Shown piece by piece: positions 1 to 64,000 of a stretch of DNA of 64,000 nt. The translations under genes were made by a program, and so were the position numbers. The DNA lies in assembly GCF_029626235.1 (NCBI RefSeq), contig NZ_JARUBO010000005.1, forward strand, positions 2,884,501-2,948,500, written 5' to 3'. This DNA is from Micromonospora sp. WMMD1120 (GTDB taxonomy: Bacteria > Actinomycetota > Actinomycetes > Mycobacteriales > Micromonosporaceae). The notes beneath the pieces were generated by a model. It was given only the letters and a program-made list of their open reading frames with translations, was not told the DNA's origin and ran no database searches. Numbering within the stretch: position 1 is the stretch's first letter; every line of letters starts with the position of its first letter.

Positions 1-1062
1 TTGGTAGGTGGTGAGGAGGGCATATACCTCTTGCTCGATGCCGGGGATGCTGTGAGAGCGCAGGACGCGGCCGTTGAGCATGGTGGCTTTGATCGAGTAG
101 TAGGTGGTCTCGGCCTGCCAGCGTTCGTGGTAGAGGTTGATGAGTTCTCGGGCGGGGTAGCGGGCGTGATCGGTCAGGCTGGTGATCAGGCGCCACTGCT
201 CGCGGCGCACCGTGCCGTCGGCCAGGGTGATGGTGACCTGCGCTTCGATGACTCGTATCAGGATGAGGGCGGGTAGGGTGCCGTAGCCGATGCGGGTCAG
301 GTAGGAGCCATCGGGCAGGCGTTGCGCGATGGTCGGGCGGCGGCAGGCGGTGGAGCGGACGAGGAACTGCGCGCCGGTGGCGGCCACGTCGTGCAGGAAT
401 CGCGCGGCGTCGAAGCCGGCGTCGGCCAGCAGCAGCATCGCGCGGTCCAGTGCGCCTACCAGGCGGTGGGCATAGGGCAGTTCGCCTCCTGCATCGGGGC
501 CGAAGTCCGCGGCGAGCAGGGCGCGGGTCCCGCACTCGATCACCACGAGCAGTCGCAGCAGCGGGTAGCCGAACTCCCGCCGGTCTCCTACCCGTTTGCG
601 GTAGCGCCAGGTGACCTGTTCCCGGTCGGGCACGTGCAGGTGAGTGCCGTCGATGGCTACGGTGCGCAGGCCCCGGTAGAACACGCCGGGCTGGCTGGGC
701 AGGCCGACGACACCAGCCAACGTCTCGAACAGCCGCCGTAGCGGCGCCGCTCCGATCCGGCGGCGGGCGCGGGCAAGTGAGGAGACGCTCGGGCGCGTCA
801 GGCGCAGGTCCGTCAGGGCGGCGGTCAGCTTCCCCCAGGTCGCCAGATAGGAACAGCGCTCGAACAGAGCGAGCGCGAGGACGAAATACACCACGACCCG
901 AGACGGCAGCAGCCGCAGCCGCTTCTCCCGTGTCCCGGTCTCCTCCAACACCGCGTCTACCAGGTCAAAATCGATGATCTGCGTCAACTCACCCAGATGA
1001 CCGGGCGCGTACACACCCCCGGCCACCCCGAACGACCGGCTGATGACAGACTTCTCCTGCAA
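1..1062 (-). CDS. IS4-family transposase (partial, 3' end outside the window)
   Basis: This frame is open for 354 codons from a TTG at 1062 to base 1 with no stop. The TTG is preceded by AGGAG (1072-1068) at a 5-nt spacing, which decides the start; an upstream in-frame TGA excludes a much longer gene. The product would cut and rejoin the ends of its own element. The DDE residues of the IS4 family are recognisable: Asp138 in AIDGTHLHVPD, Asp214 in LADAGFDAA, and Glu318 in the Y-(2)-R-(3)-E-(6)-K signature, seen here as YHERWQAETTYYSIK. The early segment APGHLGELTQII is typical of actinobacterial members. No frameshift is seen, so the element may be intact if its other end is. It lies just downstream of galK on the same strand. 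Confidence 0.9.
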   Translation of the reverse strand, partial: MQEKSVISRSFGVAGGVYAPGHLGELTQIIDFDLVDAVLEETGTREKRLRLLPSRVVVYFVLALALFERCSYLATWGKLTAALTDLRLTRPSVSSLARARRRIGAAPLRRLFETLAGVVGLPSQPGVFYRGLRTVAIDGTHLHVPDREQVTWRYRKRVGDRREFGYPLLRLLVVIECGTRALLAADFGPDAGGELPYAHRLVGALDRAMLLLADAGFDAARFLHDVAATGAQFLVRSTACRRPTIAQRLPDGSYLTRIGYGTLPALILIRVIEAQVTITLADGTVRREQWRLITSLTDHARYPARELINLYHERWQAETTYYSIKATMLNGRVLRSHSIPGIEQEVYALLTTYQ

Positions 1063-1196
1063 CGGGACTCCTGACAACGATCACCTTGCTCGACACAAGC
1101 TGATCTATCAGAAGTCCCGTTCGCGTCTTCAAAGCCTTGACTCAAGCCCCGATCGCCAAACGCAACGGCGTTGACATCAATGAACAAGCACGATCT
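1..1196 (-). mobile_element. Partial IS4-family insertion sequence, cut by the window edge
   Basis: Only the upstream end and most of the transposase gene of this element are visible; the rest lies left of base 1. The non-coding part (about 1063-1196) is less GC-rich than the flanks and holds a small perfect palindrome (CAACGGCGTTG, 1163-1173) followed by a TTGACATCAATGA-like stretch, which looks like IS-end and promoter DNA. Native sequence downstream of galK resumes by about 1200. The exact outer boundary, terminal inverted repeat and target duplication cannot be defined because the other end is missing, so the right limit is an estimate. Confidence 0.6.
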
Positions 1197-1198
1197 TG

Positions 1199-1212
1199 CT
1201 CGCCTCGGCGAG
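1199..1212 (-). terminator. Possible galK terminator hairpin
   Basis: A perfect 6-bp inverted repeat (CTCGCC, 2-nt loop, GGCGAG) lies about 14 nt past the galK stop. It is short and has no T-run, so the assignment is weak. The neighbouring AGCACGATCTTGCT resembles half of the GATCTTGCA palindromic repeats found elsewhere in the window. Confidence 0.3.
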
Positions 1213-1225
1213 GGAGCGGGGGTGG

Positions 1226-2389
1226 TCAGGAGAGGCGGGTGGCGCCGGGTGAGGGGAGGACCGTCACGGTGGTGGGGGCGGTGAAGCCGCGCTCGGCGTA
1301 CGCCGTCGTCACCGCCGCGGCCACCTCGTCGGCGCGGTCGACCTCGACCAGGGCGAGGACGCATCCGCCGAAGCCGCCGCCGGTCATCCGCGCGCCCAGC
1401 GCCCCGGCCGCCAACGCCGCCTCGACGGCGGTGTCCACCTCCGGCACGGTGATCTCGAAGTCGTCGCGCATCGAGACGTGTGAGGCGGTGAGCAGCGGCC
1501 CGATCTCGTCGACCCGTGCGGCGCGGAGCAGCGCCACGGTGTCCAGCACCCGCTGGTCCTCGGTCACCACGTGCCGGACCCGTCGCCGGGTCTCCTCGTC
1601 GTCGAGCCGGGCCAGCGCGGCGTCGAGCTGGTCGACACCGACGTCGCGCAGCGCGGCCACGCCGAGAGCACTGGCCCCGGCCTCGCAGGAGCGGCGGCGG
1701 GCAGCGTACTCCCCGTCGGCGTGCCGATGCGGCGCCCGGCTGTCGATGACCAGCACCGCCAGCCCGGGGGCCTCGAGATCGAACGGGATGTGCTCGACCG
1801 ACTCGTCCCGACAGTCCAGGAAGAGCGCGTGCCCGGCGCGGCAGCGGATCGACGCGGACTGGTCCATGATGCCGGTCGGCGCCCCGACGTAGACGTTCTC
1901 CGCCCGCTGCGCCAGCCGGGGTTGAGCTGTCGCGGGCAGCTCCAGCCCACCGAGGTCGAGCAGGGCGGCCAGCACCGCCGACTCCAGCGCCGCCGAGGAG
2001 GAGAGCCCGGAGCCCAGCGGCACGTCGGACGTGATCGCCAGCCGGGCCCCCGGCACCCGGTGACCCGCCTCGCGTAGCGCCCAGACCACACCCGCGACGT
2101 ACGCACCCCAACCGCTGACCCGACCCGGCTCGGCGACCTCCTCCGCGCCGAAATTGATCGTCTCGCCGGACAGCTCGGACCAGACCGTCCACCGCTCGCC
2201 GTCCTGGCGGTCGGCGGCGACGATGGTACGCATCGGCAGCGCGAAGGGCAGGACGAAACCCTCGTTGTAGTCGGTGTGCTCGCCGATCAGGTTGACCCGG
2301 CCGGGAGCCGCCCAGCGTCCGGCGGCCTGACCGCCGAACTGCGCGGTGAAACCGGCAACGGCCCGCTCGGCGACGTCACCGGCGCTCAC
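1226..2389 (-). CDS. galK: Galactokinase
   Basis: Galactokinase phosphorylates alpha-D-galactose to galactose 1-phosphate with ATP, the first step of the Leloir pathway in the cytosol. The 387-residue product has the usual family length. It carries the GalK signature GRVNLIGEHTDY near residue 31, the GHMP-kinase ATP loop PLGSGLSSSAA in the middle and the third GHMP motif GGGFGG near the C-terminus. The GTG start at 2389 follows AAGGAG at good spacing. It lies directly downstream of galE on the same strand (55-nt gap), so the two are probably co-transcribed. No galT is visible; it may lie elsewhere or beyond the IS element on the left. Confidence 0.97.
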   Translation of the reverse strand: MSAGDVAERAVAGFTAQFGGQAAGRWAAPGRVNLIGEHTDYNEGFVLPFALPMRTIVAADRQDGERWTVWSELSGETINFGAEEVAEPGRVSGWGAYVAGVVWALREAGHRVPGARLAITSDVPLGSGLSSSAALESAVLAALLDLGGLELPATAQPRLAQRAENVYVGAPTGIMDQSASIRCRAGHALFLDCRDESVEHIPFDLEAPGLAVLVIDSRAPHRHADGEYAARRRSCEAGASALGVAALRDVGVDQLDAALARLDDEETRRRVRHVVTEDQRVLDTVALLRAARVDEIGPLLTASHVSMRDDFEITVPEVDTAVEAALAAGALGARMTGGGFGGCVLALVEVDRADEVAAAVTTAYAERGFTAPTTVTVLPSPGATRLS

Positions 2390-2444
2390 TGGATCTCCTT
2401 CGTTCGCGACTGCGGGGCTCGCAAGATCGGCTCACTCCTCGCGC

Positions 2445-3431
2445 TCACTGGGCCGTCCCCATGATGTGCGTGCGGTAGAACGCCCAGGCGTCACCGACCA
2501 TGTCGTGCAGTGTCGGCTTCTGCGGCACCCAACCCAGCTCGTCGCGGGCCAGCGCGGAGGACGCGACCAGCTCGGCCGGGTCGCCCTCGCGGCGCGGCGC
2601 GATCTCGACGGGCAGCTCGTGCCCGGTGACAGCGCGGACCACGTCGACGACCTGCCGGTTGGTGAACCCGTTGCCGTTGCCCAGGTTGTAGATCCGGTGC
2701 TGGCCGCTGGTGGCCGCGTCGAGCGCCAGCAGATGCGCCCGGGCCAGGTCGGCGACGTGGATGTAGTCGCGCACGCAGGTGCCGTCCACAGTGGGGTAGT
2801 CGTCGCCGAACAGTTGCAGCTTCTCCCGCCGGCCGGCGGCGACCTCCAACGCGATGGGGATGAGGTGTGTCTCCGGGTCGTGCCGCTCGCCGAGCGTGAC
2901 GTCCCCGTCCAGGTGGGCGCCCGCCACGTTGAAGTAGCGCAACGACACGGCGGCGAGCCCGTGCGCGACCGCCTCGGAGGTGAGCGCCATGTCGACGGCG
3001 AGCTTGGTGGCGCCGTACGTGTTGGTGGGGGCCTTGACCGCGTTCTCGGTGATGGGCAGCTCGGTCGGGTTGCCGTAGACGGCAGCGGTGGAGGAGAAGA
3101 CCATCCGGGGCACCCCGGCCGCGCGGACCGCGTCGATCAGGGCGAGCGTGCCGACGGTGTTCGTCTGCCAGTACAGCTCGGGTTTGACCATCGACTCGCC
3201 GGCGGCGATCAGGGCCGCGAAGTGCAGCACCCCGTCGAAGCCGGCGTCCCTGGTGAGGACGCGGGCGGCGTCGTGGATGGACGCTTCGACGTGCGTCGCG
3301 TCCGGGGCGAGGGCCGCGCGGTGCCCGGTGCGCAGGTCGTCCAGGACGACCACCTGGTGGCCCGCGTCGAGCAGCATCCGGGTCACCACGCTCCCGATGA
3401 AGCCGGCGCCCCCGGTGACGAGCAGTTTCAC
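2445..3431 (-). CDS. galE: UDP-glucose 4-epimerase
   Basis: This NAD-dependent short-chain dehydrogenase interconverts UDP-glucose and UDP-galactose, for galactose use and for cell-surface glycans. The 328-residue product begins with the Rossmann dinucleotide loop (TGGAGFIGS, residues 6-14). It has the catalytic Tyr/Lys pair as YGATK and an active-site Ser/Thr run (FSSTAAVYG) about 25 residues earlier. I chose GTG 3431 because a perfect AGGAGG lies 7 nt upstream and translation then starts exactly at the Rossmann strand; a longer frame to 3473 has no such signal. The 55-nt gap to galK holds a CTCACTCCTCGCGCTCACT stretch that resembles common intergenic sequence rather than a promoter. Confidence 0.96.
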   Translation of the reverse strand: MKLLVTGGAGFIGSVVTRMLLDAGHQVVVLDDLRTGHRAALAPDATHVEASIHDAARVLTRDAGFDGVLHFAALIAAGESMVKPELYWQTNTVGTLALIDAVRAAGVPRMVFSSTAAVYGNPTELPITENAVKAPTNTYGATKLAVDMALTSEAVAHGLAAVSLRYFNVAGAHLDGDVTLGERHDPETHLIPIALEVAAGRREKLQLFGDDYPTVDGTCVRDYIHVADLARAHLLALDAATSGQHRIYNLGNGNGFTNRQVVDVVRAVTGHELPVEIAPRREGDPAELVASSALARDELGWVPQKPTLHDMVGDAWAFYRTHIMGTAQ

Positions 3432-3575
3432 GTCGTTGCCTCCTGCCTGGCCCGCCCGGGACGTGGCCCTCAATGATCACACTAGGACGGTGGCCGGCAC
3501 CTCTGCGGACAGCACCGACAACCCCATTCCATCATAATCTTTCACAACTAAACAGAGACGAACATTGCTCGGGCC

Positions 3576-3595
3576 CGCACGGGATTTCCCGTGCG
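3576..3595. promoter_or_regulatory. Perfect 9-bp inverted repeat upstream of the CBS-domain gene
   Basis: CGCACGGGA, two bases, TCCCGTGCG form a perfect palindrome between the divergent galE and CBS-domain genes. Its 3' edge is 16 bp from the candidate -10 box at 3612. That position would overlap the -35 region, which suits an operator. The cognate regulator is unknown. Confidence 0.4.
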
Positions 3596-3611
3596 ACGGG
3601 CAAACGGTGTC

Positions 3612-3617
3612 TACCAT
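3612..3617 (+). promoter_or_regulatory. -10 box of a probable leaderless promoter
   Basis: TACCAT lies 7 nt before ATG 3625 and no ribosome-binding site is present. This is the arrangement expected for a leaderless actinobacterial mRNA starting at or next to the initiation codon. Confidence 0.45.
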
Positions 3618-3624
3618 CTCTGTC

Positions 3625-4722
3625 ATGCGGGAAGCGGCCCGTACCGGGCTCCGGCGACGCGCGCGGGTGCGACCCCGCCGCGACCCCGGCCCGCTCGCCC
3701 GAGCCGTCGCCCGCGTGCTGGTCCGCGCCGCCGACGGCGCCAGCCGTCTCGTCACCGACCTGCTCGGCGCCGGCCCGGCGGCGGGCCGGGAGCGCATCTC
3801 CGAGGCGGACCTGCGGGACCTGGTCGCGGCGAACACGGTGCTCGACCCGGACGAACGCCGGATCATCGACGAGGTCCTGGTGGCCGGCGCCAGTCTGATC
3901 CGCGAGGTGATGATGCCCCGAACCGAGGTGGTCTTCCTGCCGGCACGACTGACCATCGCCGAAGCCGCCCGACTGGTCCGCGCCGAGACGCACACCCGGT
4001 ACCCGGTCACCGACGGCACCCACGACGACGTGATCGGCTTCGTGCACCTCCGGGACGTGCTGCTGCGCCCCGACGCCGACCGGTGCGGCACCGTCGGTGA
4101 GTTGGCCCGCGAGGTGAAGCGGCTGCCGGGCAGCAAGCGTGTGCTGGCGGCGCTGACCGAGATGCGTCGCGAGGGCCAACATCTGGCGGTGGTGGTCGAC
4201 GAGTACGGCGGCACCGCCGGGATCGTCACCCTGGAGGACCTCATCGAGGAGTTGATCGGAGAGATCCACGACGAGTACGACGCCGCCCCGGACCCGGTGC
4301 GCGCCGGCCTCCCGGCCGTGGTGGACGGGCGTCTCAACCTCGCCGACTTCGCCGAACGAACCGGTGTGGCGCTGCCGGCCGGGCCGTACGAGACGGTGGG
4401 TGGCTTCGTCATGGCGGCGCTGGGCCGGCTGCCGGTGGCCGGGGACGAGGTGCCGGTTGCCACGGGGCCCGCCGACGACGGCGCGCCGGGTCCGGCCGAT
4501 CCACCGGGCGGCGCTCTGCTGCGGGTGCTCGCCGTGGACGGCCGTCGGGTCGCCCGGCTGGCGGTCTCGGCCGTGCGGATGCCGGAGCCCCGCCGGGAGG
4601 CGATGGCCGGGCAGGGGAGTGGGCTTCTGGTCGCCCCGACGCGCCGCGCCGACAGGAGCGAGCCACGCGAGGTCAATGGCCCGGCGTCGGCGGGCCGACG
4701 CCGACCCGCCGGCCCGTCATGA
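3625..4722 (+). CDS. CBS-domain CorC/HlyC-family protein lacking the membrane domain
   Basis: The 365-residue product carries a CBS pair and a C-terminal CorC/HlyC transporter-associated domain, a module that in larger relatives regulates Mg2+/Co2+ efflux. Typical motifs are visible: the linker before the CBS pair (IREVMMPRTEVVFLP, about residues 92-106), TRYPV in CBS1, VVVDEYGGTAGIVTLED in CBS2 and the GEIHDEYD that opens the CorC domain. The N-terminus is a short basic stretch without the DUF21/CNNM transmembrane region of full-length homologues, so this is a soluble, CorC-like form. The C-terminal 60 residues are Pro/Gly/Arg-rich. The start is ATG 3625 (leaderless context). Its role in ion homeostasis is inferred from the family only. 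Confidence 0.85.
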   Translation: MREAARTGLRRRARVRPRRDPGPLARAVARVLVRAADGASRLVTDLLGAGPAAGRERISEADLRDLVAANTVLDPDERRIIDEVLVAGASLIREVMMPRTEVVFLPARLTIAEAARLVRAETHTRYPVTDGTHDDVIGFVHLRDVLLRPDADRCGTVGELAREVKRLPGSKRVLAALTEMRREGQHLAVVVDEYGGTAGIVTLEDLIEELIGEIHDEYDAAPDPVRAGLPAVVDGRLNLADFAERTGVALPAGPYETVGGFVMAALGRLPVAGDEVPVATGPADDGAPGPADPPGGALLRVLAVDGRRVARLAVSAVRMPEPRREAMAGQGSGLLVAPTRRADRSEPREVNGPASAGRRRPAGPS

Positions 4723-5781
<1,059 letters not shown>

Positions 5782-5817
5782 TTCCCGGTACCGGTGAACG
5801 GAGGGGCGGCGCGAAGC

Positions 5818-6363
5818 GTGGATCGCAGTGGCGGGGTGGCGCCGACCGGCGACACCATCCAGATCGGCATCGCCGTGGACATTCCCGAGCCGTGGGGCGC
5901 CCAACTCACCCGGCGACGAGTCGAGGCCGGCGACCCGCTCGCGGTGCCCGCGCACGTGACGTTGCTCGGCCCCACCGAGATCCAGACCGCCAGCCTGCCC
6001 GCCGTGGAGCAGCACCTGGCCGCCGTCGCCGCCGCGCACCTGCCGTTCACGCTGCACCTGCGGGGCACCGGCACGTTCCGTCCGGTCACCCAGGTGGTGT
6101 TCGTCGCGGTGGCGGCCGGGATCAGCGAGTGCGAGTTGCTGGCCGCCGCCATCGCCGCGTCGCCGGGCCTGCGCCGCGAGGCCCGCTTTCCGTACCATCC
6201 GCACGTCACTGTGGCGCAGGACGTGGCGCCGGAAGCCCTCGACAAGGTGTACGAGGATCTGGCCGACTTCTCCGCCATGTTCGAGGTCGACGCGTTCACC
6301 CTCTTCTCGCACAGCGGACAGGCGCGATGGCAGCCCCGTCGGGACTTCCGCCTCGGCGTCTGA
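5818..6363 (+). CDS. 2'-5' RNA ligase / 2H phosphoesterase family protein
   Basis: The 181-residue product has the two His-x-Thr motifs that define the 2H phosphoesterase superfamily (AHVTLLG near residue 42 and HPHVTVAQ near residue 133), separated by the usual roughly 90 residues. Members hydrolyse or ligate cyclic nucleotide and RNA 2',3'-ends; the substrate here is unknown. I chose GTG 5818, which has GGAGGGG upstream, over an in-frame GTG at 5794 without a ribosome-binding site. It starts shortly after trpS on the same strand, suggesting co-transcription. Confidence 0.82.
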   Translation: MDRSGGVAPTGDTIQIGIAVDIPEPWGAQLTRRRVEAGDPLAVPAHVTLLGPTEIQTASLPAVEQHLAAVAAAHLPFTLHLRGTGTFRPVTQVVFVAVAAGISECELLAAAIAASPGLRREARFPYHPHVTVAQDVAPEALDKVYEDLADFSAMFEVDAFTLFSHSGQARWQPRRDFRLGV

Positions 6364-6441
6364 ACGCCGGCGACGCGCCGGCCGGCGAGCATCGGGAGCG
6401 GGTTGCCACCACGGCCGTGGAAGATCGGCGAGGATGATCGC

Positions 6442-7368
6442 GTGAACGTGATCGGGCAGATCGAGGCGGGCATCGACCGCTGGGTGACCGCCGCGCGCCA
6501 CCGGTCGGGCCTCTTCGATCACGTCTGGCGGGCCGGCGCGCTCTACGCCGAGGTGCTGGCCGGGCGGCTGGCCGCCGCGATCGCCTACTACGGCTTCTTC
6601 GCGGTGTTCGCGCTGGCCCTGGTGGCGTACTCCATCTTCGGCGCGATCCTCGAGGACAACGACGAGGTGAGCGCGGCGGCCGCCGACTTTCTCAAGGAGA
6701 ACCTGCCGTTCCTGGACGCACAGCAGATCGCCAACTCCAGCAACACGGTGGGCGTGGTCGGCCTGGTCATCCTGGTGTTCACCGGCATCGGCTGGGTGGA
6801 GGCCATCCGGTCCTCGCAGCGGTTGATGTACCAGCTCAACCAGCAGCCGGGCAACCTGGTGGTCCGACGGCTCGTCGACCTGGGCGTGATGATCGGCGTC
6901 TTCGTGCTGCTGGGTGTCTCGGTCGCGGCGGTGGACGCCCTGGAGTCGCTGCTGCGTTTCCTGCTGCGTAGCACCGGTTCGGTCGGCCTCACCACGATCA
7001 GCGCGGTGCTCAGCGTGCTGGTCAACATGGTGCTCGCCACCGCGTTGCTGCTCGCCGTGCCCCGGCTGCGGATGAGTCGGTCCCGACTGCGGCCGGTCGT
7101 GCTGCTGGTGGCGGTCGGGATCACGCTGCTGAACACCGTCGGGCGGTACTACGTGGTGCGTACCGAGCGGAACCCCGCGTACACGGTGGTGGCCGGCGCC
7201 GTCGGTCTGCTGCTCTACCTCTATCTGCTCAACCAGCTGGTGCTGTTCGGCGCGGCGCTGCTCGCGACCAGCACCAACGGTCGGGTGGTGGACCTGGCGG
7301 AGGCAACGGCCCCGCCGGAGGACGCCGACGACGAGACCGGACCGGGCACGCCGGGTGGTGGCGTGTGA
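6442..7368 (+). CDS. YihY/virulence-factor BrkB-family inner-membrane protein
   Basis: The 308-residue polytopic protein has about six hydrophobic segments. The family hallmarks are an N-terminal segment with AAAIAYYGFFAVFAL (about residues 40-55) and a C-terminal pair ending in LYLYLLNQLVLFGAALLA. These proteins are widespread and of unknown biochemical function. The old ribonuclease BN label for the family is not supported by any nuclease motif here. GTG 6442 has GAGGA 7 nt upstream, which favours it over the earlier in-frame start at 6403. The hydrophilic acidic tail follows the last membrane span. Confidence 0.85.
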   Translation: MNVIGQIEAGIDRWVTAARHRSGLFDHVWRAGALYAEVLAGRLAAAIAYYGFFAVFALALVAYSIFGAILEDNDEVSAAAADFLKENLPFLDAQQIANSSNTVGVVGLVILVFTGIGWVEAIRSSQRLMYQLNQQPGNLVVRRLVDLGVMIGVFVLLGVSVAAVDALESLLRFLLRSTGSVGLTTISAVLSVLVNMVLATALLLAVPRLRMSRSRLRPVVLLVAVGITLLNTVGRYYVVRTERNPAYTVVAGAVGLLLYLYLLNQLVLFGAALLATSTNGRVVDLAEATAPPEDADDETGPGTPGGGV

Positions 7369-7384
7369 GCGAGGAGGTGGGCAG

Positions 7385-7753
7385 ATGCTGATCTCGGTCA
7401 ATCCGGACTCTCCGGTGCCCCCGTACGAGCAGGTGCGGGGGCAGCTCGCCGAGCTGATCGGGGACGGCCGGCTGCCGGTCGGCACCCGACTGCCCACCGT
7501 GCGGCAACTCGCCGCCGACCTCGACCTGGCCGCGAACACGGTGGCCCGCGCCTACCGGGAGCTGGAGACGGCCGGGCTGCTGGAGACGCGGGGACGCAAC
7601 GGCACCTTCGTCGCCCCGGGCCGGGACGACGCCGTCGACCGGTTGCAGCGGGCGGCGGCCGGCTACGCGACCGAGGCGGCCCGGCTCGGCGTACCCCCGG
7701 CGACCGCGCTCGCCCTCGTCCGAGCGGCCCTGGACGCGATCCGCCCCGGCTGA
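7385..7753 (+). CDS. GntR-family transcriptional regulator, YtrA type
   Basis: The 122-residue protein is an N-terminal winged-helix GntR domain (PPYEQVRGQLAELI to NGTFVAP, about residues 14-80) followed by a short helical tail, the layout of the YtrA subfamily. The recognition helix is LAANTVARAYRELE. Such regulators usually control ABC-transporter genes and their own transcription; no ABC operon is adjacent, so the target is unknown. ATG 7385 follows GAGGAGG closely. It starts 16 nt after the YihY-family gene, so the two are probably one transcript. Confidence 0.9.
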   Translation: MLISVNPDSPVPPYEQVRGQLAELIGDGRLPVGTRLPTVRQLAADLDLAANTVARAYRELETAGLLETRGRNGTFVAPGRDDAVDRLQRAAAGYATEAARLGVPPATALALVRAALDAIRPG

Positions 7754-7824
7754 TCGGACCGCCGATCGAGCGGTAACTGAGCAGAACGCCGCCGACGCTC
7801 GCGTTCGCGGCCCATGATGAGCCG

Positions 7825-8262
7825 GTGGGCGCACTCATGACACTGGACCTGCCGGCGGACTCGCCGCTGCTCGGCCTGCCGTGGATCATCACCTTCGGCC
7901 CGCTCGGTGATCTCGACGAGTGGGAGCCGGTGGTCTGCGGGCCGTACGAGCGGCCGCACGCGTTGGCGCTGGCCGAGGCGGTGGTGGCCGACGAGCAGCT
8001 GATGGCCGTGGTCGAGCCGTTGCTGCCGGCGCTGTCGGCCGACGAGATCCGTGACGAGATCGCCGCCGCGCAGGTCGCCGCCGAGGACGAGGCCCGTCAG
8101 GTGGAGGGGGCCGACCTGTACGGGGACTTCGAGGACGTGATCGACGAGGAGTTGGACGCGGCGGCCGACGAGGCGGGCCACGGTGAGCCGGCCGAGCCGC
8201 CGGACGAGGCGGAGGTACGCGCCGGCTTCACCCGGATCGCCGCGCTGCTGACCGCGAAGTGA
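7825..8262 (+). CDS. Conserved small acidic protein of unknown function
   Basis: I do not recognise this 145-residue protein. It is strongly acidic, with a globular-looking N-terminal part (LPWIITFGPLGDLDEWEPVV, then PHALALAEAVVADEQ) and an Asp/Glu/Ala-rich C-terminal half likely to be helical. No membrane segment, signal peptide or catalytic motif is visible. The start is GTG 7825 or ATG 7837; a CATGAT hexamer (7813-7818) 6 nt before the GTG suggests a leaderless mRNA. Codon use is typical of the genome, which supports a real gene. Confidence 0.75.
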   Translation: MGALMTLDLPADSPLLGLPWIITFGPLGDLDEWEPVVCGPYERPHALALAEAVVADEQLMAVVEPLLPALSADEIRDEIAAAQVAAEDEARQVEGADLYGDFEDVIDEELDAAADEAGHGEPAEPPDEAEVRAGFTRIAALLTAK

Positions 8263-8274
8263 GCCGTCGGGCCG

Positions 8275-8643
8275 TCAGCGCCGGGGCGCGGTGTCCAGTA
8301 CGCAGAACTCGTTGCCCTCGGGATCGGCGAGCACTGTGAACCCCTCGGTTCCGGTCTGGCCGACGTCGACGTGCCGCGCGCCCAGGCCGACGAGTCGCCG
8401 TACCTCGGCCCGCGGGTCGCCGTCGGCGACCAGGTCGAGGTGCAGGCGGTTCTTGCCCTCCTTCGGGGTGCCCGAGCCCTGCAACCAGATGGTGGGCGCC
8501 GCCTCGGTGGGTCGCCCCGGTGGCCACAGCTTGGCGCTGCCGTCGTCGCCCTGCTCGACCTCGCAGCCGAGCGCCGCGGACCAGAACGCGACCATGAGAT
8601 CCAGGTCCGCGACGTCGATGGTGCACTGCGCCACCCGTGCCAC
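8275..8643 (-). CDS. VOC-superfamily (glyoxalase-like) protein
   Basis: The 122-residue product has two paired beta-alpha-beta-beta-beta units of the vicinal-oxygen-chelate fold: DVADLDLMVAFWSAALG at the start, NRLHLDLVADGDP in the middle and VLADPEGNEFCVLD at the end. Members include glyoxalases, dioxygenases and resistance proteins; the actinobacterial sub-group with this pattern has no settled substrate. The His in LHLDLV and the Glu in NEFCV are the positions that usually bind metal. GTG 8643 was chosen because GGAGG precedes it at 9 nt; longer frames add basic, Pro-rich sequence without a start signal. It converges with the gene ending at 8262. Confidence 0.85.
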   Translation of the reverse strand: MARVAQCTIDVADLDLMVAFWSAALGCEVEQGDDGSAKLWPPGRPTEAAPTIWLQGSGTPKEGKNRLHLDLVADGDPRAEVRRLVGLGARHVDVGQTGTEGFTVLADPEGNEFCVLDTAPRR

Positions 8644-8715
8644 AGTGGGACACCTCCGGGATCGTCGATACCGGTGCGGTACCCCGGGTGGCGGCGGGTT
8701 ACACGCCGGAACGGA

Positions 8716-8755
8716 CACCGGCGCCACGCGGAGCGCTTTCCGCGTGACGCCGGTG
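8716..8755 (-). terminator. Strong hairpin between the LacI-type regulator and VOC genes
   Basis: Two 17-nt arms (8716-8732 and 8739-8755) pair with one mismatch around a 6-nt loop. Lying about 140 nt past the stop of the minus-strand regulator gene and about 75 nt before the VOC gene, it fits an intrinsic terminator of the T-run-poor actinobacterial type. Confidence 0.6.
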
Positions 8756-8893
8756 ACACCTCACCCCCCCACCACAAGGGGCCGAAGCCCAGTCGCCCGC
8801 CGGCGCGCGGCACGACGAACGACCAGGTCGAGGAGTTGTTACCCGCTCAGCGCCGTTCAAACCGGACCGTCGCCGCACTGATCGGCAGCCCGT

Positions 8894-9940
8894 TCAGGCG
8901 GACCTCGCGTAGGTGAGCCGTGCCGCGCTCGGGGCGACGGCGGTCGAACCGCGCACCACCAGCTCGGGGCGGAACAGATATTCCGAGTGCGGGGCGCCGT
9001 GCCCGTTGATCTCGTCGACCAGCGCCCGGACGGCGGCGACCGCCATCGCGGTGACCGGCTGCCGCATGGTGGTCAGCGGCGGGTCGGTGAAGGCCATCAA
9101 CGGCGAGTCGTCGTACCCGACCACGGAGAGGTCGTCGGGCACGCCGAGGCCACGTTGGCGGGCCGCCCGGATCGCGCCGAGCGCCATCAGGTCGGAGCCG
9201 CAGACCACACCTGTGACACCGCGGTCCAGCAGCCGGCCGGTCGCCGCCTCGCCACCCTCCACTCCGAACAGTGACAGCTCGGCCAGGGAATCCAGGTCGG
9301 CCTCGGCGACGCCGGCGAGGCGGGTCATCGCGGAGCGCCAGGCGGCCACCTTGCGTCGCACCGGGACGAACCGGTCCGGGCCGGTGACCAGGCCGATCCG
9401 CCGGTGCCCGAGCGCGACCAGGTGGGCGACGGCGAGTTCGGCCGCCTCCCGGTCGTCGCAGGAGACGAAGGGCGCGCCGATGTCGGGCACGTACCCATTG
9501 ATCATGACGACCGGCATCGGTCGGGCGAGCAGCGCCCGGTAGCGGTCGTGGTTCGCGGCGGTGTCGGCGTGCAGGCCGGAGACGAACACGATCCCGGAGA
9601 CCTGCCGGTCCAGCAGCATCTCGACGTACTCGTCCTCGGTCACACCGCCGGCGGTCTGCGTGCAGAGCACGGGAGTGAACCCGCTCTGCGCCAGTGTGGA
9701 CTCGATGACCTGGGCGAAGGCGGGAAAGATCGGATTGTCCAGCTCCGGCACCACCAGGCCGACCAGTCCGGCGCTGCGCTTGCGGAGTCGGGCCGGACGC
9801 TCGTACCCCAGCACATCGAGAGCGGTGAGGACGGCCTGCCGGGTCTCCGCCGCCACGCCGGGCCGGTCGTTGAGCACGCGCGACACGGTGGCCTCGCTGA
9901 CGTCGGCCTGTTGAGCGATGTCGGACAGTCGAGCGCGCAT
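8894..9940 (-). CDS. LacI-family transcriptional regulator
   Basis: The 348-residue protein has an N-terminal LacI helix-turn-helix (LSDIAQQADVSEATVSRVLN, residues 5-24) with hinge helix, followed by a periplasmic-binding-protein-like sugar-sensor domain (VGLVVPELDNPIFPAFAQ, GIVFVSG, VSCDDREAAELAVAHL, LTTMRQP). ATG 9940 places the helix-turn-helix at the very N-terminus, so the longer frame reaching 10582 is a shadow. It is divergent from a glycosyltransferase gene and has a LacI-type operator about 45 bp upstream, so autoregulation is likely. No sugar transporter or glycosidase is adjacent, so the effector is unknown. Confidence 0.93.
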   Translation of the reverse strand: MRARLSDIAQQADVSEATVSRVLNDRPGVAAETRQAVLTALDVLGYERPARLRKRSAGLVGLVVPELDNPIFPAFAQVIESTLAQSGFTPVLCTQTAGGVTEDEYVEMLLDRQVSGIVFVSGLHADTAANHDRYRALLARPMPVVMINGYVPDIGAPFVSCDDREAAELAVAHLVALGHRRIGLVTGPDRFVPVRRKVAAWRSAMTRLAGVAEADLDSLAELSLFGVEGGEAATGRLLDRGVTGVVCGSDLMALGAIRAARQRGLGVPDDLSVVGYDDSPLMAFTDPPLTTMRQPVTAMAVAAVRALVDEINGHGAPHSEYLFRPELVVRGSTAVAPSAARLTYARSA

Positions 9941-9984
9941 GGCGGCACTGTAGCTCACCGGCAAGTTCTTGCGGGACGCTCGAC

Positions 9985-9992
9985 AAGCGCTT
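9985..9992. promoter_or_regulatory. Candidate LacI-family operator core (AAGCGCTT)
   Basis: This perfect 8-bp palindrome with a central CG has the shape of LacI-family operators. It lies 45 bp upstream of the LacI-type gene. A second small palindrome, GCAAGTTCTTGC, is at 9961-9972. Binding by the adjacent regulator is an inference. Confidence 0.45.
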
Positions 9993-10216
9993 CCGATCGC
10001 TGCAAATCCTTGCCGACCTCGCCCGTCGGCCCCTCCCACGGCCCGGGTCGGGAGGGCCGTGGGCGGTCGATGCCCGACCGTTGGCGGTAGGGTGCTGCGG
10101 CGTCGCTTCGCACGAACGGCGAGAGTGGGCCAGCGAACTCGCGGCGAGCCTGCTTCACTAGCCGCTGGCGAACCGCCGCCCTTCATCCGCCGTCCGGTCC
10201 GCTCCGGGAGACTCTC

Positions 10217-10942
10217 GTGCAACTGTCGATCTTGATGCCGGTCTACAACGAAGAGGAACGCGTCGCGGAGGCCGTGAAGCAGGCCCTCGAGGTGGATTAC
10301 CCGTGCGAGATCGAAATCGTGGTGGTCGACGACGGAAGCACGGACGGCACCGCGCGAGTCCTCGACGGTGTGGACGACGCGCGACTGCGGGTCGTCACGC
10401 ACCCGCGCAACGCGGGCAAGGGCGCGGCGATCAGGACGGCGGTGGCCAGCGCCCGCGGCGAGTACATGGTCATCCTGGACGCCGACCTGGAGTACGACCC
10501 GCAGGACATCCCGAAACTGTTGGCGCCGGTGCTGGACGGCAGCGCGACGGTCGTCTACGGCAACCGCACCTTCGGCAGCCACAGCGCCTACAGCTTCTGG
10601 TACGTGGTGGGCAACCGGGGCGTCACCACCGCGGCGAACATGCTGTTCAACTCCTACATCGGTGATCTGGAGACGTGTTTCAAGCTGATGCCGGTGGAGC
10701 TGTACCGCTCCCTGGACATCCGGTCCCGTGGCTTCGGGATGGAGGCCGAGGTGACGGCGAAGCTGCTGCGGCGGCAGATCCGCCCGTACGACGTGCCGAT
10801 CACCTACCGGGCGCGGGGCCGTGACGAGGGCAAGAAGATCACCTGGCGGGACGGCGTGCAGGCGTTGTGGATCCTGGGCCGGGAGCGGGCCCGGCGTCGC
10901 CCCGCCGTCATCCCCGCCGCCACCTCCCTCAGCAAGCGATGA
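10217..10942 (+). CDS. GT2-family glycosyltransferase (DPM1/polyprenyl-phosphate type)
   Basis: The 241-residue GT-A enzyme would transfer a sugar from a nucleotide-sugar, probably onto polyprenyl phosphate at the inner membrane face. The nucleotide-binding start (MPVYNEEERV), VVDDGSTDGT, the DxD-containing ILDADLEYDPQD near residue 95 and the acceptor-side region around IGDLETCFKLM match the dolichol-phosphate mannosyltransferase-like branch. There is no C-terminal membrane domain. GTG 10217 has GGGAG just upstream. Its stop overlaps the next gene by 4 bp (ATGA). With the GT-C-like protein downstream this may form a lipid-linked sugar pathway for surface glycosylation; that link is inferred. 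Confidence 0.88.
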   Translation: MQLSILMPVYNEEERVAEAVKQALEVDYPCEIEIVVVDDGSTDGTARVLDGVDDARLRVVTHPRNAGKGAAIRTAVASARGEYMVILDADLEYDPQDIPKLLAPVLDGSATVVYGNRTFGSHSAYSFWYVVGNRGVTTAANMLFNSYIGDLETCFKLMPVELYRSLDIRSRGFGMEAEVTAKLLRRQIRPYDVPITYRARGRDEGKKITWRDGVQALWILGRERARRRPAVIPAATSLSKR

Positions 10943-11352
10943 CGACCGCGAAGCGGCCGAACCCGGCGGCGGTGATCCGCGTCGTGGTGGCGCTCGTCGG
11001 AGTGGGCTCTCTGTTGTTGACCGCTCAGGGCGCGGTGCAGGCCACCGAACGTGGCGTCGCCGTCCTGAACGACCGGGAGCACGCCCTCGGCTCGCTGCGG
11101 CGCCACGTGGACTACGAGACGCTGTGGCGCCAGTTCGTCACCCAGGTGCCGCCGGGTAGCCGGGTCAGCGTCACGCCGGCCCCGTTCGACACGGAACTCT
11201 GGCACCAGCGGTTGACCGAGTTCGCCGTGCTGCACGGCTGTGTCGTGGTGGTGCGGGGGGCGGAGCACGACTACGCGGTGGGCCTCGAGCGGGTCCAGCG
11301 GACACGGCCGGCCGACCCCAGTGTGCGGTTGGTCGTCCGGAGGGTCGGTTGA
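10939..11352 (+). CDS. Single-span membrane-anchored protein of unknown function
   Basis: This 137-residue protein has one N-terminal hydrophobic segment (VIRVVVALVGVGSLLLTAQ, about residues 13-31), followed by roughly 100 hydrophilic residues predicted outside the membrane. I do not recognise a family. It is translationally coupled to the GT2 gene (ATGA overlap) and ends 4 nt before the next start, so it belongs to a three-gene unit. A scaffold or accessory role for the two glycosylation proteins is plausible but unproven. Confidence 0.75.
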   Translation: MTTAKRPNPAAVIRVVVALVGVGSLLLTAQGAVQATERGVAVLNDREHALGSLRRHVDYETLWRQFVTQVPPGSRVSVTPAPFDTELWHQRLTEFAVLHGCVVVVRGAEHDYAVGLERVQRTRPADPSVRLVVRRVG

Positions 11353-11356
11353 GGTG

Positions 11357-12736
11357 ATGGATCCCACCCCGCTTCTCGCGGTCCTCGCGGTTCTCGCCGC
11401 CGGTTTCCCGCTGGCCTTCGCGATCGTGCGCGCCCCCTTCCTCGCGCTGGTCCTCGCCCCGCTGACGGCGGCCCTCTCCGGCACGGTCGCGGTGGTCCTG
11501 ATGCTCGTCGTCGGCGGCCCGTTGTCGCTCTGGACCGCTGTGGTGCTGGTCGCCGGCGCGGGCTGGGCCGGTTGGCTGGTACGCCGCCCCGGCCACCGGG
11601 CGCCGTACGGAGGGCTGTCGCACGCGCTGCTGATCGTGCTTCCGCTGCTGCCGCCGTTCCTGCTGATCGCCCAGCCTCCCTCCCAGTGGGACGCGCATTC
11701 CATCTGGTGGCTGCACGCCGGCTACTTCGCCCACGACGGCGAGTACGCCCGCGCGGCGATCGCCAGCCCCGCCCTGGTCTTCTCGCACACCGACTATCCG
11801 CCGCTCGCCTCGGCGCCGGTCGCCGCCGTGTGGAGCGTCGTCGAGCCGGACTTCCGGACCGCCCAGTTCGTCGCCGCGCTGGTCACCTTCTCCGCGATAG
11901 CGACGCTCGTGTACCTCGTCCGGCGGACGCTGGCCGCAGCCCCGGCGCTGGTGGCCTGGGCGCTCGCCATCGCTGTGGGACTGGCGTGCTGGGCCACCGC
12001 CTCCTACGGGGTGGCGGGCGGTCTCGTCGACGCGCTCTGGTCCGCGACCTTCGCCGGGGCGGTGGTGGCGTTGCTGCTCGGTGCCGATCCGCTGCGCCGG
12101 CCCCTGCTGCCGCTGTTGCTGCTGACCGTCGCGGCGCTGACCAAGAACGAGGGGCTGGTGGCCGCGGTGGGCGTCGCCGCGTTGGTCACCGTACGGGCCC
12201 GGGCCGACCTGCGGCGAGCCGCGCTGGCCTGGGTGCCGGTGCTGGCCGGGGGCGCCTGGGCGGCGCTGGTCCGCCTTGTCGGTGCCCGATCGGACATCAC
12301 CTCCGGCGAGGGAGGGCGGCCGCCGCTGGTGGAGGTGTCGGCGCTGGAGCGGTTCCAGCTCACGATCGCCGCCCTGTGGGGCGTGGCCGGCCCGGTGCTG
12401 GCGGGTGCGGCCGTGGCGACGGTGCTCGGCGTCCTGTTCCTGCGCGAGCGGCGTCGGATGGCCGGGCTGGCATCCGACGGCTGGCTCTGGGCGGCCGGCG
12501 GATTCTACCTCGCCGTGCTGGTCTGGACCTACGTGTCCGGCCCGAACGACATCGAGTGGTGGCTGAGGACCTCGGTGGACCGGGTCGCCCTGCCGGTGGT
12601 GCTCCTCGCCGCGGTGAGCTGTGCGGGTTGGGTCGCCGTCGCCTGCGGCGCCGGCCGTGCGCCGACCCCGCACGGGCTCAGCGAGGAGCCACGCGAGCCG
12701 GTCACGTCCGGTGCCACGCCGATGACGACACGCTGA
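11357..12736 (+). CDS. Polytopic membrane protein, GT-C glycosyltransferase-like
   Basis: The 459-residue protein has about ten or more hydrophobic segments. After the first four spans comes a loop with WDAHSIWWLHAGYF and, about 35 residues later, HTDYPPLASAP. An acidic residue in the first large loop and a DYPP-type motif resemble GT-C (PMT/ArnT-like) enzymes that use polyprenyl-linked sugars on the outer face. It follows the GT2 gene that could make such a donor. An ATG at 11357 or the GTG immediately before it starts the protein, with GGAGGG upstream. Family assignment is by pattern only, and the acceptor is unknown. Confidence 0.7.
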   Translation: MDPTPLLAVLAVLAAGFPLAFAIVRAPFLALVLAPLTAALSGTVAVVLMLVVGGPLSLWTAVVLVAGAGWAGWLVRRPGHRAPYGGLSHALLIVLPLLPPFLLIAQPPSQWDAHSIWWLHAGYFAHDGEYARAAIASPALVFSHTDYPPLASAPVAAVWSVVEPDFRTAQFVAALVTFSAIATLVYLVRRTLAAAPALVAWALAIAVGLACWATASYGVAGGLVDALWSATFAGAVVALLLGADPLRRPLLPLLLLTVAALTKNEGLVAAVGVAALVTVRARADLRRAALAWVPVLAGGAWAALVRLVGARSDITSGEGGRPPLVEVSALERFQLTIAALWGVAGPVLAGAAVATVLGVLFLRERRRMAGLASDGWLWAAGGFYLAVLVWTYVSGPNDIEWWLRTSVDRVALPVVLLAAVSCAGWVAVACGAGRAPTPHGLSEEPREPVTSGATPMTTR

Positions 12737-12787
12737 GGGAACCCGTCGGCGGCTCCCACTACTACAAACCGTCGTGCATAGGGAATC

Positions 12788-13138
12788 ATGGCGGGCGTGG
12801 AAGCTCTCAGACTCGTACTCCTCTACGTCCACCTGATCGGGTTCGCGCTCCTTCTCGGCGGCTCGATCGCCCAATACGTCACCGGCCGGCTGCGCATCAA
12901 CGCCGCCATGCTGTGGGGCTCGGTGATCCAGTTGCTGACCGGGCTCGGCCTGGCGGCGCCGCTGCGTGACGGCGACGAGCCGGCCCCGGCGAAACTTGTG
13001 ACGAAGTTGGTTATCGCCGTGCTGATCTTCGTCATGGTCTTCTTCTCCCGGAAGAGGGAGGCGGTCAACCGGGGCCACTTCCTCGCGATCATCGGTCTGA
13101 CCCTGGTCAACGCGGCGGTCGCGGTCTTTTGGCGGTAA
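12788..13138 (+). CDS. Small four-span membrane protein of unknown function
   Basis: The 116-residue product is almost entirely hydrophobic, with four likely membrane helices: LRLVLLYVHLIGFALLLGG, AAMLWGSVIQLLTGLGLAAP, VIAVLIFVMVFF and LAIIGLTLVNAAVAVFW. A His in the first helix (YVHLIGF) and the four-helix size recall small integral-membrane or cytochrome-like proteins, but no function can be assigned. It starts 51 nt after the GT-C-like gene and has no clear ribosome-binding site, so it may have its own promoter. Downstream, 13139-13397 is non-coding and probably carries the promoter of the nucleoside transport operon. Confidence 0.75.
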   Translation: MAGVEALRLVLLYVHLIGFALLLGGSIAQYVTGRLRINAAMLWGSVIQLLTGLGLAAPLRDGDEPAPAKLVTKLVIAVLIFVMVFFSRKREAVNRGHFLAIIGLTLVNAAVAVFWR

Positions 13139-13397
13139 CGTCCGGGGCGGGGGCCGTCCCCGGGAAAACGGACGTCGCGGACGCCTGAGCACTCCGGTAC
13201 CAGCACGAAGAGTGATGTGCCCCACGCAAGGGTTACACCCGGGTAACAGGCGCTCAACAGTCGTGCACGATTGTCGGCCGGTGGGTGGGCGCGGGCGTAC
13301 GCTCCCGTCCGTAACGTGGGACAGCCGGCGGCACACCCGCAGGTCGGCTGATGGGCTGCCACCGCACTAGCGCGGTGTGCAATGGGAAGGAGACGTC

Positions 13398-14483
13398 TTG
13401 CGCTCGGTGCGTGGGATGCGGATCGCCTCGATCGTCGCGGTGGGTGGGCTCGCGCTCTCCGCCGCCGCCTGTGGCGAGGCCCCCGATGATGACAACAACG
13501 CCGGCGGTGGCGCCAAGAAGTTCAGCGCCTGCATGGTGACCGACGTCGGCGGCATCGACGACAAGTCGTTCAACACCTCGGCCTGGAAGGGTCTGCAGGA
13601 GGCCAAGGCCGCCAACGACAACATCGACATCAAGTACGTCGCGTCGAAGGCCGAGGCCGACTACGAGCCGAACCTGACGCAGTACGTCAACCAGAAGTGC
13701 AACTTCATCCTGGCGGTCGGTGGCCTGATGGCCAACGCCACCTCCAAGATCGCCAAGGCGAACCCGAACCAGCAGTTCGGCATCGTCGACGCCAACCCGG
13801 GTGACGCCAACGTCTACCCGATGCAGTTCGACACCGCGCAGGCCGCGTTCCAGGCCGGCTACCTGGCCGCGGGGATGAGCAAGAGCGGCAAGGTGGGCAC
13901 CTACGGTGGCCTGCCGATCCCGCCGGTGACGATCTTCATGGACGGCTTCGTCGACGGCGTGGCGCACTACAACAAGACCAAGGGCAAGAACGTCCAGGCG
14001 CTGGGTTGGAACAAGGAGACCCAGAAGGGCTCCTTCACCAACGACTTCGCCAAGCAGGACGAGGGCAAGAAGGTCTCCGACGCGCTGGTCGCCCAGGGCG
14101 CGGACATCATCATGCCGGTGGCCGGCGGCTCCGGCCTCGGCACCACCGCCGCGGCCAAGGCGTCGGGCGGCAAGTACAACACCATCTGGGTGGACGTCGA
14201 CGGCTGCGAGAGCACCCCGGACTGCTCGGCGATCATCACGACCGTGGTCAAGAACATCCCGGAGGCCGTCAAGGAGGCCGTGGTCAAGGCCGCCGGTGGC
14301 GAGAAGCTGCAGGCGACCCCGGGCTTCGTCGGCACCCTGGCCAACACCGGTGTCTCGATCGCCCCGTACCACGACTTCGACAGCAAGGTTCCGGCCGAGC
14401 TGAAGGCCGAGGTCGACAAGATCAAGGCGGACATCGCCGCCGGCACCATCACCGTCACCTCGAAGGCCCAGCCGACCAAGTGA
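13398..14483 (+). CDS. Bmp-family (PnrA-like) nucleoside-binding lipoprotein
   Basis: This 361-residue lipoprotein is the extracellular substrate-binding subunit of an ABC importer. Its signal peptide ends in the lipobox LSAAAC (Cys about residue 22). The mature part has the Bmp/PnrA pattern: CMVTDVGGIDDKSFN, then KYVASKAEADYEPNL, VGGLM, FQAGYLAAGMSKSGKVGTYGG and VDVDGC. PnrA-type proteins bind purine nucleosides, and the downstream deaminase and phosphorylase genes support nucleosides as substrate. I chose the TTG at 13398 because GGAAGGAG lies 5 nt upstream; the upstream in-frame ATG at 13377 has no such signal. A hairpin after the gene may let it be made in excess over the transporter subunits. 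Confidence 0.9.
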   Translation: MRSVRGMRIASIVAVGGLALSAAACGEAPDDDNNAGGGAKKFSACMVTDVGGIDDKSFNTSAWKGLQEAKAANDNIDIKYVASKAEADYEPNLTQYVNQKCNFILAVGGLMANATSKIAKANPNQQFGIVDANPGDANVYPMQFDTAQAAFQAGYLAAGMSKSGKVGTYGGLPIPPVTIFMDGFVDGVAHYNKTKGKNVQALGWNKETQKGSFTNDFAKQDEGKKVSDALVAQGADIIMPVAGGSGLGTTAAAKASGGKYNTIWVDVDGCESTPDCSAIITTVVKNIPEAVKEAVVKAAGGEKLQATPGFVGTLANTGVSIAPYHDFDSKVPAELKAEVDKIKADIAAGTITVTSKAQPTK

Positions 14484-14541
14484 CGACCGACCGGCCGCTC
14501 CGGTGAGATCATCGGGGAGGTCGGCGGGGGACAGGTACCAC

Positions 14542-14594
14542 CGATCGGCCGCTTCGGCCCCGCGGGTGACCGTGGGGGTCGGAGCGGCCGATCG
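14542..14594 (+). terminator. Hairpin between the binding-protein and ATPase genes (terminator or attenuator)
   Basis: Arms 14542-14561 and 14575-14594 pair at 18 of 20 positions. Such a structure commonly makes transcription stop partially after a highly expressed substrate-binding-protein gene. A TAGGCT hexamer at 14638-14643 downstream could serve a second promoter for the ATPase and permeases. Confidence 0.5.
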
Positions 14595-14673
14595 CGCACC
14601 ATGTCGGCCGGGCCGTTCCGGCCGGGTCGACGGCAGCTAGGCTGCACCATCGCTCGCACTCCAGGAGGTTGCG

Positions 14674-16335
14674 CTGAGACTCGAACTGCGCGGCATCACC
14701 AAGCGGTTCGGTGATCTGGTCGCCAACGACCACATCGACCTGACGGTGGAGCCTGGAGAGATTCACGCCCTGCTCGGCGAGAACGGCGCGGGCAAGTCGA
14801 CACTGATGAACGTGCTCTACGGGCTCTACCAGCCCGACGAGGGCGAGATCCTGGTCGACGGCAAGCCGTTGAAGCTGCGCGGTCCGTCCGACGCCATCGC
14901 CGCCGGGATCGGCATGGTGCACCAGCACTTCATGCTGGTGCCGGTCTTCACCGTCGCCGAGAACATCATGCTCGGCGCCGAGCAGACCCGGGGCGGCATC
15001 GCCGGCTTCCTGGACCGGCGGCGTGCCCGGCGTGAGGTCACCGAGGTGTCCGAGCGCTACAACCTGCGGGTCGACCCGGACGCGGTGATCGAGGACCTGC
15101 CGGTCGGCATCCAGCAGCGGGTCGAGATCGTCAAGGCGCTCACCCGCGACGTCGACCTGCTCATCCTGGACGAGCCGACAGCGGTGCTCACCCCCCAGGA
15201 GACCGAGGAGTTGCTGGCGGTCATGCGGTCGCTCAAGGCGGCCGGCAAGTCGATCGTCTTCATCACCCACAAACTCGGCGAGGTCAAGGCCATCGCCGAC
15301 CGGATCACGGTGATCCGGCGCGGGAAGACCGTCGGCACCGCCTCGCCGGAGGCCAGCCGGGACGAGCTGGCCGCGCTGATGGTCGGGCGCAACGTCCGGC
15401 TCACCGTCGACAAGGCGCCGGCCACGCCGGGTGAGCCGGTGCTGGAGGTGAGCGGGCTCGTCGTCGACGACGACCGGCAGATCCGCGCCGTCGACGGGGT
15501 CGACCTGACCGTACGGGCCGGCGAGGTGCTCGGCGTGGCGGGCGTGCAGGGCAACGGTCAGACCGAGCTGATCGAGGCGATCATGGGTCTGCGCCCGATG
15601 CTCGCCGGCACCGTCAGCCTGGCCGGCGACCGGATCGACGGCTGGAAGCCCAAGAGGGTGCTCCGCGCCGGGGTCGGCTACGTGCCGGAGGACCGCAGCG
15701 TTGACGGCCTGGTCAAGGAGTTCAGTGTCGCGGAGAACCTGGTGCTGGACATCTACGACCGGCCGCCGTTCGGCGCCGGGCTCGCGCTGAAGCCGGACGC
15801 CATCGCCGCGTCCGCGAAGGAGCGCATCGAGCAGTTCGACGTCCGTACCTCGTCGGCGGACGCCGCGGTGGGCACCCTCTCCGGCGGTAACCAGCAGAAG
15901 GTGATCGTGGCCCGGGAGCTGTCCCGGCCGCTGAAGCTGTTCATCGCCGCCCAGCCGACCCGCGGCGTCGACGTGGGGTCGATCGAGTTCATCCACAGCC
16001 AGATCGTCCACGAGCGGGACATCGGCACCGCCGTCATGGTGGTCAGCAGCGAGCTGGACGAGGTCATCGGGCTGGCCGACCGAATCGCGGTGATGTACCG
16101 GGGCCGGATCATCGGCATCGTCGGACCGGACACCCCGCGCGAGGAGATCGGCCTGCTGATGGCCGGTATCAGCCCGGACGCGGCCCACGACGCCGTCGCG
16201 GCCTCCGGGGCCGACGAGCCCGGCGCGGTAGCCGCGGCCCACGACACCGGCGCGGCATCCGCGGCCGACAAGCCCGGCGCGGCAGACGGGAGCCCGGCGA
16301 GCGACGCGGGCTCCGCGAGCGAGGACGAGGCATGA
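14674..16335 (+). CDS. Nucleoside ABC transporter, duplicated ATPase subunit
   Basis: The 553-residue protein has two fused ATPase domains of the ribose/nucleoside (YufO/NupA) type and energises uptake at the membrane. The first domain has Walker [10 protein letters not shown], a degenerate signature ([10 protein letters not shown]) and Walker [12 protein letters not shown]. The second has a degenerate Walker A (GVQGNGQTE), a canonical signature LSGGNQQKV and [11 protein letters not shown]. The start is unusual: in frame, only a CTG at 14674 follows AGGAGG with 5-nt spacing and yields the family N-terminus [12 protein letters not shown]. The first ATG/GTG (14743) would delete the first beta strands. 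The C-terminal 45 residues are an Ala/Asp/Pro-rich tail. Its stop overlaps the first permease by 4 bp. Confidence 0.9.
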
Positions 16336-17720
16336 CCAACCCCCCCAACCCGCCGCAGTCGTCCGGCTCGCCGGACAAGGAACCGGCGAGCGAGGCGCAG
16401 GCAGCGCAGGACGCGCTCGGCAACACCGAGCGCGCCGAGGTCGCCACCGGACCGGACGGCACCGCCGCGAAGCCGGAGCGGAGCCCGACCGGTGAGCCGA
16501 AGCCGAGCCTGGGCCGGCTGTTCCTGGACAACCTCTGGGCCGCCAACACGTTCACCGTGACGCTGTTGTCGTTGGTGCTGGCGATCGTGGTCGGCGCGGT
16601 GCTGATGATCATCTCTGATCCGGCGGTGCTCTCCACCTACTCGTACATCACCGCCCGTCCGTCGGACGCGATCAACTCGAGCTGGACGCTGGTCAGCGAG
16701 GCGTACGCGAACCTGTTCAAGGGCTCGATCTTCGACCCGGAGGCGTTCTCCGCCTGGGTGAACGGCGACGGCGGTTGGCAGGTCGTGCTCGCGCCGATCT
16801 CCGAGACCCTGACGTACGCGGCGCCGCTGGTCTTCACCGGTCTGTCGGTGGCGCTCGCGTTCCGGGGCGGCCTGTTCAACATCGGCGCCCAGGGGCAGGC
16901 CACCCTCGGCGTGATCCTGGCGGCGGTGGCCGGCTTCGCGCTGCCCCTGCCGCCCGGCCTGCACGTGCTGGTGGCGGTGCTGGCCGGCGCGCTGGGCGGG
17001 GCGATCTGGGGCTTTATCCCCGGCATCCTCAAGGCCCGGGCCGGCGCGCACGAGGTGATCAACACGATCATGCTCAACTACATCGCCACGTACTTCCTCA
17101 CCTGGCTGATCGTGCAGAACGGCGTGCAGGACCCGACCCGGACCGACGCGATCAGCAAGGCGGTGGACAGCTCCGCGCAACTGCCCCGCCTGCTCGGCGA
17201 CAACCTCCGGGTGCACGCCGGCATCCTGCTCGCGGTGCTGGCCACCTGGGCGGTCGCCTGGTTGCTGAACCGCTCCACGCTCGGCTTCGAGCTGCGCGCG
17301 GTCGGGGCGAACCCGGACGCCGCCCGCACCGCCGGCATCAGCGTCACCAAGACGTACGTCCTGATCATGGTCTTCGCCGGCATCCTGGCGGGCCTCGGTG
17401 GCTCGAACATGGTGCTCGGCTCCACCGCCAGCGCGTTGACCCCGCTGGTCGTCGCGCAGATCGGCTTCGACGGCATCCTGGTGGCGCTGCTCGGGCGGGT
17501 GAAGCCCTGGGGGGTGCTGCTCGCCGCGCTGCTGTTCGGGGCGCTCCAGGCCGGTGGCAACCGGATGCAGTCGTACTCGGGGATCTCGCTGGAGCTGGTG
17601 ACGGTGCTCCAGGCGTTGATCGTCATCTTCATCGCCGCGCCGGCCCTGGTAAAGGCGATCTTCCAGCTCCGGGCGGCCCGCGCCGCCCGGCTGCAGACGA
17701 GCCTGGCGAAGGGCTGGTAA
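16332..17720 (+). CDS. Nucleoside ABC transporter permease 1
   Basis: The 462-residue protein belongs to the branched-chain/ribose-type permease family (BPD_transp_2). A 60-residue hydrophilic N-terminal extension rich in Pro, Ser and Glu precedes about nine membrane segments. The conserved [15 protein letters not shown] (about residues 178-192) and the cytoplasmic [12 protein letters not shown] are typical of the larger permease in nucleoside importers. It starts inside the ATPase stop codon (ATGA) and is followed 3 nt later by the second permease, so the three are translated as a unit. Confidence 0.93.
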
Positions 17721-17723
17721 CTG

Positions 17724-19004
17724 ATGTCCACCATGGCTGTCCCCGACGTCGCCGTCGCCCCGGTCGACGAGGGCTTCTGGACCCGTGGCCGCAAGGTCGG
17801 CCTCACCCTGCTGGGCCTCGGCCTGCTGGCCGCTGTGCTCTTCGGCGCGCTCGCCACCGACCAGCAGGCCCGGTTCACGCTCAGCGACGACGCCGCCGGT
17901 GCCGCGTTGGAGATCAACGGCACGATCGGGGCGATCCTGTTCGGGATCATCACGATCGCCGCCGGCGCCGCGCTGCTGGCCGGGGTGCCGAAGCGGTGGT
18001 TCCTCACCGTGCTCGGCGTCGGGCTCGTCGGCTTCGTGCTGTCCTTCCTCTGCTGGCAGGTCTCGGCCGCGCCGGCCGGGCAGAACTTCATGCCGTTGGT
18101 CAACATCATCCGGGGCACCTTCATCCTGGCCCTGCCGCTGATCTTCGGCGCGCTCGCGGGAGTGCTCTGCGAACGCTCCGGCGTGGTGAACGTGGCCATC
18201 GAGGGTCAGCTGCTGATGGGCGCCTTCAGCGGGGCGCTGTTCGGCAGCATCTCCGGCAGCGTCTGGGTGGGCCTGGTCGCCGCCGCCATCGGCGGCGCGT
18301 TCATCTCGCTGCTGCTCGCCGTCTTCGCCATCCGCTACCTGGTCGACCAGGTCGTCATGGGCATCGTGCTCAACCTGCTGGCGGTCGGTGTCACCGGCTT
18401 CCTCTACGAGCGGCTGATGCAGACCGACGCGACGAAATACAACAGCGCGCCCCGGTTCAGCAACTGGGAGATCCCGCTGCTGAAGGACATCCCGGTGCTC
18501 GGGCCGGCGTTGTTCCGCGGCAACATCTTCCTCTACCTCGGGCTGCTCCTGGTCCTGGTGATCCACATCGGGCTGTTCCGTACCCGCTGGGGGCTGCGTA
18601 CGCGCTCGGTCGGCGAGCACCCGATCGCCGCCGACACGCTCGGCGTCAAGGTGCTGCGCGTCCGCTACCGCAACGTGCTGCTGGCCGGTGTGGTCGCCGG
18701 TATCGGCGGTGCGTCCTACACGCTGGCGCTCTACTCGTTCACCAAGAACATGATCGGTGGTAAGGGCTTCATCGCCCTCGCCGCGCTGATCTTCGGGCGC
18801 TGGAATCCGACCGGCGCGCTGCTGGCGGCGCTCTTCTTCGGCTTCGCCGACCAACTCGCCACCTACCTGGGTGCGATCAGCAGCTCGATCCCCAGCCAGT
18901 TCCTCGCCATGCTCCCGTACCTGGCGACCATCCTGGCGGTCGCCGGCCTGGTCGGTCGGGTCCGGGCACCGGCGGCCGACGGCAAGCCCTACATCAAGGG
19001 CTGA
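17724..19004 (+). CDS. Nucleoside ABC transporter permease 2
   Basis: The 426-residue protein is the second permease, with about ten membrane segments. The N-terminal four spans (TLLGLGLLAAVLFGAL and following) are extra to the core family domain, which begins around ILALPLIFGALAGVLCERSGVVNVAIEGQLLMGAF, a signature of the smaller nucleoside permease. ATG 17724 lies 3 nt after the first permease stop. It pairs with that permease to form the translocation path for the Bmp-type binding protein. Confidence 0.93.
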   Translation: MSTMAVPDVAVAPVDEGFWTRGRKVGLTLLGLGLLAAVLFGALATDQQARFTLSDDAAGAALEINGTIGAILFGIITIAAGAALLAGVPKRWFLTVLGVGLVGFVLSFLCWQVSAAPAGQNFMPLVNIIRGTFILALPLIFGALAGVLCERSGVVNVAIEGQLLMGAFSGALFGSISGSVWVGLVAAAIGGAFISLLLAVFAIRYLVDQVVMGIVLNLLAVGVTGFLYERLMQTDATKYNSAPRFSNWEIPLLKDIPVLGPALFRGNIFLYLGLLLVLVIHIGLFRTRWGLRTRSVGEHPIAADTLGVKVLRVRYRNVLLAGVVAGIGGASYTLALYSFTKNMIGGKGFIALAALIFGRWNPTGALLAALFFGFADQLATYLGAISSSIPSQFLAMLPYLATILAVAGLVGRVRAPAADGKPYIKG

Positions 19005-19087
19005 CGCCACCGCTCGGCCGGCGTCACCCGCGCCTGTGGCCCCGCCCTGGTCGCCTCCGACCTGGGCTCCTTCGGCAGAATGATGAT

Positions 19088-19801
19088 ATGACCGACATTG
19101 ACTGGGCGCGGCTGCGCGCCGCCGCCACCGACGCGATGCGGCACGCGTACGCGCCGTACTCGACGTTCCCGGTCGGCGCGGCGGCGCTCGTCGACGACGG
19201 CCGGGTCGTGGTCGGCTGCAACGTGGAGAACGCCGCCTACGGGGTGACGCTCTGCGCCGAGTGCGGCGTCGTCTCCAGCCTGCACGCCACCGGCGGTGGG
19301 CGGCTCGTCGCGCTCTCCTGCGTCGACGCCACCGGCGAGCCGTTGATGCCGTGTGGCCGCTGCCGGCAGTTGCTCTGGGAGCACGGCGGGCCGGACTGCC
19401 TCATTGAGACGAAGACCCGCCCGCTGCGGATGGCCGAGCTGCTGCCGCACGCCTTCGGTGTGGAGGACCTGGAGGCGGTGACCGGGGAGACCCCGGTGCC
19501 GGTGGTCCCGGAGCGGCTGGCCGCCTGGCGGGGACGCGGCACCGTCTTCGTGCACCCCGACATGTCCGCCGGCCAACAGGTCTGGACGGCGTACTGGGAG
19601 CGGTCGGCGGGCGACGACGTCGGCGCCGAGACCGGCGTGCTGGAGGAGGCCCCGAGCTGGGACGACCCGGCCGAGGCGATCACCTGGGGAATGGCCCGGA
19701 CACCGCGGGTGGTGGTGGTGGACGAGGCCGGCACGATCTTCTGGGCGGGCGAGGGGGAGCCGCCGTTGGAGATCCCGGTCCGGTGGACGGGTGGGTACTG
19801 A
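19088..19801 (+). CDS. cdd: Cytidine deaminase with an extra C-terminal domain
   Basis: The N-terminal 130 residues are a tetrameric-type cytidine deaminase that converts cytidine and deoxycytidine to (deoxy)uridine. Substrate residues are in CNVENAAYG, the catalytic Glu with its zinc Cys is in LCAEC, and the other zinc ligands are in PCGRCRQ. The usual enzyme ends near residue 135; here about 100 residues follow, containing VFVHPDMSAGQQVWTAYWE and ARTPRVVVVDEAGTIFWAGEG, which I do not recognise. Codon use is uniform, so this is a fusion rather than a frameshift artefact. A CAGAAT hexamer 6 nt before ATG 19088 suggests a leaderless start. The stop overlaps deoA by one base. Confidence 0.92.
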   Translation: MTDIDWARLRAAATDAMRHAYAPYSTFPVGAAALVDDGRVVVGCNVENAAYGVTLCAECGVVSSLHATGGGRLVALSCVDATGEPLMPCGRCRQLLWEHGGPDCLIETKTRPLRMAELLPHAFGVEDLEAVTGETPVPVVPERLAAWRGRGTVFVHPDMSAGQQVWTAYWERSAGDDVGAETGVLEEAPSWDDPAEAITWGMARTPRVVVVDEAGTIFWAGEGEPPLEIPVRWTGGY

Positions 19802-21078
19802 TGAGCTTTGCTGCTGTTGACGTCATCCGGGTGAAGCGGGACGGGGGTGTGCTGTCGGACGCGCAGATCGACTGGGTGCTCGACGCGTACACCCGGGGGG
19901 TTGTCGCCGACGAGCAGATGTCCGCGCTGGCGATGGCGATCCTGCTCAACGGCATGACCGGGCCGGAGATCGCCCGGTGGACCGCCGCGATGATCGCCAG
20001 CGGTGAGCGGCTCGACCTCTCGGCGGTACGTCGGCCGACTGTCGACAAGCACTCCACCGGCGGCGTCGGCGACAAGATCACCCTGCCGCTCACCCCGCTG
20101 GTGGCCGCGTGTGGCGCCGCCGTACCCCAGTTGAGCGGCCGTGGCCTCGGGCACACCGGCGGCACGCTGGACAAGCTGGAGTCGATCCCCGGCTGGCGGG
20201 CCACCGTGCGCAACGACGAGTTCATCGCGCAACTCGACGACGTCGGCGCGGTGATCTGCGCCGCCGGTGCCGGCCTGGCCCCGGCCGACCGCAAGCTGTA
20301 CGCGCTGCGGGACGTCACCGGGACCGTGGAGGCGATCCCGCTGATCGCCAGCTCGATCATGAGTAAGAAGATCGCCGAGGGGACCGGCGCGCTGGTTCTC
20401 GACGTGAAGGTCGGCTCGGGCGCCTTCATGAAGTCCGTCGACCAGGCCCGCGAGCTGGCGCGCACGATGGTCGAGCTGGGCGGCGCGCACGGTGTTCGGA
20501 CGGTCGCCCTGCTCACCGACATGTCCACACCGCTCGGCCTGGCCATCGGCAACGCCGTCGAGGTGACCGAGTCGGTGGAGGTGCTGGCCGGTGGTGGGCC
20601 GGCCGACGTGGTGGAGCTGACGTTGGCCCTGGCCCGGGAGATGCTGGACGCCGCCGGCCTACCGGACGCCGATCCGGCGGCGGCGTTGCGCGACGGTCGG
20701 GCGATGGACTCGTGGCGGGCGATGATCCGGGCGCAGGGCGGCGACCCGGACGCGCCGATGCCGGTGGCGGCCGAGGTCGAGGTGGTCCGCGCCGAGCGGG
20801 ACGGGTACGTCACGGCCGTCGACGCGTACGCCATGGGGGTCGCCGCCTGGCGGCTCGGCGCGGGCCGGGCCCGCAAGGAGGACCCGGTCAGCGTGCCGGC
20901 CGGCGTGGTGCTGCACAAACGGCCGGGCGACGCGGTCCGGGCCGGTGACCCGCTCTACGAGCTGCGTGCCGAGGACGCGACGAAGATCCCGGCCGCGCTG
21001 GCCGAGGCCGCCGGCGCGGTACGGCTCGGGCCGACCGCCCCGGCGCCGAACCCGCTGGTGATGGAACGGATCGGCTGA
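19801..21078 (+). CDS. deoA: Thymidine phosphorylase
   Basis: The 425-residue enzyme cleaves thymidine or deoxyuridine with phosphate to base and deoxyribose 1-phosphate. The phosphate-binding region KHSTGGVGDK (about residues 82-91) and the following LSGRGLGHTGGTLDKLE are diagnostic for the thymidine/pyrimidine nucleoside phosphorylase family, and the length fits. ATG 19801 shares its A with the cdd stop (TGATG), so the two are translationally coupled. Uridine formed by cdd is a possible second substrate, with upp (45990) recovering uracil and deoC (44857) consuming the deoxyribose phosphate. Confidence 0.96.
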   Translation: MSFAAVDVIRVKRDGGVLSDAQIDWVLDAYTRGVVADEQMSALAMAILLNGMTGPEIARWTAAMIASGERLDLSAVRRPTVDKHSTGGVGDKITLPLTPLVAACGAAVPQLSGRGLGHTGGTLDKLESIPGWRATVRNDEFIAQLDDVGAVICAAGAGLAPADRKLYALRDVTGTVEAIPLIASSIMSKKIAEGTGALVLDVKVGSGAFMKSVDQARELARTMVELGGAHGVRTVALLTDMSTPLGLAIGNAVEVTESVEVLAGGGPADVVELTLALAREMLDAAGLPDADPAAALRDGRAMDSWRAMIRAQGGDPDAPMPVAAEVEVVRAERDGYVTAVDAYAMGVAAWRLGAGRARKEDPVSVPAGVVLHKRPGDAVRAGDPLYELRAEDATKIPAALAEAAGAVRLGPTAPAPNPLVMERIG

Positions 21079-21190
21079 TCCGGCAGGGCGTCGGGGTGGC
21101 GTGGTGCCGGTCACGTGAGAGCGCTATTCTCGCAGGCCAAGGGGGGAACAGCCGGCTTCGAGCCGTCGCGAGCAGACAGGAAGTTGCCCC

Positions 21191-21871
21191 GTGACCGTAG
21201 ATGCCCCCGACCCGCGTGAGGTGCGCGAGGCGAGCCTGGAAGAGCTGGAACGGCTCGGCCTGCCGTTGCCACCGGCCCAGTTCCCCCTCGTCTGGGAGCC
21301 GGGCGACCGGATCGACCTGCGCCCCACGGCGGAGATCGAGGCGCGGATCGCCGTGCTGCACCTGATCCTGGCCCGCTGCTTCGGGATGCCGCCGCAGGCG
21401 GCGATGAGCTGGCTGCTCGGCTCACATCTGGTCGAGATGGTCACCCCGCCGGAGTGGCAGTTCGTGATGGGTGGCAAGGGCGACCACCGGTCGTTCGTGC
21501 TGCACCACGACGCGCTGTTCGCGCTGGCCTGGGTGCTCGGGTTGAGCAAGCAGCTCGACCCCACCCTGGCGGTGGACGAGCAGTTGGTCGAGCGGCTGCC
21601 GCACATCGCGGAGGGGGAGACGTTCCCGCACTGGCGTTCCCGGATCCTCACCGCGCCCCAGCACCCGGCGGACGCCGCCGCCCTGCTCGACCTGCACTAC
21701 TGCCTGGACTGGGCGTACCTGGAGACCGAGCGGGAGGGCCGGCGTGCGCCCAGCCTGGTCGACGCGAACGCGATCGGTCAGCGGCGCTGGGCGCTGGAGT
21801 GGGCGGTGATCCTGCGTGGGCCGTACCACGACGAGCCGCCCGGCTGGGAAGAGGTCGACCTCTCCACCTGA
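21191..21871 (+). CDS. DUF4272-family protein
   Basis: The 226-residue soluble protein has the DUF4272 pattern, with EVREASLEELERLGLPLP at the start, RIAVLHLILARCFGM, ALAWVLGLSKQLD and LLDLHYCLDWAYLE. The family has no known function. GTG 21191 is preceded by a TATTCT hexamer at 21124-21129 in the intergenic region after deoA, so it is probably transcribed separately or through a weak internal promoter. Its place beside nucleoside salvage genes may only reflect conserved synteny. Confidence 0.85.
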   Translation: MTVDAPDPREVREASLEELERLGLPLPPAQFPLVWEPGDRIDLRPTAEIEARIAVLHLILARCFGMPPQAAMSWLLGSHLVEMVTPPEWQFVMGGKGDHRSFVLHHDALFALAWVLGLSKQLDPTLAVDEQLVERLPHIAEGETFPHWRSRILTAPQHPADAAALLDLHYCLDWAYLETEREGRRAPSLVDANAIGQRRWALEWAVILRGPYHDEPPGWEEVDLST

Positions 21872-21873
21872 TC

Positions 21874-22905
21874 TCAGCGGGGCCGGTAGTGGTCCACCTG
21901 GACCGCGACCGTCACCCGGACCGGCTCGGGCAGGGCGGCCAGCCGGCCGGCGAGGGCGCCCGGGTCGGTGTGCCAGGCGCTCGGACCCATCCCGACCAGG
22001 GTGGCGGCCTCCGTCCGGGTCAGGGCCAACTCCGCCCGGTGCGCCGTCGAGCTGGCATGCGTGAAGTGCCCGCCGAGGCTCGCGGTCACCCGGTCGGCCT
22101 TGTCCGGGGCCACCCGCAGCAGGCCGAGCGCTGTCACCAGCTCGGTGAGGTGGTCGGCGTCCGGCGTGACCACCAGCAGCGTTCCGGCCGGATCGAGCAC
22201 CCGGTGGAACTCCGCGCCGTTGCGCGGGGCGAAGACGTTCAGCAGCACGGCGGTGGAGGCGTCCGCGAGCGGCAGCCGCTGCCAGGTGTCGGCGAGCGCC
22301 GCCGCCGCCCGGGGGTGCGCGCGGGCCGCGCGGCGCAGCGCCGGCTTGGACACGTCCACTGCCAGACCCACGGCGTCCGGCAGCGCCGCCAGCACCGCGC
22401 CGAGGTAACGGCCGGTGCCGGCGCCGGCATCGACCACCAGGGGGTACGCCCCACAGTCCGCCTCCGGCGCTCCGACCCGTACCCCTGCTGTTGTGTCCTT
22501 TGCTCTGCTTACCTCCATGCGCCACCCCGCGCCGGCCGCTGGTGCGTCGGTGGGTGCAGAGCAAAGGGCGGAGGAGGGGGATGTGGTCGTCGCACGGAGT
22601 CGCGCGACCGCCTCGGTCGCGGCGGCGGCCAGCGCGGTCGCGATGACGTCGTAGTGCCCGGCGGCCAGGAAGTCGGCGCGGGCGGCGACCATCTCCGCCG
22701 TGTCGCCGGTGTGCGGCGCCCGACCGGCGAGCAGGTTGACGTAGCCCTGCCGCGCGATGTCGAAGCTGTGCCGGCGGGGACAGCGCAGCGCCCGGGTGTC
22801 GGTGGCCTGGTGGAGTGCCTCGCCGCAGACCGGGCAGCGCAGCCGGCGCAGGACCCGCGGGTTCAGGTCCGAGCGCGGCCGGTCCGAACTCCCGGGCGTG
22901 TCCAC
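21874..22905 (-). CDS. RlmA-like rRNA (guanine-N1)-methyltransferase with an in-frame repeat insertion
   Basis: The 343-residue protein has an N-terminal zinc ribbon (LRCPVCGEAL, then ALRCPRRHSFDIARQGYVNLL), as in 23S rRNA G745/G748 methyltransferases, and a Rossmann SAM-binding motif LVVDAGAGTGRYLG. RlmA proteins are about 270-280 residues. The excess is a roughly 50-residue segment just before the SAM motif, encoded partly by the palindromic element 22497-22567, which is translated as ALCSAPTDAPAAGAGW and on to EVSRAKDTTA. GTG 22905 has a TAGGCT hexamer (complement of 22913-22918) 7 nt upstream, a leaderless context, and is divergent from add. An intact frame suggests the protein is still made; activity with the insert is unknown. 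Confidence 0.88.
   Translation of the reverse strand: MDTPGSSDRPRSDLNPRVLRRLRCPVCGEALHQATDTRALRCPRRHSFDIARQGYVNLLAGRAPHTGDTAEMVAARADFLAAGHYDVIATALAAAATEAVARLRATTTSPSSALCSAPTDAPAAGAGWRMEVSRAKDTTAGVRVGAPEADCGAYPLVVDAGAGTGRYLGAVLAALPDAVGLAVDVSKPALRRAARAHPRAAAALADTWQRLPLADASTAVLLNVFAPRNGAEFHRVLDPAGTLLVVTPDADHLTELVTALGLLRVAPDKADRVTASLGGHFTHASSTAHRAELALTRTEAATLVGMGPSAWHTDPGALAGRLAALPEPVRVTVAVQVDHYRPR
22497..22567. repeat. Palindromic element (CCTTTGCTCTGC family) inserted in frame in a gene
   Basis: Perfect 12-bp terminal arms CCTTTGCTCTGC (22497-22508) and GCAGAGCAAAGG (22556-22567) enclose a 47-bp centre with a weaker inner GCGCCACC / GGTGCG pairing. The intergenic copy at 47429-47502 has the same outer arms and the same inner GCGCCACC arm. 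This copy lies inside the RlmA-like methyltransferase coding sequence without breaking it. Confidence 0.85.
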
Positions 22906-22953
22906 GACGTCGAGCCTAGTGTGGCCTGGCTGGGCGGGTTCACGCTGGCTGAC

Positions 22954-22959
22954 TAGGGT
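22954..22959 (+). promoter_or_regulatory. -10 box of a probable leaderless add promoter
   Basis: TAGGGT is 6 nt before the add ATG at 22966, and there is no ribosome-binding site. The divergent methyltransferase has the same arrangement 36 bp away. Confidence 0.5.
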
Positions 22960-22965
22960 CTGAGC

Positions 22966-24039
22966 ATGGTCGCAACTATCCGGTACGAGGACATCGTCAA
23001 GGTCCCGAAGGCGCTGCTGCACGACCACCTCGACGGCGGGCTGCGGCCGGCGACGATCGTCGACCTGGCCGCCGAGGTGGACCACCCACTACCCACCAAC
23101 GACCCCGCGGCGCTCGGACTCTGGTTCGCCGAGGCGGCGGACTCCGGCTCTCTGGAGCGGTACCTCGAGACGTTCGCGCACACGGTCGCGGTCATGCAGA
23201 CCGCGCCCGCGCTGCGCCGCGTGGCCCGCGAGTGCGCCCTGGACCTGGCCGCCGACGGGGTCGTCTACGCAGAGGTGCGGTTCGCCCCCGAGCAGCACCT
23301 GGAACGGGACCTCAGCCTGGACGAGGTGGTCGAGGCGGTGCTGGCCGGGTTCGCCGAGGGCGCCGCGCAGGCCGCCGAGGCGGGCCTGAGCATCCGGGTG
23401 GGCACCCTGCTCACCGCGATGCGGCACGCGGCCCGCTCCCAGGAGATCGCCGAGCTGGCGGTACGGCACCGCGACTCCGGGGTGGTCGGGTTCGACATCG
23501 CCGGCGCCGAGGCGGGCTTTCCGCCCACCCGACACCTGGACGCCTTCGAGTACCTCCAGCGGGAGAACTTCCACTTCACCATCCACGCCGGCGAGGCGTT
23601 CGGTCTGCCGTCGATCTGGCAGGCCATCCAGTGGTGCGGCGCGGACCGGCTCGGCCACGGCGTACGCATCGTCGACGACATCGCTCCCGACGGCGCGCTC
23701 GGCCGGCTGGCCGCGTACGTCCGGGACAAGCGGATCCCGCTGGAGCTGTGCCCGTCGTCGAACGTGCAGACCGGCGCGGTGGCCTCGATCGCGGACCACC
23801 CGATCGGCCTGCTCCGGGACCTGCGCTTCCGGGTGACCGTCAACACCGACAACCGGCTGATGAGCGGCACCTCGATGTCCCGGGAGATGTGGCTGCTGAC
23901 GGAGACGTTCGGCTACGGGTGGAAGGAGTTGCAGTGGTTCACCATCAACGCGATGAAGAGCGCCTTCATCCCGTTCGACGAGCGGCTGCGGATCATCGAT
24001 GAGGTGATCAAGCCGGCGTACGCCAGGTTGCTGGCCTGA
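22966..24039 (+). CDS. add: Adenosine deaminase
   Basis: The 357-residue TIM-barrel metalloenzyme deaminates adenosine and deoxyadenosine to inosine forms in the cytosol. The metal ligands and catalytic residues are visible: [10 protein letters not shown] near residue 18 (in place of the HxHxxG more usual in the family), HAGEA with the catalytic Glu, the GHGVRI region and [13 protein letters not shown]. The sequence shows the plus-strand frame intact at normal length. It is divergent from the RlmA-like gene and ends 3 nt before the convergent uridine-kinase-like gene. Confidence 0.95.
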
Positions 24040-24042
24040 CCG

Positions 24043-24645
24043 TCAGCCGTGCGGGTGGCCGGCGAGCAGGCCGGCCACCCGGCGCAGCACCTCCCGCGCC
24101 CGGGCCGCCTCCGCGCCCAGGCCGGTCTGTCGACTCAGCACTGCGGGCTCGTTGCGCAGCAGCGCCACCCCGCGACGGATCAGCACCCGGGGGGCCTTGC
24201 GTTGCTCGGACAGGTCGCGGGCGAGCCGGCGCAGGAAGGTCGCCCCGCGCGGCCGGCGCAGCGCGTACGCCCCGGCGAGCAGGCCACGGCGGCGGCACTC
24301 CTCGACGATCTCGGCAGCGAAAATCCCTTCGGCCACGAAAAGTGGCGATCCGGTGAGATCAAATGGCCGGGTGGCCACCCGTCGATCCGCGCCGATCGCA
24401 TAAACCGGCACATCGGCTCGGCCTTCGCGAGCTAGTCGGGCAATGATTTCCACCGCTGCGTCGGCGTCCCAGGACTGCGGCGATTCCCAATCCACCTGGC
24501 CGTTTCGTCTCGGCAACGTAGGGTCATCGCCGTCTTTGTAGAAGTCGTCCAAGCAGAGCACCGGCAGGCCGGTTCGTTCCGCTATGTACGACTTTCCGGA
24601 CCCAGAAGGGCCCGCGAGCAGGACAACGCGATGCGGATGTTCCAT
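24043..24645 (-). CDS. Uridine-kinase-like P-loop protein
   Basis: The 200-residue protein has Walker A GPSGSGKS (residues 13-20) and the uridine-kinase-type DDFYKD motif that binds nucleoside, followed by DWESPQSWD. It probably phosphorylates uridine or cytidine and so belongs to the nucleoside salvage genes around it. It is close to, but not the same as, the canonical Udk family: the lid region is basic (LRRPRGATFLRRLARDL) and the C-terminal part differs. It converges with add. Confidence 0.82.
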   Translation of the reverse strand: MEHPHRVVLLAGPSGSGKSYIAERTGLPVLCLDDFYKDGDDPTLPRRNGQVDWESPQSWDADAAVEIIARLAREGRADVPVYAIGADRRVATRPFDLTGSPLFVAEGIFAAEIVEECRRRGLLAGAYALRRPRGATFLRRLARDLSEQRKAPRVLIRRGVALLRNEPAVLSRQTGLGAEAARAREVLRRVAGLLAGHPHG

Positions 24646-24793
24646 TACCTTCAGTTACTCCGACCAGACGGACTGCTATCAAATCGCATCAACATCTCAT
24701 CACACCTTCGGTCCGGGACAACCTGGGCTTTCTTCTTGTCGACCGGCGTGATGGAATCTCGGGGGTCCGACCCGCCGGGTCGGTCGCTGGGCG

Positions 24794-24823
24794 TTGCCCG
24801 GGGCAACGCGTTGAAGCTGTAAT
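24794..24823 (+). promoter_or_regulatory. Candidate conservon promoter
   Basis: TTGCCC (24794-24799) and TGTAAT (24818-24823) are separated by 18 bp and lie just upstream of the kinase GTG at 24839. The resulting 5' leader would be very short, ending at the GAGGA ribosome-binding site, so an upstream promoter in the AT-richer 24650-24720 stretch is also possible. Confidence 0.35.
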
Positions 24824-24838
24824 CGCGAGGACGGTGAC

Positions 24839-27800
24839 GTGAGCAAACGGCCGAAGACGGCGGGCTCCCTCCTGTCGCGGCTGCGCCGGCCGGCCAGCCG
24901 GCTACAGGACATGCCGATCTGGTCCAAGCTCGGTCTCATCATGATCGTGCCGACCATCGCCACGGTCGTGGTGGGCACCAGTGGTCTGGTCGACCACGTG
25001 GAGACGCTCAACAATGCCAACCGGGCCGGCGATCTGGCCAACCTGTCGAGCTACTCGGGTGATCTGGTCGACACCCTGCAGGACGAGCGGACCGCCGCCG
25101 TTCTGCTGCTCGGTGCGGACGGGACGCAGCCGACGGCGCAGTACCAGGAGGCCTACAACCGGGTGAACTCCCGGGTGGACCAGGCGACGAGCCCCTACCG
25201 GCAGCAGCGCGCCGAGATCGAGGACCTGCCGGGCAGCCTGGAAGGGCTGCTCGACGGCATCGACCAGAACCTGCGGGACCTGTCCGGCATCCGCAGCCAG
25301 GTGTTCAACGGCAAGCTCGCGCTCACCGAGACCGTGCAGGCGTACGACGGCCTGATCAGCGACCTGCTGGCCATCCGTGACTCGTCCACGCAGCTCGCCG
25401 GTGACAACCAGCTGAGCGACCGGATGCGCGCCGCCGCGGCGGTGGCCCGGGAGAAGGAGTTCCTCTCCCTGCGCCGCGTCGTGGTGCACCGCGCGCTGGG
25501 CGTCAAGGGCGGCAAGAAGCTGACCCCGGCGCTGCGCCGGGACTACGTCGCCAGCGACACCGGCCAGCAGCAGGCTCTGCAGAGCTTCAAGGCCGTCGCC
25601 ACCCCTGACGACGCGAAGTTCCACGACCAGACGGTCGCGGGCGGCGACCGCCGGCAGGCACAGAACTACACCGGCTGGATCGACGGCAACACCACCGGCG
25701 AGATGCGCGACGCGCCGTTCGGCCCGGACCAGTGGGAAGCCGCCATGACGGCGAACGCCAAGCTGATCCGCACCGTCGAGCGGAAACTCGACAGCGAGGT
25801 GGTCACCCAGGCCGACGGGCTCCGGTCGGACGTGCAACGTCAGGTCTTCCTGGAGACCGGCCTGCTGCTGAGCATGCTGCTGCTGGCCATCCTCTTCGCG
25901 TACCTGGTGGCCCGCTCGATGGCCCGCTCGCTGCGTGAGCTGCGGCAGGGCGCGCTCTCCGTCGCCCAGTACGGCCTGCCCCAGGCGGTGGCCCGACTGC
26001 GTGACCCGCAGGTCGTCGGTCAGCTCTCGCCGGTGCAACTGGCCAACCAGATCGCCGAGCCGCTGCCGGTGCGCAGCAAGGACGAGTTCGGCCAGGTGAC
26101 CGAGGCGTTCAACGCCGTCCACCTGGAAGCCGTCCGCACGGCCGCCGAGCAGGCGGCGCTGCGCGCCTCCGTCGCGACCATGTTCGTCAACCTGGCCCGC
26201 CGTTCGCAGATCCTCGTCGACCGTCTCATCGGGCACCTCGACCGGCTGGAGCGCGGCGAGGAGGACCCGGACCGGCTGGCCGAGCTGTTCCAGCTCGACC
26301 ACCTGGCCACCCGGATGCGCCGCAACGACGAGAACCTGCTGGTGCTCGCCGGTGCCGACTCCACCCGTGTGCAGCGCGAGCCGGCCGCCCTCATCGACGT
26401 GCTGCGCGCCGCGCAGTCCGAGGTCGAGCACTACACCCGGATCGAGTTCGGCGTCATCGACCGCGACATCGAGGTCGCCGCGCACGCGGTCAACGATCTC
26501 GTGCACCTCGTCGCCGAGCTGTTCGACAACGCCACCGCGTTCTCGCCGCCGGACTCGCAGGTCATGGTCGAGGCCCGTCGGGTCGGTGACCGCGCCTCGC
26601 TGTACGTCGAGGACCGTGGCATCGGCATCAGCGCCGAGCAACTGCACGACCTCAACGAGCGTCTCGCGACGCCGCCGCAGGTGGATGTCGCCGTCTCCCG
26701 GATGATGGGTCTGGTCGTGGTCGCCCGGCTGGCGTCCCGGCACGGCGTCCGGGTCGAGCTTCGTCCGGGCAACGACCGTGGCACCGTCGCGGACGTGACC
26801 CTGCCCACCTCGGTGCTGGTGCCCCGGGCGCTCTCCGGTCGGGTGCAGCAGCCGCCGCCGGCGCTGCCCGCGGCCGGTGCGCCGCAGCCGGGTGGCCCGC
26901 AGCAGGGTGGGCCCGCGCCGGTCTTCGGTGCGCTGCCGGCCCTCGGCAACGGTCCTCGCCCGAGTGAGTCCGGCAACCAGGTCACCCTCGGCGGTCGGCC
27001 GTTCGAGCCCGCCGCGCGCAACGGCGCCGGCACCCCGGCCAACGCCGGTGGGTACCGGTCGATGCCGGCGTGGTCCGACCTGACCGGCGCGGCCGGGGCG
27101 AACGGCGTCAACGGTGGCGACGGGTTCACCCCGCGGCCGGCCAACGGTCAGCCGATCGACCCGCTGCCGCAGCGTCGGGCCGGGGACGACTCGCCGACCC
27201 CCGGCCAGCAGCCGCCCATTCCCCGGCAACTGCCGAGCAGCCCCGAGACGCACCCGTACTCGGCGCCGCCGGTCTCCGCGCAGCCGTACTCCGGCGCGCC
27301 GGTCTCGGCCGCGCCCACCTCCAGCCAGCCGTACTCCGCGCAGCCCTACTCCGGTGCGCCGTACGGCGGGGCGCCGGTCTCCGCCGCCCCGGCCTCCGGG
27401 CAGCCGTACGCCGGCCCGCCGGTGTCCGCGTCTCCGGTGTCGGCGTCGCCGACGTCCGCGCAGCCGTACTCGGCGCCGCCCGTCTCGGGCCAGTCGTTCA
27501 GCGGTTTCGCGCCCCGGTCCGCGCCGCCCGCGCAGCCGCCCAGCGCTCCCGCGCCGCCGGCCTGGCCCCCGGTTCCGGGGGGCGACCGGGAGGCGGCCAC
27601 CCCGCCGGTGCCGGAGCGGCTCGCCGCCGCTCTGGACATGACGACCGAGCTGCCGCGCGTGCCGCGGCCCGGCGAGCAGTTGCCAGCGGCGCAGCCGGCG
27701 GCACCGTCCGCCACTCCGCGGCCGGCGCCCGCTCCGGCCGCGCCGAGCCGGCCGGCGCCGCAGCAGCCGCAGGCGCAGAACCAGCAGCGGTACGCGGACG

Positions 27801-28438
27801 AGACGATGGAACTGCCCATCTTCCGCGAGCTCGAGTCGGCCTGGTTCCGTACCCGCCGCCCGGGCCCGGAGGAGACCGGCGCCAAGCCGGCGACGAACGG
27901 CGACAACGCGACCCAGCAGTTCGCCACCGTCGAGGCCGCTGGTCGGGCAGTCCACAAGACAACACCCGCAACGACAGGTAACGCACCGATGGCAGACACT
28001 CCGACGGCCGGAGGAGCGCCGCGGGACAACGGCTCCACAACGGACGAGGGCGCGCGCCCCAGCCTCGCTGAGAGCCTGCCGAACCGCCGGCCCCAACCGC
28101 AGAACAACGGTTGGCACACCGCTGCCGACGACGGCTGGCGTGCCGCCTCGGCGGCGGCCAGCGCGGTGCCGGTGGCCGAGACGACCACCACCGGTCTGCC
28201 GAAGCGCAAGCCGATGGCGCAGCTGGTGCCTGGTGCGGTGGAGAAGCCGACCACCTCGGTCCAGCGGCGCTCCCCGGAGGCGGTCCGTGGCCTGCTCTCC
28301 GCTTACCACCGGGGCGTGCAGCGAGGGCGTAGCACCTCGGAAAACCCGACCAACCCGGAGGCGACTCCGGGTGGGCAATCCTCGCAGTCTGGCTCAGGCC
28401 CGGTGGCCGGGAGCGGGCAGAAGGAGCAAGAAGGATGA
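24839..28438 (+). CDS. Conservon sensor histidine kinase with nitrate/nitrite-sensor-type domain (CvnA-like)
   Basis: This 1199-residue inner-membrane protein is the sensor of the conservon. Transmembrane helix 1 (about residues 31-50) and helix 2 (about 338-358) flank a roughly 285-residue extracytoplasmic NIT-like helical domain. A HAMP-like linker follows. The phosphoacceptor-type helix [10 protein letters not shown] has His488, and the GHKL ATPase has the N-box [11 protein letters not shown] (Asn564) and VEDRGIGIS. From about residue 660 the tail is disordered and Pro/Gln/Ser-rich, with about nine imperfect [13 protein letters not shown] repeats (807-890). It closes with a conserved module ([13 protein letters not shown], then [14 protein letters not shown] and YHRGVQRGR) that recurs in the convergent gene at 30162. 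GTG 24839 follows GAGGA. Its stop overlaps the roadblock gene by 4 bp. The ligand is unknown. Confidence 0.9.
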
Positions 28439-28839
28439 CAACTACGCAGGATCTTGGTTGGCTTCTGGCCAACTTCGCCGACCGGGTGCCCGGCGTCGCG
28501 CATGCGGTCGCTGTCTCGGCGGACGGTCTACTCCTCGCGTCGTCACGGGATCTGCCGCGCGACCGGGCAGACCAGCTCGCCGCCATCGCGTCGGGCCTGG
28601 TCAGCCTGACCCAGGGGGCAGCACGCTGCTTCGAGGGAGGCGCGGTGTTGCAGACTGTCGTGGAGATGGACAATGGGTTCCTGTTCCTGATGTCCATCTC
28701 GGACGGCTCGTCCTTCGCCGTGCTGGCCGCCCGCAGCTCCGACGTAGGCCAGGTGGGCTACGAGATGGCGCTGTTGGTCGACCGGGTGGGTGACGCGCTC
28801 ACCCCGCAGCCGCGCGCGGCTGCGGGCATGCTTGGTTGA
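28435..28839 (+). CDS. Roadblock/LC7-domain protein (CvnB-like)
   Basis: The 134-residue protein is a single Roadblock/LC7 domain ([32 protein letters not shown] and following). In conservons and in bacterial MglB systems such proteins act as GTPase regulators. It is expected to bind the GTPase CvnD at the membrane and link it to the kinase. It begins inside the kinase stop codon (ATGA) and is followed by a 98-nt gap before the DUF742 gene. Confidence 0.93.
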
Positions 28840-28937
28840 TACTCCGCCGATCGTGAGGTCGGCACGACTGCAACGACGACAACGACGGGTTCCACCGGTG
28901 GGAGCCGGTAACGGGTGCGAAGGAGGTGAGCGGCGAC

Positions 28938-29315
28938 ATGGCCGATCGTGACGAACCAACCGGAGCGTTGGTCCGTCCATACGCCGTGACCCGTGGTCGC
29001 ACCCGTCCCCGACTCGACATCGCGCTGGAGGCGCTCGTCGAGACGACGGTGCGCGGCCGGGCCGCTGCCAATGGCAACGGCGGTCAAGGCCGCGAACACC
29101 AGTACATCGCCGCGCTGTGTGACGGACGCGTGCAATCGCTCGCAGAGATCGCGGCGCGGATGCAGCTCCCGCTCGGTGTGGCCCGGGTGCTCATCGCCGA
29201 TATGGCGACGGACGGCCTGGTCGCGGTCCACGAGCCGACCATCCTGGACGACTCCGACGACGCGGTGGGCACTGAACTGCTGGAGAGGGTGCTGAGTGGA
29301 CTTCGCAGGCTCTGA
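28938..29315 (+). CDS. DUF742-family protein (CvnC-like)
   Basis: The 125-residue protein has the DUF742 layout: an N-terminal LVRPYAVTRGRTRP segment and a winged-helix-like core (EIAARMQLPLGVARVLIADMATDGLV). It is the third conservon component. ATG 28938 follows AGGAGG (28920-28925); an in-frame GTG at 28926 abuts that site and is less likely. The 3' end overlaps the GTPase gene by 20 bp. Confidence 0.92.
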   Translation: MADRDEPTGALVRPYAVTRGRTRPRLDIALEALVETTVRGRAAANGNGGQGREHQYIAALCDGRVQSLAEIAARMQLPLGVARVLIADMATDGLVAVHEPTILDDSDDAVGTELLERVLSGLRRL

Positions 29316-29910
29316 CATGTCGCACCGCCCGCCGAACCCGAGCGGCCGCGTGACGTCGGCGAAGATCGTTATCGCTGGTGGATTCGGCGTCGGTAAGACG
29401 ACGCTGGTCGGCTCGGTCTCGGAGATCACGCCGCTGACCACCGAGGCCATCATGACCTCCGCTGGCGTGGGCGTCGACGACACCCGGCAGGTGCCGGGCA
29501 AGACGACGACCACGGTGGCGATGGACTTCGGCCGGATCTCGATCGACCGTGATCTGATCCTGTACCTGTTCGGTACGCCGGGTCAGACCCGATTCTGGTT
29601 CATGTGGGACGAACTGGTTCGGGGTGCGATCGGCGCGGTCGTGCTGGTGGACACCCGCCGGCTGGCCGACTGCTTCGCGGCGATCGACTTCTTCGAGCAC
29701 CGACGCCTGCCGTACCTGGTGGCGATCAACTGCTTCGACGGGATGCAGTACCACGACCCGCAGGACGTCCGGGACGCCTTGGCGATCTCGAGCGACGTGC
29801 CGGTGGTGGCCTGCGACGCCCGTAACCGGGAGTCGACGAAGCACGTGCTGATCTCGTTGGTCGAGTACGTGCTGACCATGCGCCGCACGCGCGCCGTCGC
29901 CCCGGCCTGA
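29296..29910 (+). CDS. Conservon small GTPase (CvnD-like)
   Basis: The 204-residue P-loop GTPase belongs to the conservon/MglA-like group. G1 is GGFGVGKTT (residues 28-36), G3 is LFGTPGQTRF, and the G4 position reads NCFD rather than NKxD, as is usual in this family. It would cycle between GTP and GDP forms under the roadblock protein and relay the kinase signal. The GTG start at 29296 lies within the DUF742 gene; an internal ATG 21 nt later is an alternative. Two hairpins follow the gene. Confidence 0.94.
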   Translation: MDFAGSDMSHRPPNPSGRVTSAKIVIAGGFGVGKTTLVGSVSEITPLTTEAIMTSAGVGVDDTRQVPGKTTTTVAMDFGRISIDRDLILYLFGTPGQTRFWFMWDELVRGAIGAVVLVDTRRLADCFAAIDFFEHRRLPYLVAINCFDGMQYHDPQDVRDALAISSDVPVVACDARNRESTKHVLISLVEYVLTMRRTRAVAPA

Positions 29911-29924
29911 CGGGTCGCCGTACG

Positions 29925-29953
29925 CCCGGTGGTGGCCCTGGGCCGCCACCGGG
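29925..29953 (+). terminator. Hairpin after the conservon GTPase gene
   Basis: Arms 29925-29938 and 29940-29953 can pair across CCCGGTGGTGGCCC with one mismatch, starting 15 nt past the stop codon. The loop must be larger than the single unpaired base, so the top of the stem opens. It is a plausible operon terminator. Confidence 0.5.
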
Positions 29954-29987
29954 TGCCGCAACCTGCGCAGCGCGACCCGGCCGCCCT

Positions 29988-30069
29988 ACGCCGCCCTCGT
30001 GATCCCGCAACCGTCGGGGCCCTCCGCACCCCGGGCCCCGGGCCGGCGGGCGTCTGACGAGGGCGGCGT
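29988..30069. repeat. Long-spaced perfect 13-bp inverted repeat
   Basis: ACGCCGCCCTCGT (29988-30000) and ACGAGGGCGGCGT (30057-30069) are exact complements 56 bp apart, between the two terminator-like hairpins of this intergenic region. It may be a remnant of an interspersed palindrome or a further termination structure. Confidence 0.5.
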
Positions 30070-30111
30070 CGCCGCGTCCACTGTCTACCGTGCATCTTGG
30101 GCGGGTACACG

Positions 30112-30148
30112 GAAGCGCCCCCCGGTCTTGCCGACCGAGGGGCGCTTC
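30112..30148. terminator. Bidirectional terminator between the conservon and its convergent gene
   Basis: Sixteen-nt arms (30112-30127 and 30133-30148) pair with one mismatch around TTGCC and end in GCGCTTCTG on the plus strand. It sits 14 nt before the stop of the minus-strand gene, so it can end transcription from both sides. Confidence 0.7.
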
Positions 30149-30161
30149 TGATTGGCGTGGG

Positions 30162-32558
30162 TCAGGACTGGTAACCGGCCGAGCGGTACTCGTACTCCCG
30201 ATCGTCGTCACGGTCCCCGTGGTCACGGCTGAAGTCCCAGCCTCCGGCCGCCTCCCGGCCCGGCCGACCACCCACCGCGAAGCCGCCGATCTCCTGGCCC
30301 CGACGCCAGCCACGGAAGTATCCGGTGGTGTTCTCCGCGAGGCTCGCCGCATCACGCACTATCCGCAAGGGACGCTCCTCGCGCAGCGGCGAGCCGGGGA
30401 CCAGGTTGGCCTGTGGCACGCGCTTGGGCAGCCCGGCGTTGGTCTCCGCGCCCACCGCCGGGCGGGCCGCCTGTTCCGCGGCCTGCCAGCCGGTGTCGGC
30501 AGTGGTCGACCAGTCCAGATCGGACTCCTCGCCGTGCCCGACGAACCACGCGGACTTCGCCTGCGCGAAAATCAACAGGTCACCGTCGCCCTCGTCGGCG
30601 ACCGGCGGCGGCCGGTGCTCGACCGGAGGCGATGGCCGGCGCTCCAGCGGCGGCGCGGGGGGTCGGTGCTCCGCGGCGCGCTCGGCGCGGGCGGCGGACC
30701 GGCCGCCCCGGGCGGCCTGCTCCCGATCGACGAGGCGCAGCGGCGGGGTCTCCAGCTGCGGTTCCGCGGGCGGAGTGAGCCCGTCGCGCAGTGCGCGGTC
30801 GGCCAGTGGTGGCGGCTCCACCAGACGCAGCATGGGTGGTTCCTGGGGCAGGTCGTCGGCCAACCAGGGCGGGGTGACCCGACCGTCGGCCCGGCCCGGG
30901 TCGGTCGGGGCGTCCACGCCACGGCTGCCGCCGTAGGGGTAGGCCACCGGGTTGTTCGGCGAGCTGTCCGCCGGGTCCTCCGGGTTGTTGACGAGCGGCC
31001 AGTTGGCCCGGGACCCGGGTGGTGCGGACTCCTGGTCCGGCCGGGGGGCCGGCACCGGGATGCTGAGGTCGGTGGCGCTGAAACCACCGGTCGGCGGGTC
31101 CGCCGGGGGGCGTTGCTGGTGGCTCGGCCGGGGCTCGCCGTTGGTCTTGGGGCGGGGCGGGATGACGGTACGCTGCCGCTCCGCCCGCGCGCTGTTGATG
31201 GCGGCGGTGGTCAGTGTCGGCCGGAACGGCTCACCGGCCTCGGCCGGGGGCACCAGGCCCCGCTGGGCGGGCGTGATAGGGGTGATCCCGGGCGGCGGAG
31301 GGGGAGGCGAGGAGACCGGCCGGTTGGTCGGTCCGTCGACCCGGCTGGGCGTCGGGTCGACGCGCCCGGGCAGCGAGGAGGCCGGCGGACCGGCCATCGC
31401 CGCCGGGGTCACCGGTGCGGGCGCCACCGGCGGCGGCGTGACCGGAGCGGGTGCGACCGGTGGCGGCCCGAGCGGCCGGGGCGACGCCGGCGGCGCGCTG
31501 CCGGGGGCCGGCTCGGGACGGCTGCGCCGTCCGACGGCGGGCGCCGGGTCGGCCGGGGCCGGGGTGGGCCGGACCGGCCGCAGGCCGGCGCTGGTGCCGG
31601 CCAGCCCGGTCAGCTCGCCGACGGTCTCGCCACGGCGGGCGGCGGCACGGCGGCCGGGTGCCGGGGTGGGCGCGCTGACCCGTGAGCTGAGCGCGCTGAC
31701 CAGTGCCTCCAGCCCGGCGTCACAGGCGCGCACGGAGGCGACCGCCTGGCGGACCGTCTCGGCCACCGCCGACGTGAGCGCCCGGTTGACCGTGGCGCGT
31801 CGGGGCGTCTCGGAGATGGCGACCCGCAGGGCGGTGACCGCCTCGTTGATCTCCTCGGCGTCGGCGACCCCGTCGGCGGCGAGGTGCGCGGCGATCGCGT
31901 CGGCGGCGACCGACACCTCGCGGCCCCTGGCGACGGTGCCGCCGAGCATGCCCGGCTCGGGCAGGGCGTCCAGCACCGCGAGCGAGACCGGCTCGGCCGG
32001 GTCCGGGTAGGCGCGCAGCGCCGCCGGGTACAGCTCACGCAGGACCTCGCGCAGCGCCACGGCGGCGGAGTGCCGACCGCTGGCCAGCGCGGCGTGCGCG
32101 GCCAGGACCTGCTTGTAGCCGGCCAGGTCCCGAGGAGCCGGCAGGGTGACAGCGGACAGGGCCCCCGCCTGCAGCGCGCGGGCCAGGCCGACCGCCCGCC
32201 GTTCGGCCGGAGGTGACTGCATCTCTTCCAGGGAGTCGTCGTCGGCGAACCGCTCGGCGAAGTCGTCCACCGAGTCGTCGTCGGCGATCGCCAGGGGCCG
32301 CCCGGCCGCGCTCAACAGCGAGGTGACCGTGTGGTCGTCGCTGTCGGCGGCGATGGCCGCACCGCTCGGCCCGCCCGACCGCTCCACGAGAAGCGCGACG
32401 AGCTGGGCGTAGCCAGCGGCGTCGTCGCTGATCTCGCGGACATGCAGCAGACGGCCTGCGTCGTCGACCACAGCGGACGTCAGCGTCGAGCCGGCGGAGG
32501 CCGGTCGGTCAGCCGGATCCGCCGAGGCCAGACCGCAGTAAACGCGCACGAGCGCCAC
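30162..32558 (-). CDS. Conservon-linked protein: degenerate IS110-transposase-like N-terminus with conservon kinase C-terminal module
   Basis: The 798-residue product is not a standard family. Residues 1 to about 230 look like the DEDD/RuvC-like N-terminal domain of IS110 transposases: a VYCGLAS strand, an AGYAQLVALLVER helix, then AVGLARALQAGALSAVTLP and LAGYKQVLAAHAALASGRHSAAVALREVL. The catalytic acids are not preserved (CGLAS where active enzymes have an Asp). The middle is about 400 residues of Pro/Ala/Arg-rich disorder. The C-terminal 140 residues carry LLIFAQAKSAWF, TTADTGWQAA, GLPKRVPQANLVPG and YFRGWRRGQ, matching in order the tail of the kinase at 24839. GTG 32558 follows GGAGGAGG. 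It lies 63 nt downstream of the gene at 32622. It is possibly a conservon partner derived from a domesticated transposase domain; this is inference. Confidence 0.75.
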   Translation of the reverse strand: MALVRVYCGLASADPADRPASAGSTLTSAVVDDAGRLLHVREISDDAAGYAQLVALLVERSGGPSGAAIAADSDDHTVTSLLSAAGRPLAIADDDSVDDFAERFADDDSLEEMQSPPAERRAVGLARALQAGALSAVTLPAPRDLAGYKQVLAAHAALASGRHSAAVALREVLRELYPAALRAYPDPAEPVSLAVLDALPEPGMLGGTVARGREVSVAADAIAAHLAADGVADAEEINEAVTALRVAISETPRRATVNRALTSAVAETVRQAVASVRACDAGLEALVSALSSRVSAPTPAPGRRAAARRGETVGELTGLAGTSAGLRPVRPTPAPADPAPAVGRRSRPEPAPGSAPPASPRPLGPPPVAPAPVTPPPVAPAPVTPAAMAGPPASSLPGRVDPTPSRVDGPTNRPVSSPPPPPPGITPITPAQRGLVPPAEAGEPFRPTLTTAAINSARAERQRTVIPPRPKTNGEPRPSHQQRPPADPPTGGFSATDLSIPVPAPRPDQESAPPGSRANWPLVNNPEDPADSSPNNPVAYPYGGSRGVDAPTDPGRADGRVTPPWLADDLPQEPPMLRLVEPPPLADRALRDGLTPPAEPQLETPPLRLVDREQAARGGRSAARAERAAEHRPPAPPLERRPSPPVEHRPPPVADEGDGDLLIFAQAKSAWFVGHGEESDLDWSTTADTGWQAAEQAARPAVGAETNAGLPKRVPQANLVPGSPLREERPLRIVRDAASLAENTTGYFRGWRRGQEIGGFAVGGRPGREAAGGWDFSRDHGDRDDDREYEYRSAGYQS

Positions 32559-32621
32559 GGCGTCGTCCTCCTCCCGGGACAGGTCTTTCCTCTGCCAGCA
32601 ACTGATGCTCCCCGGTACGGG

Positions 32622-33539
32622 TCAGTCGCGCCAGTCCACCACCGCAGAGATCTTGCCGACAATGGTGCGCCAACCCAAACTCGCGGTCTGCGCGCCGATC
32701 TTCTTCAGCCGCCGCCGACCCATGAAGGCGCCGATTCCACCGTTGGCGGTGGCGCGCAGCGCCTCGTCCAGGTCGTCGAGACTGGAGCCGGCCGAGAGCA
32801 TGTCGAGTACCGCAGGCAGCCGCAATGCGTACGAGAGGTCACGCGCGACCTCGCCGGCCTCGATCAACAGGGTCGAATCCCAGGTGTCGTGGCCACCGCG
32901 TAGGTTCTCCACGACGAGGTCGAGTTCGTAGGTGTCCTCGTCGAGCGGGGCGATGTCGGCCGGCTCCACCCGTTCGGACAATTCATTCCAGCTGTCCAGT
33001 TGGGACAGATCGTTGGGCGCACCGGACCGGATAAAGGTGACAAGCGATTCGGGGGTCTTGAACAGCAGCAGCTTGCCCCGGTGGCTGAGGAAGACCGGCA
33101 CCTCCTCGTCGTCCGCCTCGTCCGCCTCGGTCTCGTCCGCCTCGTCGGTGCCGGCGGCGTCGTCCCCGCGTCGACGCGTCGACGCGTCGTCCTCCGCGGC
33201 GAACTCCTCGGCCAGCTCCTCGTCGAGGATGACGACGGTCTCGTCGTCCTCGTCCTCCTCGATGGCCTGTCGGCGGGCGAGGAACGGGTCGTCCTGGTCG
33301 CGCTCGGTCACGTCGGTGGGGGTCAGCGAGCTGGCCGGCCGGTACGCCCGCAGTGTGAAGCCGGTGCCGGCGGGCAGCGCGATCTCCACCGGGTCGATGC
33401 GCAGCTCTTCCCAGAGCGAACGGTCGACCGGCGCCGACCGGTGCTCGGCCTCCTCGGCCTCATCTGGCTCGGCCGCGCCGGTGGTGTCGTCGAGCTCAGG
33501 CTCGTCGGCGTCGGGCCGTTGGGGCGACTGGCGGGCCAC
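32622..33539 (-). CDS. Acidic protein of unknown function
   Basis: The 305-residue soluble protein is not one I can name. An N-terminal acidic tail leads to RSLWEELRIDPVEIALPAGTG, then a run of Asp/Glu with ETVVILDEELAEEF. The conserved-looking core is SHRGKLLLFKTPESLVTFIRSG and the C-terminal half to MGRRRLKKIGAQTASLGW. GTG 33539 has GGAGG at 5 nt; a longer frame to 33674 has no signal. It probably forms an operon with the gene at 30162. DNA coding for the acidic run holds short tandem GTCGACGC repeats near 33172-33192, which reflect the Asp/Ala codons. Confidence 0.8.
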   Translation of the reverse strand: MARQSPQRPDADEPELDDTTGAAEPDEAEEAEHRSAPVDRSLWEELRIDPVEIALPAGTGFTLRAYRPASSLTPTDVTERDQDDPFLARRQAIEEDEDDETVVILDEELAEEFAAEDDASTRRRGDDAAGTDEADETEADEADDEEVPVFLSHRGKLLLFKTPESLVTFIRSGAPNDLSQLDSWNELSERVEPADIAPLDEDTYELDLVVENLRGGHDTWDSTLLIEAGEVARDLSYALRLPAVLDMLSAGSSLDDLDEALRATANGGIGAFMGRRRLKKIGAQTASLGWRTIVGKISAVVDWRD

Positions 33540-33712
33540 GCTGACCTCCGTGTGCTTCGGGTTGCCCACCCGCCGGGTCTCCGACCGGCGAGTGACTCTG
33601 GGCACATACCCTAGTCGGCAGCCCTGGGTAACCGATGCCCGCACCCCGTCGGCCGGTCGAGGTACGGGTTCCACCTGCTGGTCGGCACGGTGGCGAACCG
33701 GCGGCTCGACAA

Positions 33713-33725
33713 GTAGCGTAGCTAC
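33713..33725. promoter_or_regulatory. Candidate PadR operator GTAGC-GTA-GCTAC
   Basis: A perfect inverted repeat (GTAGC, 3 bp, GCTAC) ends 2 bp before the padR ATG, where bound protein would block initiation. The same half-sites with the same 3-bp spacing occur upstream of cydA at 40760-40772. Confidence 0.65.
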
Positions 33726-33727
33726 AC

Positions 33728-34069
33728 ATGAAGGCCCAGGCGTTGCACGGTCACCTCGACGCCCTGCTGCTCGCCGTCCTCGAACAGGGCGCGCTGCACG
33801 GCTACGCCATCATCGAGGCGCTGCGTGCCCGCAGTGGCGGCAGCCTCGATCTGCCCACCGGCACCATCTATCCGGCGCTGCGCCGGCTGGAGCGCGCCGG
33901 GCACGTGGCGAGCACCTGGAGCACCGTCAACGGCCGGGAACGGCGGACCTACCAGCTGACCGACTCGGGTCGGCGGGCGCTGGCCGGGGAACGCGCCGGC
34001 TGGCACGAGTTCCAGGCCACCGTAGGCCGGTTCCTCGATCCCGGCAGCCCGCCCGTCACCCCGGCCTGA
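33728..34069 (+). CDS. PadR-family transcriptional regulator
   Basis: The 113-residue winged-helix protein has the PadR core (HGYAIIEALRARSGG, GTIYPALRRLERAGHV, RRTYQLTDSGRRAL). PadR proteins are usually dimeric repressors that bind spaced palindromes. ATG 33728 is directly preceded by a GTAGC/GCTAC palindrome, so autorepression is likely. The identical operator type in the cydA promoter makes cydABDC a strong candidate target. It converges with the membrane protein gene at 34220, a type often paired with PadR genes. Confidence 0.92.
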   Translation: MKAQALHGHLDALLLAVLEQGALHGYAIIEALRARSGGSLDLPTGTIYPALRRLERAGHVASTWSTVNGRERRTYQLTDSGRRALAGERAGWHEFQATVGRFLDPGSPPVTPA

Positions 34070-34071
34070 CC

Positions 34072-34096
34072 GAGTCGACCGGGGCTTGGTCGACTC
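34072..34096 (+). terminator. padR terminator hairpin
   Basis: A perfect 9-bp stem (GAGTCGACC / GGTCGACTC) with a 7-nt loop begins 2 nt after the padR stop codon. Confidence 0.65.
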
Positions 34097-34159
34097 ACGT
34101 TTCAGGAAGTCGCGCCTTCCGAAGCGCGGGACACCCCGATATGCAGAAACACGAGTGGA

Positions 34160-34234
34160 TCAGCGCGCGGCGGGTCAGCGCGGCGGAACAGCGCACGGCA
34201 GGTCAGGGCGTGCCGCGGGTCAGCGCGCGGCGGG
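34160..34234. repeat. Short direct repeats TCAGCGCG(CG)GCGG
   Basis: TCAGCGCGCGGCGGG occurs exactly at 34160-34174 and 34220-34234, with a shorter copy at 34175-34186. The last copy contains the stop codon of the minus-strand membrane protein gene, so the repeats may have arisen by slippage at its 3' end. Confidence 0.6.
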
Positions 34235-34909
34235 CTGGCGCGCGGCGGCCAGCAGCCAGTTGCGCGCCGCACGGGTCAGCGAGAAGTAGGCGCCCCCCGC
34301 CACCGCCAGACCGACGAGCATCGGGGGCCAGCGCAGCGCCGCGTCCCACAGGGTGAGCGACCAGGTGAAGAGGGCGCAGCCAGCCACCATGCCGAGGACC
34401 ACCACACCGGTCAGGCCGATGCCCACGGCGCGCTGTGCCACCGCCAGACCCGGGCGTGGCGAACGGGCACTCGCCGCGACCACCAGCAGGCCGGCGACCG
34501 AGAGCAGCAGCGCACCCATCCAGATCCAGTCGACCGAGTCGGCCAGCAGCAGGTAGCCGGCCGGGGGACGCGGCCCACCGCTCCAACTCGACCCGCGCCA
34601 GGTCAGGTCCCCGGCGACCACCCCCACCCCGGCGATCGCCAGCATCCGCAGCGAGAGCCCGCGCAGGGCGCCCACCGCCAGCTCGGCCTGCCAGGAGGGG
34701 AGGAGCTGCGCCGGTGAGCCGAACTCGACCACCGCCCGGCGCTGCGCCTCGCCGGGCGGCACGCCGTCCTCCCGGTACGCCTCGACGGCGTCCAGCAGCC
34801 CGTGCCGGGCCTCGGTCAGCAGCTCGGACTTGAGTCGCGCCGGCCCCTGCAACCGGGCACCAAGCTCCCGCAGGTGCTCGTCGACCACCACGTCCTCTGC
34901 GCACGCCAT
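34220..34909 (-). CDS. Permease-prefix-domain membrane protein, PadR-associated
   Basis: The 229-residue protein has an N-terminal helical domain (LRELGARLQGPARLKSELLTEARHGLLDAVEAY, then EAQRRAVVEFGSPAQL) of the permease-prefix type often found next to PadR regulators. About four to five membrane segments follow (from LSLRMLAIAGVGVVAG to PPMLVGLAVAGGAYF). Function is unknown. It is read toward padR, and its stop codon lies in a repeated TCAGCGCG block. The gene starts 67 nt downstream of the cydC stop on the same strand, so it may be co-transcribed with the cyd operon. Confidence 0.8.
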   Translation of the reverse strand: MACAEDVVVDEHLRELGARLQGPARLKSELLTEARHGLLDAVEAYREDGVPPGEAQRRAVVEFGSPAQLLPSWQAELAVGALRGLSLRMLAIAGVGVVAGDLTWRGSSWSGGPRPPAGYLLLADSVDWIWMGALLLSVAGLLVVAASARSPRPGLAVAQRAVGIGLTGVVVLGMVAGCALFTWSLTLWDAALRWPPMLVGLAVAGGAYFSLTRAARNWLLAAARQPAAR

Positions 34910-34978
34910 GGCACCACAGTGCCACGGCGGCCGGGGCGTCGGCGTCCGGGAGAACCCTGGTCCGTCCCCCAGGCCCGG

Positions 34979-36766
34979 TCAGGGGGCGAGTGCCAGGTAA
35001 CCCCGTTCGGCCGCCGCCTGGAGCAGCCACTGGTCCCGGTACCAGCCCGGGGCGGCGACCAGCTCGGCGTGTCGACCGCGCTGGACCACCCTGCCGCCGT
35101 CGAGGACGACGATCTCGTCCAGCTCGGCGAGCCCGCTCAGCCGGTGGGTGATCAGCAGCACCGAGTGCTCGGCCGGGGTGGCGGCGAGGGCGGACGCGAG
35201 CACCGCGTCCGCGGCGGTCGGGTCGAGCCCTTCGGTGGGCTCGTCGAGCACCAGCACCGCCGGCGCGGCGAGCAGCGCCCGGGCGAGCGCCAGCCGTTGC
35301 CGCTGACCGCCGGAGAGCTGCCCGCCCTCCTCGCCGACGAGCGTGTCCCAGCCGGCCGGCTGGGCGCGTACCCACTCCAGCAGGCCGGCGGCGGCGGTGG
35401 CCGAGGTCAGCTCCTCCTCGCCCGCCCCGGCCCGGCCGAGCAGCAGGTTCTCCCGGACCGTGGCGTGGAAGACGTACGCCTCGGCGAGCAACCCGCCGAC
35501 CGCCCGGGGCAGCGCCTCCTCGGCGTACGTCGAGAGGTCCCGCCCGTCCAGCGTCACCCGGCCGGACGCGGGCCGGACGGCGCCGGTCAGCACTGCCGCG
35601 ACAGTGCTCTTACCGGCGCCGCTCGGGCCGACGACGGCGATCCTGCGCCCCGGAGACAGGTCCAGGCTCACCGCGTCCAGGGCGGGCGCCGCGCCGGTGC
35701 GGTACCGCACCGTCACGTCGACGAGGCGCAGCTCGTGCGGGCCGACCAGGTCCGGTTTCTCCTCGGCGGGCTCGGGGGTGGGCGTGCCCGCGTCGAGCAG
35801 GGCGGCCACCCGGACCAGACCCGGGCGCAGTTGGGTCCACTGCCGGGCCGCCGCGACCAGCGCCAGCGTCACCTCGACGGCGGCCAGCGTGCCGACGGCC
35901 AGGACCCCCACCAGCACCCCCGGCACGTCGGCCGCCAGCGCGGCCAGCACCACCACCGCGGCGGTCAGTCCGGCGGTCAGCACCCCGGCGGCGTCCACAG
36001 CGAACCCGGTGGCGGCGAGCCGGCGTTCCAGCCGGGCCAACCGGTGGGCACGCTGCTCGGCAGCGCGCAGCGTGTCTGCTGTCGCCCCGAACGCGGCCAG
36101 GTCGGCGGCGCCGTGGGTCAGGTCGATCGCGTCGGTCGCCAACGCGCCGCGCAGCGGGGCCACCTCGGCGGCGCTGCGCCGGGTGACAGCGGTGGCCAGC
36201 GTCGGCAGGGCCAGCCCGGCGACGAGCAACCCGACGGCGAGCGCGCCGGCGGCCGGTAACGAGATCAGCGCCGCCACGCCGACCGCCAGTACGCCGACCA
36301 CCGCCGCCGCCGCGCCCGGGACCAGCACCCGGAGCAGCAGGTCCTGGACGGCCTCCACGTCGGAGACCAGCCGGCTCAGCACATCACCCGAGCGGTGTGC
36401 CGCGTCCCGACGTGCCGCCAGGGTGGCGAAGACCCGGGCCCGCACGTCGGTGATCATGCGGAGTACCGCGTCGTGCCCGGCGAGCCGTTCGGTGTACCGG
36501 AAGACCCCCCGGCTGATCGCCAACGCCCGGACCGCGACGATCGCCACGGTGAGCCGGTCCAGCGGCGGCTGACCGGCGGCGCTCATCAGCAGCCAGGTGG
36601 CGGTCGCCATCAGGGCGAGCCCGGCGAACTCGGTGGCGGCGGCGAGCAGGCCGGCGCCGACCAGCCGCCCCAGGTACGGGCGGGCGAGCCGCAGCACGGC
36701 CCGTTCGGCGTCGACCCGGCCGGTCGGTGCCGAATCCGGCGGAGCCGACCCCGGGGGTGTGCTCAT
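34979..36766 (-). CDS. cydC: Thiol-reductant ABC exporter subunit CydC
   Basis: The 595-residue half-transporter has six membrane segments and a C-terminal ATPase (Walker A GPSGAGKST, signature LSGGQRQRLALARAL, Walker B VLVLDEPTEGLD). With CydD it exports cysteine/glutathione-type thiols and is needed for cytochrome bd assembly. ATG 36766 overlaps the cydD stop by 4 bp. The small second ATPase-half placement after cydD and the membrane-domain sequence (YTERLAGHDAVLRMITDVRARVF) identify CydC. A 966-residue frame that runs on into cydD is a shadow, not a fusion. Confidence 0.93.
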   Translation of the reverse strand: MSTPPGSAPPDSAPTGRVDAERAVLRLARPYLGRLVGAGLLAAATEFAGLALMATATWLLMSAAGQPPLDRLTVAIVAVRALAISRGVFRYTERLAGHDAVLRMITDVRARVFATLAARRDAAHRSGDVLSRLVSDVEAVQDLLLRVLVPGAAAAVVGVLAVGVAALISLPAAGALAVGLLVAGLALPTLATAVTRRSAAEVAPLRGALATDAIDLTHGAADLAAFGATADTLRAAEQRAHRLARLERRLAATGFAVDAAGVLTAGLTAAVVVLAALAADVPGVLVGVLAVGTLAAVEVTLALVAAARQWTQLRPGLVRVAALLDAGTPTPEPAEEKPDLVGPHELRLVDVTVRYRTGAAPALDAVSLDLSPGRRIAVVGPSGAGKSTVAAVLTGAVRPASGRVTLDGRDLSTYAEEALPRAVGGLLAEAYVFHATVRENLLLGRAGAGEEELTSATAAAGLLEWVRAQPAGWDTLVGEEGGQLSGGQRQRLALARALLAAPAVLVLDEPTEGLDPTAADAVLASALAATPAEHSVLLITHRLSGLAELDEIVVLDGGRVVQRGRHAELVAAPGWYRDQWLLQAAAERGYLALAP

Positions 36767-38439
36767 CGGGTCGTCCCCCCGCTCGGTTCGGGCGTCAACT
36801 CGGTCACCCGGCCGTCCTCCACCCGCAGGATCCGGTCGGCGTCGGCGAGCAGCGCCGGTCGGTGCGCGACCAGCAGCGAGGTCCGACCGGCGACCAGGCG
36901 GCGGGTGGCGTCGAGCACCACCGACTCGGCGGCGGTGTCCAGTCGGGCGGTGGGCTCGTCGAGCAGCACCACCGGGGCGGCGCGCAGGAACGCGCGGGCC
37001 AGCGCCACCCGCTGCCGCTGCCCGCTGGAGAGGCCGTGCCCGCGTTCGCCGAGCACCGTGTGCAGACCGTCCGGGAGGCCGGCCACCACCTCGTCCAGGG
37101 CGGCGTCCCGCACCGCGGCGGCGACCGCCTCGTTGGGGGTGCCCGGCGCGCCGAGGCGGATGTTGTCGGCCAGCGACGCGGCGAAGAGGTGCGCCCGCTG
37201 CGGCACCCAGGCGAGCTGCCGACGCCAGGCGTCCAGGTCGGCGGTGGCGAGGTCGATTCCGTCGACGGTGATCCGGCCGCTGGTCGGGGTCACGAAGCCG
37301 AGCAGCAGGCCGAGCAGCGTGCTCTTGCCGGCGCCGCTGGGCCCGATGACGGCGATTCGTTCGCCGGGCCGGATGGTGAGGGTCACGTCGCGCAGCGCCG
37401 TGGTGCGCTCGTACGCCACCGTCACCCCCTCGAACCGGATCTCGCGCCGGGCGTCCGGGGTGGGCGCGCCCTCGGCGGCCCGGGGCGCGGCGGGCGTCGC
37501 GGAGGTGGTCAGCGCCTCGTCCAGCGCGGCCAACCCCTCCATGCTGGCGTGGAAGCGGCTGCCGGCGGCACGCAGCGGTAGGTAGGCCTCCGGGGTGAGC
37601 AGCAGCACCAGCAGCGCGGTCTGCAGGGCCAACCCACCGCCGAGCAACCGGATGCCGACCGGCACCGCGACCAGCGCCACCGAGAGGGTGGCGACCAGCT
37701 CCAGCACCAGTGCGGAGAGGAACGCGATCCGCAGCGTCTTCATGGTGGCGACCCGGTGGCCGTCGGCCATCCGGCGTACCACTGCGGTCTGCGCCCGGGC
37801 GCGCCCGAACGCGCGGAGCGTGGGCAGCCCGGCGACCATGTCCAGGAAGTGCCCGCCGAGCAGCGCGAGCCGCCGCCACTGCCGTTCGGTGGCGGCCTGG
37901 GCCTGCCAGCCGAGCAGCGCGCCGAAGATCGGGATCAACGGCAGGGTCAGCGCGATGATCACCGCCGAGCTCCAGTCCGCGACGACGACCCGGGCCAGCA
38001 CCGCGAGCGGCACCGTCACGCTGAGCACCAACTGCGGCAGGTAGCCGGTGAAGTAGGCGTCCAACGCGTCCAACCCGCGCCCGCTCAGGGTGGCGATCTC
38101 ACCGGCCCGCTGCCCCGCCACCCAACCCGGCCCGTGCCGGCCCACGGCGGCGAGCAGGTCGCCCCGGAGGGTGGCCTTCACCGTGGCGGCGACCCGCGCG
38201 GAGACCGTGCCCTGCGCCCAGACCAGCGCCGAACGGGCGGCGACAGTCACCACGAAGCCGGCCAGCGCCGGCCGGTCCAGCCGACCGTCGACGGCGGTCG
38301 CCAGCAGCGACGCGAGCGTGGTCGCCTGCGCCACGATCAGCCCGGCGGCCACCACCCCCAGCAGCGCGAGCAGGGCGAGGTCGCGCCGGGCCGCGGGGAC
38401 CCGGCGCAGCAGACGACTGTCGAACGGACGGCGTCTCAC
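36763..38439 (-). CDS. cydD: Thiol-reductant ABC exporter subunit CydD
   Basis: The 558-residue half-transporter is the partner of CydC. It has six membrane segments, the CydD-type cytoplasmic motif GRGLDALDAYFTGYLPQL, and an ATPase with Walker A GPSGAGKST, signature LSSGQRQRVALARAF and Walker B VVLLDEPTARLD. The signature reads LSSGQ rather than LSGGQ. GTG 38439 overlaps the cydB stop (GTGA), so cydB, cydD and cydC are translationally coupled. Confidence 0.94.
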   Translation of the reverse strand: MRRRPFDSRLLRRVPAARRDLALLALLGVVAAGLIVAQATTLASLLATAVDGRLDRPALAGFVVTVAARSALVWAQGTVSARVAATVKATLRGDLLAAVGRHGPGWVAGQRAGEIATLSGRGLDALDAYFTGYLPQLVLSVTVPLAVLARVVVADWSSAVIIALTLPLIPIFGALLGWQAQAATERQWRRLALLGGHFLDMVAGLPTLRAFGRARAQTAVVRRMADGHRVATMKTLRIAFLSALVLELVATLSVALVAVPVGIRLLGGGLALQTALLVLLLTPEAYLPLRAAGSRFHASMEGLAALDEALTTSATPAAPRAAEGAPTPDARREIRFEGVTVAYERTTALRDVTLTIRPGERIAVIGPSGAGKSTLLGLLLGFVTPTSGRITVDGIDLATADLDAWRRQLAWVPQRAHLFAASLADNIRLGAPGTPNEAVAAAVRDAALDEVVAGLPDGLHTVLGERGHGLSSGQRQRVALARAFLRAAPVVLLDEPTARLDTAAESVVLDATRRLVAGRTSLLVAHRPALLADADRILRVEDGRVTELTPEPSGGTTR

Positions 38440-39443
38440 CAGTACACCGGTGCCCTACCGTCGGTCCGTCCTCGAAACACCCACCAGCACATCGCCTGGA
38501 AGCCTAGTAGGGCCGGAAGGAGCGGCAGCGCCACCCAGCCGAGCAGCCGCAGAGTCGGGGTGCTGGCGGCGGCGTCGGCCACCGTCAACGAGGCGTTCGG
38601 GTCGCTGGTGGACACCAGCACGTAGGGCCAGAGGGTCGCGCCGACGAGCGCCACCGGCAGCGCCAGGGCCGCGCCGGTGGCGAGCACCGCCCACCCCGGC
38701 CGCCGCCGCGCCAGCGCCGCGCGGGCCGCCAGCAGCGCCACCGCGAGCAGCACCGGCAGGAGTACGGCCACAGCCGGTCGCTGGACGGCGTCGCGTACCC
38801 GGGTGGAAAGCAGACCCACGACGGTGGCCGACGCGACGGCGGTGAGCGCCACCGGCACCAGCCGGCGGGCGGTACGGCCGAGCGTGTCGGCGGACGCGGC
38901 CGGCAGTCGCAGGGTGAGGAATGTCGCTCCGTGCAGCGCGAACAGGGCGACCATGGCCAGCGCGACGCTGGCCGCGAACGGGGTGACCAGGTGCGACACC
39001 CCGGCGACGTGCCCGTCGGCCTGGCGGGGCACGCCCTGCAGCAGCGCGGCGAGCAGCACGCCCCAACCCAGCGCGGCGAGGGCGCTGCCGATCAGCACGA
39101 CGCGGTCCCAGCGGGCCCGGGACCGCTGACCTGTGGGCCGGCTGCGTAGCTGCACCCCGACGGTGACCAGGATGACGCCGACCAGGGCGCCGGCGACGGC
39201 CGGGTAGCAGCCGGCGAGCAGCTCGCCCTCCAGCACCGGGAACGCGCCGAAGAGGATGCCCACCGCGGCGACCAGCCAGACCTCGTTGCCGAGGAAGAAC
39301 GGGCCGAGCGCGGTGAGCGCCGCCCGGCGTTCGGTCGGGTCGACGCCGCGGGCGAGCAGCAGTCCGACGCCGTAGTCGAAGCCGGCGAGCACCAGGTAAG
39401 CGGCGCTGAACAGGCCGAGCAGGACGTACCAGGCGAGGTCCAC
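38436..39443 (-). CDS. cydB: Cytochrome bd oxidase subunit II
   Basis: The 335-residue membrane protein is the second subunit of cytochrome bd quinol oxidase, a high-affinity terminal oxidase that reduces oxygen without pumping protons. About eight membrane segments are visible. The N-terminal VLLGLFSAAYLVLAGFDYGVG and GPFFLGNEVWLVAAVGILFGAFP are family signatures. GTG 39443 lies 18 nt after cydA, and the stop overlaps cydD. Confidence 0.96.
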   Translation of the reverse strand: MDLAWYVLLGLFSAAYLVLAGFDYGVGLLLARGVDPTERRAALTALGPFFLGNEVWLVAAVGILFGAFPVLEGELLAGCYPAVAGALVGVILVTVGVQLRSRPTGQRSRARWDRVVLIGSALAALGWGVLLAALLQGVPRQADGHVAGVSHLVTPFAASVALAMVALFALHGATFLTLRLPAASADTLGRTARRLVPVALTAVASATVVGLLSTRVRDAVQRPAVAVLLPVLLAVALLAARAALARRRPGWAVLATGAALALPVALVGATLWPYVLVSTSDPNASLTVADAAASTPTLRLLGWVALPLLPALLGFQAMCWWVFRGRTDGRAPVYW

Positions 39444-39461
39444 GGTCTTCTCCTCAGTCGC

Positions 39462-40712
39462 TCAGAGCAGGGCGGGTGCGGGGTGGGCCGGCTCGCTGGG
39501 CGGCGCGGGCGGGCGACCGAGCGCCGGGTCGGCCGCGCCCCGTGCCGCGTGCCGGGCGAGCAGCACCCAGTTGGTGACGGCGAGGGTGCCCAGCAGCAGG
39601 CTGAAGCCGATGAACGAGGTGAGCATCAGCGGCGCGCCGACCGGGGAGACGGCCTGCTCGGTGGGGAGCAGCCCGTACGCCACCCACGGCTGGCGGCCGA
39701 CCTCCCGGGCGATCCAGCCGAGGATCACCGCGACGAACGGCAGCGGCAGGGCGAGCAGGATCAGCCAGAGCGGGAAGCGCAGCCGGATGATCCAGTCGCG
39801 GAAGAGCAGGGGCAGCAGGAACCACACGCAGCCGAGCGTGAAACCGATCAGGATCATGAAGCCCAGCCCGACGTTGGCCAGCACCGGCGGGGTGTAGTCG
39901 CCGGGACCGAACCGGCTGGTCCACTCGGCGATCAACGCCTGGGCCTCCGGCCCCTGGCCGAACTTGGTCGGCTGCACCGCGCCGACCGGGCCGAACTGGG
40001 CGAAGCCGAAGCCCTGCACCAGCGTGATCGCGAGCGCCGAGGTGACCAGGCCGATCCGCAGCGAGGTGCGGAACAACGCGAAGTCGGCGGTGCGCCGGAT
40101 CAGGTGCCAGGCGCTGATCGCGGCCATCAGCATCCCGCCGACCAGCAGCGCGGCCGCGACCACGTGCCCGAGCGCCATGCCGAGGCTCGGGTTGGTGAGC
40201 AGGGCGCCGAAGTCGGTGAGGTGGGCGATCCCGTCGCGCACCTCGTAGCCGACCGGGTTCTGCAGCCAGGAGTTGGCCACCATGATCCAGAAAGCCGAGG
40301 CGTACGCGGTGATCGCCACTCCCCAGAGCAGCGCGAGGTGTACGCCCCGGCGCAGCCGGTGCCAGCCGAAGATCCACATTCCGAGGAACGTGGACTCCAG
40401 GAAGAACGCCACCAGCGTCTCGATCGCCAGTGGCGCGCCGAAGACGTTGCCGACGTAGCGCGACAGGCCGCTCCAGTTCAGCCCGAACTGGAACTCCATC
40501 ACGATGCCGGTGGCGATGCCCAGCACGTAATTGATCACGTACAGCTGGCCCCAGTACCGGGTCAGCCGCTCCCACTTCGGGTTGCCGGTGAGCACCCCGG
40601 CGGTCTGCATGCCGACCAGCAGGGTCACCAGCCCGAGCGTGACGACGACGAACAGAAAGTGGATCGAGGTGGTGGTGGCGAACTGCAGGCGGGCGAGGAG
40701 CAGCGTGTCCAT
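39462..40712 (-). CDS. cydA: Cytochrome bd oxidase subunit I
   Basis: The 416-residue heme-bearing subunit oxidises quinol. His18 in TSIHFLF corresponds to the axial ligand of heme b595/d, and the conserved GRQPWVAYG motif sits in the quinol-loop region. The length shows the short-Q-loop form typical of actinobacteria rather than the 520-residue enterobacterial form. It is the first gene of cydABDC, so low-oxygen or respiratory-stress control should act on its upstream region, where a GTAGC/GCTAC palindrome lies 48 bp before the ATG. Confidence 0.96.
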   Translation of the reverse strand: MDTLLLARLQFATTTSIHFLFVVVTLGLVTLLVGMQTAGVLTGNPKWERLTRYWGQLYVINYVLGIATGIVMEFQFGLNWSGLSRYVGNVFGAPLAIETLVAFFLESTFLGMWIFGWHRLRRGVHLALLWGVAITAYASAFWIMVANSWLQNPVGYEVRDGIAHLTDFGALLTNPSLGMALGHVVAAALLVGGMLMAAISAWHLIRRTADFALFRTSLRIGLVTSALAITLVQGFGFAQFGPVGAVQPTKFGQGPEAQALIAEWTSRFGPGDYTPPVLANVGLGFMILIGFTLGCVWFLLPLLFRDWIIRLRFPLWLILLALPLPFVAVILGWIAREVGRQPWVAYGLLPTEQAVSPVGAPLMLTSFIGFSLLLGTLAVTNWVLLARHAARGAADPALGRPPAPPSEPAHPAPALL

Positions 40713-40759
40713 GACCAGCCTCCATAAGTGTTGGCTCCCTTGTCATAGCAACCCTACAC

Positions 40760-40772
40760 GTAGCCACGCTAC
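40760..40772. promoter_or_regulatory. Candidate PadR operator in the cydA promoter (GTAGC-CAC-GCTAC)
   Basis: A perfect inverted repeat of GTAGC with a 3-bp spacer lies 48 bp upstream of cydA in the AT-richest stretch of the intergenic region. Read on the cyd strand it is GTAGCGTGGCTAC, one base different from the palindrome at the padR start (GTAGCGTAGCTAC). Confidence 0.6.
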
Positions 40773-40812
40773 CTATATCCCCGCAGTGCTCCCCACCCCT
40801 CCTTCTCCCGTT

Positions 40813-40881
40813 GATCTTGCACTCCCTGTCGCGACATAAAGGGTCTAAGACCCGCAAATCGACCACCGCAACTGCAAGATC
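40813..40881. repeat. Interspersed palindromic element (GATCTTGCA family)
   Basis: Outer 9-bp arms GATCTTGCA (40813-40821) and TGCAAGATC (40873-40881) enclose a central hairpin GGGTCTAAGACCC (40841-40853). A second element with longer arms is at 62781-62853. It lies between cydA and the M56 gene and could also act as a transcription barrier. Confidence 0.75.
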
Positions 40882-40932
40882 GGTGCGGCTGCGGGGGGTG
40901 CGGGAGAGGGCGCGGCTGGTGGGGGGTGGGGG

Positions 40933-41838
40933 TTAGCTCAGGAAGAGGGTTACGGGTAGGGCTACCAGGGTGGTGGCGACGGCCAGGGCGGTGGCGCCGA
41001 GGGCGCGGGGCGGCCGGTCGGTGACCAGCAGTCGCTGCACCCGTACGTCGAGATCCCGGTCGCCCATGCCCAGCGCGCCGGCCGGGGTGACCCGGTGTCC
41101 GGCGGCGGCGAAGCGGCGCAGCGCGCCCGCCAGCGGCGCCTCGGCGTGCAGCTCGCGGGCCTTGTCATCGGCACGCATCTCGACCAGCAACGCGACCCGC
41201 TCGTGCGCGTCGCGCACCCAGCCGAACCAGGGCAGCGCCCGGCACAGCGCGGTGAACGGCAGCAGCACCAGGTCGTGCCGTTCGTGGGCGTGCGCCCGTT
41301 CGTGGCTGAGCACCGCCGCAAGCTCGGCCTGGTCGAGCAGGCTGAGTGTGCCGGCGCTGACCACCACCTGCGGTTTCACCCCCGGCAGGCAGTACGCGGC
41401 GGCGCTCGGATGATCGAGCACCAGCGCGCCCGGCGCGGCCGGATCGTTGCGCGCGACCAGGGAGAGCAGCTCCCGGTGGCGACGCTGGGCGCGTACGGTG
41501 CCGTGGATGCTGCGCACTGTCGTGGTGACCAGCACCGCGCCGATGCCGAAGCCCACCCCGACGCCGGCCAGGTGGAAGGTGCCCACCCCGACGGGGAGGG
41601 CGCCGTGGGCGAGGTCGTCGGCCAGGGCGAGCAGCGCGCTGCCGGTCGGCAGGTCGTACGCGCTCAGGCCGAGCGCCATCGGCAGGCCCATCGCCGAGAG
41701 GCCCAGCGCCAACCCGACGGCCTGCCAGCAGATGATCGCCACCCGAGGGCTGCGCCACGTCCAGGTCGAACGGGCCAACACCTGGGCGGTCAGATAGCAG
41801 GCCAGCATCGTGGCGGCGAAGTGCACGGCGTACGCCAT
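40933..41838 (-). CDS. M56-family (BlaR1-like) membrane metallopeptidase
   Basis: The 301-residue protein has membrane segments at both ends and a zinc-protease core with HERAH (HExxH) in LSHERAHAHERHD about residue 180, preceded by the M56 motif AAYCLPG. In BlaR1/MecR1-type systems such a protease is activated by a signal and leads to cleavage of the BlaI-type repressor encoded next to it. This version is short and has no C-terminal penicillin-binding sensor domain, so its signal is unknown. It lies 10 nt downstream of blaI, in the same transcript. Confidence 0.9.
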   Translation of the reverse strand: MAYAVHFAATMLACYLTAQVLARSTWTWRSPRVAIICWQAVGLALGLSAMGLPMALGLSAYDLPTGSALLALADDLAHGALPVGVGTFHLAGVGVGFGIGAVLVTTTVRSIHGTVRAQRRHRELLSLVARNDPAAPGALVLDHPSAAAYCLPGVKPQVVVSAGTLSLLDQAELAAVLSHERAHAHERHDLVLLPFTALCRALPWFGWVRDAHERVALLVEMRADDKARELHAEAPLAGALRRFAAAGHRVTPAGALGMGDRDLDVRVQRLLVTDRPPRALGATALAVATTLVALPVTLFLS

Positions 41839-41848
41839 GGCCGTTGCC

Positions 41849-42310
41849 CTACCGCTCCGCTGCCTCGCCGGCCGGGCGTCGGCCCGCCGGCCCGTCCACC
41901 CGGTCGGTCAGGGCGTCGGCTCCACCGGTCGAGCCCGGCCCGGTCAGGCCGGCCGCACTCCCCAGGGCCGCCCGCAGCACCTCGGCCTCGGTGCCGGTCA
42001 CCGAACGGGCGAACCGCACCAGCGCGGCGTCCCGGCTGCCACCCAGGTCGAGGGCGTCGAGCATGAGTTGGGCGATGTGCGCCTCGCGGCTGGCCGCCGG
42101 CCGGTACCGCCACGCGCGGCCCTCCCGCTCCCGCTGCACCATGCCCTTGCCGGCGAGCCGGTCCAGCACCGTCATCACCGTCGTGTACGCCAGCTCGCGC
42201 CCGTCGAGCGCGTCGGCCACCTCGCGCACGGTCACCCCGTCCGACGTGCCGGGGACCACGTCCCACAACACGTCCATCACCGCACGCTCAAGATCGCCCA
42301 ACCGAGTCAC
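41849..42310 (-). CDS. BlaI/MecI-family transcriptional repressor
   Basis: The 153-residue protein has the BlaI winged helix (LGDLERAVMDVLWD, VREVADAL, AYTTVMTVLDRLAGKGMVQRE, residues about 4-65), then a dimerisation helix and a disordered Gly/Ala-rich C-terminal tail. It should repress its own operon with the M56 protease until the protease inactivates it. A CTACC/GGTAG palindrome begins 9 bp upstream of the GTG start at 42310. No beta-lactamase gene is in the window, so the regulon is unknown. Confidence 0.93.
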   Translation of the reverse strand: MTRLGDLERAVMDVLWDVVPGTSDGVTVREVADALDGRELAYTTVMTVLDRLAGKGMVQREREGRAWRYRPAASREAHIAQLMLDALDLGGSRDAALVRFARSVTGTEAEVLRAALGSAAGLTGPGSTGGADALTDRVDGPAGRRPAGEAAER

Positions 42311-42319
42311 GACCCAATC

Positions 42320-42332
42320 CTACCCCCGGTAG
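42320..42332. promoter_or_regulatory. Candidate BlaI operator CTACC-CCC-GGTAG
   Basis: A perfect 5-bp inverted repeat with a 3-bp spacer lies 9 bp upstream of the BlaI-family gene. The extension TAGTAG on one side resembles the TACTAC/GTAGTA half-sites of actinobacterial BlaI. Confidence 0.55.
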
Positions 42333-42418
42333 TAGACCGCGGAGCCCGCCCGGCCCCAGCCCCGCCCGATCCGTGCCCCACCCGATCCGTGCCCCGCCCA
42401 AGATCCGCACAACAACAA

Positions 42419-42458
42419 GGATGTAGTGGCCTCCGCGAGCCAGGAGGCCACTACATCC
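42419..42458. repeat. Perfect 16-bp hairpin element (GGATGTAGTGGCCTCC)
   Basis: Arms 42419-42434 and 42443-42458 are exact complements around an 8-nt loop, forming a very stable cruciform or RNA hairpin. Flanking AGATCCGCAC and GCACGATCT suggest an outer pairing like that of the other GATC-containing palindromic elements. Confidence 0.8.
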
Positions 42459-42496
42459 AGGAAACTGCACGATCTGGGCAGCGGCCCGGATCAGGT

Positions 42497-42564
42497 TTTC
42501 CGGGGAGCCCGCCTGCGGAGGGATCAAGCCTGACCGCCCGGAGCAGGCGGGCTCCCCCCGGAAA
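42497..42564. repeat. Imperfect inverted repeat downstream of the aldehyde dehydrogenase genes
   Basis: A 20-nt left arm (42497-42516) pairs with a 22-nt right arm (42543-42564) except for two extra G/C bases. It lies 39 nt past the stop of the minus-strand truncated aldehyde dehydrogenase and may serve as the terminator of the deoC operon. Confidence 0.6.
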
Positions 42565-42602
42565 CCCCAACCGCGACGACCGAAGAAGCCGGGGACGAAC
42601 GA

Positions 42603-43427
42603 TCACACCCCCTTGGGATGCCACACCGTCTTCGTCTCCAGCAGCGTCGTCATCCGGGCCACCCCCGGGTCGGCGAACCAGTCGTTGTCGATCGGGGCGG
42701 GCCGGAGCACCCGCTTCAGGTTCTCCGCCGCCTTGACCTCCAGCTCGGTGGCGAGCGCGGCGTCGGTCACCCCGGTCAGGTCGATCGCGTTGACGTCCAG
42801 GTGCGACGCCAACGTGGGCGCGGTCTCGGTGATCGCGCCGGTGAGGATGTTGACCACGCCTCCGGGCAGGTCGGAGGTGGCCAACACCTCGGCCAGCGTC
42901 ACCGCCGCCAGCGGCTCGGTGGGGGAGGCCGCCACCACCACGGTGTTGCCGGTGACGATCGCCGGGGCGATCACGCTGACCAGGCCGAGCAGCGCCGGAC
43001 GCTCCGGGGCGACCACCGCCACCACGCCGGTCGGCTCCGGGGCGGAGAGGTTGAAGTAGGGGCCGGCGACCGGGTTCGCGCCGCCGTACACCTGGGCGAG
43101 CTTGTCGGCCCAGCCGGCGTACCAGACCCAGCGGTCGACGGCGGCGTCGACCTCGTCGCCGGGGACGCCGAGGGCGACGAACTGCTCGCGGCGGCCCTCC
43201 AGCATCTCGGCCGCCCGGTAGAGGATCTGACCCCTGTTGTACGCGGTGGCGCCGGCCCAGCCCTTGACGGCGGCGCGGGCGGCGACCACCGCGTCCCGGG
43301 CGTCCTTGCGGGAGGCCAGTGACACATTCGAGGACTGCACGAGATACGACCGTCCCGACTCGCTGCGCGGGAACTTCCCGCCGATGAAGAGCTTGTACGT
43401 CTTGCGTACCGCGACCCGCTCAGACAC
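42603..43427 (-). CDS. Truncated aldehyde-dehydrogenase-like protein lacking the catalytic half
   Basis: The 274-residue product aligns by eye with the N-terminal NAD-binding half of aldehyde dehydrogenases: YKLFIGGKFPRSES, ARAAVKGWAGATAYNRGQILYR, WADKLAQVYGG, a divergent AVVAPERPALLGLVSVIAP where functional enzymes read VIPWNFP, and LPGGVVNILTG. It then ends in TRMTTLL-type sequence without the catalytic Cys domain. It overlaps the full-length enzyme gene by 8 bp, so it is deliberately co-expressed. A non-catalytic partner or regulatory subunit is more likely than a pseudogene, because codon use and frame are intact. Confidence 0.8.
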   Translation of the reverse strand: MSERVAVRKTYKLFIGGKFPRSESGRSYLVQSSNVSLASRKDARDAVVAARAAVKGWAGATAYNRGQILYRAAEMLEGRREQFVALGVPGDEVDAAVDRWVWYAGWADKLAQVYGGANPVAGPYFNLSAPEPTGVVAVVAPERPALLGLVSVIAPAIVTGNTVVVAASPTEPLAAVTLAEVLATSDLPGGVVNILTGAITETAPTLASHLDVNAIDLTGVTDAALATELEVKAAENLKRVLRPAPIDNDWFADPGVARMTTLLETKTVWHPKGV

Positions 43428-44850
43428 TGAGGTACCCCTCCAGCCCGTGCCGGCCGCCCTCGCGACCGTAGCCCGACTCCTTGTAGCCGCCGAACGGCGA
43501 GGTGGGGTCGAACTTGTTGAACGTGTTGGCCCAGACCACGCCGGCGCGCAGCCGGTCGGCCATCCACAGGATCCGGGAGCCCTTGTCGGTCCAGATTCCC
43601 GCCGACAGCCCGTACGGCGTGTTGTTGGCCTTCTCCACGGCCTCGGCCGGGGTGCGGAAGGTGAGCACCGACAGCACCGGGCCGAAGATCTCCTCGCGGG
43701 CGATGCGGTGCGCCTGGGTGACCCCGGTGAAGATCGTCGGCGCGAACCAGAAGCCGCGCTCGGGCAGCTCGCACGGGGCCGACCAGCGCTCGGCGCCCTC
43801 GGCCGAGCCGGCGTCGGACAGCTCGCGGATGCGGTCGAGCTGGGCGGCCGAGTTGATCGCGCCGACGTCGGTGTTCTTGTCCAGCGGGTCGCCGACCCGG
43901 AGCTGGGCCATCCGGCGTTTCAGCGACTCCAGCACCCGGTCGGCCACGTTCTCCTGCACCAGCAGACGCGAGCCGGCGCAGCAGACGTGCCCCTGGTTGA
44001 AGAAGATGCCGTTGACGATGCCCTCGACGGCCTGGTCGATGGGCGCGTCGTCGAAGACGATGTTGGCGGCCTTGCCGCCCAGCTCCAGGGTGAGCTTCTT
44101 GCGGGTGCCGGCGACGGAGCGGGCGATGGCCCGGCCGACCTCGGTGGAGCCGGTGAAGGCGACCTTGTCCACGCCGGGGTGCTCCACCAGCGCCCGGCCG
44201 GTGTCGCCAGCGCCGGTGACGATGTTGACCACACCGGCCGGCAGGTCGGCCTGCTGGCAGATCTCGGCGAAGAGCAGCGCGGTCAGCGGGGTGGTCTCGG
44301 CCGGCTTCAGCACCACCGTGTTGCCGGCGGCCAACGCCGGGGCGATCTTCCAGGCCAGCATGAGCAGCGGGAAGTTCCACGGGATGACCTGCGCGGCCAC
44401 CCCGATCGGCTGCGGGTTCGCGCCGAAGCCGGCGTGCTCAAGCTTGTCGGCCCAACCGGCGTAGTAGAAGAAGTGCGCGGCGACCAGCGGCAGGTCGACG
44501 TCGCGAGATTCCTTGATCGGCTTGCCGTTGTCCAGCGATTCCAGGACGGCCAGCTCGCGGGAGCGCTCCTGGATGAGCCGGGCGATCCGGTACAGGTACT
44601 TCGCCCGGTCCCGGCCCGGCATCGGACCCCAGACCTTGTCGTACGCCTTCCGGGCGGCGCGTACCGCGCGTTCCACGTCCTCGGCGCCGGCCTCGGCGAC
44701 CTCGGCCAGCACCTCCTCCGAGGCGGGGTTGATCGACTTGAAGCTGCCACCGTCGGCGGGATCGACGAACTTACCGTCGACGAACAGCCCGTACGAGGGT
44801 TTGAGGTCCACCACCGAGCGGGACTCGGGGGCGGGGGCGTATTCGAACAT
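43420..44850 (-). CDS. Aldehyde dehydrogenase
   Basis: The 476-residue NAD(P)-dependent enzyme oxidises an aldehyde to an acid. It has the cofactor motifs IPWNFPLLML and FTGSTEVGRAI, the general base Glu in LELGGKAANIVF and the catalytic Cys in NQGHVCCAGSR. Its place 6 nt downstream of deoC suggests that acetaldehyde released from deoxyribose 5-phosphate is its substrate. The stop overlaps the start of the truncated homologue. The start is ATG 44850. Confidence 0.93.
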   Translation of the reverse strand: MFEYAPAPESRSVVDLKPSYGLFVDGKFVDPADGGSFKSINPASEEVLAEVAEAGAEDVERAVRAARKAYDKVWGPMPGRDRAKYLYRIARLIQERSRELAVLESLDNGKPIKESRDVDLPLVAAHFFYYAGWADKLEHAGFGANPQPIGVAAQVIPWNFPLLMLAWKIAPALAAGNTVVLKPAETTPLTALLFAEICQQADLPAGVVNIVTGAGDTGRALVEHPGVDKVAFTGSTEVGRAIARSVAGTRKKLTLELGGKAANIVFDDAPIDQAVEGIVNGIFFNQGHVCCAGSRLLVQENVADRVLESLKRRMAQLRVGDPLDKNTDVGAINSAAQLDRIRELSDAGSAEGAERWSAPCELPERGFWFAPTIFTGVTQAHRIAREEIFGPVLSVLTFRTPAEAVEKANNTPYGLSAGIWTDKGSRILWMADRLRAGVVWANTFNKFDPTSPFGGYKESGYGREGGRHGLEGYLSV

Positions 44851-44856
44851 CGGCTA

Positions 44857-45846
44857 TCAGTCCAGGGTGAAGTAGTCGGGACCGGAGTAGGTGCCGGTCG
44901 TCAGCTTGGTGCGCTGCATCAGCAGGTCGTTGAGCAGGCTGGACGCGCCGAAGCGGAACCAGTCCGGGTCGAGCCAGTCCGGGCCGACGGTCTCGTTGAC
45001 CATCACCAGGTACTTGATCGCGTCCTTGGTGGTCTTGATGCCGCCGGCGGGCTTCACGCCCACCTGCCGCCCGGTCGCCGCCCGGAAGTCGCGGACCGCC
45101 TCCAGCATCACCAGGGTCACCGGCGGCGTCGCCGCGACCGGGACCTTGCCGGTGGACGTCTTGATGAAGTCGCCGCCGGCCAGCATGGCCAGCCAGGAGG
45201 CCCGGCGTACGTTGTCGTAGGTGGCCAACTCGCCGGTCTCCAGGATCACCTTGAGGTGGGCTGCCGGGCGCCCCTGGCGACCGCCGTCAGCAGGGCCGCA
45301 GGCCTCCTTGACCGCGACGATCTCGTCGTAGACCTCCTTGTACCGCCCGGCCAGGAACGCGCCCCGGTTGATCACCATGTCGATCTCGTCGGCACCGGCC
45401 GCGACCGCCGCCCGGGTGTCGGCGAGCTTGACCTCCAGTGGCGCCTGACCCGACGGGAACGCCGTCGCCACGCTGGCCAGGTGCACGGCGGACCCGCGCA
45501 GCACCTCGGCCACGTACGGGACCATCGCCGGGTAGACGCAGACCGCGCCGACGTGCGGGCAGGACGGGTCGGCCGGGTCGGGGCGCAGCGCCTTCGCGGC
45601 CAGCGCGCGCACCTTGCCCGGGGTGTCCGCCCCCTCCAGGGTGGTCAGGTCGACCATCCGGATCGCCAGGTCGATCGCCTGCGCCTTGGCGGTGGTCTTG
45701 ATGGAGCGGGTGCCGAGCTGCGCCGCCCGCTGCTCCGCGCCGACCTGGTCCACGCCCGGTAGGCCGTGCAGGAAGGTCCGCAGAGCGGTCTCGGATCGTC
45801 CCAGCTCGGAGAGGTCCGACCGGGCCGACGTCGTTGTCGCCGTCAT
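44857..45846 (-). CDS. deoC: Deoxyribose-phosphate aldolase
   Basis: The 329-residue class I aldolase splits 2-deoxyribose 5-phosphate into glyceraldehyde 3-phosphate and acetaldehyde. The Schiff-base Lys is in DFIKTSTGKVP, and the second catalytic Lys in VGVKPAGGIKT. It is longer than the roughly 220-residue E. coli short forms, matching the actinobacterial long form. ATG 45846 was chosen; an upstream extension to 45864 has no support. It heads a minus-strand operon with two aldehyde dehydrogenase genes and is divergent from upp. Confidence 0.95.
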   Translation of the reverse strand: MTATTTSARSDLSELGRSETALRTFLHGLPGVDQVGAEQRAAQLGTRSIKTTAKAQAIDLAIRMVDLTTLEGADTPGKVRALAAKALRPDPADPSCPHVGAVCVYPAMVPYVAEVLRGSAVHLASVATAFPSGQAPLEVKLADTRAAVAAGADEIDMVINRGAFLAGRYKEVYDEIVAVKEACGPADGGRQGRPAAHLKVILETGELATYDNVRRASWLAMLAGGDFIKTSTGKVPVAATPPVTLVMLEAVRDFRAATGRQVGVKPAGGIKTTKDAIKYLVMVNETVGPDWLDPDWFRFGASSLLNDLLMQRTKLTTGTYSGPDYFTLD

Positions 45847-45975
45847 GACCCGAAGTCTACGCACCGGAGCCCCGAGTGATCTTGCTCACGATCAGCACCC
45901 CGAGCACCCCGAGCGCCCGGCGTGAGTGGCGTCGCTGGTCCGACCGCACCGGCACCGCCCGGCCCTACGGAGCGG

Positions 45976-45981
45976 TAGGTT
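45976..45981 (+). promoter_or_regulatory. -10 box of a probable leaderless upp promoter
   Basis: TAGGTT lies 8 nt before the upp GTG at 45990, and no ribosome-binding site is present. Confidence 0.45.
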
Positions 45982-45989
45982 GAGCGATC

Positions 45990-46622
45990 GTGGACGTACA
46001 CGTCATTGACCATCCGCTGGCCCAGTCCAGGTTGACCGCCATGCGGGACGCGCGCACCGATTCCTCGACGTTCCGGGCCGCGCTGCACGAACTGACCACC
46101 ATGCTGGTGTACGAGGCGGCGCGCTCCTTCCCCGTCGAGCGGTACCCGGTGCAGACGCCGGTCACCGGCACCGAGGGGACCCGGCTGGCCAACCCGCCGC
46201 TGCTGGTCCCGGTGCTGCGGGCCGGCCTGGGCATGGCGGACGCGGCGCTGGGCCTGCTGCCCGAGTCGTCGATGGGCTTCGTGGGTCTGGCCCGCGACGA
46301 GGTGACCTACGAGCCGCGGGCGTACATGGAGTCGCTGCCCCGCGACCTGGCCGGGCTGCCGGTGCTGGTGCTCGACCCGATGCTGGCCACCGGCGGCTCG
46401 CTGGAGCACTGCTGCCGGCTGCTGGCCGACCGGGGGTGCACCGACATCACGGTGCTCTGCGTGCTCGCCGCGCCGGTCGGCATCGAGCGGCTGGAACGCT
46501 CCGGCCTGCCGTTGCGCCTGGTCACCGCCTCGATCGACGCCGGGCTCAACGACAACATGTTCATCGTTCCGGGGCTGGGTGACGCGGGCGACCGGCAGTT
46601 CGGCGGCATGCCCCGCTTCTGA
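45990..46622 (+). CDS. upp: Uracil phosphoribosyltransferase
   Basis: The 210-residue enzyme makes UMP from uracil and PRPP. The PRPP-binding loop is [14 protein letters not shown] (about residues 125-138), and the uracil-binding C-terminal motif is [15 protein letters not shown]. The length is standard. It salvages the base released by the pyrimidine phosphorylase step. The GTG start has a leaderless context. Confidence 0.96.
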
Positions 46623-46684
46623 GGCGTCACCGGGGCCGGCCGGGTCCGCGCGCTTTGTGCGCGGACCCGCTACCGTCTTCGGCC

Positions 46685-47362
46685 ATGACTGGTGTTGCGC
46701 TCGCCGAGGAGTTGCTGCTCCTCGCCTACGACGACACGACCGGCAAGGCGACCATGCCGCGGATCAGCCTGGATCTGGGCATGGCCGCGGCGGTGCTGGT
46801 CGAGCTGGCCCTGGCCGGCCGGATCGCGTACGCCGACGGGTCCCTGACGGTGGTCGACCCGACCCCGACCGGCGAGCCGTTCACCGACGACGTGCTCAAG
46901 CGGATCGCCGCTGACACCCCGCACTCCCCGGCCTCCTGGGTGCAGCGCCTGCGGCACGGCCTGCGCGACCGGATCCTCGACGACCTGTGCCGGCAGGGCG
47001 TCGTCCGGGATGTCGACGAGACCGAGCTGGGTTTCATCCACGTGCACCGCTACCCGGTCGTGGACGCGTCCGTCGAGGCGGAGACCCGGCAGCGGCTGGC
47101 CGAGGCCCTGAGCGGCGCGGCAGCCCCGGACGAGCGGACCGCCGCGCTGGCCACCCTCGTCGTGGTGCTCCGGATGGAGACCGCCCTCGGGGTGAACGGC
47201 GACACGGCCGCCGACGCCCGTCGCCGGCTGGAGGAGATCGCCAGCGGCGCCGGCTTCTCCGGCGAGGTGAGCACCGAGGACTCGGTGGTCCGCCCATCGG
47301 TCGGACTGGTCGTCGCCGCCCTCGCCCGGGCCGTCGAGCAGGCGCTCGGCCCGCGCCGCTGA
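46685..47362 (+). CDS. GPP34 (GOLPH3/Vps74-like) family phosphoprotein
   Basis: The 225-residue, mostly helical protein matches the bacterial GPP34 family: LAEELLLLAYDD at the start, MAAAVLVELALAGRI, LRHGLRDRILDDLCRQGVV and the later RLAEALSG. Eukaryotic members bind phosphatidylinositol 4-phosphate and sort glycosyltransferases; actinobacterial copies are common and of unknown function. A TACCGT hexamer (46671-46676) lies 8 nt before ATG 46685, so the mRNA is probably leaderless. Confidence 0.88.
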   Translation: MTGVALAEELLLLAYDDTTGKATMPRISLDLGMAAAVLVELALAGRIAYADGSLTVVDPTPTGEPFTDDVLKRIAADTPHSPASWVQRLRHGLRDRILDDLCRQGVVRDVDETELGFIHVHRYPVVDASVEAETRQRLAEALSGAAAPDERTAALATLVVVLRMETALGVNGDTAADARRRLEEIASGAGFSGEVSTEDSVVRPSVGLVVAALARAVEQALGPRR

Positions 47363-47428
47363 CGGTCGGATCGACAACGCGCCGCTGAGCGCCTGTTGAC
47401 CCTGCGCGAACCGACACCGCACGACGTG

Positions 47429-47502
47429 CCCTTTGCTCTGCACCCGCCCAGGCGCCACCTACCGGTCGTCGGGTGGCGCTTTCGCGGGTGCAGAGCAAAG
47501 GG
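47429..47502. repeat. Interspersed palindromic element (CCCTTTGCTCTGC family), intergenic copy
   Basis: Perfect 18-bp arms CCCTTTGCTCTGCACCCG (47429-47446) and its complement (47485-47502) enclose a second perfect 8-bp stem, GCGCCACC / GGTGGCGC (47452-47459, 47472-47479). It lies between convergent genes and can also function as a terminator. It is the intact relative of the copy inside the methyltransferase gene at 22497. Confidence 0.85.
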
Positions 47503-47535
47503 CGGGCGGGTCTGTGTGGGTGGGAGCAGTGGGGC

Positions 47536-49200
47536 TCAGAGGCCGAGGGCCGCGCCGACCTCGGCGCGCAGCGCGGCGACGGCCGACGCCGCGCGGCTGC
47601 GGGCCGTCCGGACGTCGCCGTCCACGACCGGCTCCACCACCTCGAGGTACGCCTTGAGCTTCGGCTCGGTGCCGGACGGCCGGATCACCACCCGGGTCGA
47701 CGCGGTGCGCAGGATCACCACGTCCGCCTCGGGCAACAGGTCCTTGACGCTGTCCACCGACTGCCCGAGCAGCGTGGTCGGGGTGACCGCCCGGATCCGG
47801 GCCATCGCGTCGGCGATCACCCGCAGGTCGTCCACCCGGGCGGAGAGCTGATCGGTGTGGTGCACGCCGAACTCGGCGGCCAGCTCGTCCAGTCGGTCGG
47901 TGAGCGTACGGCCCTGGGCCTTCAGGCCGGCGGCCAGCTCGGCCACCGTCAGCGCGGCGGTGATCCCGTCCTTGTCCCGCACGTGCTCCGGGGCGACGCA
48001 GTAGCCGAGCGCCTCCTCGTAGCCGAAGACCAGCGGCGCGCTCCCGCCGCCGCCCCGCACGATCCACTTGAAGCCGGTCAACGTCTCGTCGTAGGGCAGG
48101 CCCCGGGCCGCGCACATCGCCCGCAGCAGCGACGACGACACGATGGTGGTGGCGTAGAGCCCGGTCACCCCCCGGCGCATCAGGTGGTCGGCGAGCAGCA
48201 CGCCCACCTCGTCGCCGCGCAGCATGCGCCAGCCGTCGCGGTCCCGGACGACCACCGCGCACCGGTCCGCGTCCGGGTCGTTCGCGATGGCCAGGTCCGC
48301 CCCGGTGGAGTCGGCCAGGGCGATCAGCCGGTCCACGGCGCCCGGCTCCTCCGGGTTGGGGAACGACACTGTGGGAAACGCCGGGTCCGGCTCGGCCTGG
48401 TCGGGCACCACACCGGGGACCGGGAAGCCCGCGCGGGCGAAGGCCGCGGTGAGCACCGCCGCGCCCACCCCGTGCAGCGGGGTGTACGCCACCGACAGGT
48501 CCCGCGGCCCGTCCGGGTCGATCACCGCGGTGGCCCGCTCGACGTACGCGGCGACCAGGTCGTCGCCGAGCACCTGCCCGGGTGGACCCAACGGCACCTC
48601 GGTCAGCGGCCCGACCGCTCGGATGGCCGCCTCGATCCCGGCGTCGGCGGGCGGCACGATCTGCGCTCCGGCGCCCAGCTCGCCGCCCAGCTCCGCGCCG
48701 AGGTAGACCTTGTAGCCGTTGTCCTGCGGCGGGTTGTGACTGGCGGTGACCATCACGCCGGCGACCCCGCCGAGGTGACGGACCGCGTACGCCAGCACCG
48801 GGGTCGGCAGCGGGCGGGGCAGCAGCACCGCCGGTCGGCCCGCCCCGGTCGCCACCTGCGCGGTGCGCTCGGCGAACTGCCGGGAGCCGTGCCGGGCGTC
48901 GTACCCGATCACCAGGGGGCCGGTGCCGCCCTCGGCCGCGAGCCAGGTGACCAGGCCGGCGGCGGCCTGGGTGACCACCGCGAGGTTCATCCCGTTCGGG
49001 CCGGCGCGCAGCGGACCGCGCAGGCCGGCCGTGCCGAAGGTCAGCGGGCCGGCGAACCGGTCGGCCAACTCCGGCGCGCTCGCCGGCAGCCGGTCCAGCA
49101 CCGCCGTCAGCTCGCCCCGGCTCACCGGGTCGGGGTCGTCAGCCAACCAACGCTGGGCCTGCTCACGAATGTCGTCGATGTCAGTGCTGTCCGCCACCAT
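47536..49200 (-). CDS. Phosphohexomutase/phosphopentomutase (PMM/PGM family)
   Basis: The 554-residue enzyme moves a phosphate between C1 and C5/C6 of a sugar. The catalytic phosphoserine loop is VTASHNPPQDNGYK, the metal site is NDPDADR, the sugar loop includes GYEEALGY, and the phosphate site is VIRPSGTEPKLK. In the alpha-D-phosphohexomutase superfamily, the length and the position among nucleoside-catabolic genes favour a phosphopentomutase/PGM2-type role (ribose or deoxyribose 1-phosphate to 5-phosphate), although phosphomannomutase is the usual database name. ATG 49200 was chosen with weak AGAGG upstream. Confidence 0.9.
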   Translation of the reverse strand: MVADSTDIDDIREQAQRWLADDPDPVSRGELTAVLDRLPASAPELADRFAGPLTFGTAGLRGPLRAGPNGMNLAVVTQAAAGLVTWLAAEGGTGPLVIGYDARHGSRQFAERTAQVATGAGRPAVLLPRPLPTPVLAYAVRHLGGVAGVMVTASHNPPQDNGYKVYLGAELGGELGAGAQIVPPADAGIEAAIRAVGPLTEVPLGPPGQVLGDDLVAAYVERATAVIDPDGPRDLSVAYTPLHGVGAAVLTAAFARAGFPVPGVVPDQAEPDPAFPTVSFPNPEEPGAVDRLIALADSTGADLAIANDPDADRCAVVVRDRDGWRMLRGDEVGVLLADHLMRRGVTGLYATTIVSSSLLRAMCAARGLPYDETLTGFKWIVRGGGGSAPLVFGYEEALGYCVAPEHVRDKDGITAALTVAELAAGLKAQGRTLTDRLDELAAEFGVHHTDQLSARVDDLRVIADAMARIRAVTPTTLLGQSVDSVKDLLPEADVVILRTASTRVVIRPSGTEPKLKAYLEVVEPVVDGDVRTARSRAASAVAALRAEVGAALGL

Positions 49201-49248
49201 GCCTCTTGATAGCACGGCGGCGGAACAGCACCGGTGGTTCCCTCCGGC

Positions 49249-51327
<2,079 letters not shown>

Positions 51328-51520
51328 AGAAAAGCCACCGGGGGAAATCGAGGGGGCTGGGACACAACCCCCCTATCTTGCTGGTTCCGACGCCCGATGC
51401 GAAAGCCGACGCGACGGAGGTTTATCGAAGTCGACAGAACGTGCCCTGTCGTTCACCTCGCGTCGAACCGTCCGGACCCGCTGTGCGGTATCCCTCACCC
51501 GACGACGTGGCCCGGCGTCC

Positions 51521-51526
51521 TACCAT
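51521..51526 (+). promoter_or_regulatory. -10 box of a probable leaderless promoter
   Basis: TACCAT lies 6 nt before the mutase ATG at 51533 without a ribosome-binding site. Confidence 0.45.
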
Positions 51527-51532
51527 CCGGGG

Positions 51533-53116
<1,584 letters not shown>

Positions 53117-53566
53117 TCGCTGCGGGCCGCGCTGTCGCGGAGTGTCCCGCCGGCGGAGCGGGTACCCCTCTCGGAAGGGCTGGGACGCACACCGTGTGCG
53201 CCCGGCGCGGGTGAGCGCGTGTGAGCGTCCATACCCGGCCCGCTGCGGAGAGTGGTCGGCTAATTGTCGGAGTGTCAGTTCACCACCCCGACTAATGCGA
53301 CAATTCGCAACAGGCCCTCGGTGCGTTCTGCCGGATTGGGCGACCGCCGCGATTAGTTACGCGTTGTAGGAGGTGAGGGGCCGATGACGGCGTTCGACCG
53401 TGATCTACCTGCTCGCTCTCAACTCTTTGATGCCTCTCAGCAGGGCATTCGTGACGCTGCGCGGTCCGATCATCACCGTAACGAGGTTGCGCAGCGTCAC
53501 CGTCGGAGGGCTAGGCTGTCTGCTGTCCCCGATGATCCATCCATTTCTAGTGATCGAGAATTCGAC
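53117..53566 (+). other. Non-coding leader and promoter region of the M20 gene
   Basis: This 450-bp stretch is less GC-rich than its surroundings. It includes an 8-bp inverted repeat (AATTGTCG 53262-53269, CGACAATT 53298-53305), an AGGAGG-like site just before an ATG at 53384, and a TTGCGC/TAGGCT pair (53487-53492 and 53512-53517, 19-bp spacer) that could be the promoter. The frame from ATG 53384 is open into the M20 gene, but third positions are G/C in only about half of its 61 codons, unlike any real gene nearby, so I treat it as untranslated or atypical sequence. Confidence 0.55.
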
Positions 53567-54826
53567 GTGACGAGTGCGTTGACGCTGCCCACGAATGGCC
53601 AGCTGGCGTCGTCCTGGCTGGAGACGCCACCCGGATCCCAGCCGCTCCCCGGTGAGCTGGACCACCTCCTCGCCCTCCGGGTACCGGGGCTGATCGCTAC
53701 GCGCCGTCACCTCCACTCGCATCCCGAGCTCTCCGGCACCGAGTTCGAGACGGCCGCCCTGATCGCCCGGGAACTCTCGCTCGCCGGGCTGAACCCACGG
53801 CTGCTGCCCAAGGGCAACGGCGTGATCTGCGACGTCAACGGCCGGCCGGACGGCCCGGTCGTGGCGCTGCGCGCCGACATCGACGCGCTGCCCCTCGACG
53901 ACCCGAAGGACGTGCCCTACCGGTCGACCGTGGAGGGCGTGTGCCACGCCTGCGGCCACGACGTGCACACCTCGATCCTGCTCGGCGTCGGCATGCTGCT
54001 CGCCCAGCTCGCCGACCTCGGCGAGCTGGACGGCCGGGTCCGGCTGATCTTCCAGCCGGCCGAGGAGATCCTGCCCTGCGGTTCGCTGGAGGTCATCGAG
54101 GCCGGCGGCCTGGACGACGTGGTGCAGATCTTCGCGCTGCACTGCGACCCCAACCTCCCGGTGGGCCAGGTCGGCCTGCGGGTCGGCCCGATCACCGCCG
54201 CCGCCGACAACGTCACCGTCCGGCTCTCCGGGCCGGGCGGGCACACCGCCCGCCCGCACCTGACCGTCGACATGGTGGACGCGCTGGGCCGGTTGATCAC
54301 CGAGGTCCCGGCCCTGGTCAGCCGCCGGGTGCCGGCCAACAGCGGGCTGCTGCTGGTGTTCGGCCACGCCTCGGCCGGCACCCGTTACAACGTCATCCCG
54401 TCCGAGGCCAGCGCCTCCGGCACGCTGCGGGTGATGGACCGCGACACCTGGGAGCAGGCTCCCAAGATCGTCGGTCAGGTGGTCCGGGACGTGATCGCGC
54501 CGACCGGCGCCACTGTCGACCTCGAATACCTGCGTGGTCGACCGCCGGTGTGCAACGACGCCCGGGCCATCCAGGTGCTGACCGCCGCCACCGCCGCCGC
54601 GCTCGGCCCGGACGGCATCGCCGAGACACCGCAGAGCATGGGCGGTGAGGACTTCTCCTGGTATCTGGAGTACGTCCCCGGCGCGCTCGCCCGGCTCGGG
54701 GTGGGCCGCTCCGGCCCCAACGTCGACCTGCACCGCGCAAGCTTCGACGTGGACGAGCGGGCCATCCCGGCCGGGGTCCGCGTCATGGTGCAGACCGCGC
54801 TGCGGGCACTGGCGGCGGCGCGCTGA
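53567..54826 (+). CDS. M20-family metallo-amidohydrolase
   Basis: The 419-residue product belongs to the M20D amidohydrolase group (N-acyl-amino-acid or amidated-substrate hydrolases). Metal-binding and catalytic motifs are RRHLHSHPELSG, LRADIDALP, HACGHDVHTSILLG and FQPAEEILPCG, with GGEDFSWYL near the end. GTG 53567 is preferred; an ATG at 53384 in the same frame has a good ribosome-binding site but would add 61 residues of atypical codon use. The last 44 bp overlap, tail to tail, the DUF4349 gene on the other strand. The substrate is unknown. Confidence 0.88.
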   Translation: MTSALTLPTNGQLASSWLETPPGSQPLPGELDHLLALRVPGLIATRRHLHSHPELSGTEFETAALIARELSLAGLNPRLLPKGNGVICDVNGRPDGPVVALRADIDALPLDDPKDVPYRSTVEGVCHACGHDVHTSILLGVGMLLAQLADLGELDGRVRLIFQPAEEILPCGSLEVIEAGGLDDVVQIFALHCDPNLPVGQVGLRVGPITAAADNVTVRLSGPGGHTARPHLTVDMVDALGRLITEVPALVSRRVPANSGLLLVFGHASAGTRYNVIPSEASASGTLRVMDRDTWEQAPKIVGQVVRDVIAPTGATVDLEYLRGRPPVCNDARAIQVLTAATAAALGPDGIAETPQSMGGEDFSWYLEYVPGALARLGVGRSGPNVDLHRASFDVDERAIPAGVRVMVQTALRALAAAR

Positions 54827-55724
54827 CCCCAGCGGCGAGCGCCGGCGACCGCCGACGCCGCCGCACCAGCAGGAACACCGCAGCCAGCGGTACGCCGAGA
54901 GCCACCAGCCACGGCAGCAGCGCGCCCAGCACGGTGAGCAGGACGGTCATCGAGGCGACGAACGCCTTCCAGCCGCCCCGGAGCCCGACCAGGAACCCGG
55001 TCTCGGCCTTCTCGTCGGTGGTCGTCGCGGCCGGTCCGGCGAGGGACACGGTGATCGTGGAGAGCGCGGTCAGGTCGGCAAGGCGACGCTTCTTGGCCTC
55101 CAGCGAGGCCAGGTCGGCCTCCCGGCGACCCAGCTCGTTCTCCAGTGACACCAGGTCGGTGATCGAGGTGGCGCGGGCCAGCAGCCGGCGGGCGCTGTCC
55201 ACCCGGGCGCGCTGGCTGGCGATCCGGGCGTCCAGGTCGACGGTCTCCTCGGTGACGTCCTGTGTGTTGATCTCCCGGTTCTGCTGCCGACCGAGCTTGG
55301 TGATCTCCTCGACCACACCGGCGAACCTCGCCGCCGGCACCCGGAGCTGCAACTCCGCCACCGCGTCGGCGTCGGCGCTGCTCCGCTGGTCGCCCCCGAC
55401 GAAGCCGCCGGCCCGGGTGGCCACGGCGGCGGCCTCGCGGGCCGCGGCGTCCACATCGTCCACCTGCACCCGCATGGTTCCGGTGTAGATGATGGCCCGT
55501 TGGTCGACCCGGAGGTCCGGCGCGCCGGCGCCGGCCGCCTCGGGCGCGCCCGCCGCGGCGTCCCGGCCCGCCTCGCCCCGGTTGACGGCCGGCGCCTCGG
55601 CCGCCGCGCCCGTGGTGTCCCTCGCCCCGCTGTCGTCGGCGCCGCAGCCGCTCAACACCAGGGCTGCCGCCAGTGTCGTCGCGGCCAGCGCCGCAGCCCG
55701 GCGGCGTCCCACCCGTCCGTCCAT
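54783..55724 (-). CDS. DUF4349-family lipoprotein
   Basis: The 313-residue protein has a lipoprotein signal ending in LVLSGC. An extracytoplasmic domain follows (QRAIIYTGTMRVQVDDVDAA, GGFVGGDQRSS, QLRVPAARFAGVVEEITKLG), then a coiled coil (RIASQRARVDSARRLL, LENELGRREADLASLEAKKRRL), one membrane helix near the C-terminus and a basic end. This is the DUF4349 layout; function is unknown. Three in-frame ATGs (55745, 55736, 55724) are possible; GGGAG before 55724 favours the last. The 3' end overlaps the M20 gene on the opposite strand by 44 bp. Confidence 0.85.
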   Translation of the reverse strand: MDGRVGRRRAAALAATTLAAALVLSGCGADDSGARDTTGAAAEAPAVNRGEAGRDAAAGAPEAAGAGAPDLRVDQRAIIYTGTMRVQVDDVDAAAREAAAVATRAGGFVGGDQRSSADADAVAELQLRVPAARFAGVVEEITKLGRQQNREINTQDVTEETVDLDARIASQRARVDSARRLLARATSITDLVSLENELGRREADLASLEAKKRRLADLTALSTITVSLAGPAATTTDEKAETGFLVGLRGGWKAFVASMTVLLTVLGALLPWLVALGVPLAAVFLLVRRRRRSPALAAGVSAPPPVPAARSAP

Positions 55725-55838
55725 CCCCGCTCCCATCGTTGTCATCCGGTGTGGCGATAGCTCGGACGCGACGCGCACATCGGCCGGTTCCGGCAGACTG
55801 CGCTCAGGACGTCACGATTCGATAATCGAGGAGTCACG

Positions 55839-56471
55839 ATGCGAGTCACCAAGTACGCCCACTCCTGCCTCCGGGTGGAGCACGACGGGGGCGTGCTCGT
55901 CGTCGATCCAGGAGTGTTCAGCGACCCCACGACGGCGTTGGACGGTGCGGACGCGGTGCTGATCACGCACGAGCACCCCGACCACCTCGACCCGGCCGCG
56001 GTACGCCTGCAGCTCGACCGGCGGCCGTTCCCGATCTACGGGCCGGCCTCGTTGACCGAGGCGCTGGGCGACGCGGCCGAGGCGTTGCACCCGGTCACCC
56101 CCGGTACGACGTTCACCGCCGCCGGGGTCGCGGTCCGCGCGTACGGGGGGCGGCACGCGGTGATCCACCCGGACATCCCGGTGATCGACAACATCGGCTA
56201 CCTGATCAACGACGAGGTCTACCACCCGGGCGACTCCCTGGTGGTGCCGGACGAGACACCCGTCGACACGCTGTTCGCGCCGATCCACGCCCCCTGGTCG
56301 AAGTTCTCCGAGGTGGTCGACTTCATCCGCGCCGTCGCGCCGCGCCGGGCGTACGCCCTGCACGACGCGCTGCTCAACGCCAACGGGCTGGGCGTGCTCG
56401 ACCGGCAGTACACGGCGCTGTCCGGCACCGAGTACCAGCGTCTGGAGCCCGGCAGCCGGGTCGACGTCTGA
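55839..56471 (+). CDS. Metallo-beta-lactamase-fold hydrolase
   Basis: The 210-residue protein is a UlaG-like/MBL-fold hydrolase with the metal motif THEHPDHLD, upstream HSCLRVEHDGGVLVVDPG and later YHPGDSL and HAPWSKFSE. It probably hydrolyses a phosphodiester or lactone; the substrate is unknown. ATG 55839 has GAGGAG upstream. It is followed 4 nt later by the coiled-coil gene, so the two are co-transcribed. Confidence 0.88.
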   Translation: MRVTKYAHSCLRVEHDGGVLVVDPGVFSDPTTALDGADAVLITHEHPDHLDPAAVRLQLDRRPFPIYGPASLTEALGDAAEALHPVTPGTTFTAAGVAVRAYGGRHAVIHPDIPVIDNIGYLINDEVYHPGDSLVVPDETPVDTLFAPIHAPWSKFSEVVDFIRAVAPRRAYALHDALLNANGLGVLDRQYTALSGTEYQRLEPGSRVDV

Positions 56472-56475
56472 CCCG

Positions 56476-57447
56476 ATGCCCGGCCCCCCCGCGGAGCTGG
56501 TGCAGCAGCTCTACCGCACCCCACCGGACCGGTTCGTGGCCGCCCGGGACGCCGCGGTGGCCGAGGCCCGGCGCGCCGGAGACCCCGGCACCGCCCGACA
56601 GTTGGCCCGGCTCCGCCGTCCGACCGTGGCGGCCTGGTTGGTGAACCTGCTCGCCATCCGCCGCCCGGAGCTGGTCGCGGACCTGGTCGACCTCGCCGAC
56701 GCGCTGCGGGCCGCCCAGCGGGACCTGCGCGGGCCCCGGCTACGGGAGCTGTCCGCGCAGCGCCGGGCGGTGGTCGGCGCGCTGGTCGCCGAGGTGCGTA
56801 AGCTCGCCGCCGCGGAGCCGGACGCGCCACCGGCCGGCCGGCTGCCCCTGGCCGAGGTGGAGACGACCCTGAACGCGGCGTTCTCCGACGTCGAGGTCGC
56901 CGAGCAGGTCCGGGCCGGCCGCCTGCTCCGGTCGGCGAGCTACGCCGGCTTCGGCGAGGTGCCCCGCCCACAGTTGCGGCTGGTCACCGGCGAGGACGAC
57001 GAGCCGGAACCGGTTCGGCCCGGAGCGCGGCGGGAGCGCCCCGCGCCGACGACCCGCACCGATCGCGCGGCGGAGCGCGCCGAACAGGCGGAGCGGGCCG
57101 CCCAGCGAGCGGCCCGAGCGGAGCGGGCCCGGCAGCGCCGCGCCCTGGACCGCGAGCTGGTCAGCGCGCGGACCGAGCAGGAGCGCGCCGAAGCCGAACT
57201 GGCCGAGGCGACCGGACGGGAACGGGACGGCGCCGCCGTACTCGATGGTCTGGAGGCTGAGCTGGCCGAGTTGGAGCGGCGGCGCGCGGTCGCCGAGCAG
57301 GATCTCAGCCGGGCCAAGCTCGCTCGGCGCGCCGCCGAGCGTGCGGTCAGCGTGGCCCGGCGGCGTGCGGGTGAGGTCGAGGCGGCGGTCGAGGCGCTCG
57401 CGGCCGAAGAGGGGGATGCGGACGCGGGCGGTGGCGCGGCAGACTGA
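56476..57447 (+). CDS. Coiled-coil protein of unknown function
   Basis: The 323-residue protein has a helical N-terminal domain (ELVQQLYRTPPDRFVAARDAAVAEARRAGD, RPTVAAWLVNLLA) and a long Ala/Arg/Glu heptad region from about residue 195 to 315, preceded by a Pro/Arg-rich hinge. There is no membrane segment. I cannot assign a function; a structural or nucleic-acid-associated role would fit the basic coiled coil. It is coupled to the metallo-hydrolase gene. Confidence 0.8.
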   Translation: MPGPPAELVQQLYRTPPDRFVAARDAAVAEARRAGDPGTARQLARLRRPTVAAWLVNLLAIRRPELVADLVDLADALRAAQRDLRGPRLRELSAQRRAVVGALVAEVRKLAAAEPDAPPAGRLPLAEVETTLNAAFSDVEVAEQVRAGRLLRSASYAGFGEVPRPQLRLVTGEDDEPEPVRPGARRERPAPTTRTDRAAERAEQAERAAQRAARAERARQRRALDRELVSARTEQERAEAELAEATGRERDGAAVLDGLEAELAELERRRAVAEQDLSRAKLARRAAERAVSVARRRAGEVEAAVEALAAEEGDADAGGGAAD

Positions 57448-57539
57448 CCATCGATGGACGACGACGGGTGTGCGTGCCGTTCACGACGGGTGACAGTGGG
57501 TCGGAGCGCGGTCGGGGACGGCGCGGGTGGGGTGCGGCG

Positions 57540-58274
57540 GTGACTCCGGAGCAGGTGGCCGCCGCCAGCAAGCCCGTCGTGCTCGACCTGGGCGACGCGT
57601 TCAGTCGTGATCCGGCCACCCTGCGCCGGGCCCGGCTGCTCGGCATCTCCGGGTGGGCCTTCTACATCTGCGGCCGGGCCGGCGCGCTCGGCGACGTGCG
57701 GGCCGAGACGGCCGCCGCCGCCCTCGGTTTCGTCGCTCCGGACGCGGTCGCCGACGGTTGGGACGCCGCCGCGCGGGTCCTGCCCCCGTTCGAGGTGGCC
57801 GCCGCGAGTCTCGCCGAGTGCTGCCGCTGGGGCGCGCAGCAGCTCAGCCACCTGCCCGGCACCGAGCGACTGTCGGCCCTCGTCGAGCGGGCGGTGGTGG
57901 CGGCGGACGCCAGCGGAATGCCGCTCTTCGCCGCGTGGCGGGCCATGCCGCTACCTGACCTCTCCGCCGGGGCCCGGACCGCCGCCGGGCTGCGACTGCT
58001 CCGGGAGCACTTCACCAGCGCCTACCTGCTCGCGGTACGCACCGCCGGGATGACCCCGTTGGAGGCCGTGCTGTCCGGGCCGGAGGGCGAGGCCGGGGCG
58101 GTGGCCTGCGGCTGGCCGCCGCCGTACGCGCCGATCGGGCCGCTGGTGCGCCGCCGGCTCTGGGCGGAGGCGGTGACCAACCGGCTGGCCGCCCCGGCGT
58201 TCACCGCCCTCGGGCCGTCCGACGGCGCGGAACTGGTGGAGCTGCTGCACCGCACCCGGGCCGACCTGGCCTGA
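57540..58274 (+). CDS. SCO6745-family protein
   Basis: The 244-residue soluble protein resembles the SCO6745/SalK family: ASKPVVLDLGDAFSRDP at the start, GWAFYICGRAGALGDV, FVAPDAVADGWDAA, LFAAWRAMPLP and HFTSAYLLAVRTAGMTPLEAVL. The family is common in actinobacteria and has no established activity. GTG 57540 gives the expected N-terminus; an earlier GTG at 57468 adds Gly/Arg-rich sequence. It is read in the direction of the toxin-antitoxin pair, which has its own operator. Confidence 0.82.
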   Translation: MTPEQVAAASKPVVLDLGDAFSRDPATLRRARLLGISGWAFYICGRAGALGDVRAETAAAALGFVAPDAVADGWDAAARVLPPFEVAAASLAECCRWGAQQLSHLPGTERLSALVERAVVAADASGMPLFAAWRAMPLPDLSAGARTAAGLRLLREHFTSAYLLAVRTAGMTPLEAVLSGPEGEAGAVACGWPPPYAPIGPLVRRRLWAEAVTNRLAAPAFTALGPSDGAELVELLHRTRADLA

Positions 58275-58302
58275 TACTCCCGCCGCACCAAAGCGCGTGG
58301 GA

Positions 58303-58325
58303 GTGTAGAACATGTCGTTCTACAC
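58303..58325. promoter_or_regulatory. Perfect operator palindrome of the toxin-antitoxin pair
   Basis: GTGTAGAAC, five bases, GTTCTACAC is a perfect 9-bp inverted repeat just before the antitoxin ATG. A TACACT -10 box (58321-58326) overlaps its right half and lies 6 nt from the start. A bound antitoxin or complex would thus repress transcription. Confidence 0.75.
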
Positions 58326-58332
58326 TTCGTCC

Positions 58333-58611
58333 ATGGAGCGCATCGGTGTCCGGGAGCTGAACCAGAATACGAGCCAGGTGCTGGCCCGGGTGAGCGGTGG
58401 TGAGACGGTGGAGATCACCGACCGTGGTCACCCGATCGCCCGGCTTGTCCCTGTGGGGGACGACAGGTCCATGCTGACCAAGCTGGTAGCCGCAGGGCGG
58501 GCCGTGGCCCCGACCAGCAGCGGTCCCGTGCCGATCCCTCCGAAACTGGGCGACGAGGACGTCGACGTGGCGGCCACACTCACCGCCATGCGTGACGAGG
58601 AGCGCTGGTGA
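58333..58611 (+). CDS. Phd/YefM-type antitoxin
   Basis: The 92-residue protein starts with the Phd/YefM DNA-binding domain (MERIGVRELNQNTSQVLARV, then ITDRGHPIARLVPV), followed by a flexible C-terminal toxin-binding tail. ATG 58333 is preferred over an ATG at 58312 inside the operator. The last 4 bp overlap the toxin gene (GTGA), the usual coupling of type II modules. It should neutralise the PIN toxin and autoregulate through the palindrome at 58303-58325. Confidence 0.9.
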   Translation: MERIGVRELNQNTSQVLARVSGGETVEITDRGHPIARLVPVGDDRSMLTKLVAAGRAVAPTSSGPVPIPPKLGDEDVDVAATLTAMRDEERW

Positions 58612-59018
58612 TCTACCTCGATTCCGCCGCCGTGGTCAAGCTGGTCCGGCAGGAGGCATGCACCTCCGAACTCGTCTCCTGGCTCAACACCCATCCGGAC
58701 GTGCCGCTGGTGTCCTCCGCCCTCGTCGAGGTGGAGGTGCCCAGAGCGCTGCGTCGATCAGCTCCGCAAGCGTTGGTCGGTGTGCCCGCAGCCGTCGGAC
58801 GACTCTTCCGACTGGAGATCGACAGCACGATCCGCGCCACCGCTGCCGCTTTTCCCGAGCCGATGCTCCGCAGTCTCGACGCCATCCATCTGGCCACCGC
58901 TCAGGTTCTGACAAACGAGTCCGGAACCGCACTCGTCGCCTTCGTCACCTACGATCGGCGACTGCTCGAGTGCGCCAAGGAGGCGGGGCTGCCCGTGGCG
59001 AGCCCCGGCCAGAACTGA
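58608..59018 (+). CDS. VapC-type PIN-domain toxin
   Basis: The 136-residue PIN-domain ribonuclease has the acidic Mg2+-binding residues: Asp5 in IYLDSAA, Glu in LVEVEV near residue 42, Asp in SLDAIHLATA near residue 92 and Asp in TYDRRLLE near 114. VapC toxins cleave tRNA or rRNA. GTG 58608 overlaps the antitoxin stop. The pairing of a Phd/YefM-type antitoxin with a PIN toxin is common in actinobacteria. Confidence 0.9.
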   Translation: MIYLDSAAVVKLVRQEACTSELVSWLNTHPDVPLVSSALVEVEVPRALRRSAPQALVGVPAAVGRLFRLEIDSTIRATAAAFPEPMLRSLDAIHLATAQVLTNESGTALVAFVTYDRRLLECAKEAGLPVASPGQN

Positions 59019-59080
59019 CCGGCCGGGCGCGGCGAAAAATGGGCGGCGGTGTCGGCGTTCGGCTGCCAGGATCTTTCGCC

Positions 59081-60040
59081 GTGACGCTTCCCGCTGGTTG
59101 GACGACCCGCCGACCCACCCTCGACGACGTACCGGCGATCCTCGCGGTGGTGCACGCCGCCGACACGTTCGCCATCGGCCACCCCGACTTCGACGCCGAG
59201 GACGTGGCGGACTCGCTGACCGGCCCCTTCTTCGACCCCAGCCGGGACTCCTGGCTCGCCATCGACCCGGAGGGCGCCGTGGTCGGCTGGTCGACGGTGG
59301 ACAACCCGACCGGGGTGGGTCGGGAGTTCGTGGAGGTCTACGTCGACCCGGCGCGGGCCGCCGCCGTCCGGGCAGTGCTGCTGGCCCGTCAACTCGACCG
59401 CAGCGCGGAGCGCGCCGCCGAACGGGGGGTGCCGTCGCTCACCGTCCGCTGCGCGGTCTACGCGCCGGAACGGGACTGGGAACGCGACCTGCGGGAGGCT
59501 GGATTCACGCTGGTGAAGCGGTACGTCCGGATGAGCCGGCCGTTGACCGAGCTGCCCGCCGAGCCCGCTGCGCCGGCGGGCGTGACGGTGCGGCAGGTCC
59601 GCCCGGACGACGACGCCGACCTGCGGGAGTTCCACCGGATCCACGAGTCCGCCTTCGCCGACACGCCGGACCACGAGCCGCTGTCGTACGAGCGGTGGCG
59701 GGCCCGGATCGGCGACCTGACCGCCTGGGACGAGTGGTTCCTCGCGGAGGTGGACGGGGTGCCGGCCGGCGCGTTGCAGTCGTCGGATCAGGCGCTCGAC
59801 CAGCAGGAGGGCTTCGTGAAGAAGCTGTCGGTGCTGTCCGCGTACCGTCGTCGGGGTGTCGGCGCGGCGTTGCTGCGCCGCGCCTTCGCCCGCTACGCCG
59901 AGAAGGGGCGGCGCTTCGCCGGCCTGGGCGTCGACCTCACCAACCCGACCGCCCCGCTGTCGCTGTACCGGTCGGTGGGTCTTGCGGAGACCCGCTGGAC
60001 CGACATGTACGAACTATCCGTCCCGGCGGCCGGTGTGTGA
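59081..60040 (+). CDS. Tandem GNAT-family N-acetyltransferase
   Basis: The 319-residue protein contains two GNAT folds: a degenerate N-terminal one (WTTRRPTLDDVPAILAVVHAAD to AGFTLVKRYVRM) and a C-terminal one with the acetyl-CoA loop YRRRGVGAALLRRAF near residue 255 and LGVDLTNPTAPLSLYRSVGL. The tandem arrangement is known from mycothiol synthase and aminoglycoside-type enzymes, but the substrate is not identifiable. GTG 59081 gives the family N-terminus; longer frames run antisense to other coding sense and are shadows. Confidence 0.88.
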   Translation: MTLPAGWTTRRPTLDDVPAILAVVHAADTFAIGHPDFDAEDVADSLTGPFFDPSRDSWLAIDPEGAVVGWSTVDNPTGVGREFVEVYVDPARAAAVRAVLLARQLDRSAERAAERGVPSLTVRCAVYAPERDWERDLREAGFTLVKRYVRMSRPLTELPAEPAAPAGVTVRQVRPDDDADLREFHRIHESAFADTPDHEPLSYERWRARIGDLTAWDEWFLAEVDGVPAGALQSSDQALDQQEGFVKKLSVLSAYRRRGVGAALLRRAFARYAEKGRRFAGLGVDLTNPTAPLSLYRSVGLAETRWTDMYELSVPAAGV

Positions 60041-60115
60041 TTGGCGACGCCGGGCGGGGTCGCCCGGCGCTCCGGTAAACGGCGGGAGCAGACTGGAGGC
60101 GTGCGATACGCGCTG

Positions 60116-60571
60116 CTACGCCGACGCGGTGCCGGTGGGGCGGGCCCGCAGCTCGCTGACGTAGTCGTCGGGAGCGCCCGCCTTCTCGGCGGCGTTCGCG
60201 ATCTCCGACAGGTACCACGAGGTCGGCAGGCCACCCTCGTACCCGTTGAAGACGTAGATCCACGCGGTCACGTCGCCGTCGAGCGTGGAGACCCGGACGT
60301 GCAGCTTGCGGTACGTGCCGGCGGCGACGCCCTCCAGCTCGTCGAGCTGCTCGGCGTCGTACGGGTGGATGTCGTAGAGCGCCACGAAGACCCGGTCACC
60401 CGGGGACTCGACCAGGGTGCTCACCGCGCCCTCCCAGCCGATCACGTCCGCGCCGGCGAAGGTCAGCCGCCAGCCCTCCAGCCAGCCGGTGCCCACCATC
60501 GGCGAATGCGGACAGTAGGCGCGCATCCGGGCGGGGTCGAGGTTTGAGCCGTAGGCGGCGTGATGACGCAC
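60116..60571 (-). CDS. Gamma-glutamylcyclotransferase-like protein
   Basis: The 151-residue protein has the GGCT/AIG2-like fold: the substrate-binding loop AAYGSNLDPARM at the start, LEGWRLTFAG, VFVALYDIHPYDAEQLDELEG with the catalytic-type Glu, and TAWIYVFNGYEGGLPTSWYL. It probably forms 5-oxoproline or a related lactam from a gamma-glutamyl substrate. GTG 60571 has TATCGT (complement of 60579-60584) 7 nt upstream, a leaderless arrangement. It is convergent with the GNAT gene. Confidence 0.85.
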   Translation of the reverse strand: MRHHAAYGSNLDPARMRAYCPHSPMVGTGWLEGWRLTFAGADVIGWEGAVSTLVESPGDRVFVALYDIHPYDAEQLDELEGVAAGTYRKLHVRVSTLDGDVTAWIYVFNGYEGGLPTSWYLSEIANAAEKAGAPDDYVSELRARPTGTASA

Positions 60572-60615
60572 GGCGAGAACGATAGCCCGGCCGGCGGGTG
60601 GGGGAGAATACGACA

Positions 60616-60681
60616 GTGCGTGTCGAACGCGTTCGGGAGAAGAAAGTCACTGTGAGCATGGACGAGGGGCGATTGCTGTGA
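60616..60681 (+). CDS. Possible 21-codon ORF coupled to lpdA
   Basis: GTG 60616 opens 21 codons (VRVERVREKKVTVSMDEGRLL) that end in a TGA overlapping the lpdA GTG by 4 bp (GTGA), like a coupled gene. A GAGAAT hexamer 6 nt upstream could give a leaderless mRNA. Shorter versions start at GTG 60652 or ATG 60658. It may be a leader peptide or simply part of the lpdA 5' region; there is no homology evidence. Confidence 0.3.
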   Translation: MRVERVREKKVTVSMDEGRLL

Positions 60682-62081
60682 GCCGGATCGTGATCATCGG
60701 TGGGGGGCCGGCCGGGTACGAGGCGGCCCTGGTCGCCGCCCAGCTCGACGCCGATGTCACGGTGGTGGAGGCCGACGGTGCGGGTGGGGCGTGCGTGCTC
60801 TCCGACTGCGTACCGTCGAAGACCTTCATCGCCAGCTCGGGGGTGGTGACCGGCTACCGGGACACCGAGGAGTTCGGGGTGCACTCGGACGGCCTGGAGG
60901 CGGTGACGGTCGACGCCCAGGCGGTGCACGAGCGGGTCAAGCGGCTGGCCCTGGCGCAGTCCGCCGACATCCACGCCAAGCTGCTCAAGGCGGGGGTCAC
61001 CTTCGTGGCCGGCACCGCCCGGCTCGGCGAGGACGCGCTCGGCCACACCCACCGGGTCGTCGTCACCCCCGCCGACGGTGGCGAGGAATACTCGATCGAC
61101 GCGTCCACGGTGCTGGTGGCCACCGGCTCGACCCCCCGGCAGTTGCCCACCGCCGTGCCGGACGGTGAGCGCATCCTGACCTGGCGACAGGTGTACGACC
61201 TGCCCGAGCTGCCCGAGCACCTGATCGTGGTCGGCTCCGGCGTGACCGGCGCGGAGTTCGCCAGCGCCTACCTCGCCATGGGGGTCGAGGTCACACTGGT
61301 CTCCAGCCGGGACCGGGTGATGCCGCACGAGGACGCCGATGCCGCATCCGCCATCGAGCGGGTGTTCCGCAACCGGGGCATGGAGATCCTCAACAACTCC
61401 CGCGCCGACGCGGTCCGGCGTACCGCCGACGGCGTCGAGGTGGAGCTCTCCGACGGCCGGAAGGTGACCGGATCGCACGCGCTGATCACCGTCGGGTCGA
61501 TCCCCAACACCGCCAACCTCGGCCTCGTCGAGTACGCGGTGGAGCTGGGTCGGGGCGGCTACGTGACTGTCGACCGCGCGTCCCGCACCAACGTGCCCGG
61601 CATCTACGCCGCCGGCGACTGCACCGGAGTGTTGCTGCTGGCCAGCGTCGCCGCCATGCAGGGCCGGATCGCCATGTGGCACGCGCTCGGCGAGGCGGTC
61701 CGCCCGCTGCGTCTGCGTACCGTCGCGGCGAACGTCTTCACCGACCCGGAGCTGGCCACCGTGGGCGTGTCACAGGACGAGGTGGACGCCGGCAAGGTGC
61801 CGGCCCGGCAGGTGATGTTGCCGCTGTCGGGCAACGCCCGGGCGAAGATGGACGACCTCGCGGACGGCTTCGTGAAGCTGTTCTGCCGGCCGGCCAGCGG
61901 TCAGGTGATCGGCGGTGTGGTGGTCGCCCCGAAGGCCAGCGAGCTGATCCTGCCGATCACCATGGCGGTGGAGAACAACCTCACCGTCAACGAGCTGGCG
62001 CAGACCATCACCATCTATCCGTCGCTCTCCGGTTCGATCACCGAGGCGGCCCGCCAGCTCATGCTGCACGAGCTGGAGTGA
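60678..62081 (+). CDS. LpdA-type NAD(P)H flavoprotein disulfide reductase family (quinone reductase)
   Basis: The 467-residue protein has the FAD loop GGGPAGYEAAL at the N-terminus, the redox Cys pair in CVLSDC near residue 37, a second dinucleotide loop VVGSGVTGAEFAS and the FAD-binding YAAGDCTG. In the C-terminal dimerisation domain the catalytic His/Glu of dihydrolipoamide dehydrogenase (HAHPTLSE) is replaced by TITIYPSLSG. It therefore resembles mycobacterial LpdA (Rv3303c), an NAD(P)H:quinone reductase, rather than a lipoamide dehydrogenase. GTG 60678 is coupled to the tiny ORF upstream. The end overlaps the convergent gene by 23 bp. Confidence 0.9.
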   Translation: MSRIVIIGGGPAGYEAALVAAQLDADVTVVEADGAGGACVLSDCVPSKTFIASSGVVTGYRDTEEFGVHSDGLEAVTVDAQAVHERVKRLALAQSADIHAKLLKAGVTFVAGTARLGEDALGHTHRVVVTPADGGEEYSIDASTVLVATGSTPRQLPTAVPDGERILTWRQVYDLPELPEHLIVVGSGVTGAEFASAYLAMGVEVTLVSSRDRVMPHEDADAASAIERVFRNRGMEILNNSRADAVRRTADGVEVELSDGRKVTGSHALITVGSIPNTANLGLVEYAVELGRGGYVTVDRASRTNVPGIYAAGDCTGVLLLASVAAMQGRIAMWHALGEAVRPLRLRTVAANVFTDPELATVGVSQDEVDAGKVPARQVMLPLSGNARAKMDDLADGFVKLFCRPASGQVIGGVVVAPKASELILPITMAVENNLTVNELAQTITIYPSLSGSITEAARQLMLHELE

Positions 62082-62682
62082 CAGGCCGCGTCTGGAGGAG
62101 CGCGACGGTGGCCAGGACCCCGACCTCGGTGAGGATGAGCAGGCGTTCGGCCAGGCCGATCAGCACCCGCCCGCCCGGGTAGGCGGACCAGACCATCGCC
62201 GCCGCCAGGGCCAGGCTGAGCAGGACGAGGGCGCGCAGCGTCCGGGCGGCGGAGGCCAGGTCGGGTCGGCGGGCGAGCAGCCAACCGGCCGCCGGCAGGG
62301 CGAGGAAGGCGGCCACCGAGGCGTACCGGTGCACGTACGCCGCGGTGGTCATGGCGGTGCCCGGCTCGTTCGTCGGCACCACCGCGGCCAGCAGCAGCCC
62401 GCCCACCCACGCGCCGAGCAGCAGTTCGGCGGGTCGGCCGGGCACCGACTCGGCTGGCGGCCCGGTGCGGCGCAGCCCCTGGAGCAGCGCCACTGTGGCG
62501 AGCGCCAGCACCACCATGGCGGCGTCGATCACGCCGCCCCGGTCGGAGACGGCGAAGTCGCTGATGGTCAACGCCCACGGGTTCAGGTCGTCGTTGACTT
62601 CGAGGTGGCCGATCACGGTGAGCAGCGCCGCCAGGGCGATCCCGCCGAGGGCCAGCACACCGGTGTTGCGGATTCCGGGCAT
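62059..62682 (-). CDS. DUF998-like integral membrane protein
   Basis: The 207-residue protein has about six membrane segments. NTGVLALGGIALAALLTVIG, then LNPWALTISDFAVSDRGG, AAMVVLALATVALL, RPAELLLGAWVGGLLLAAVVPTNEPG and YVHRYASVAAFLALPAAG match the DUF998 family pattern of unknown function. ATG 62682 starts it. Its last 23 bp overlap the end of the lpdA-type gene on the other strand. Confidence 0.8.
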   Translation of the reverse strand: MPGIRNTGVLALGGIALAALLTVIGHLEVNDDLNPWALTISDFAVSDRGGVIDAAMVVLALATVALLQGLRRTGPPAESVPGRPAELLLGAWVGGLLLAAVVPTNEPGTAMTTAAYVHRYASVAAFLALPAAGWLLARRPDLASAARTLRALVLLSLALAAAMVWSAYPGGRVLIGLAERLLILTEVGVLATVALLQTRPVTPARAA

Positions 62683-62780
62683 GCCTCAGCCTGTCGCCAG
62701 GAACACCCGAGCCGAATCCGGGACGCCCACCGAATTCGCCCCCCGGGACCACCCCTAGTCAGTGCCCGCGCCCCTACTTC

Positions 62781-62853
62781 CGCGATCTTGCACTCCGGAA
62801 CGTTGTTTCGCGGCATTCACACCATCTGTCGGGGCAGGAAGTGCAAGATCGCG
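62781..62853. repeat. Interspersed palindromic element (GATCTTGCAC family)
   Basis: Perfect 13-bp arms CGCGATCTTGCAC (62781-62793) and GTGCAAGATCGCG (62841-62853) are separated by 47 bp. The element shares the core GATCTTGCAC with the one at 40813-40881 and lies between two minus-strand membrane protein genes. Confidence 0.8.
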
Positions 62854-62882
62854 GGGGTCGGCCGGGGCGGGGAGGGGGGACG

Positions 62883-63509
62883 TCAGTCGATCGGGATGTT
62901 GGCAGCGGCGGCGCGGGCGTGGCGGGCGCTGACCACCGTCATCGCCCAGCCCGCCGCGGCGAAGCCGGCCGCCGCGGCGGTGGCGATGACGGCCAGCCGC
63001 CAGGCCGACTCGGTGAGCGCGGTGCCACCCAGATGCCCGACCAGCGCGCCGTAGGTGGCCCAACCCAGCGCGGCGACGGCCTCGTAGAGCACGAAGAGAC
63101 GGTACGGGTAGCGGCTACGGCCGGCGGAGAAGCAGGCCGCCATCCGGCCGCCGGGCACGAAGCGGCACAGCAGGATCACCATCGGCCCGGGTTGTCGGAG
63201 CCCCTGCGTGACGCGGCTGGCCATCCGGCGGGCACGGCTCGGCTCGGCGTGCCGTGGCGGTCGCCGGTCGGGCGCGCTGCGGCCGAGCAGGTAGCAGGCC
63301 AGATCGCCGGCGAACACGCCGGCCGCGCCGACCGCGATGGTGACCGGCAGGCTGAGACCGCCGTAGACGGTGAGCGCGCCGCTGGTGATCATGATGATCT
63401 GGGTGGGGATCACCGGTACGAACGCGTCCGCGACCAGCAGCGCGAGCAGCACCAGGTACGCCCACGTCGGCGACGCGACGTCAGTCAGTAGTTCGGGCAC
63501 GCCTGCCAC
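62883..63509 (-). CDS. DedA/SNARE-associated-family membrane protein
   Basis: The 208-residue protein has about five membrane segments and the DedA signatures: VLLALLVADAFVPVIPTQIIMITSGAL at the N-terminus, FAGDLACYLLG, and the re-entrant motif LCRFVPGGRMAACFSAG near residue 125. DedA proteins scramble or transport undecaprenyl phosphate and related lipids at the cytoplasmic membrane. GTG 63509 was chosen. Confidence 0.88.
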   Translation of the reverse strand: MAGVPELLTDVASPTWAYLVLLALLVADAFVPVIPTQIIMITSGALTVYGGLSLPVTIAVGAAGVFAGDLACYLLGRSAPDRRPPRHAEPSRARRMASRVTQGLRQPGPMVILLCRFVPGGRMAACFSAGRSRYPYRLFVLYEAVAALGWATYGALVGHLGGTALTESAWRLAVIATAAAAGFAAAGWAMTVVSARHARAAAANIPID

Positions 63510-63888
63510 CTCGCCGGATGCGGCCGATTGGGTGTCTTGAGCCTGACCCCGTGGCCGGCGTCACCATGAACAGCCCCGGCCCGTCGTGACGGTCGACACG
63601 GCTGGGCCACCCGGGTTCAACGGGGTGATCCGCACTCGGGTGACGGGTTCGGTGCGCTTTCCACCCGTCGGAGGCGGGCGGCGGATCGGCGTTCGTCGGC
63701 GTACCGTTGTCGGCGCGGCCTCGCCCGTCGGGTCCCCCGTTCCTGACGATTCGGCCGCCTGGGCCGCCGGCGGGTCCCGCGCCGGCGGCCCGCCCATCCC
63801 GTGCCACCGCAAATCCGGGTGCGCTCCTGATCGCCCCACAGCTACTGTCGCGGTATGCGTGCGGCGGCATCCTCGACGACGACGCCGG
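63510..63888. other. Intergenic region without a convincing gene
   Basis: This stretch has small open frames on the minus strand, all Arg/Pro/Gly-rich with poor codon structure, and none has a start signal. A TACTGT hexamer at 63843-63848 may be a promoter element reading right. No RNA gene or repeat was recognised. Confidence 0.4.
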
Positions 63889-64000
63889 GTGTTCCCGGCG
63901 CGCCGCTCTGACGCAACCATCGTCGACCAGGCCCCGGGGCGATCCGCCCCCGAGGGCCGCGCGCCGTTCGGAGTTCAGGTCGCCTCCGGGTCGTACCCGA
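63889..64000 (+). CDS. Possible 5' end of a gene leaving the window
   Basis: From GTG 63889 (or an in-frame GTG at 63859) the frame is open to the end of the window and reads SDATIVDQAPGRSAPEGRAP and then FGVQVASGSYP, which looks protein-like with G/C-rich third positions. Only 37 codons are visible, so the family cannot be named and even its coding status is uncertain. Confidence 0.25.
   Translation, partial: MFPARRSDATIVDQAPGRSAPEGRAPFGVQVASGSYP

Follow-up and report, generated by a model that had tools for sequence, protein, structure and literature searches.

A palindromic DNA element stands in the reading frame of rlmA, an rRNA methyltransferase gene of Micromonospora, and is one member of a family of short repeats dispersed through Micromonosporaceae. 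The window, i.e. the whole 64,000-nt stretch of Micromonospora sp. WMMD1120 that was analysed, holds this copy at 22497-22567 (no strand assigned); it is 71 bp long with its 12-bp arms, both exact, or 69 bp from CTTTG to CAAAG. The account that we consider probable as a whole is that of a MITE-like repeat family with one old insertion in rlmA, the ends of which would have been kept host-like as far as the reading frame allows. The outer arm CCTTTGCTCTGC (22497-22508, plus strand) is the downstream arm on the coding strand and encodes the residues ...SRAK; the partner arm GCAGAGCAAAGG (22556-22567, minus strand) is the upstream arm and encodes (A)LCSA. Next to these arms, TTAC at 22509-22512 on the plus strand (GTAA on the coding strand, with the in-frame codon GTA, the frame being read directly from the sequence) is mismatched to ACCC at 22552-22555 on the coding, minus strand; ACCC is the arm subtype that this genome uses most often. 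The first-pass annotation called the element palindromic. Its outer arms are exact, but the stem is imperfect: at arm bases 12-15, TTAC faces the ACCC type. The same annotation had claimed read-through over about 24 codons in an RlmA-type gene, and the minus-strand rlmA frame is indeed open across the element. An intergenic copy with the same arms, announced at 47429-47502, is present at 47430-47501 (no strand assigned), with ACCC/GGGT arms, between two convergent genes. The observation of an in-frame palindrome in rlmA is confirmed.

The family was searched by exact arms, with a reversed-pattern control, in the genome of the window (G000, 7.15 Mb) and in its relatives, as had been suggested. 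The 11-bp arm occurs 37 times in G000 and the reversed pattern 0 times, and 34 of the 37 arms form 17 facing pairs with spans of 69-145 bp (12 pairs have exact 12-bp arms at 71-83 bp); this excludes chance as the source of the arm family, and the rlmA element, being one of the 17 pairs, is real. In G029, G034 and G003, arms also occur mostly as facing pairs, at most 171 bp apart, with few unpaired, the control pattern being found 2, 1 and 1 times, respectively. The facing pairs of these four genomes thus define the unit as a short element, fixed at both ends. Among named genomes, an exact scan gave at least 120 stretches, mostly from Micromonospora; among the matches listed, the other genera are Asanoa, Actinoplanes, Catenuloplanes, Catellatospora, Rugosimonospora, Verrucosispora and Actinoallomurus, and metagenome-assembled genomes with the element are labelled Pseudonocardia, Micromonosporaceae and Actinomycetota. 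Around the genome of the window, an exact-arm pair within the searched span occurs in 27 of 61 genomes, all Micromonospora (27/37, versus 0/24 for other genera). Copy number ranges from 0 to 18 per genome among those 61 and reaches 34 in G153. In Catellatospora tritici, at L116 5919-6012 and nearby, arm copies are nested and partly in tandem. Viral spread of the element was considered and rejected: the arm pattern has a single match in viral_contigs (L403 432-516), a tRNA-Asn gene in a contig of 47% GC, the acceptor stem of which resembles the arms, probably by coincidence.

A typical copy measures 68-82 bp (66-171 bp among listed copies) and is laid out as an outer arm of 11-12 bp, an extension at bases 12-15 that varies between species, an inner inverted motif at about bases 21-26 and a free centre. 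Bases 12-15 set the subtypes (TTCA, ACCC, AGCC, TGCA, TTAC and others), and the subtype is the same at both ends in 134 of 167 copies outside rlmA. Pairing was evaluated in 105 distinct 69-bp copies picked by exact outer arms, against 300 column shuffles that ignore kinship; the invariance of the outer 11 bases is partly circular, since the searches required exact outer arms. Pairing at bases 12, 13 and 15 is found in 98-103 of the 105 copies, versus column-shuffle means of 49-53, and positions 14, 21-23, 25, 31 and 32 also beat all 300 shuffles. At bases 16-20, 24, 26-30, 33 and 34, covariation in these copies is not above every column shuffle. Selection on the whole hairpin was rejected on the ground that only bases 12-15, 21-23, 25, 31 and 32 beat every shuffle. 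Self-correction of the hairpin as the source of matched arms is disfavoured, with bases 16-20 of the stem unmatched and the rlmA mismatch persisting across species.

The gene that hosts the in-frame copy (21874-22866, minus strand) encodes an RlmA(II)/MyrA-like 23S rRNA m1G methyltransferase, composed of an RlmA Zn-ribbon and a methyltransferase domain; MyrA is the nearest NCBIfam model, with a score below the cut-off. In the database, the protein has 330 aa, which places a putative start at CTG (22866); the frame is open to 23085. The element encodes approximately residues 101-124 of this protein, before SAM motif I, and lies in an interdomain linker formed by residues 95-141 (22444-22584, minus strand). 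Chain 1p91_A (RlmA of E. coli) aligns in two blocks, separated by 7 residues versus 57 here. The first-pass annotation had spoken of an insertion of about 50 residues. From AGHYD to LVVD the linker counts 74 residues, versus 23-46 in most element-free relatives, so that the excess is about 30-50 residues, 24 of them from the element. Linker length varies between species, and armless relatives with linkers of 49-92 residues exist (e.g. G001, G017, G022, G102 and G132). Modelling had been proposed as a check for a surface loop. The structure model, built from 34 sequences, has a mean pLDDT of 53, lowest at residues 95-141, and residues 95-139 have no predicted helix or strand; the model is poor overall and was used only for the low confidence of the linker. 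The insert would merely lengthen a flexible linker, which the enzyme may tolerate.

The history of the insertion was followed in 160 genomes of the genus, 159 of which have rlmA. The linker was read at 72 loci: every one of the 37 that align in a single stretch, plus 35 more. Orthologues with and without the insert, the comparison called for at the outset, are both found among these 72 Micromonospora loci: both exact arms in 16, one arm in eight and none in 48, at least four of the armless genes being eroded remnants (G013, G030, G129 and G170, by eye). The motif-based parse accepted 71 loci (15 with both arms, 8 with one and 48 with none), each with a linker that is open and in frame, as the parse required. 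The sixteenth two-armed copy, in G147 (L369), was missed by the motif and is present in the linker, in frame and with an open frame. In an rlmA codon tree of 30 genomes, made before the wider set was added, four carriers fall in separate clades, and G024, G029 and G001, all without the element, each adjoin one carrier; the G000-G024 fork is below full support. A whole-locus tree that grouped the carriers differently was replaced by the rlmA codon alignment, because its flanks looked misaligned. The presence of the insert in species of separate clades makes it look old rather than recent.

Whether this distribution reflects one event or several can be weighed from the flanks. Carriers G000, G034, G064 and G062 have in common the right flank GAC(A/C)CAACA(G/C)CAG, and three of them have unlike arms in the same frame, with an alignable right flank (G034, TTCA/GTAA; G064, ACCC/GGGT; G062, TTCC/GGAA). 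The rlmA gene of G030 retains a decayed copy of G034-like sequence. Shared right flanks and the decayed G030 copy point to one old insertion, with repeated loss in frame, in that part of the genus, and the sequences fit this reading. Several independent insertions into a tolerant linker, which we consider improbable, would account for the scattered carriers and for arm types that track their hosts; linker length varies in rlmA without the element as well, and a second gene with a variable linker has been hit, in Asanoa. This alternative has against it that the rlmA copies read are all in the same frame, that the four carriers share a right flank despite unlike arms and that the G034-like copy of G030 has decayed in place. 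In the AGCC lineage (G100 and G087), the rlmA flanks show no clear alignment to those of other carriers, and a separate insertion into the same tolerant spot is possible there. Under the single-insertion reading, one copy would have entered the linker before SAM motif I, in frame and with all codons sense. Some lineages would then have retained the insert, whereas in others it would have been deleted or worn down without loss of the frame.

The arms of the rlmA copy tend to be those of the host genome. Among the copies listed, genomes mainly use one or two arm subtypes, with rather more in G000; G064 and G024 are nearly all ACCC-like, G087 and G021 are AGCC, G010 is TGCA, and G120 and G088 are TTCA. 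The rlmA copy of G064 is ACCC/GGGT in a mostly ACCC host. Those of G100 (AGCC/GGCT) and G087 (GGCT on the readable side) stand in mostly AGCC hosts, and the left arm is TTCA in G160, G140, G150, G120, G088 and G034, all of them mostly TTCA, and in G073, where the host is mixed TTCA/ACCC. In G000, at least one ACCC arm occurs in 10 of the 16 pairs other than the rlmA copy; the left arm of that copy is ACCC, as is usual in the host, and its right arm departs from the host type. Exceptions are the TTCC/GGAA copies of G062, where the type is shared, and of G153, where it is a minority type among the listed host copies. Intergenic copies, too, can differ in both ends at a single site (e.g. L043 versus L115, and L045 versus L133). 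Judged by these sequences, the arm subtype of the rlmA copy appears mostly to follow the host genome in those carriers for which other copies of the host were listed. A synonymous-codon test was not leaned on, as it is partly circular, its 23 genes having been picked for at least one exact arm. If the ends of carriers stay host-like, a genome-wide process would still be acting on the translated copy. Conversion between copies and selection by an end-binding factor are both candidates, and the data favour neither. A more specific proposal, which we put forward tentatively and hold to be rather less likely than its negation, is that the ends co-evolve with a species-specific DNA-binding protein, either a transposase or a chromosome-organising factor. 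The rlmA copy would then be both a working site and a piece of protein, and its arm subtype would be re-set with the specificity of the host unless a stop codon results.

Such a stop codon is at stake with TTCA, since its partner TGAA would read TGA in the rlmA frame. Ten rlmA copies combine a TTCA arm with exact outer arms on both sides; each of them has GTAA and none TGAA (0/10). Outside rlmA, TGAA partners the TTCA arm in 55 of 63 such copies (Fisher p = 7e-8). Counted by eye in six of the same TTCA-bearing hosts (for G160, among the copies listed), the figures are 0/6 in rlmA versus 58/64 elsewhere (p = 7e-6). Since the rlmA copies are orthologues, related by descent, those with GTAA do not count as 10 separate events, and both p values are too strong. 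GTAA may also be an ancestral TTAC arm left unchanged. Outside rlmA, at least six TTCA/TTAC hybrids were seen by eye, four of them in G073, G140 and G150 and others in G004 and G031. In the TTCC/GGAA copies of G062 and G153, the ends match again and no stop arises. We take the missing TGAA as fair evidence for translation of the rlmA frame, with the protein counting for more than matched ends. The reading frame would thus limit the process that acts on the arms, a TGAA arm not being seen in the rlmA copies read.

Genomic context was called with a simple codon-based gene finder written for the analysis. Among the 120 copies examined, 55 lie between tandem genes, 34 between convergent and 14 between divergent genes, four are inside a gene and 13 are too near an end to call. 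The excess of convergent over divergent contexts (p = 0.0055) would suit an element that serves the host mainly as a terminator structure or as a hairpin in mRNA, the rlmA copy being a chance relic. Long stems are predicted in the 17 G000 copies, flanks pair outward (runs of at least five in 21 of 162 copies, versus a shuffled mean of 3.0 and a maximum of 8) and several relatives carry other hairpins at orthologous intergenic sites. We nevertheless regard this reading as unlikely. Intrinsic terminators combine a GC-rich hairpin with a T run, and here the flanks are C-rich on the left and G-rich on the right with few T, the share of which is 2-21% at each of the 15 right-flank positions nearest the element. 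The bases without covariation above shuffles leave much of the stem with no sign of selection for pairing, copies also occur inside genes and between divergent genes, and the element ends are specific in sequence, beyond what termination would call for. Rfam has no match to the element at the gathering score; sub-threshold mir-511 matches to the hairpin occur in three of 17 loci.

Other hairpins share the intergenic space with the family. At the L007 site of G000, the flanks form a palindrome with 8-bp arms that is split by the element, whose orthologous position in G017 is taken by a plain hairpin; this suggests that some copies may have entered terminator loops. An imperfect palindrome with GCGATCTTGCACT arms (62773-62861) resembles a hairpin at the orthologous L007 site in G019 (L265) and may represent a second dispersed hairpin family. 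At 42419-42458, the 16-bp arms of a perfect inverted repeat, GGATGTAGTGGCCTCC, enclose a loop of 8 nt, and a related GTAGTGGCATCC hairpin is found in G008 (L245), at the site orthologous to the 47430 copy. Further hairpin families, with the motifs TTGATCAAGAGGTTTGCGTC... and AAGGAAGGGCCCCTTNTTAACGC..., neither of which was found in the window, occupy orthologous intergenic sites in several of the loci L236-L251 and L296-L311. It is as if such intergenic sites collected hairpins. A cobalamin riboswitch (L010 1198-1374) lies about 130 bp from an element copy.

The element is best filed as a MITE-like palindromic repeat of Micromonosporaceae. Like bacterial MITEs, it is short, contains no gene, has terminal inverted repeats, varies in copy number and is present or absent at orthologous sites, as in rlmA and at the L004 site, where G029 and G000 have the element and G002 has closely similar flanks without it. 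It differs from bacterial MITEs in that neither a target duplication nor a parent transposase was detected. Adjacent or near direct repeats are not in excess at 162 copies, and divergence could hide a target site duplication. No facing pair at transposon distance occurs in G000, G029, G034 and G003 (the last three multi-contig drafts), nor any far-apart arm pair in the fetched loci of at least 1.5 kb. With no transposase, autonomous copy or target duplication found, it is the distribution that speaks for mobility. The first-pass suggestion that the element can move and create protein inserts accordingly agrees with the dispersed copies, their presence or absence and the inserts in rlmA and Asanoa, whereas the rlmA insertion itself looks old. 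Copies would arise by insertion, mostly between genes, and be removed by deletion. Most likely, they are non-autonomous repeats spread, once or still, by an unseen enzyme.

A REP element moved by a RAYT, i.e. a Y1 tyrosine transposase, would also be palindromic, mostly extragenic and abundant, with tandem and convergent contexts, and Y1 and the element coexist in genomes such as G029 and G002. This origin is highly improbable. Y1 occurs in 15 of 61 genomes; among these, G006, G011, G014 and G016 have no element. Conversely, G000, G034 and G003 lack a Y1 match despite their 12-15 pairs; moreover, the element ends are symmetric and no GTAG or CGTC tag marks one end. A resident RAYT is excluded for G000 at the sensitivity of the search, Y1 presence being unlinked to copy number.

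Among the small mobile sequences of enterobacteria, RU-1 (127 bp) is ERIC. In-frame palindromes had been presented as known from Rickettsia. This holds for RPE, of which the accessible text describes palindromic families of about 150 bp both between genes and, as an extra segment, in frame inside unrelated protein genes (PMC10969869). It is too narrow in that, by the accessible parts of the sources, REPs lie inside ORFs of several species, such as recB of Xanthomonas (PMC3733652), and enterobacterial RU elements have intragenic copies (PMC2759123). Like RPE, the present element is found between genes and in frame in protein genes, with an insert in a conserved gene that is missing from shorter orthologues (rlmA and the Asanoa oxidoreductase). 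It differs, by description and not by sequence, in being about 70 bp long and mostly intergenic, with few genes hit. Four of 120 copies are in a gene, three of them outside rlmA and two of these at a 3′ end, and, in another difference from RPE, the ends vary by host, with the in-gene copy tending to follow. REPs, as far as the accessible text goes, are alike in being small palindromes in tandem or convergent contexts, with in-gene inserts relative to shorter homologues (PMC3733652); the present element is longer, with symmetric ends, no GTAG/CGTC tag and no Y1 transposase in G000. The likeness to RU elements is one of description only and spans two phyla.

Among the other in-gene copies, that of Asanoa siamensis (L109 3248-3315) is in frame within a GFO/IDH/MocA oxidoreductase, three relatives of which have linkers of differing length at that place; this insert is independent of that in rlmA. 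In G035, an element copy forms the last residues of another protein. No account of such elements was found in the actinomycete literature, chiefly open-access, in agreement with the first-pass statement that none was known from Micromonospora-type actinomycetes. The accessible text of the M. lupini genome paper (PMC4182475) gives no account of the family, and the arm sequence used as a literature query returned, among the matches listed, papers unrelated by title.

The element thus adds a segment to a conserved rRNA-modifying enzyme in antibiotic producers and stays there in species of several clades. As the divergence of the in-gene copy tends to parallel that of the host copies, without the arm that would write a stop, it offers a natural test of pressure on DNA ends versus pressure on protein. 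It also gives a starting point in the search for the protein by which the family is recognised or spread. If a co-evolving binder does exist, one DNA stretch would be under two codes.
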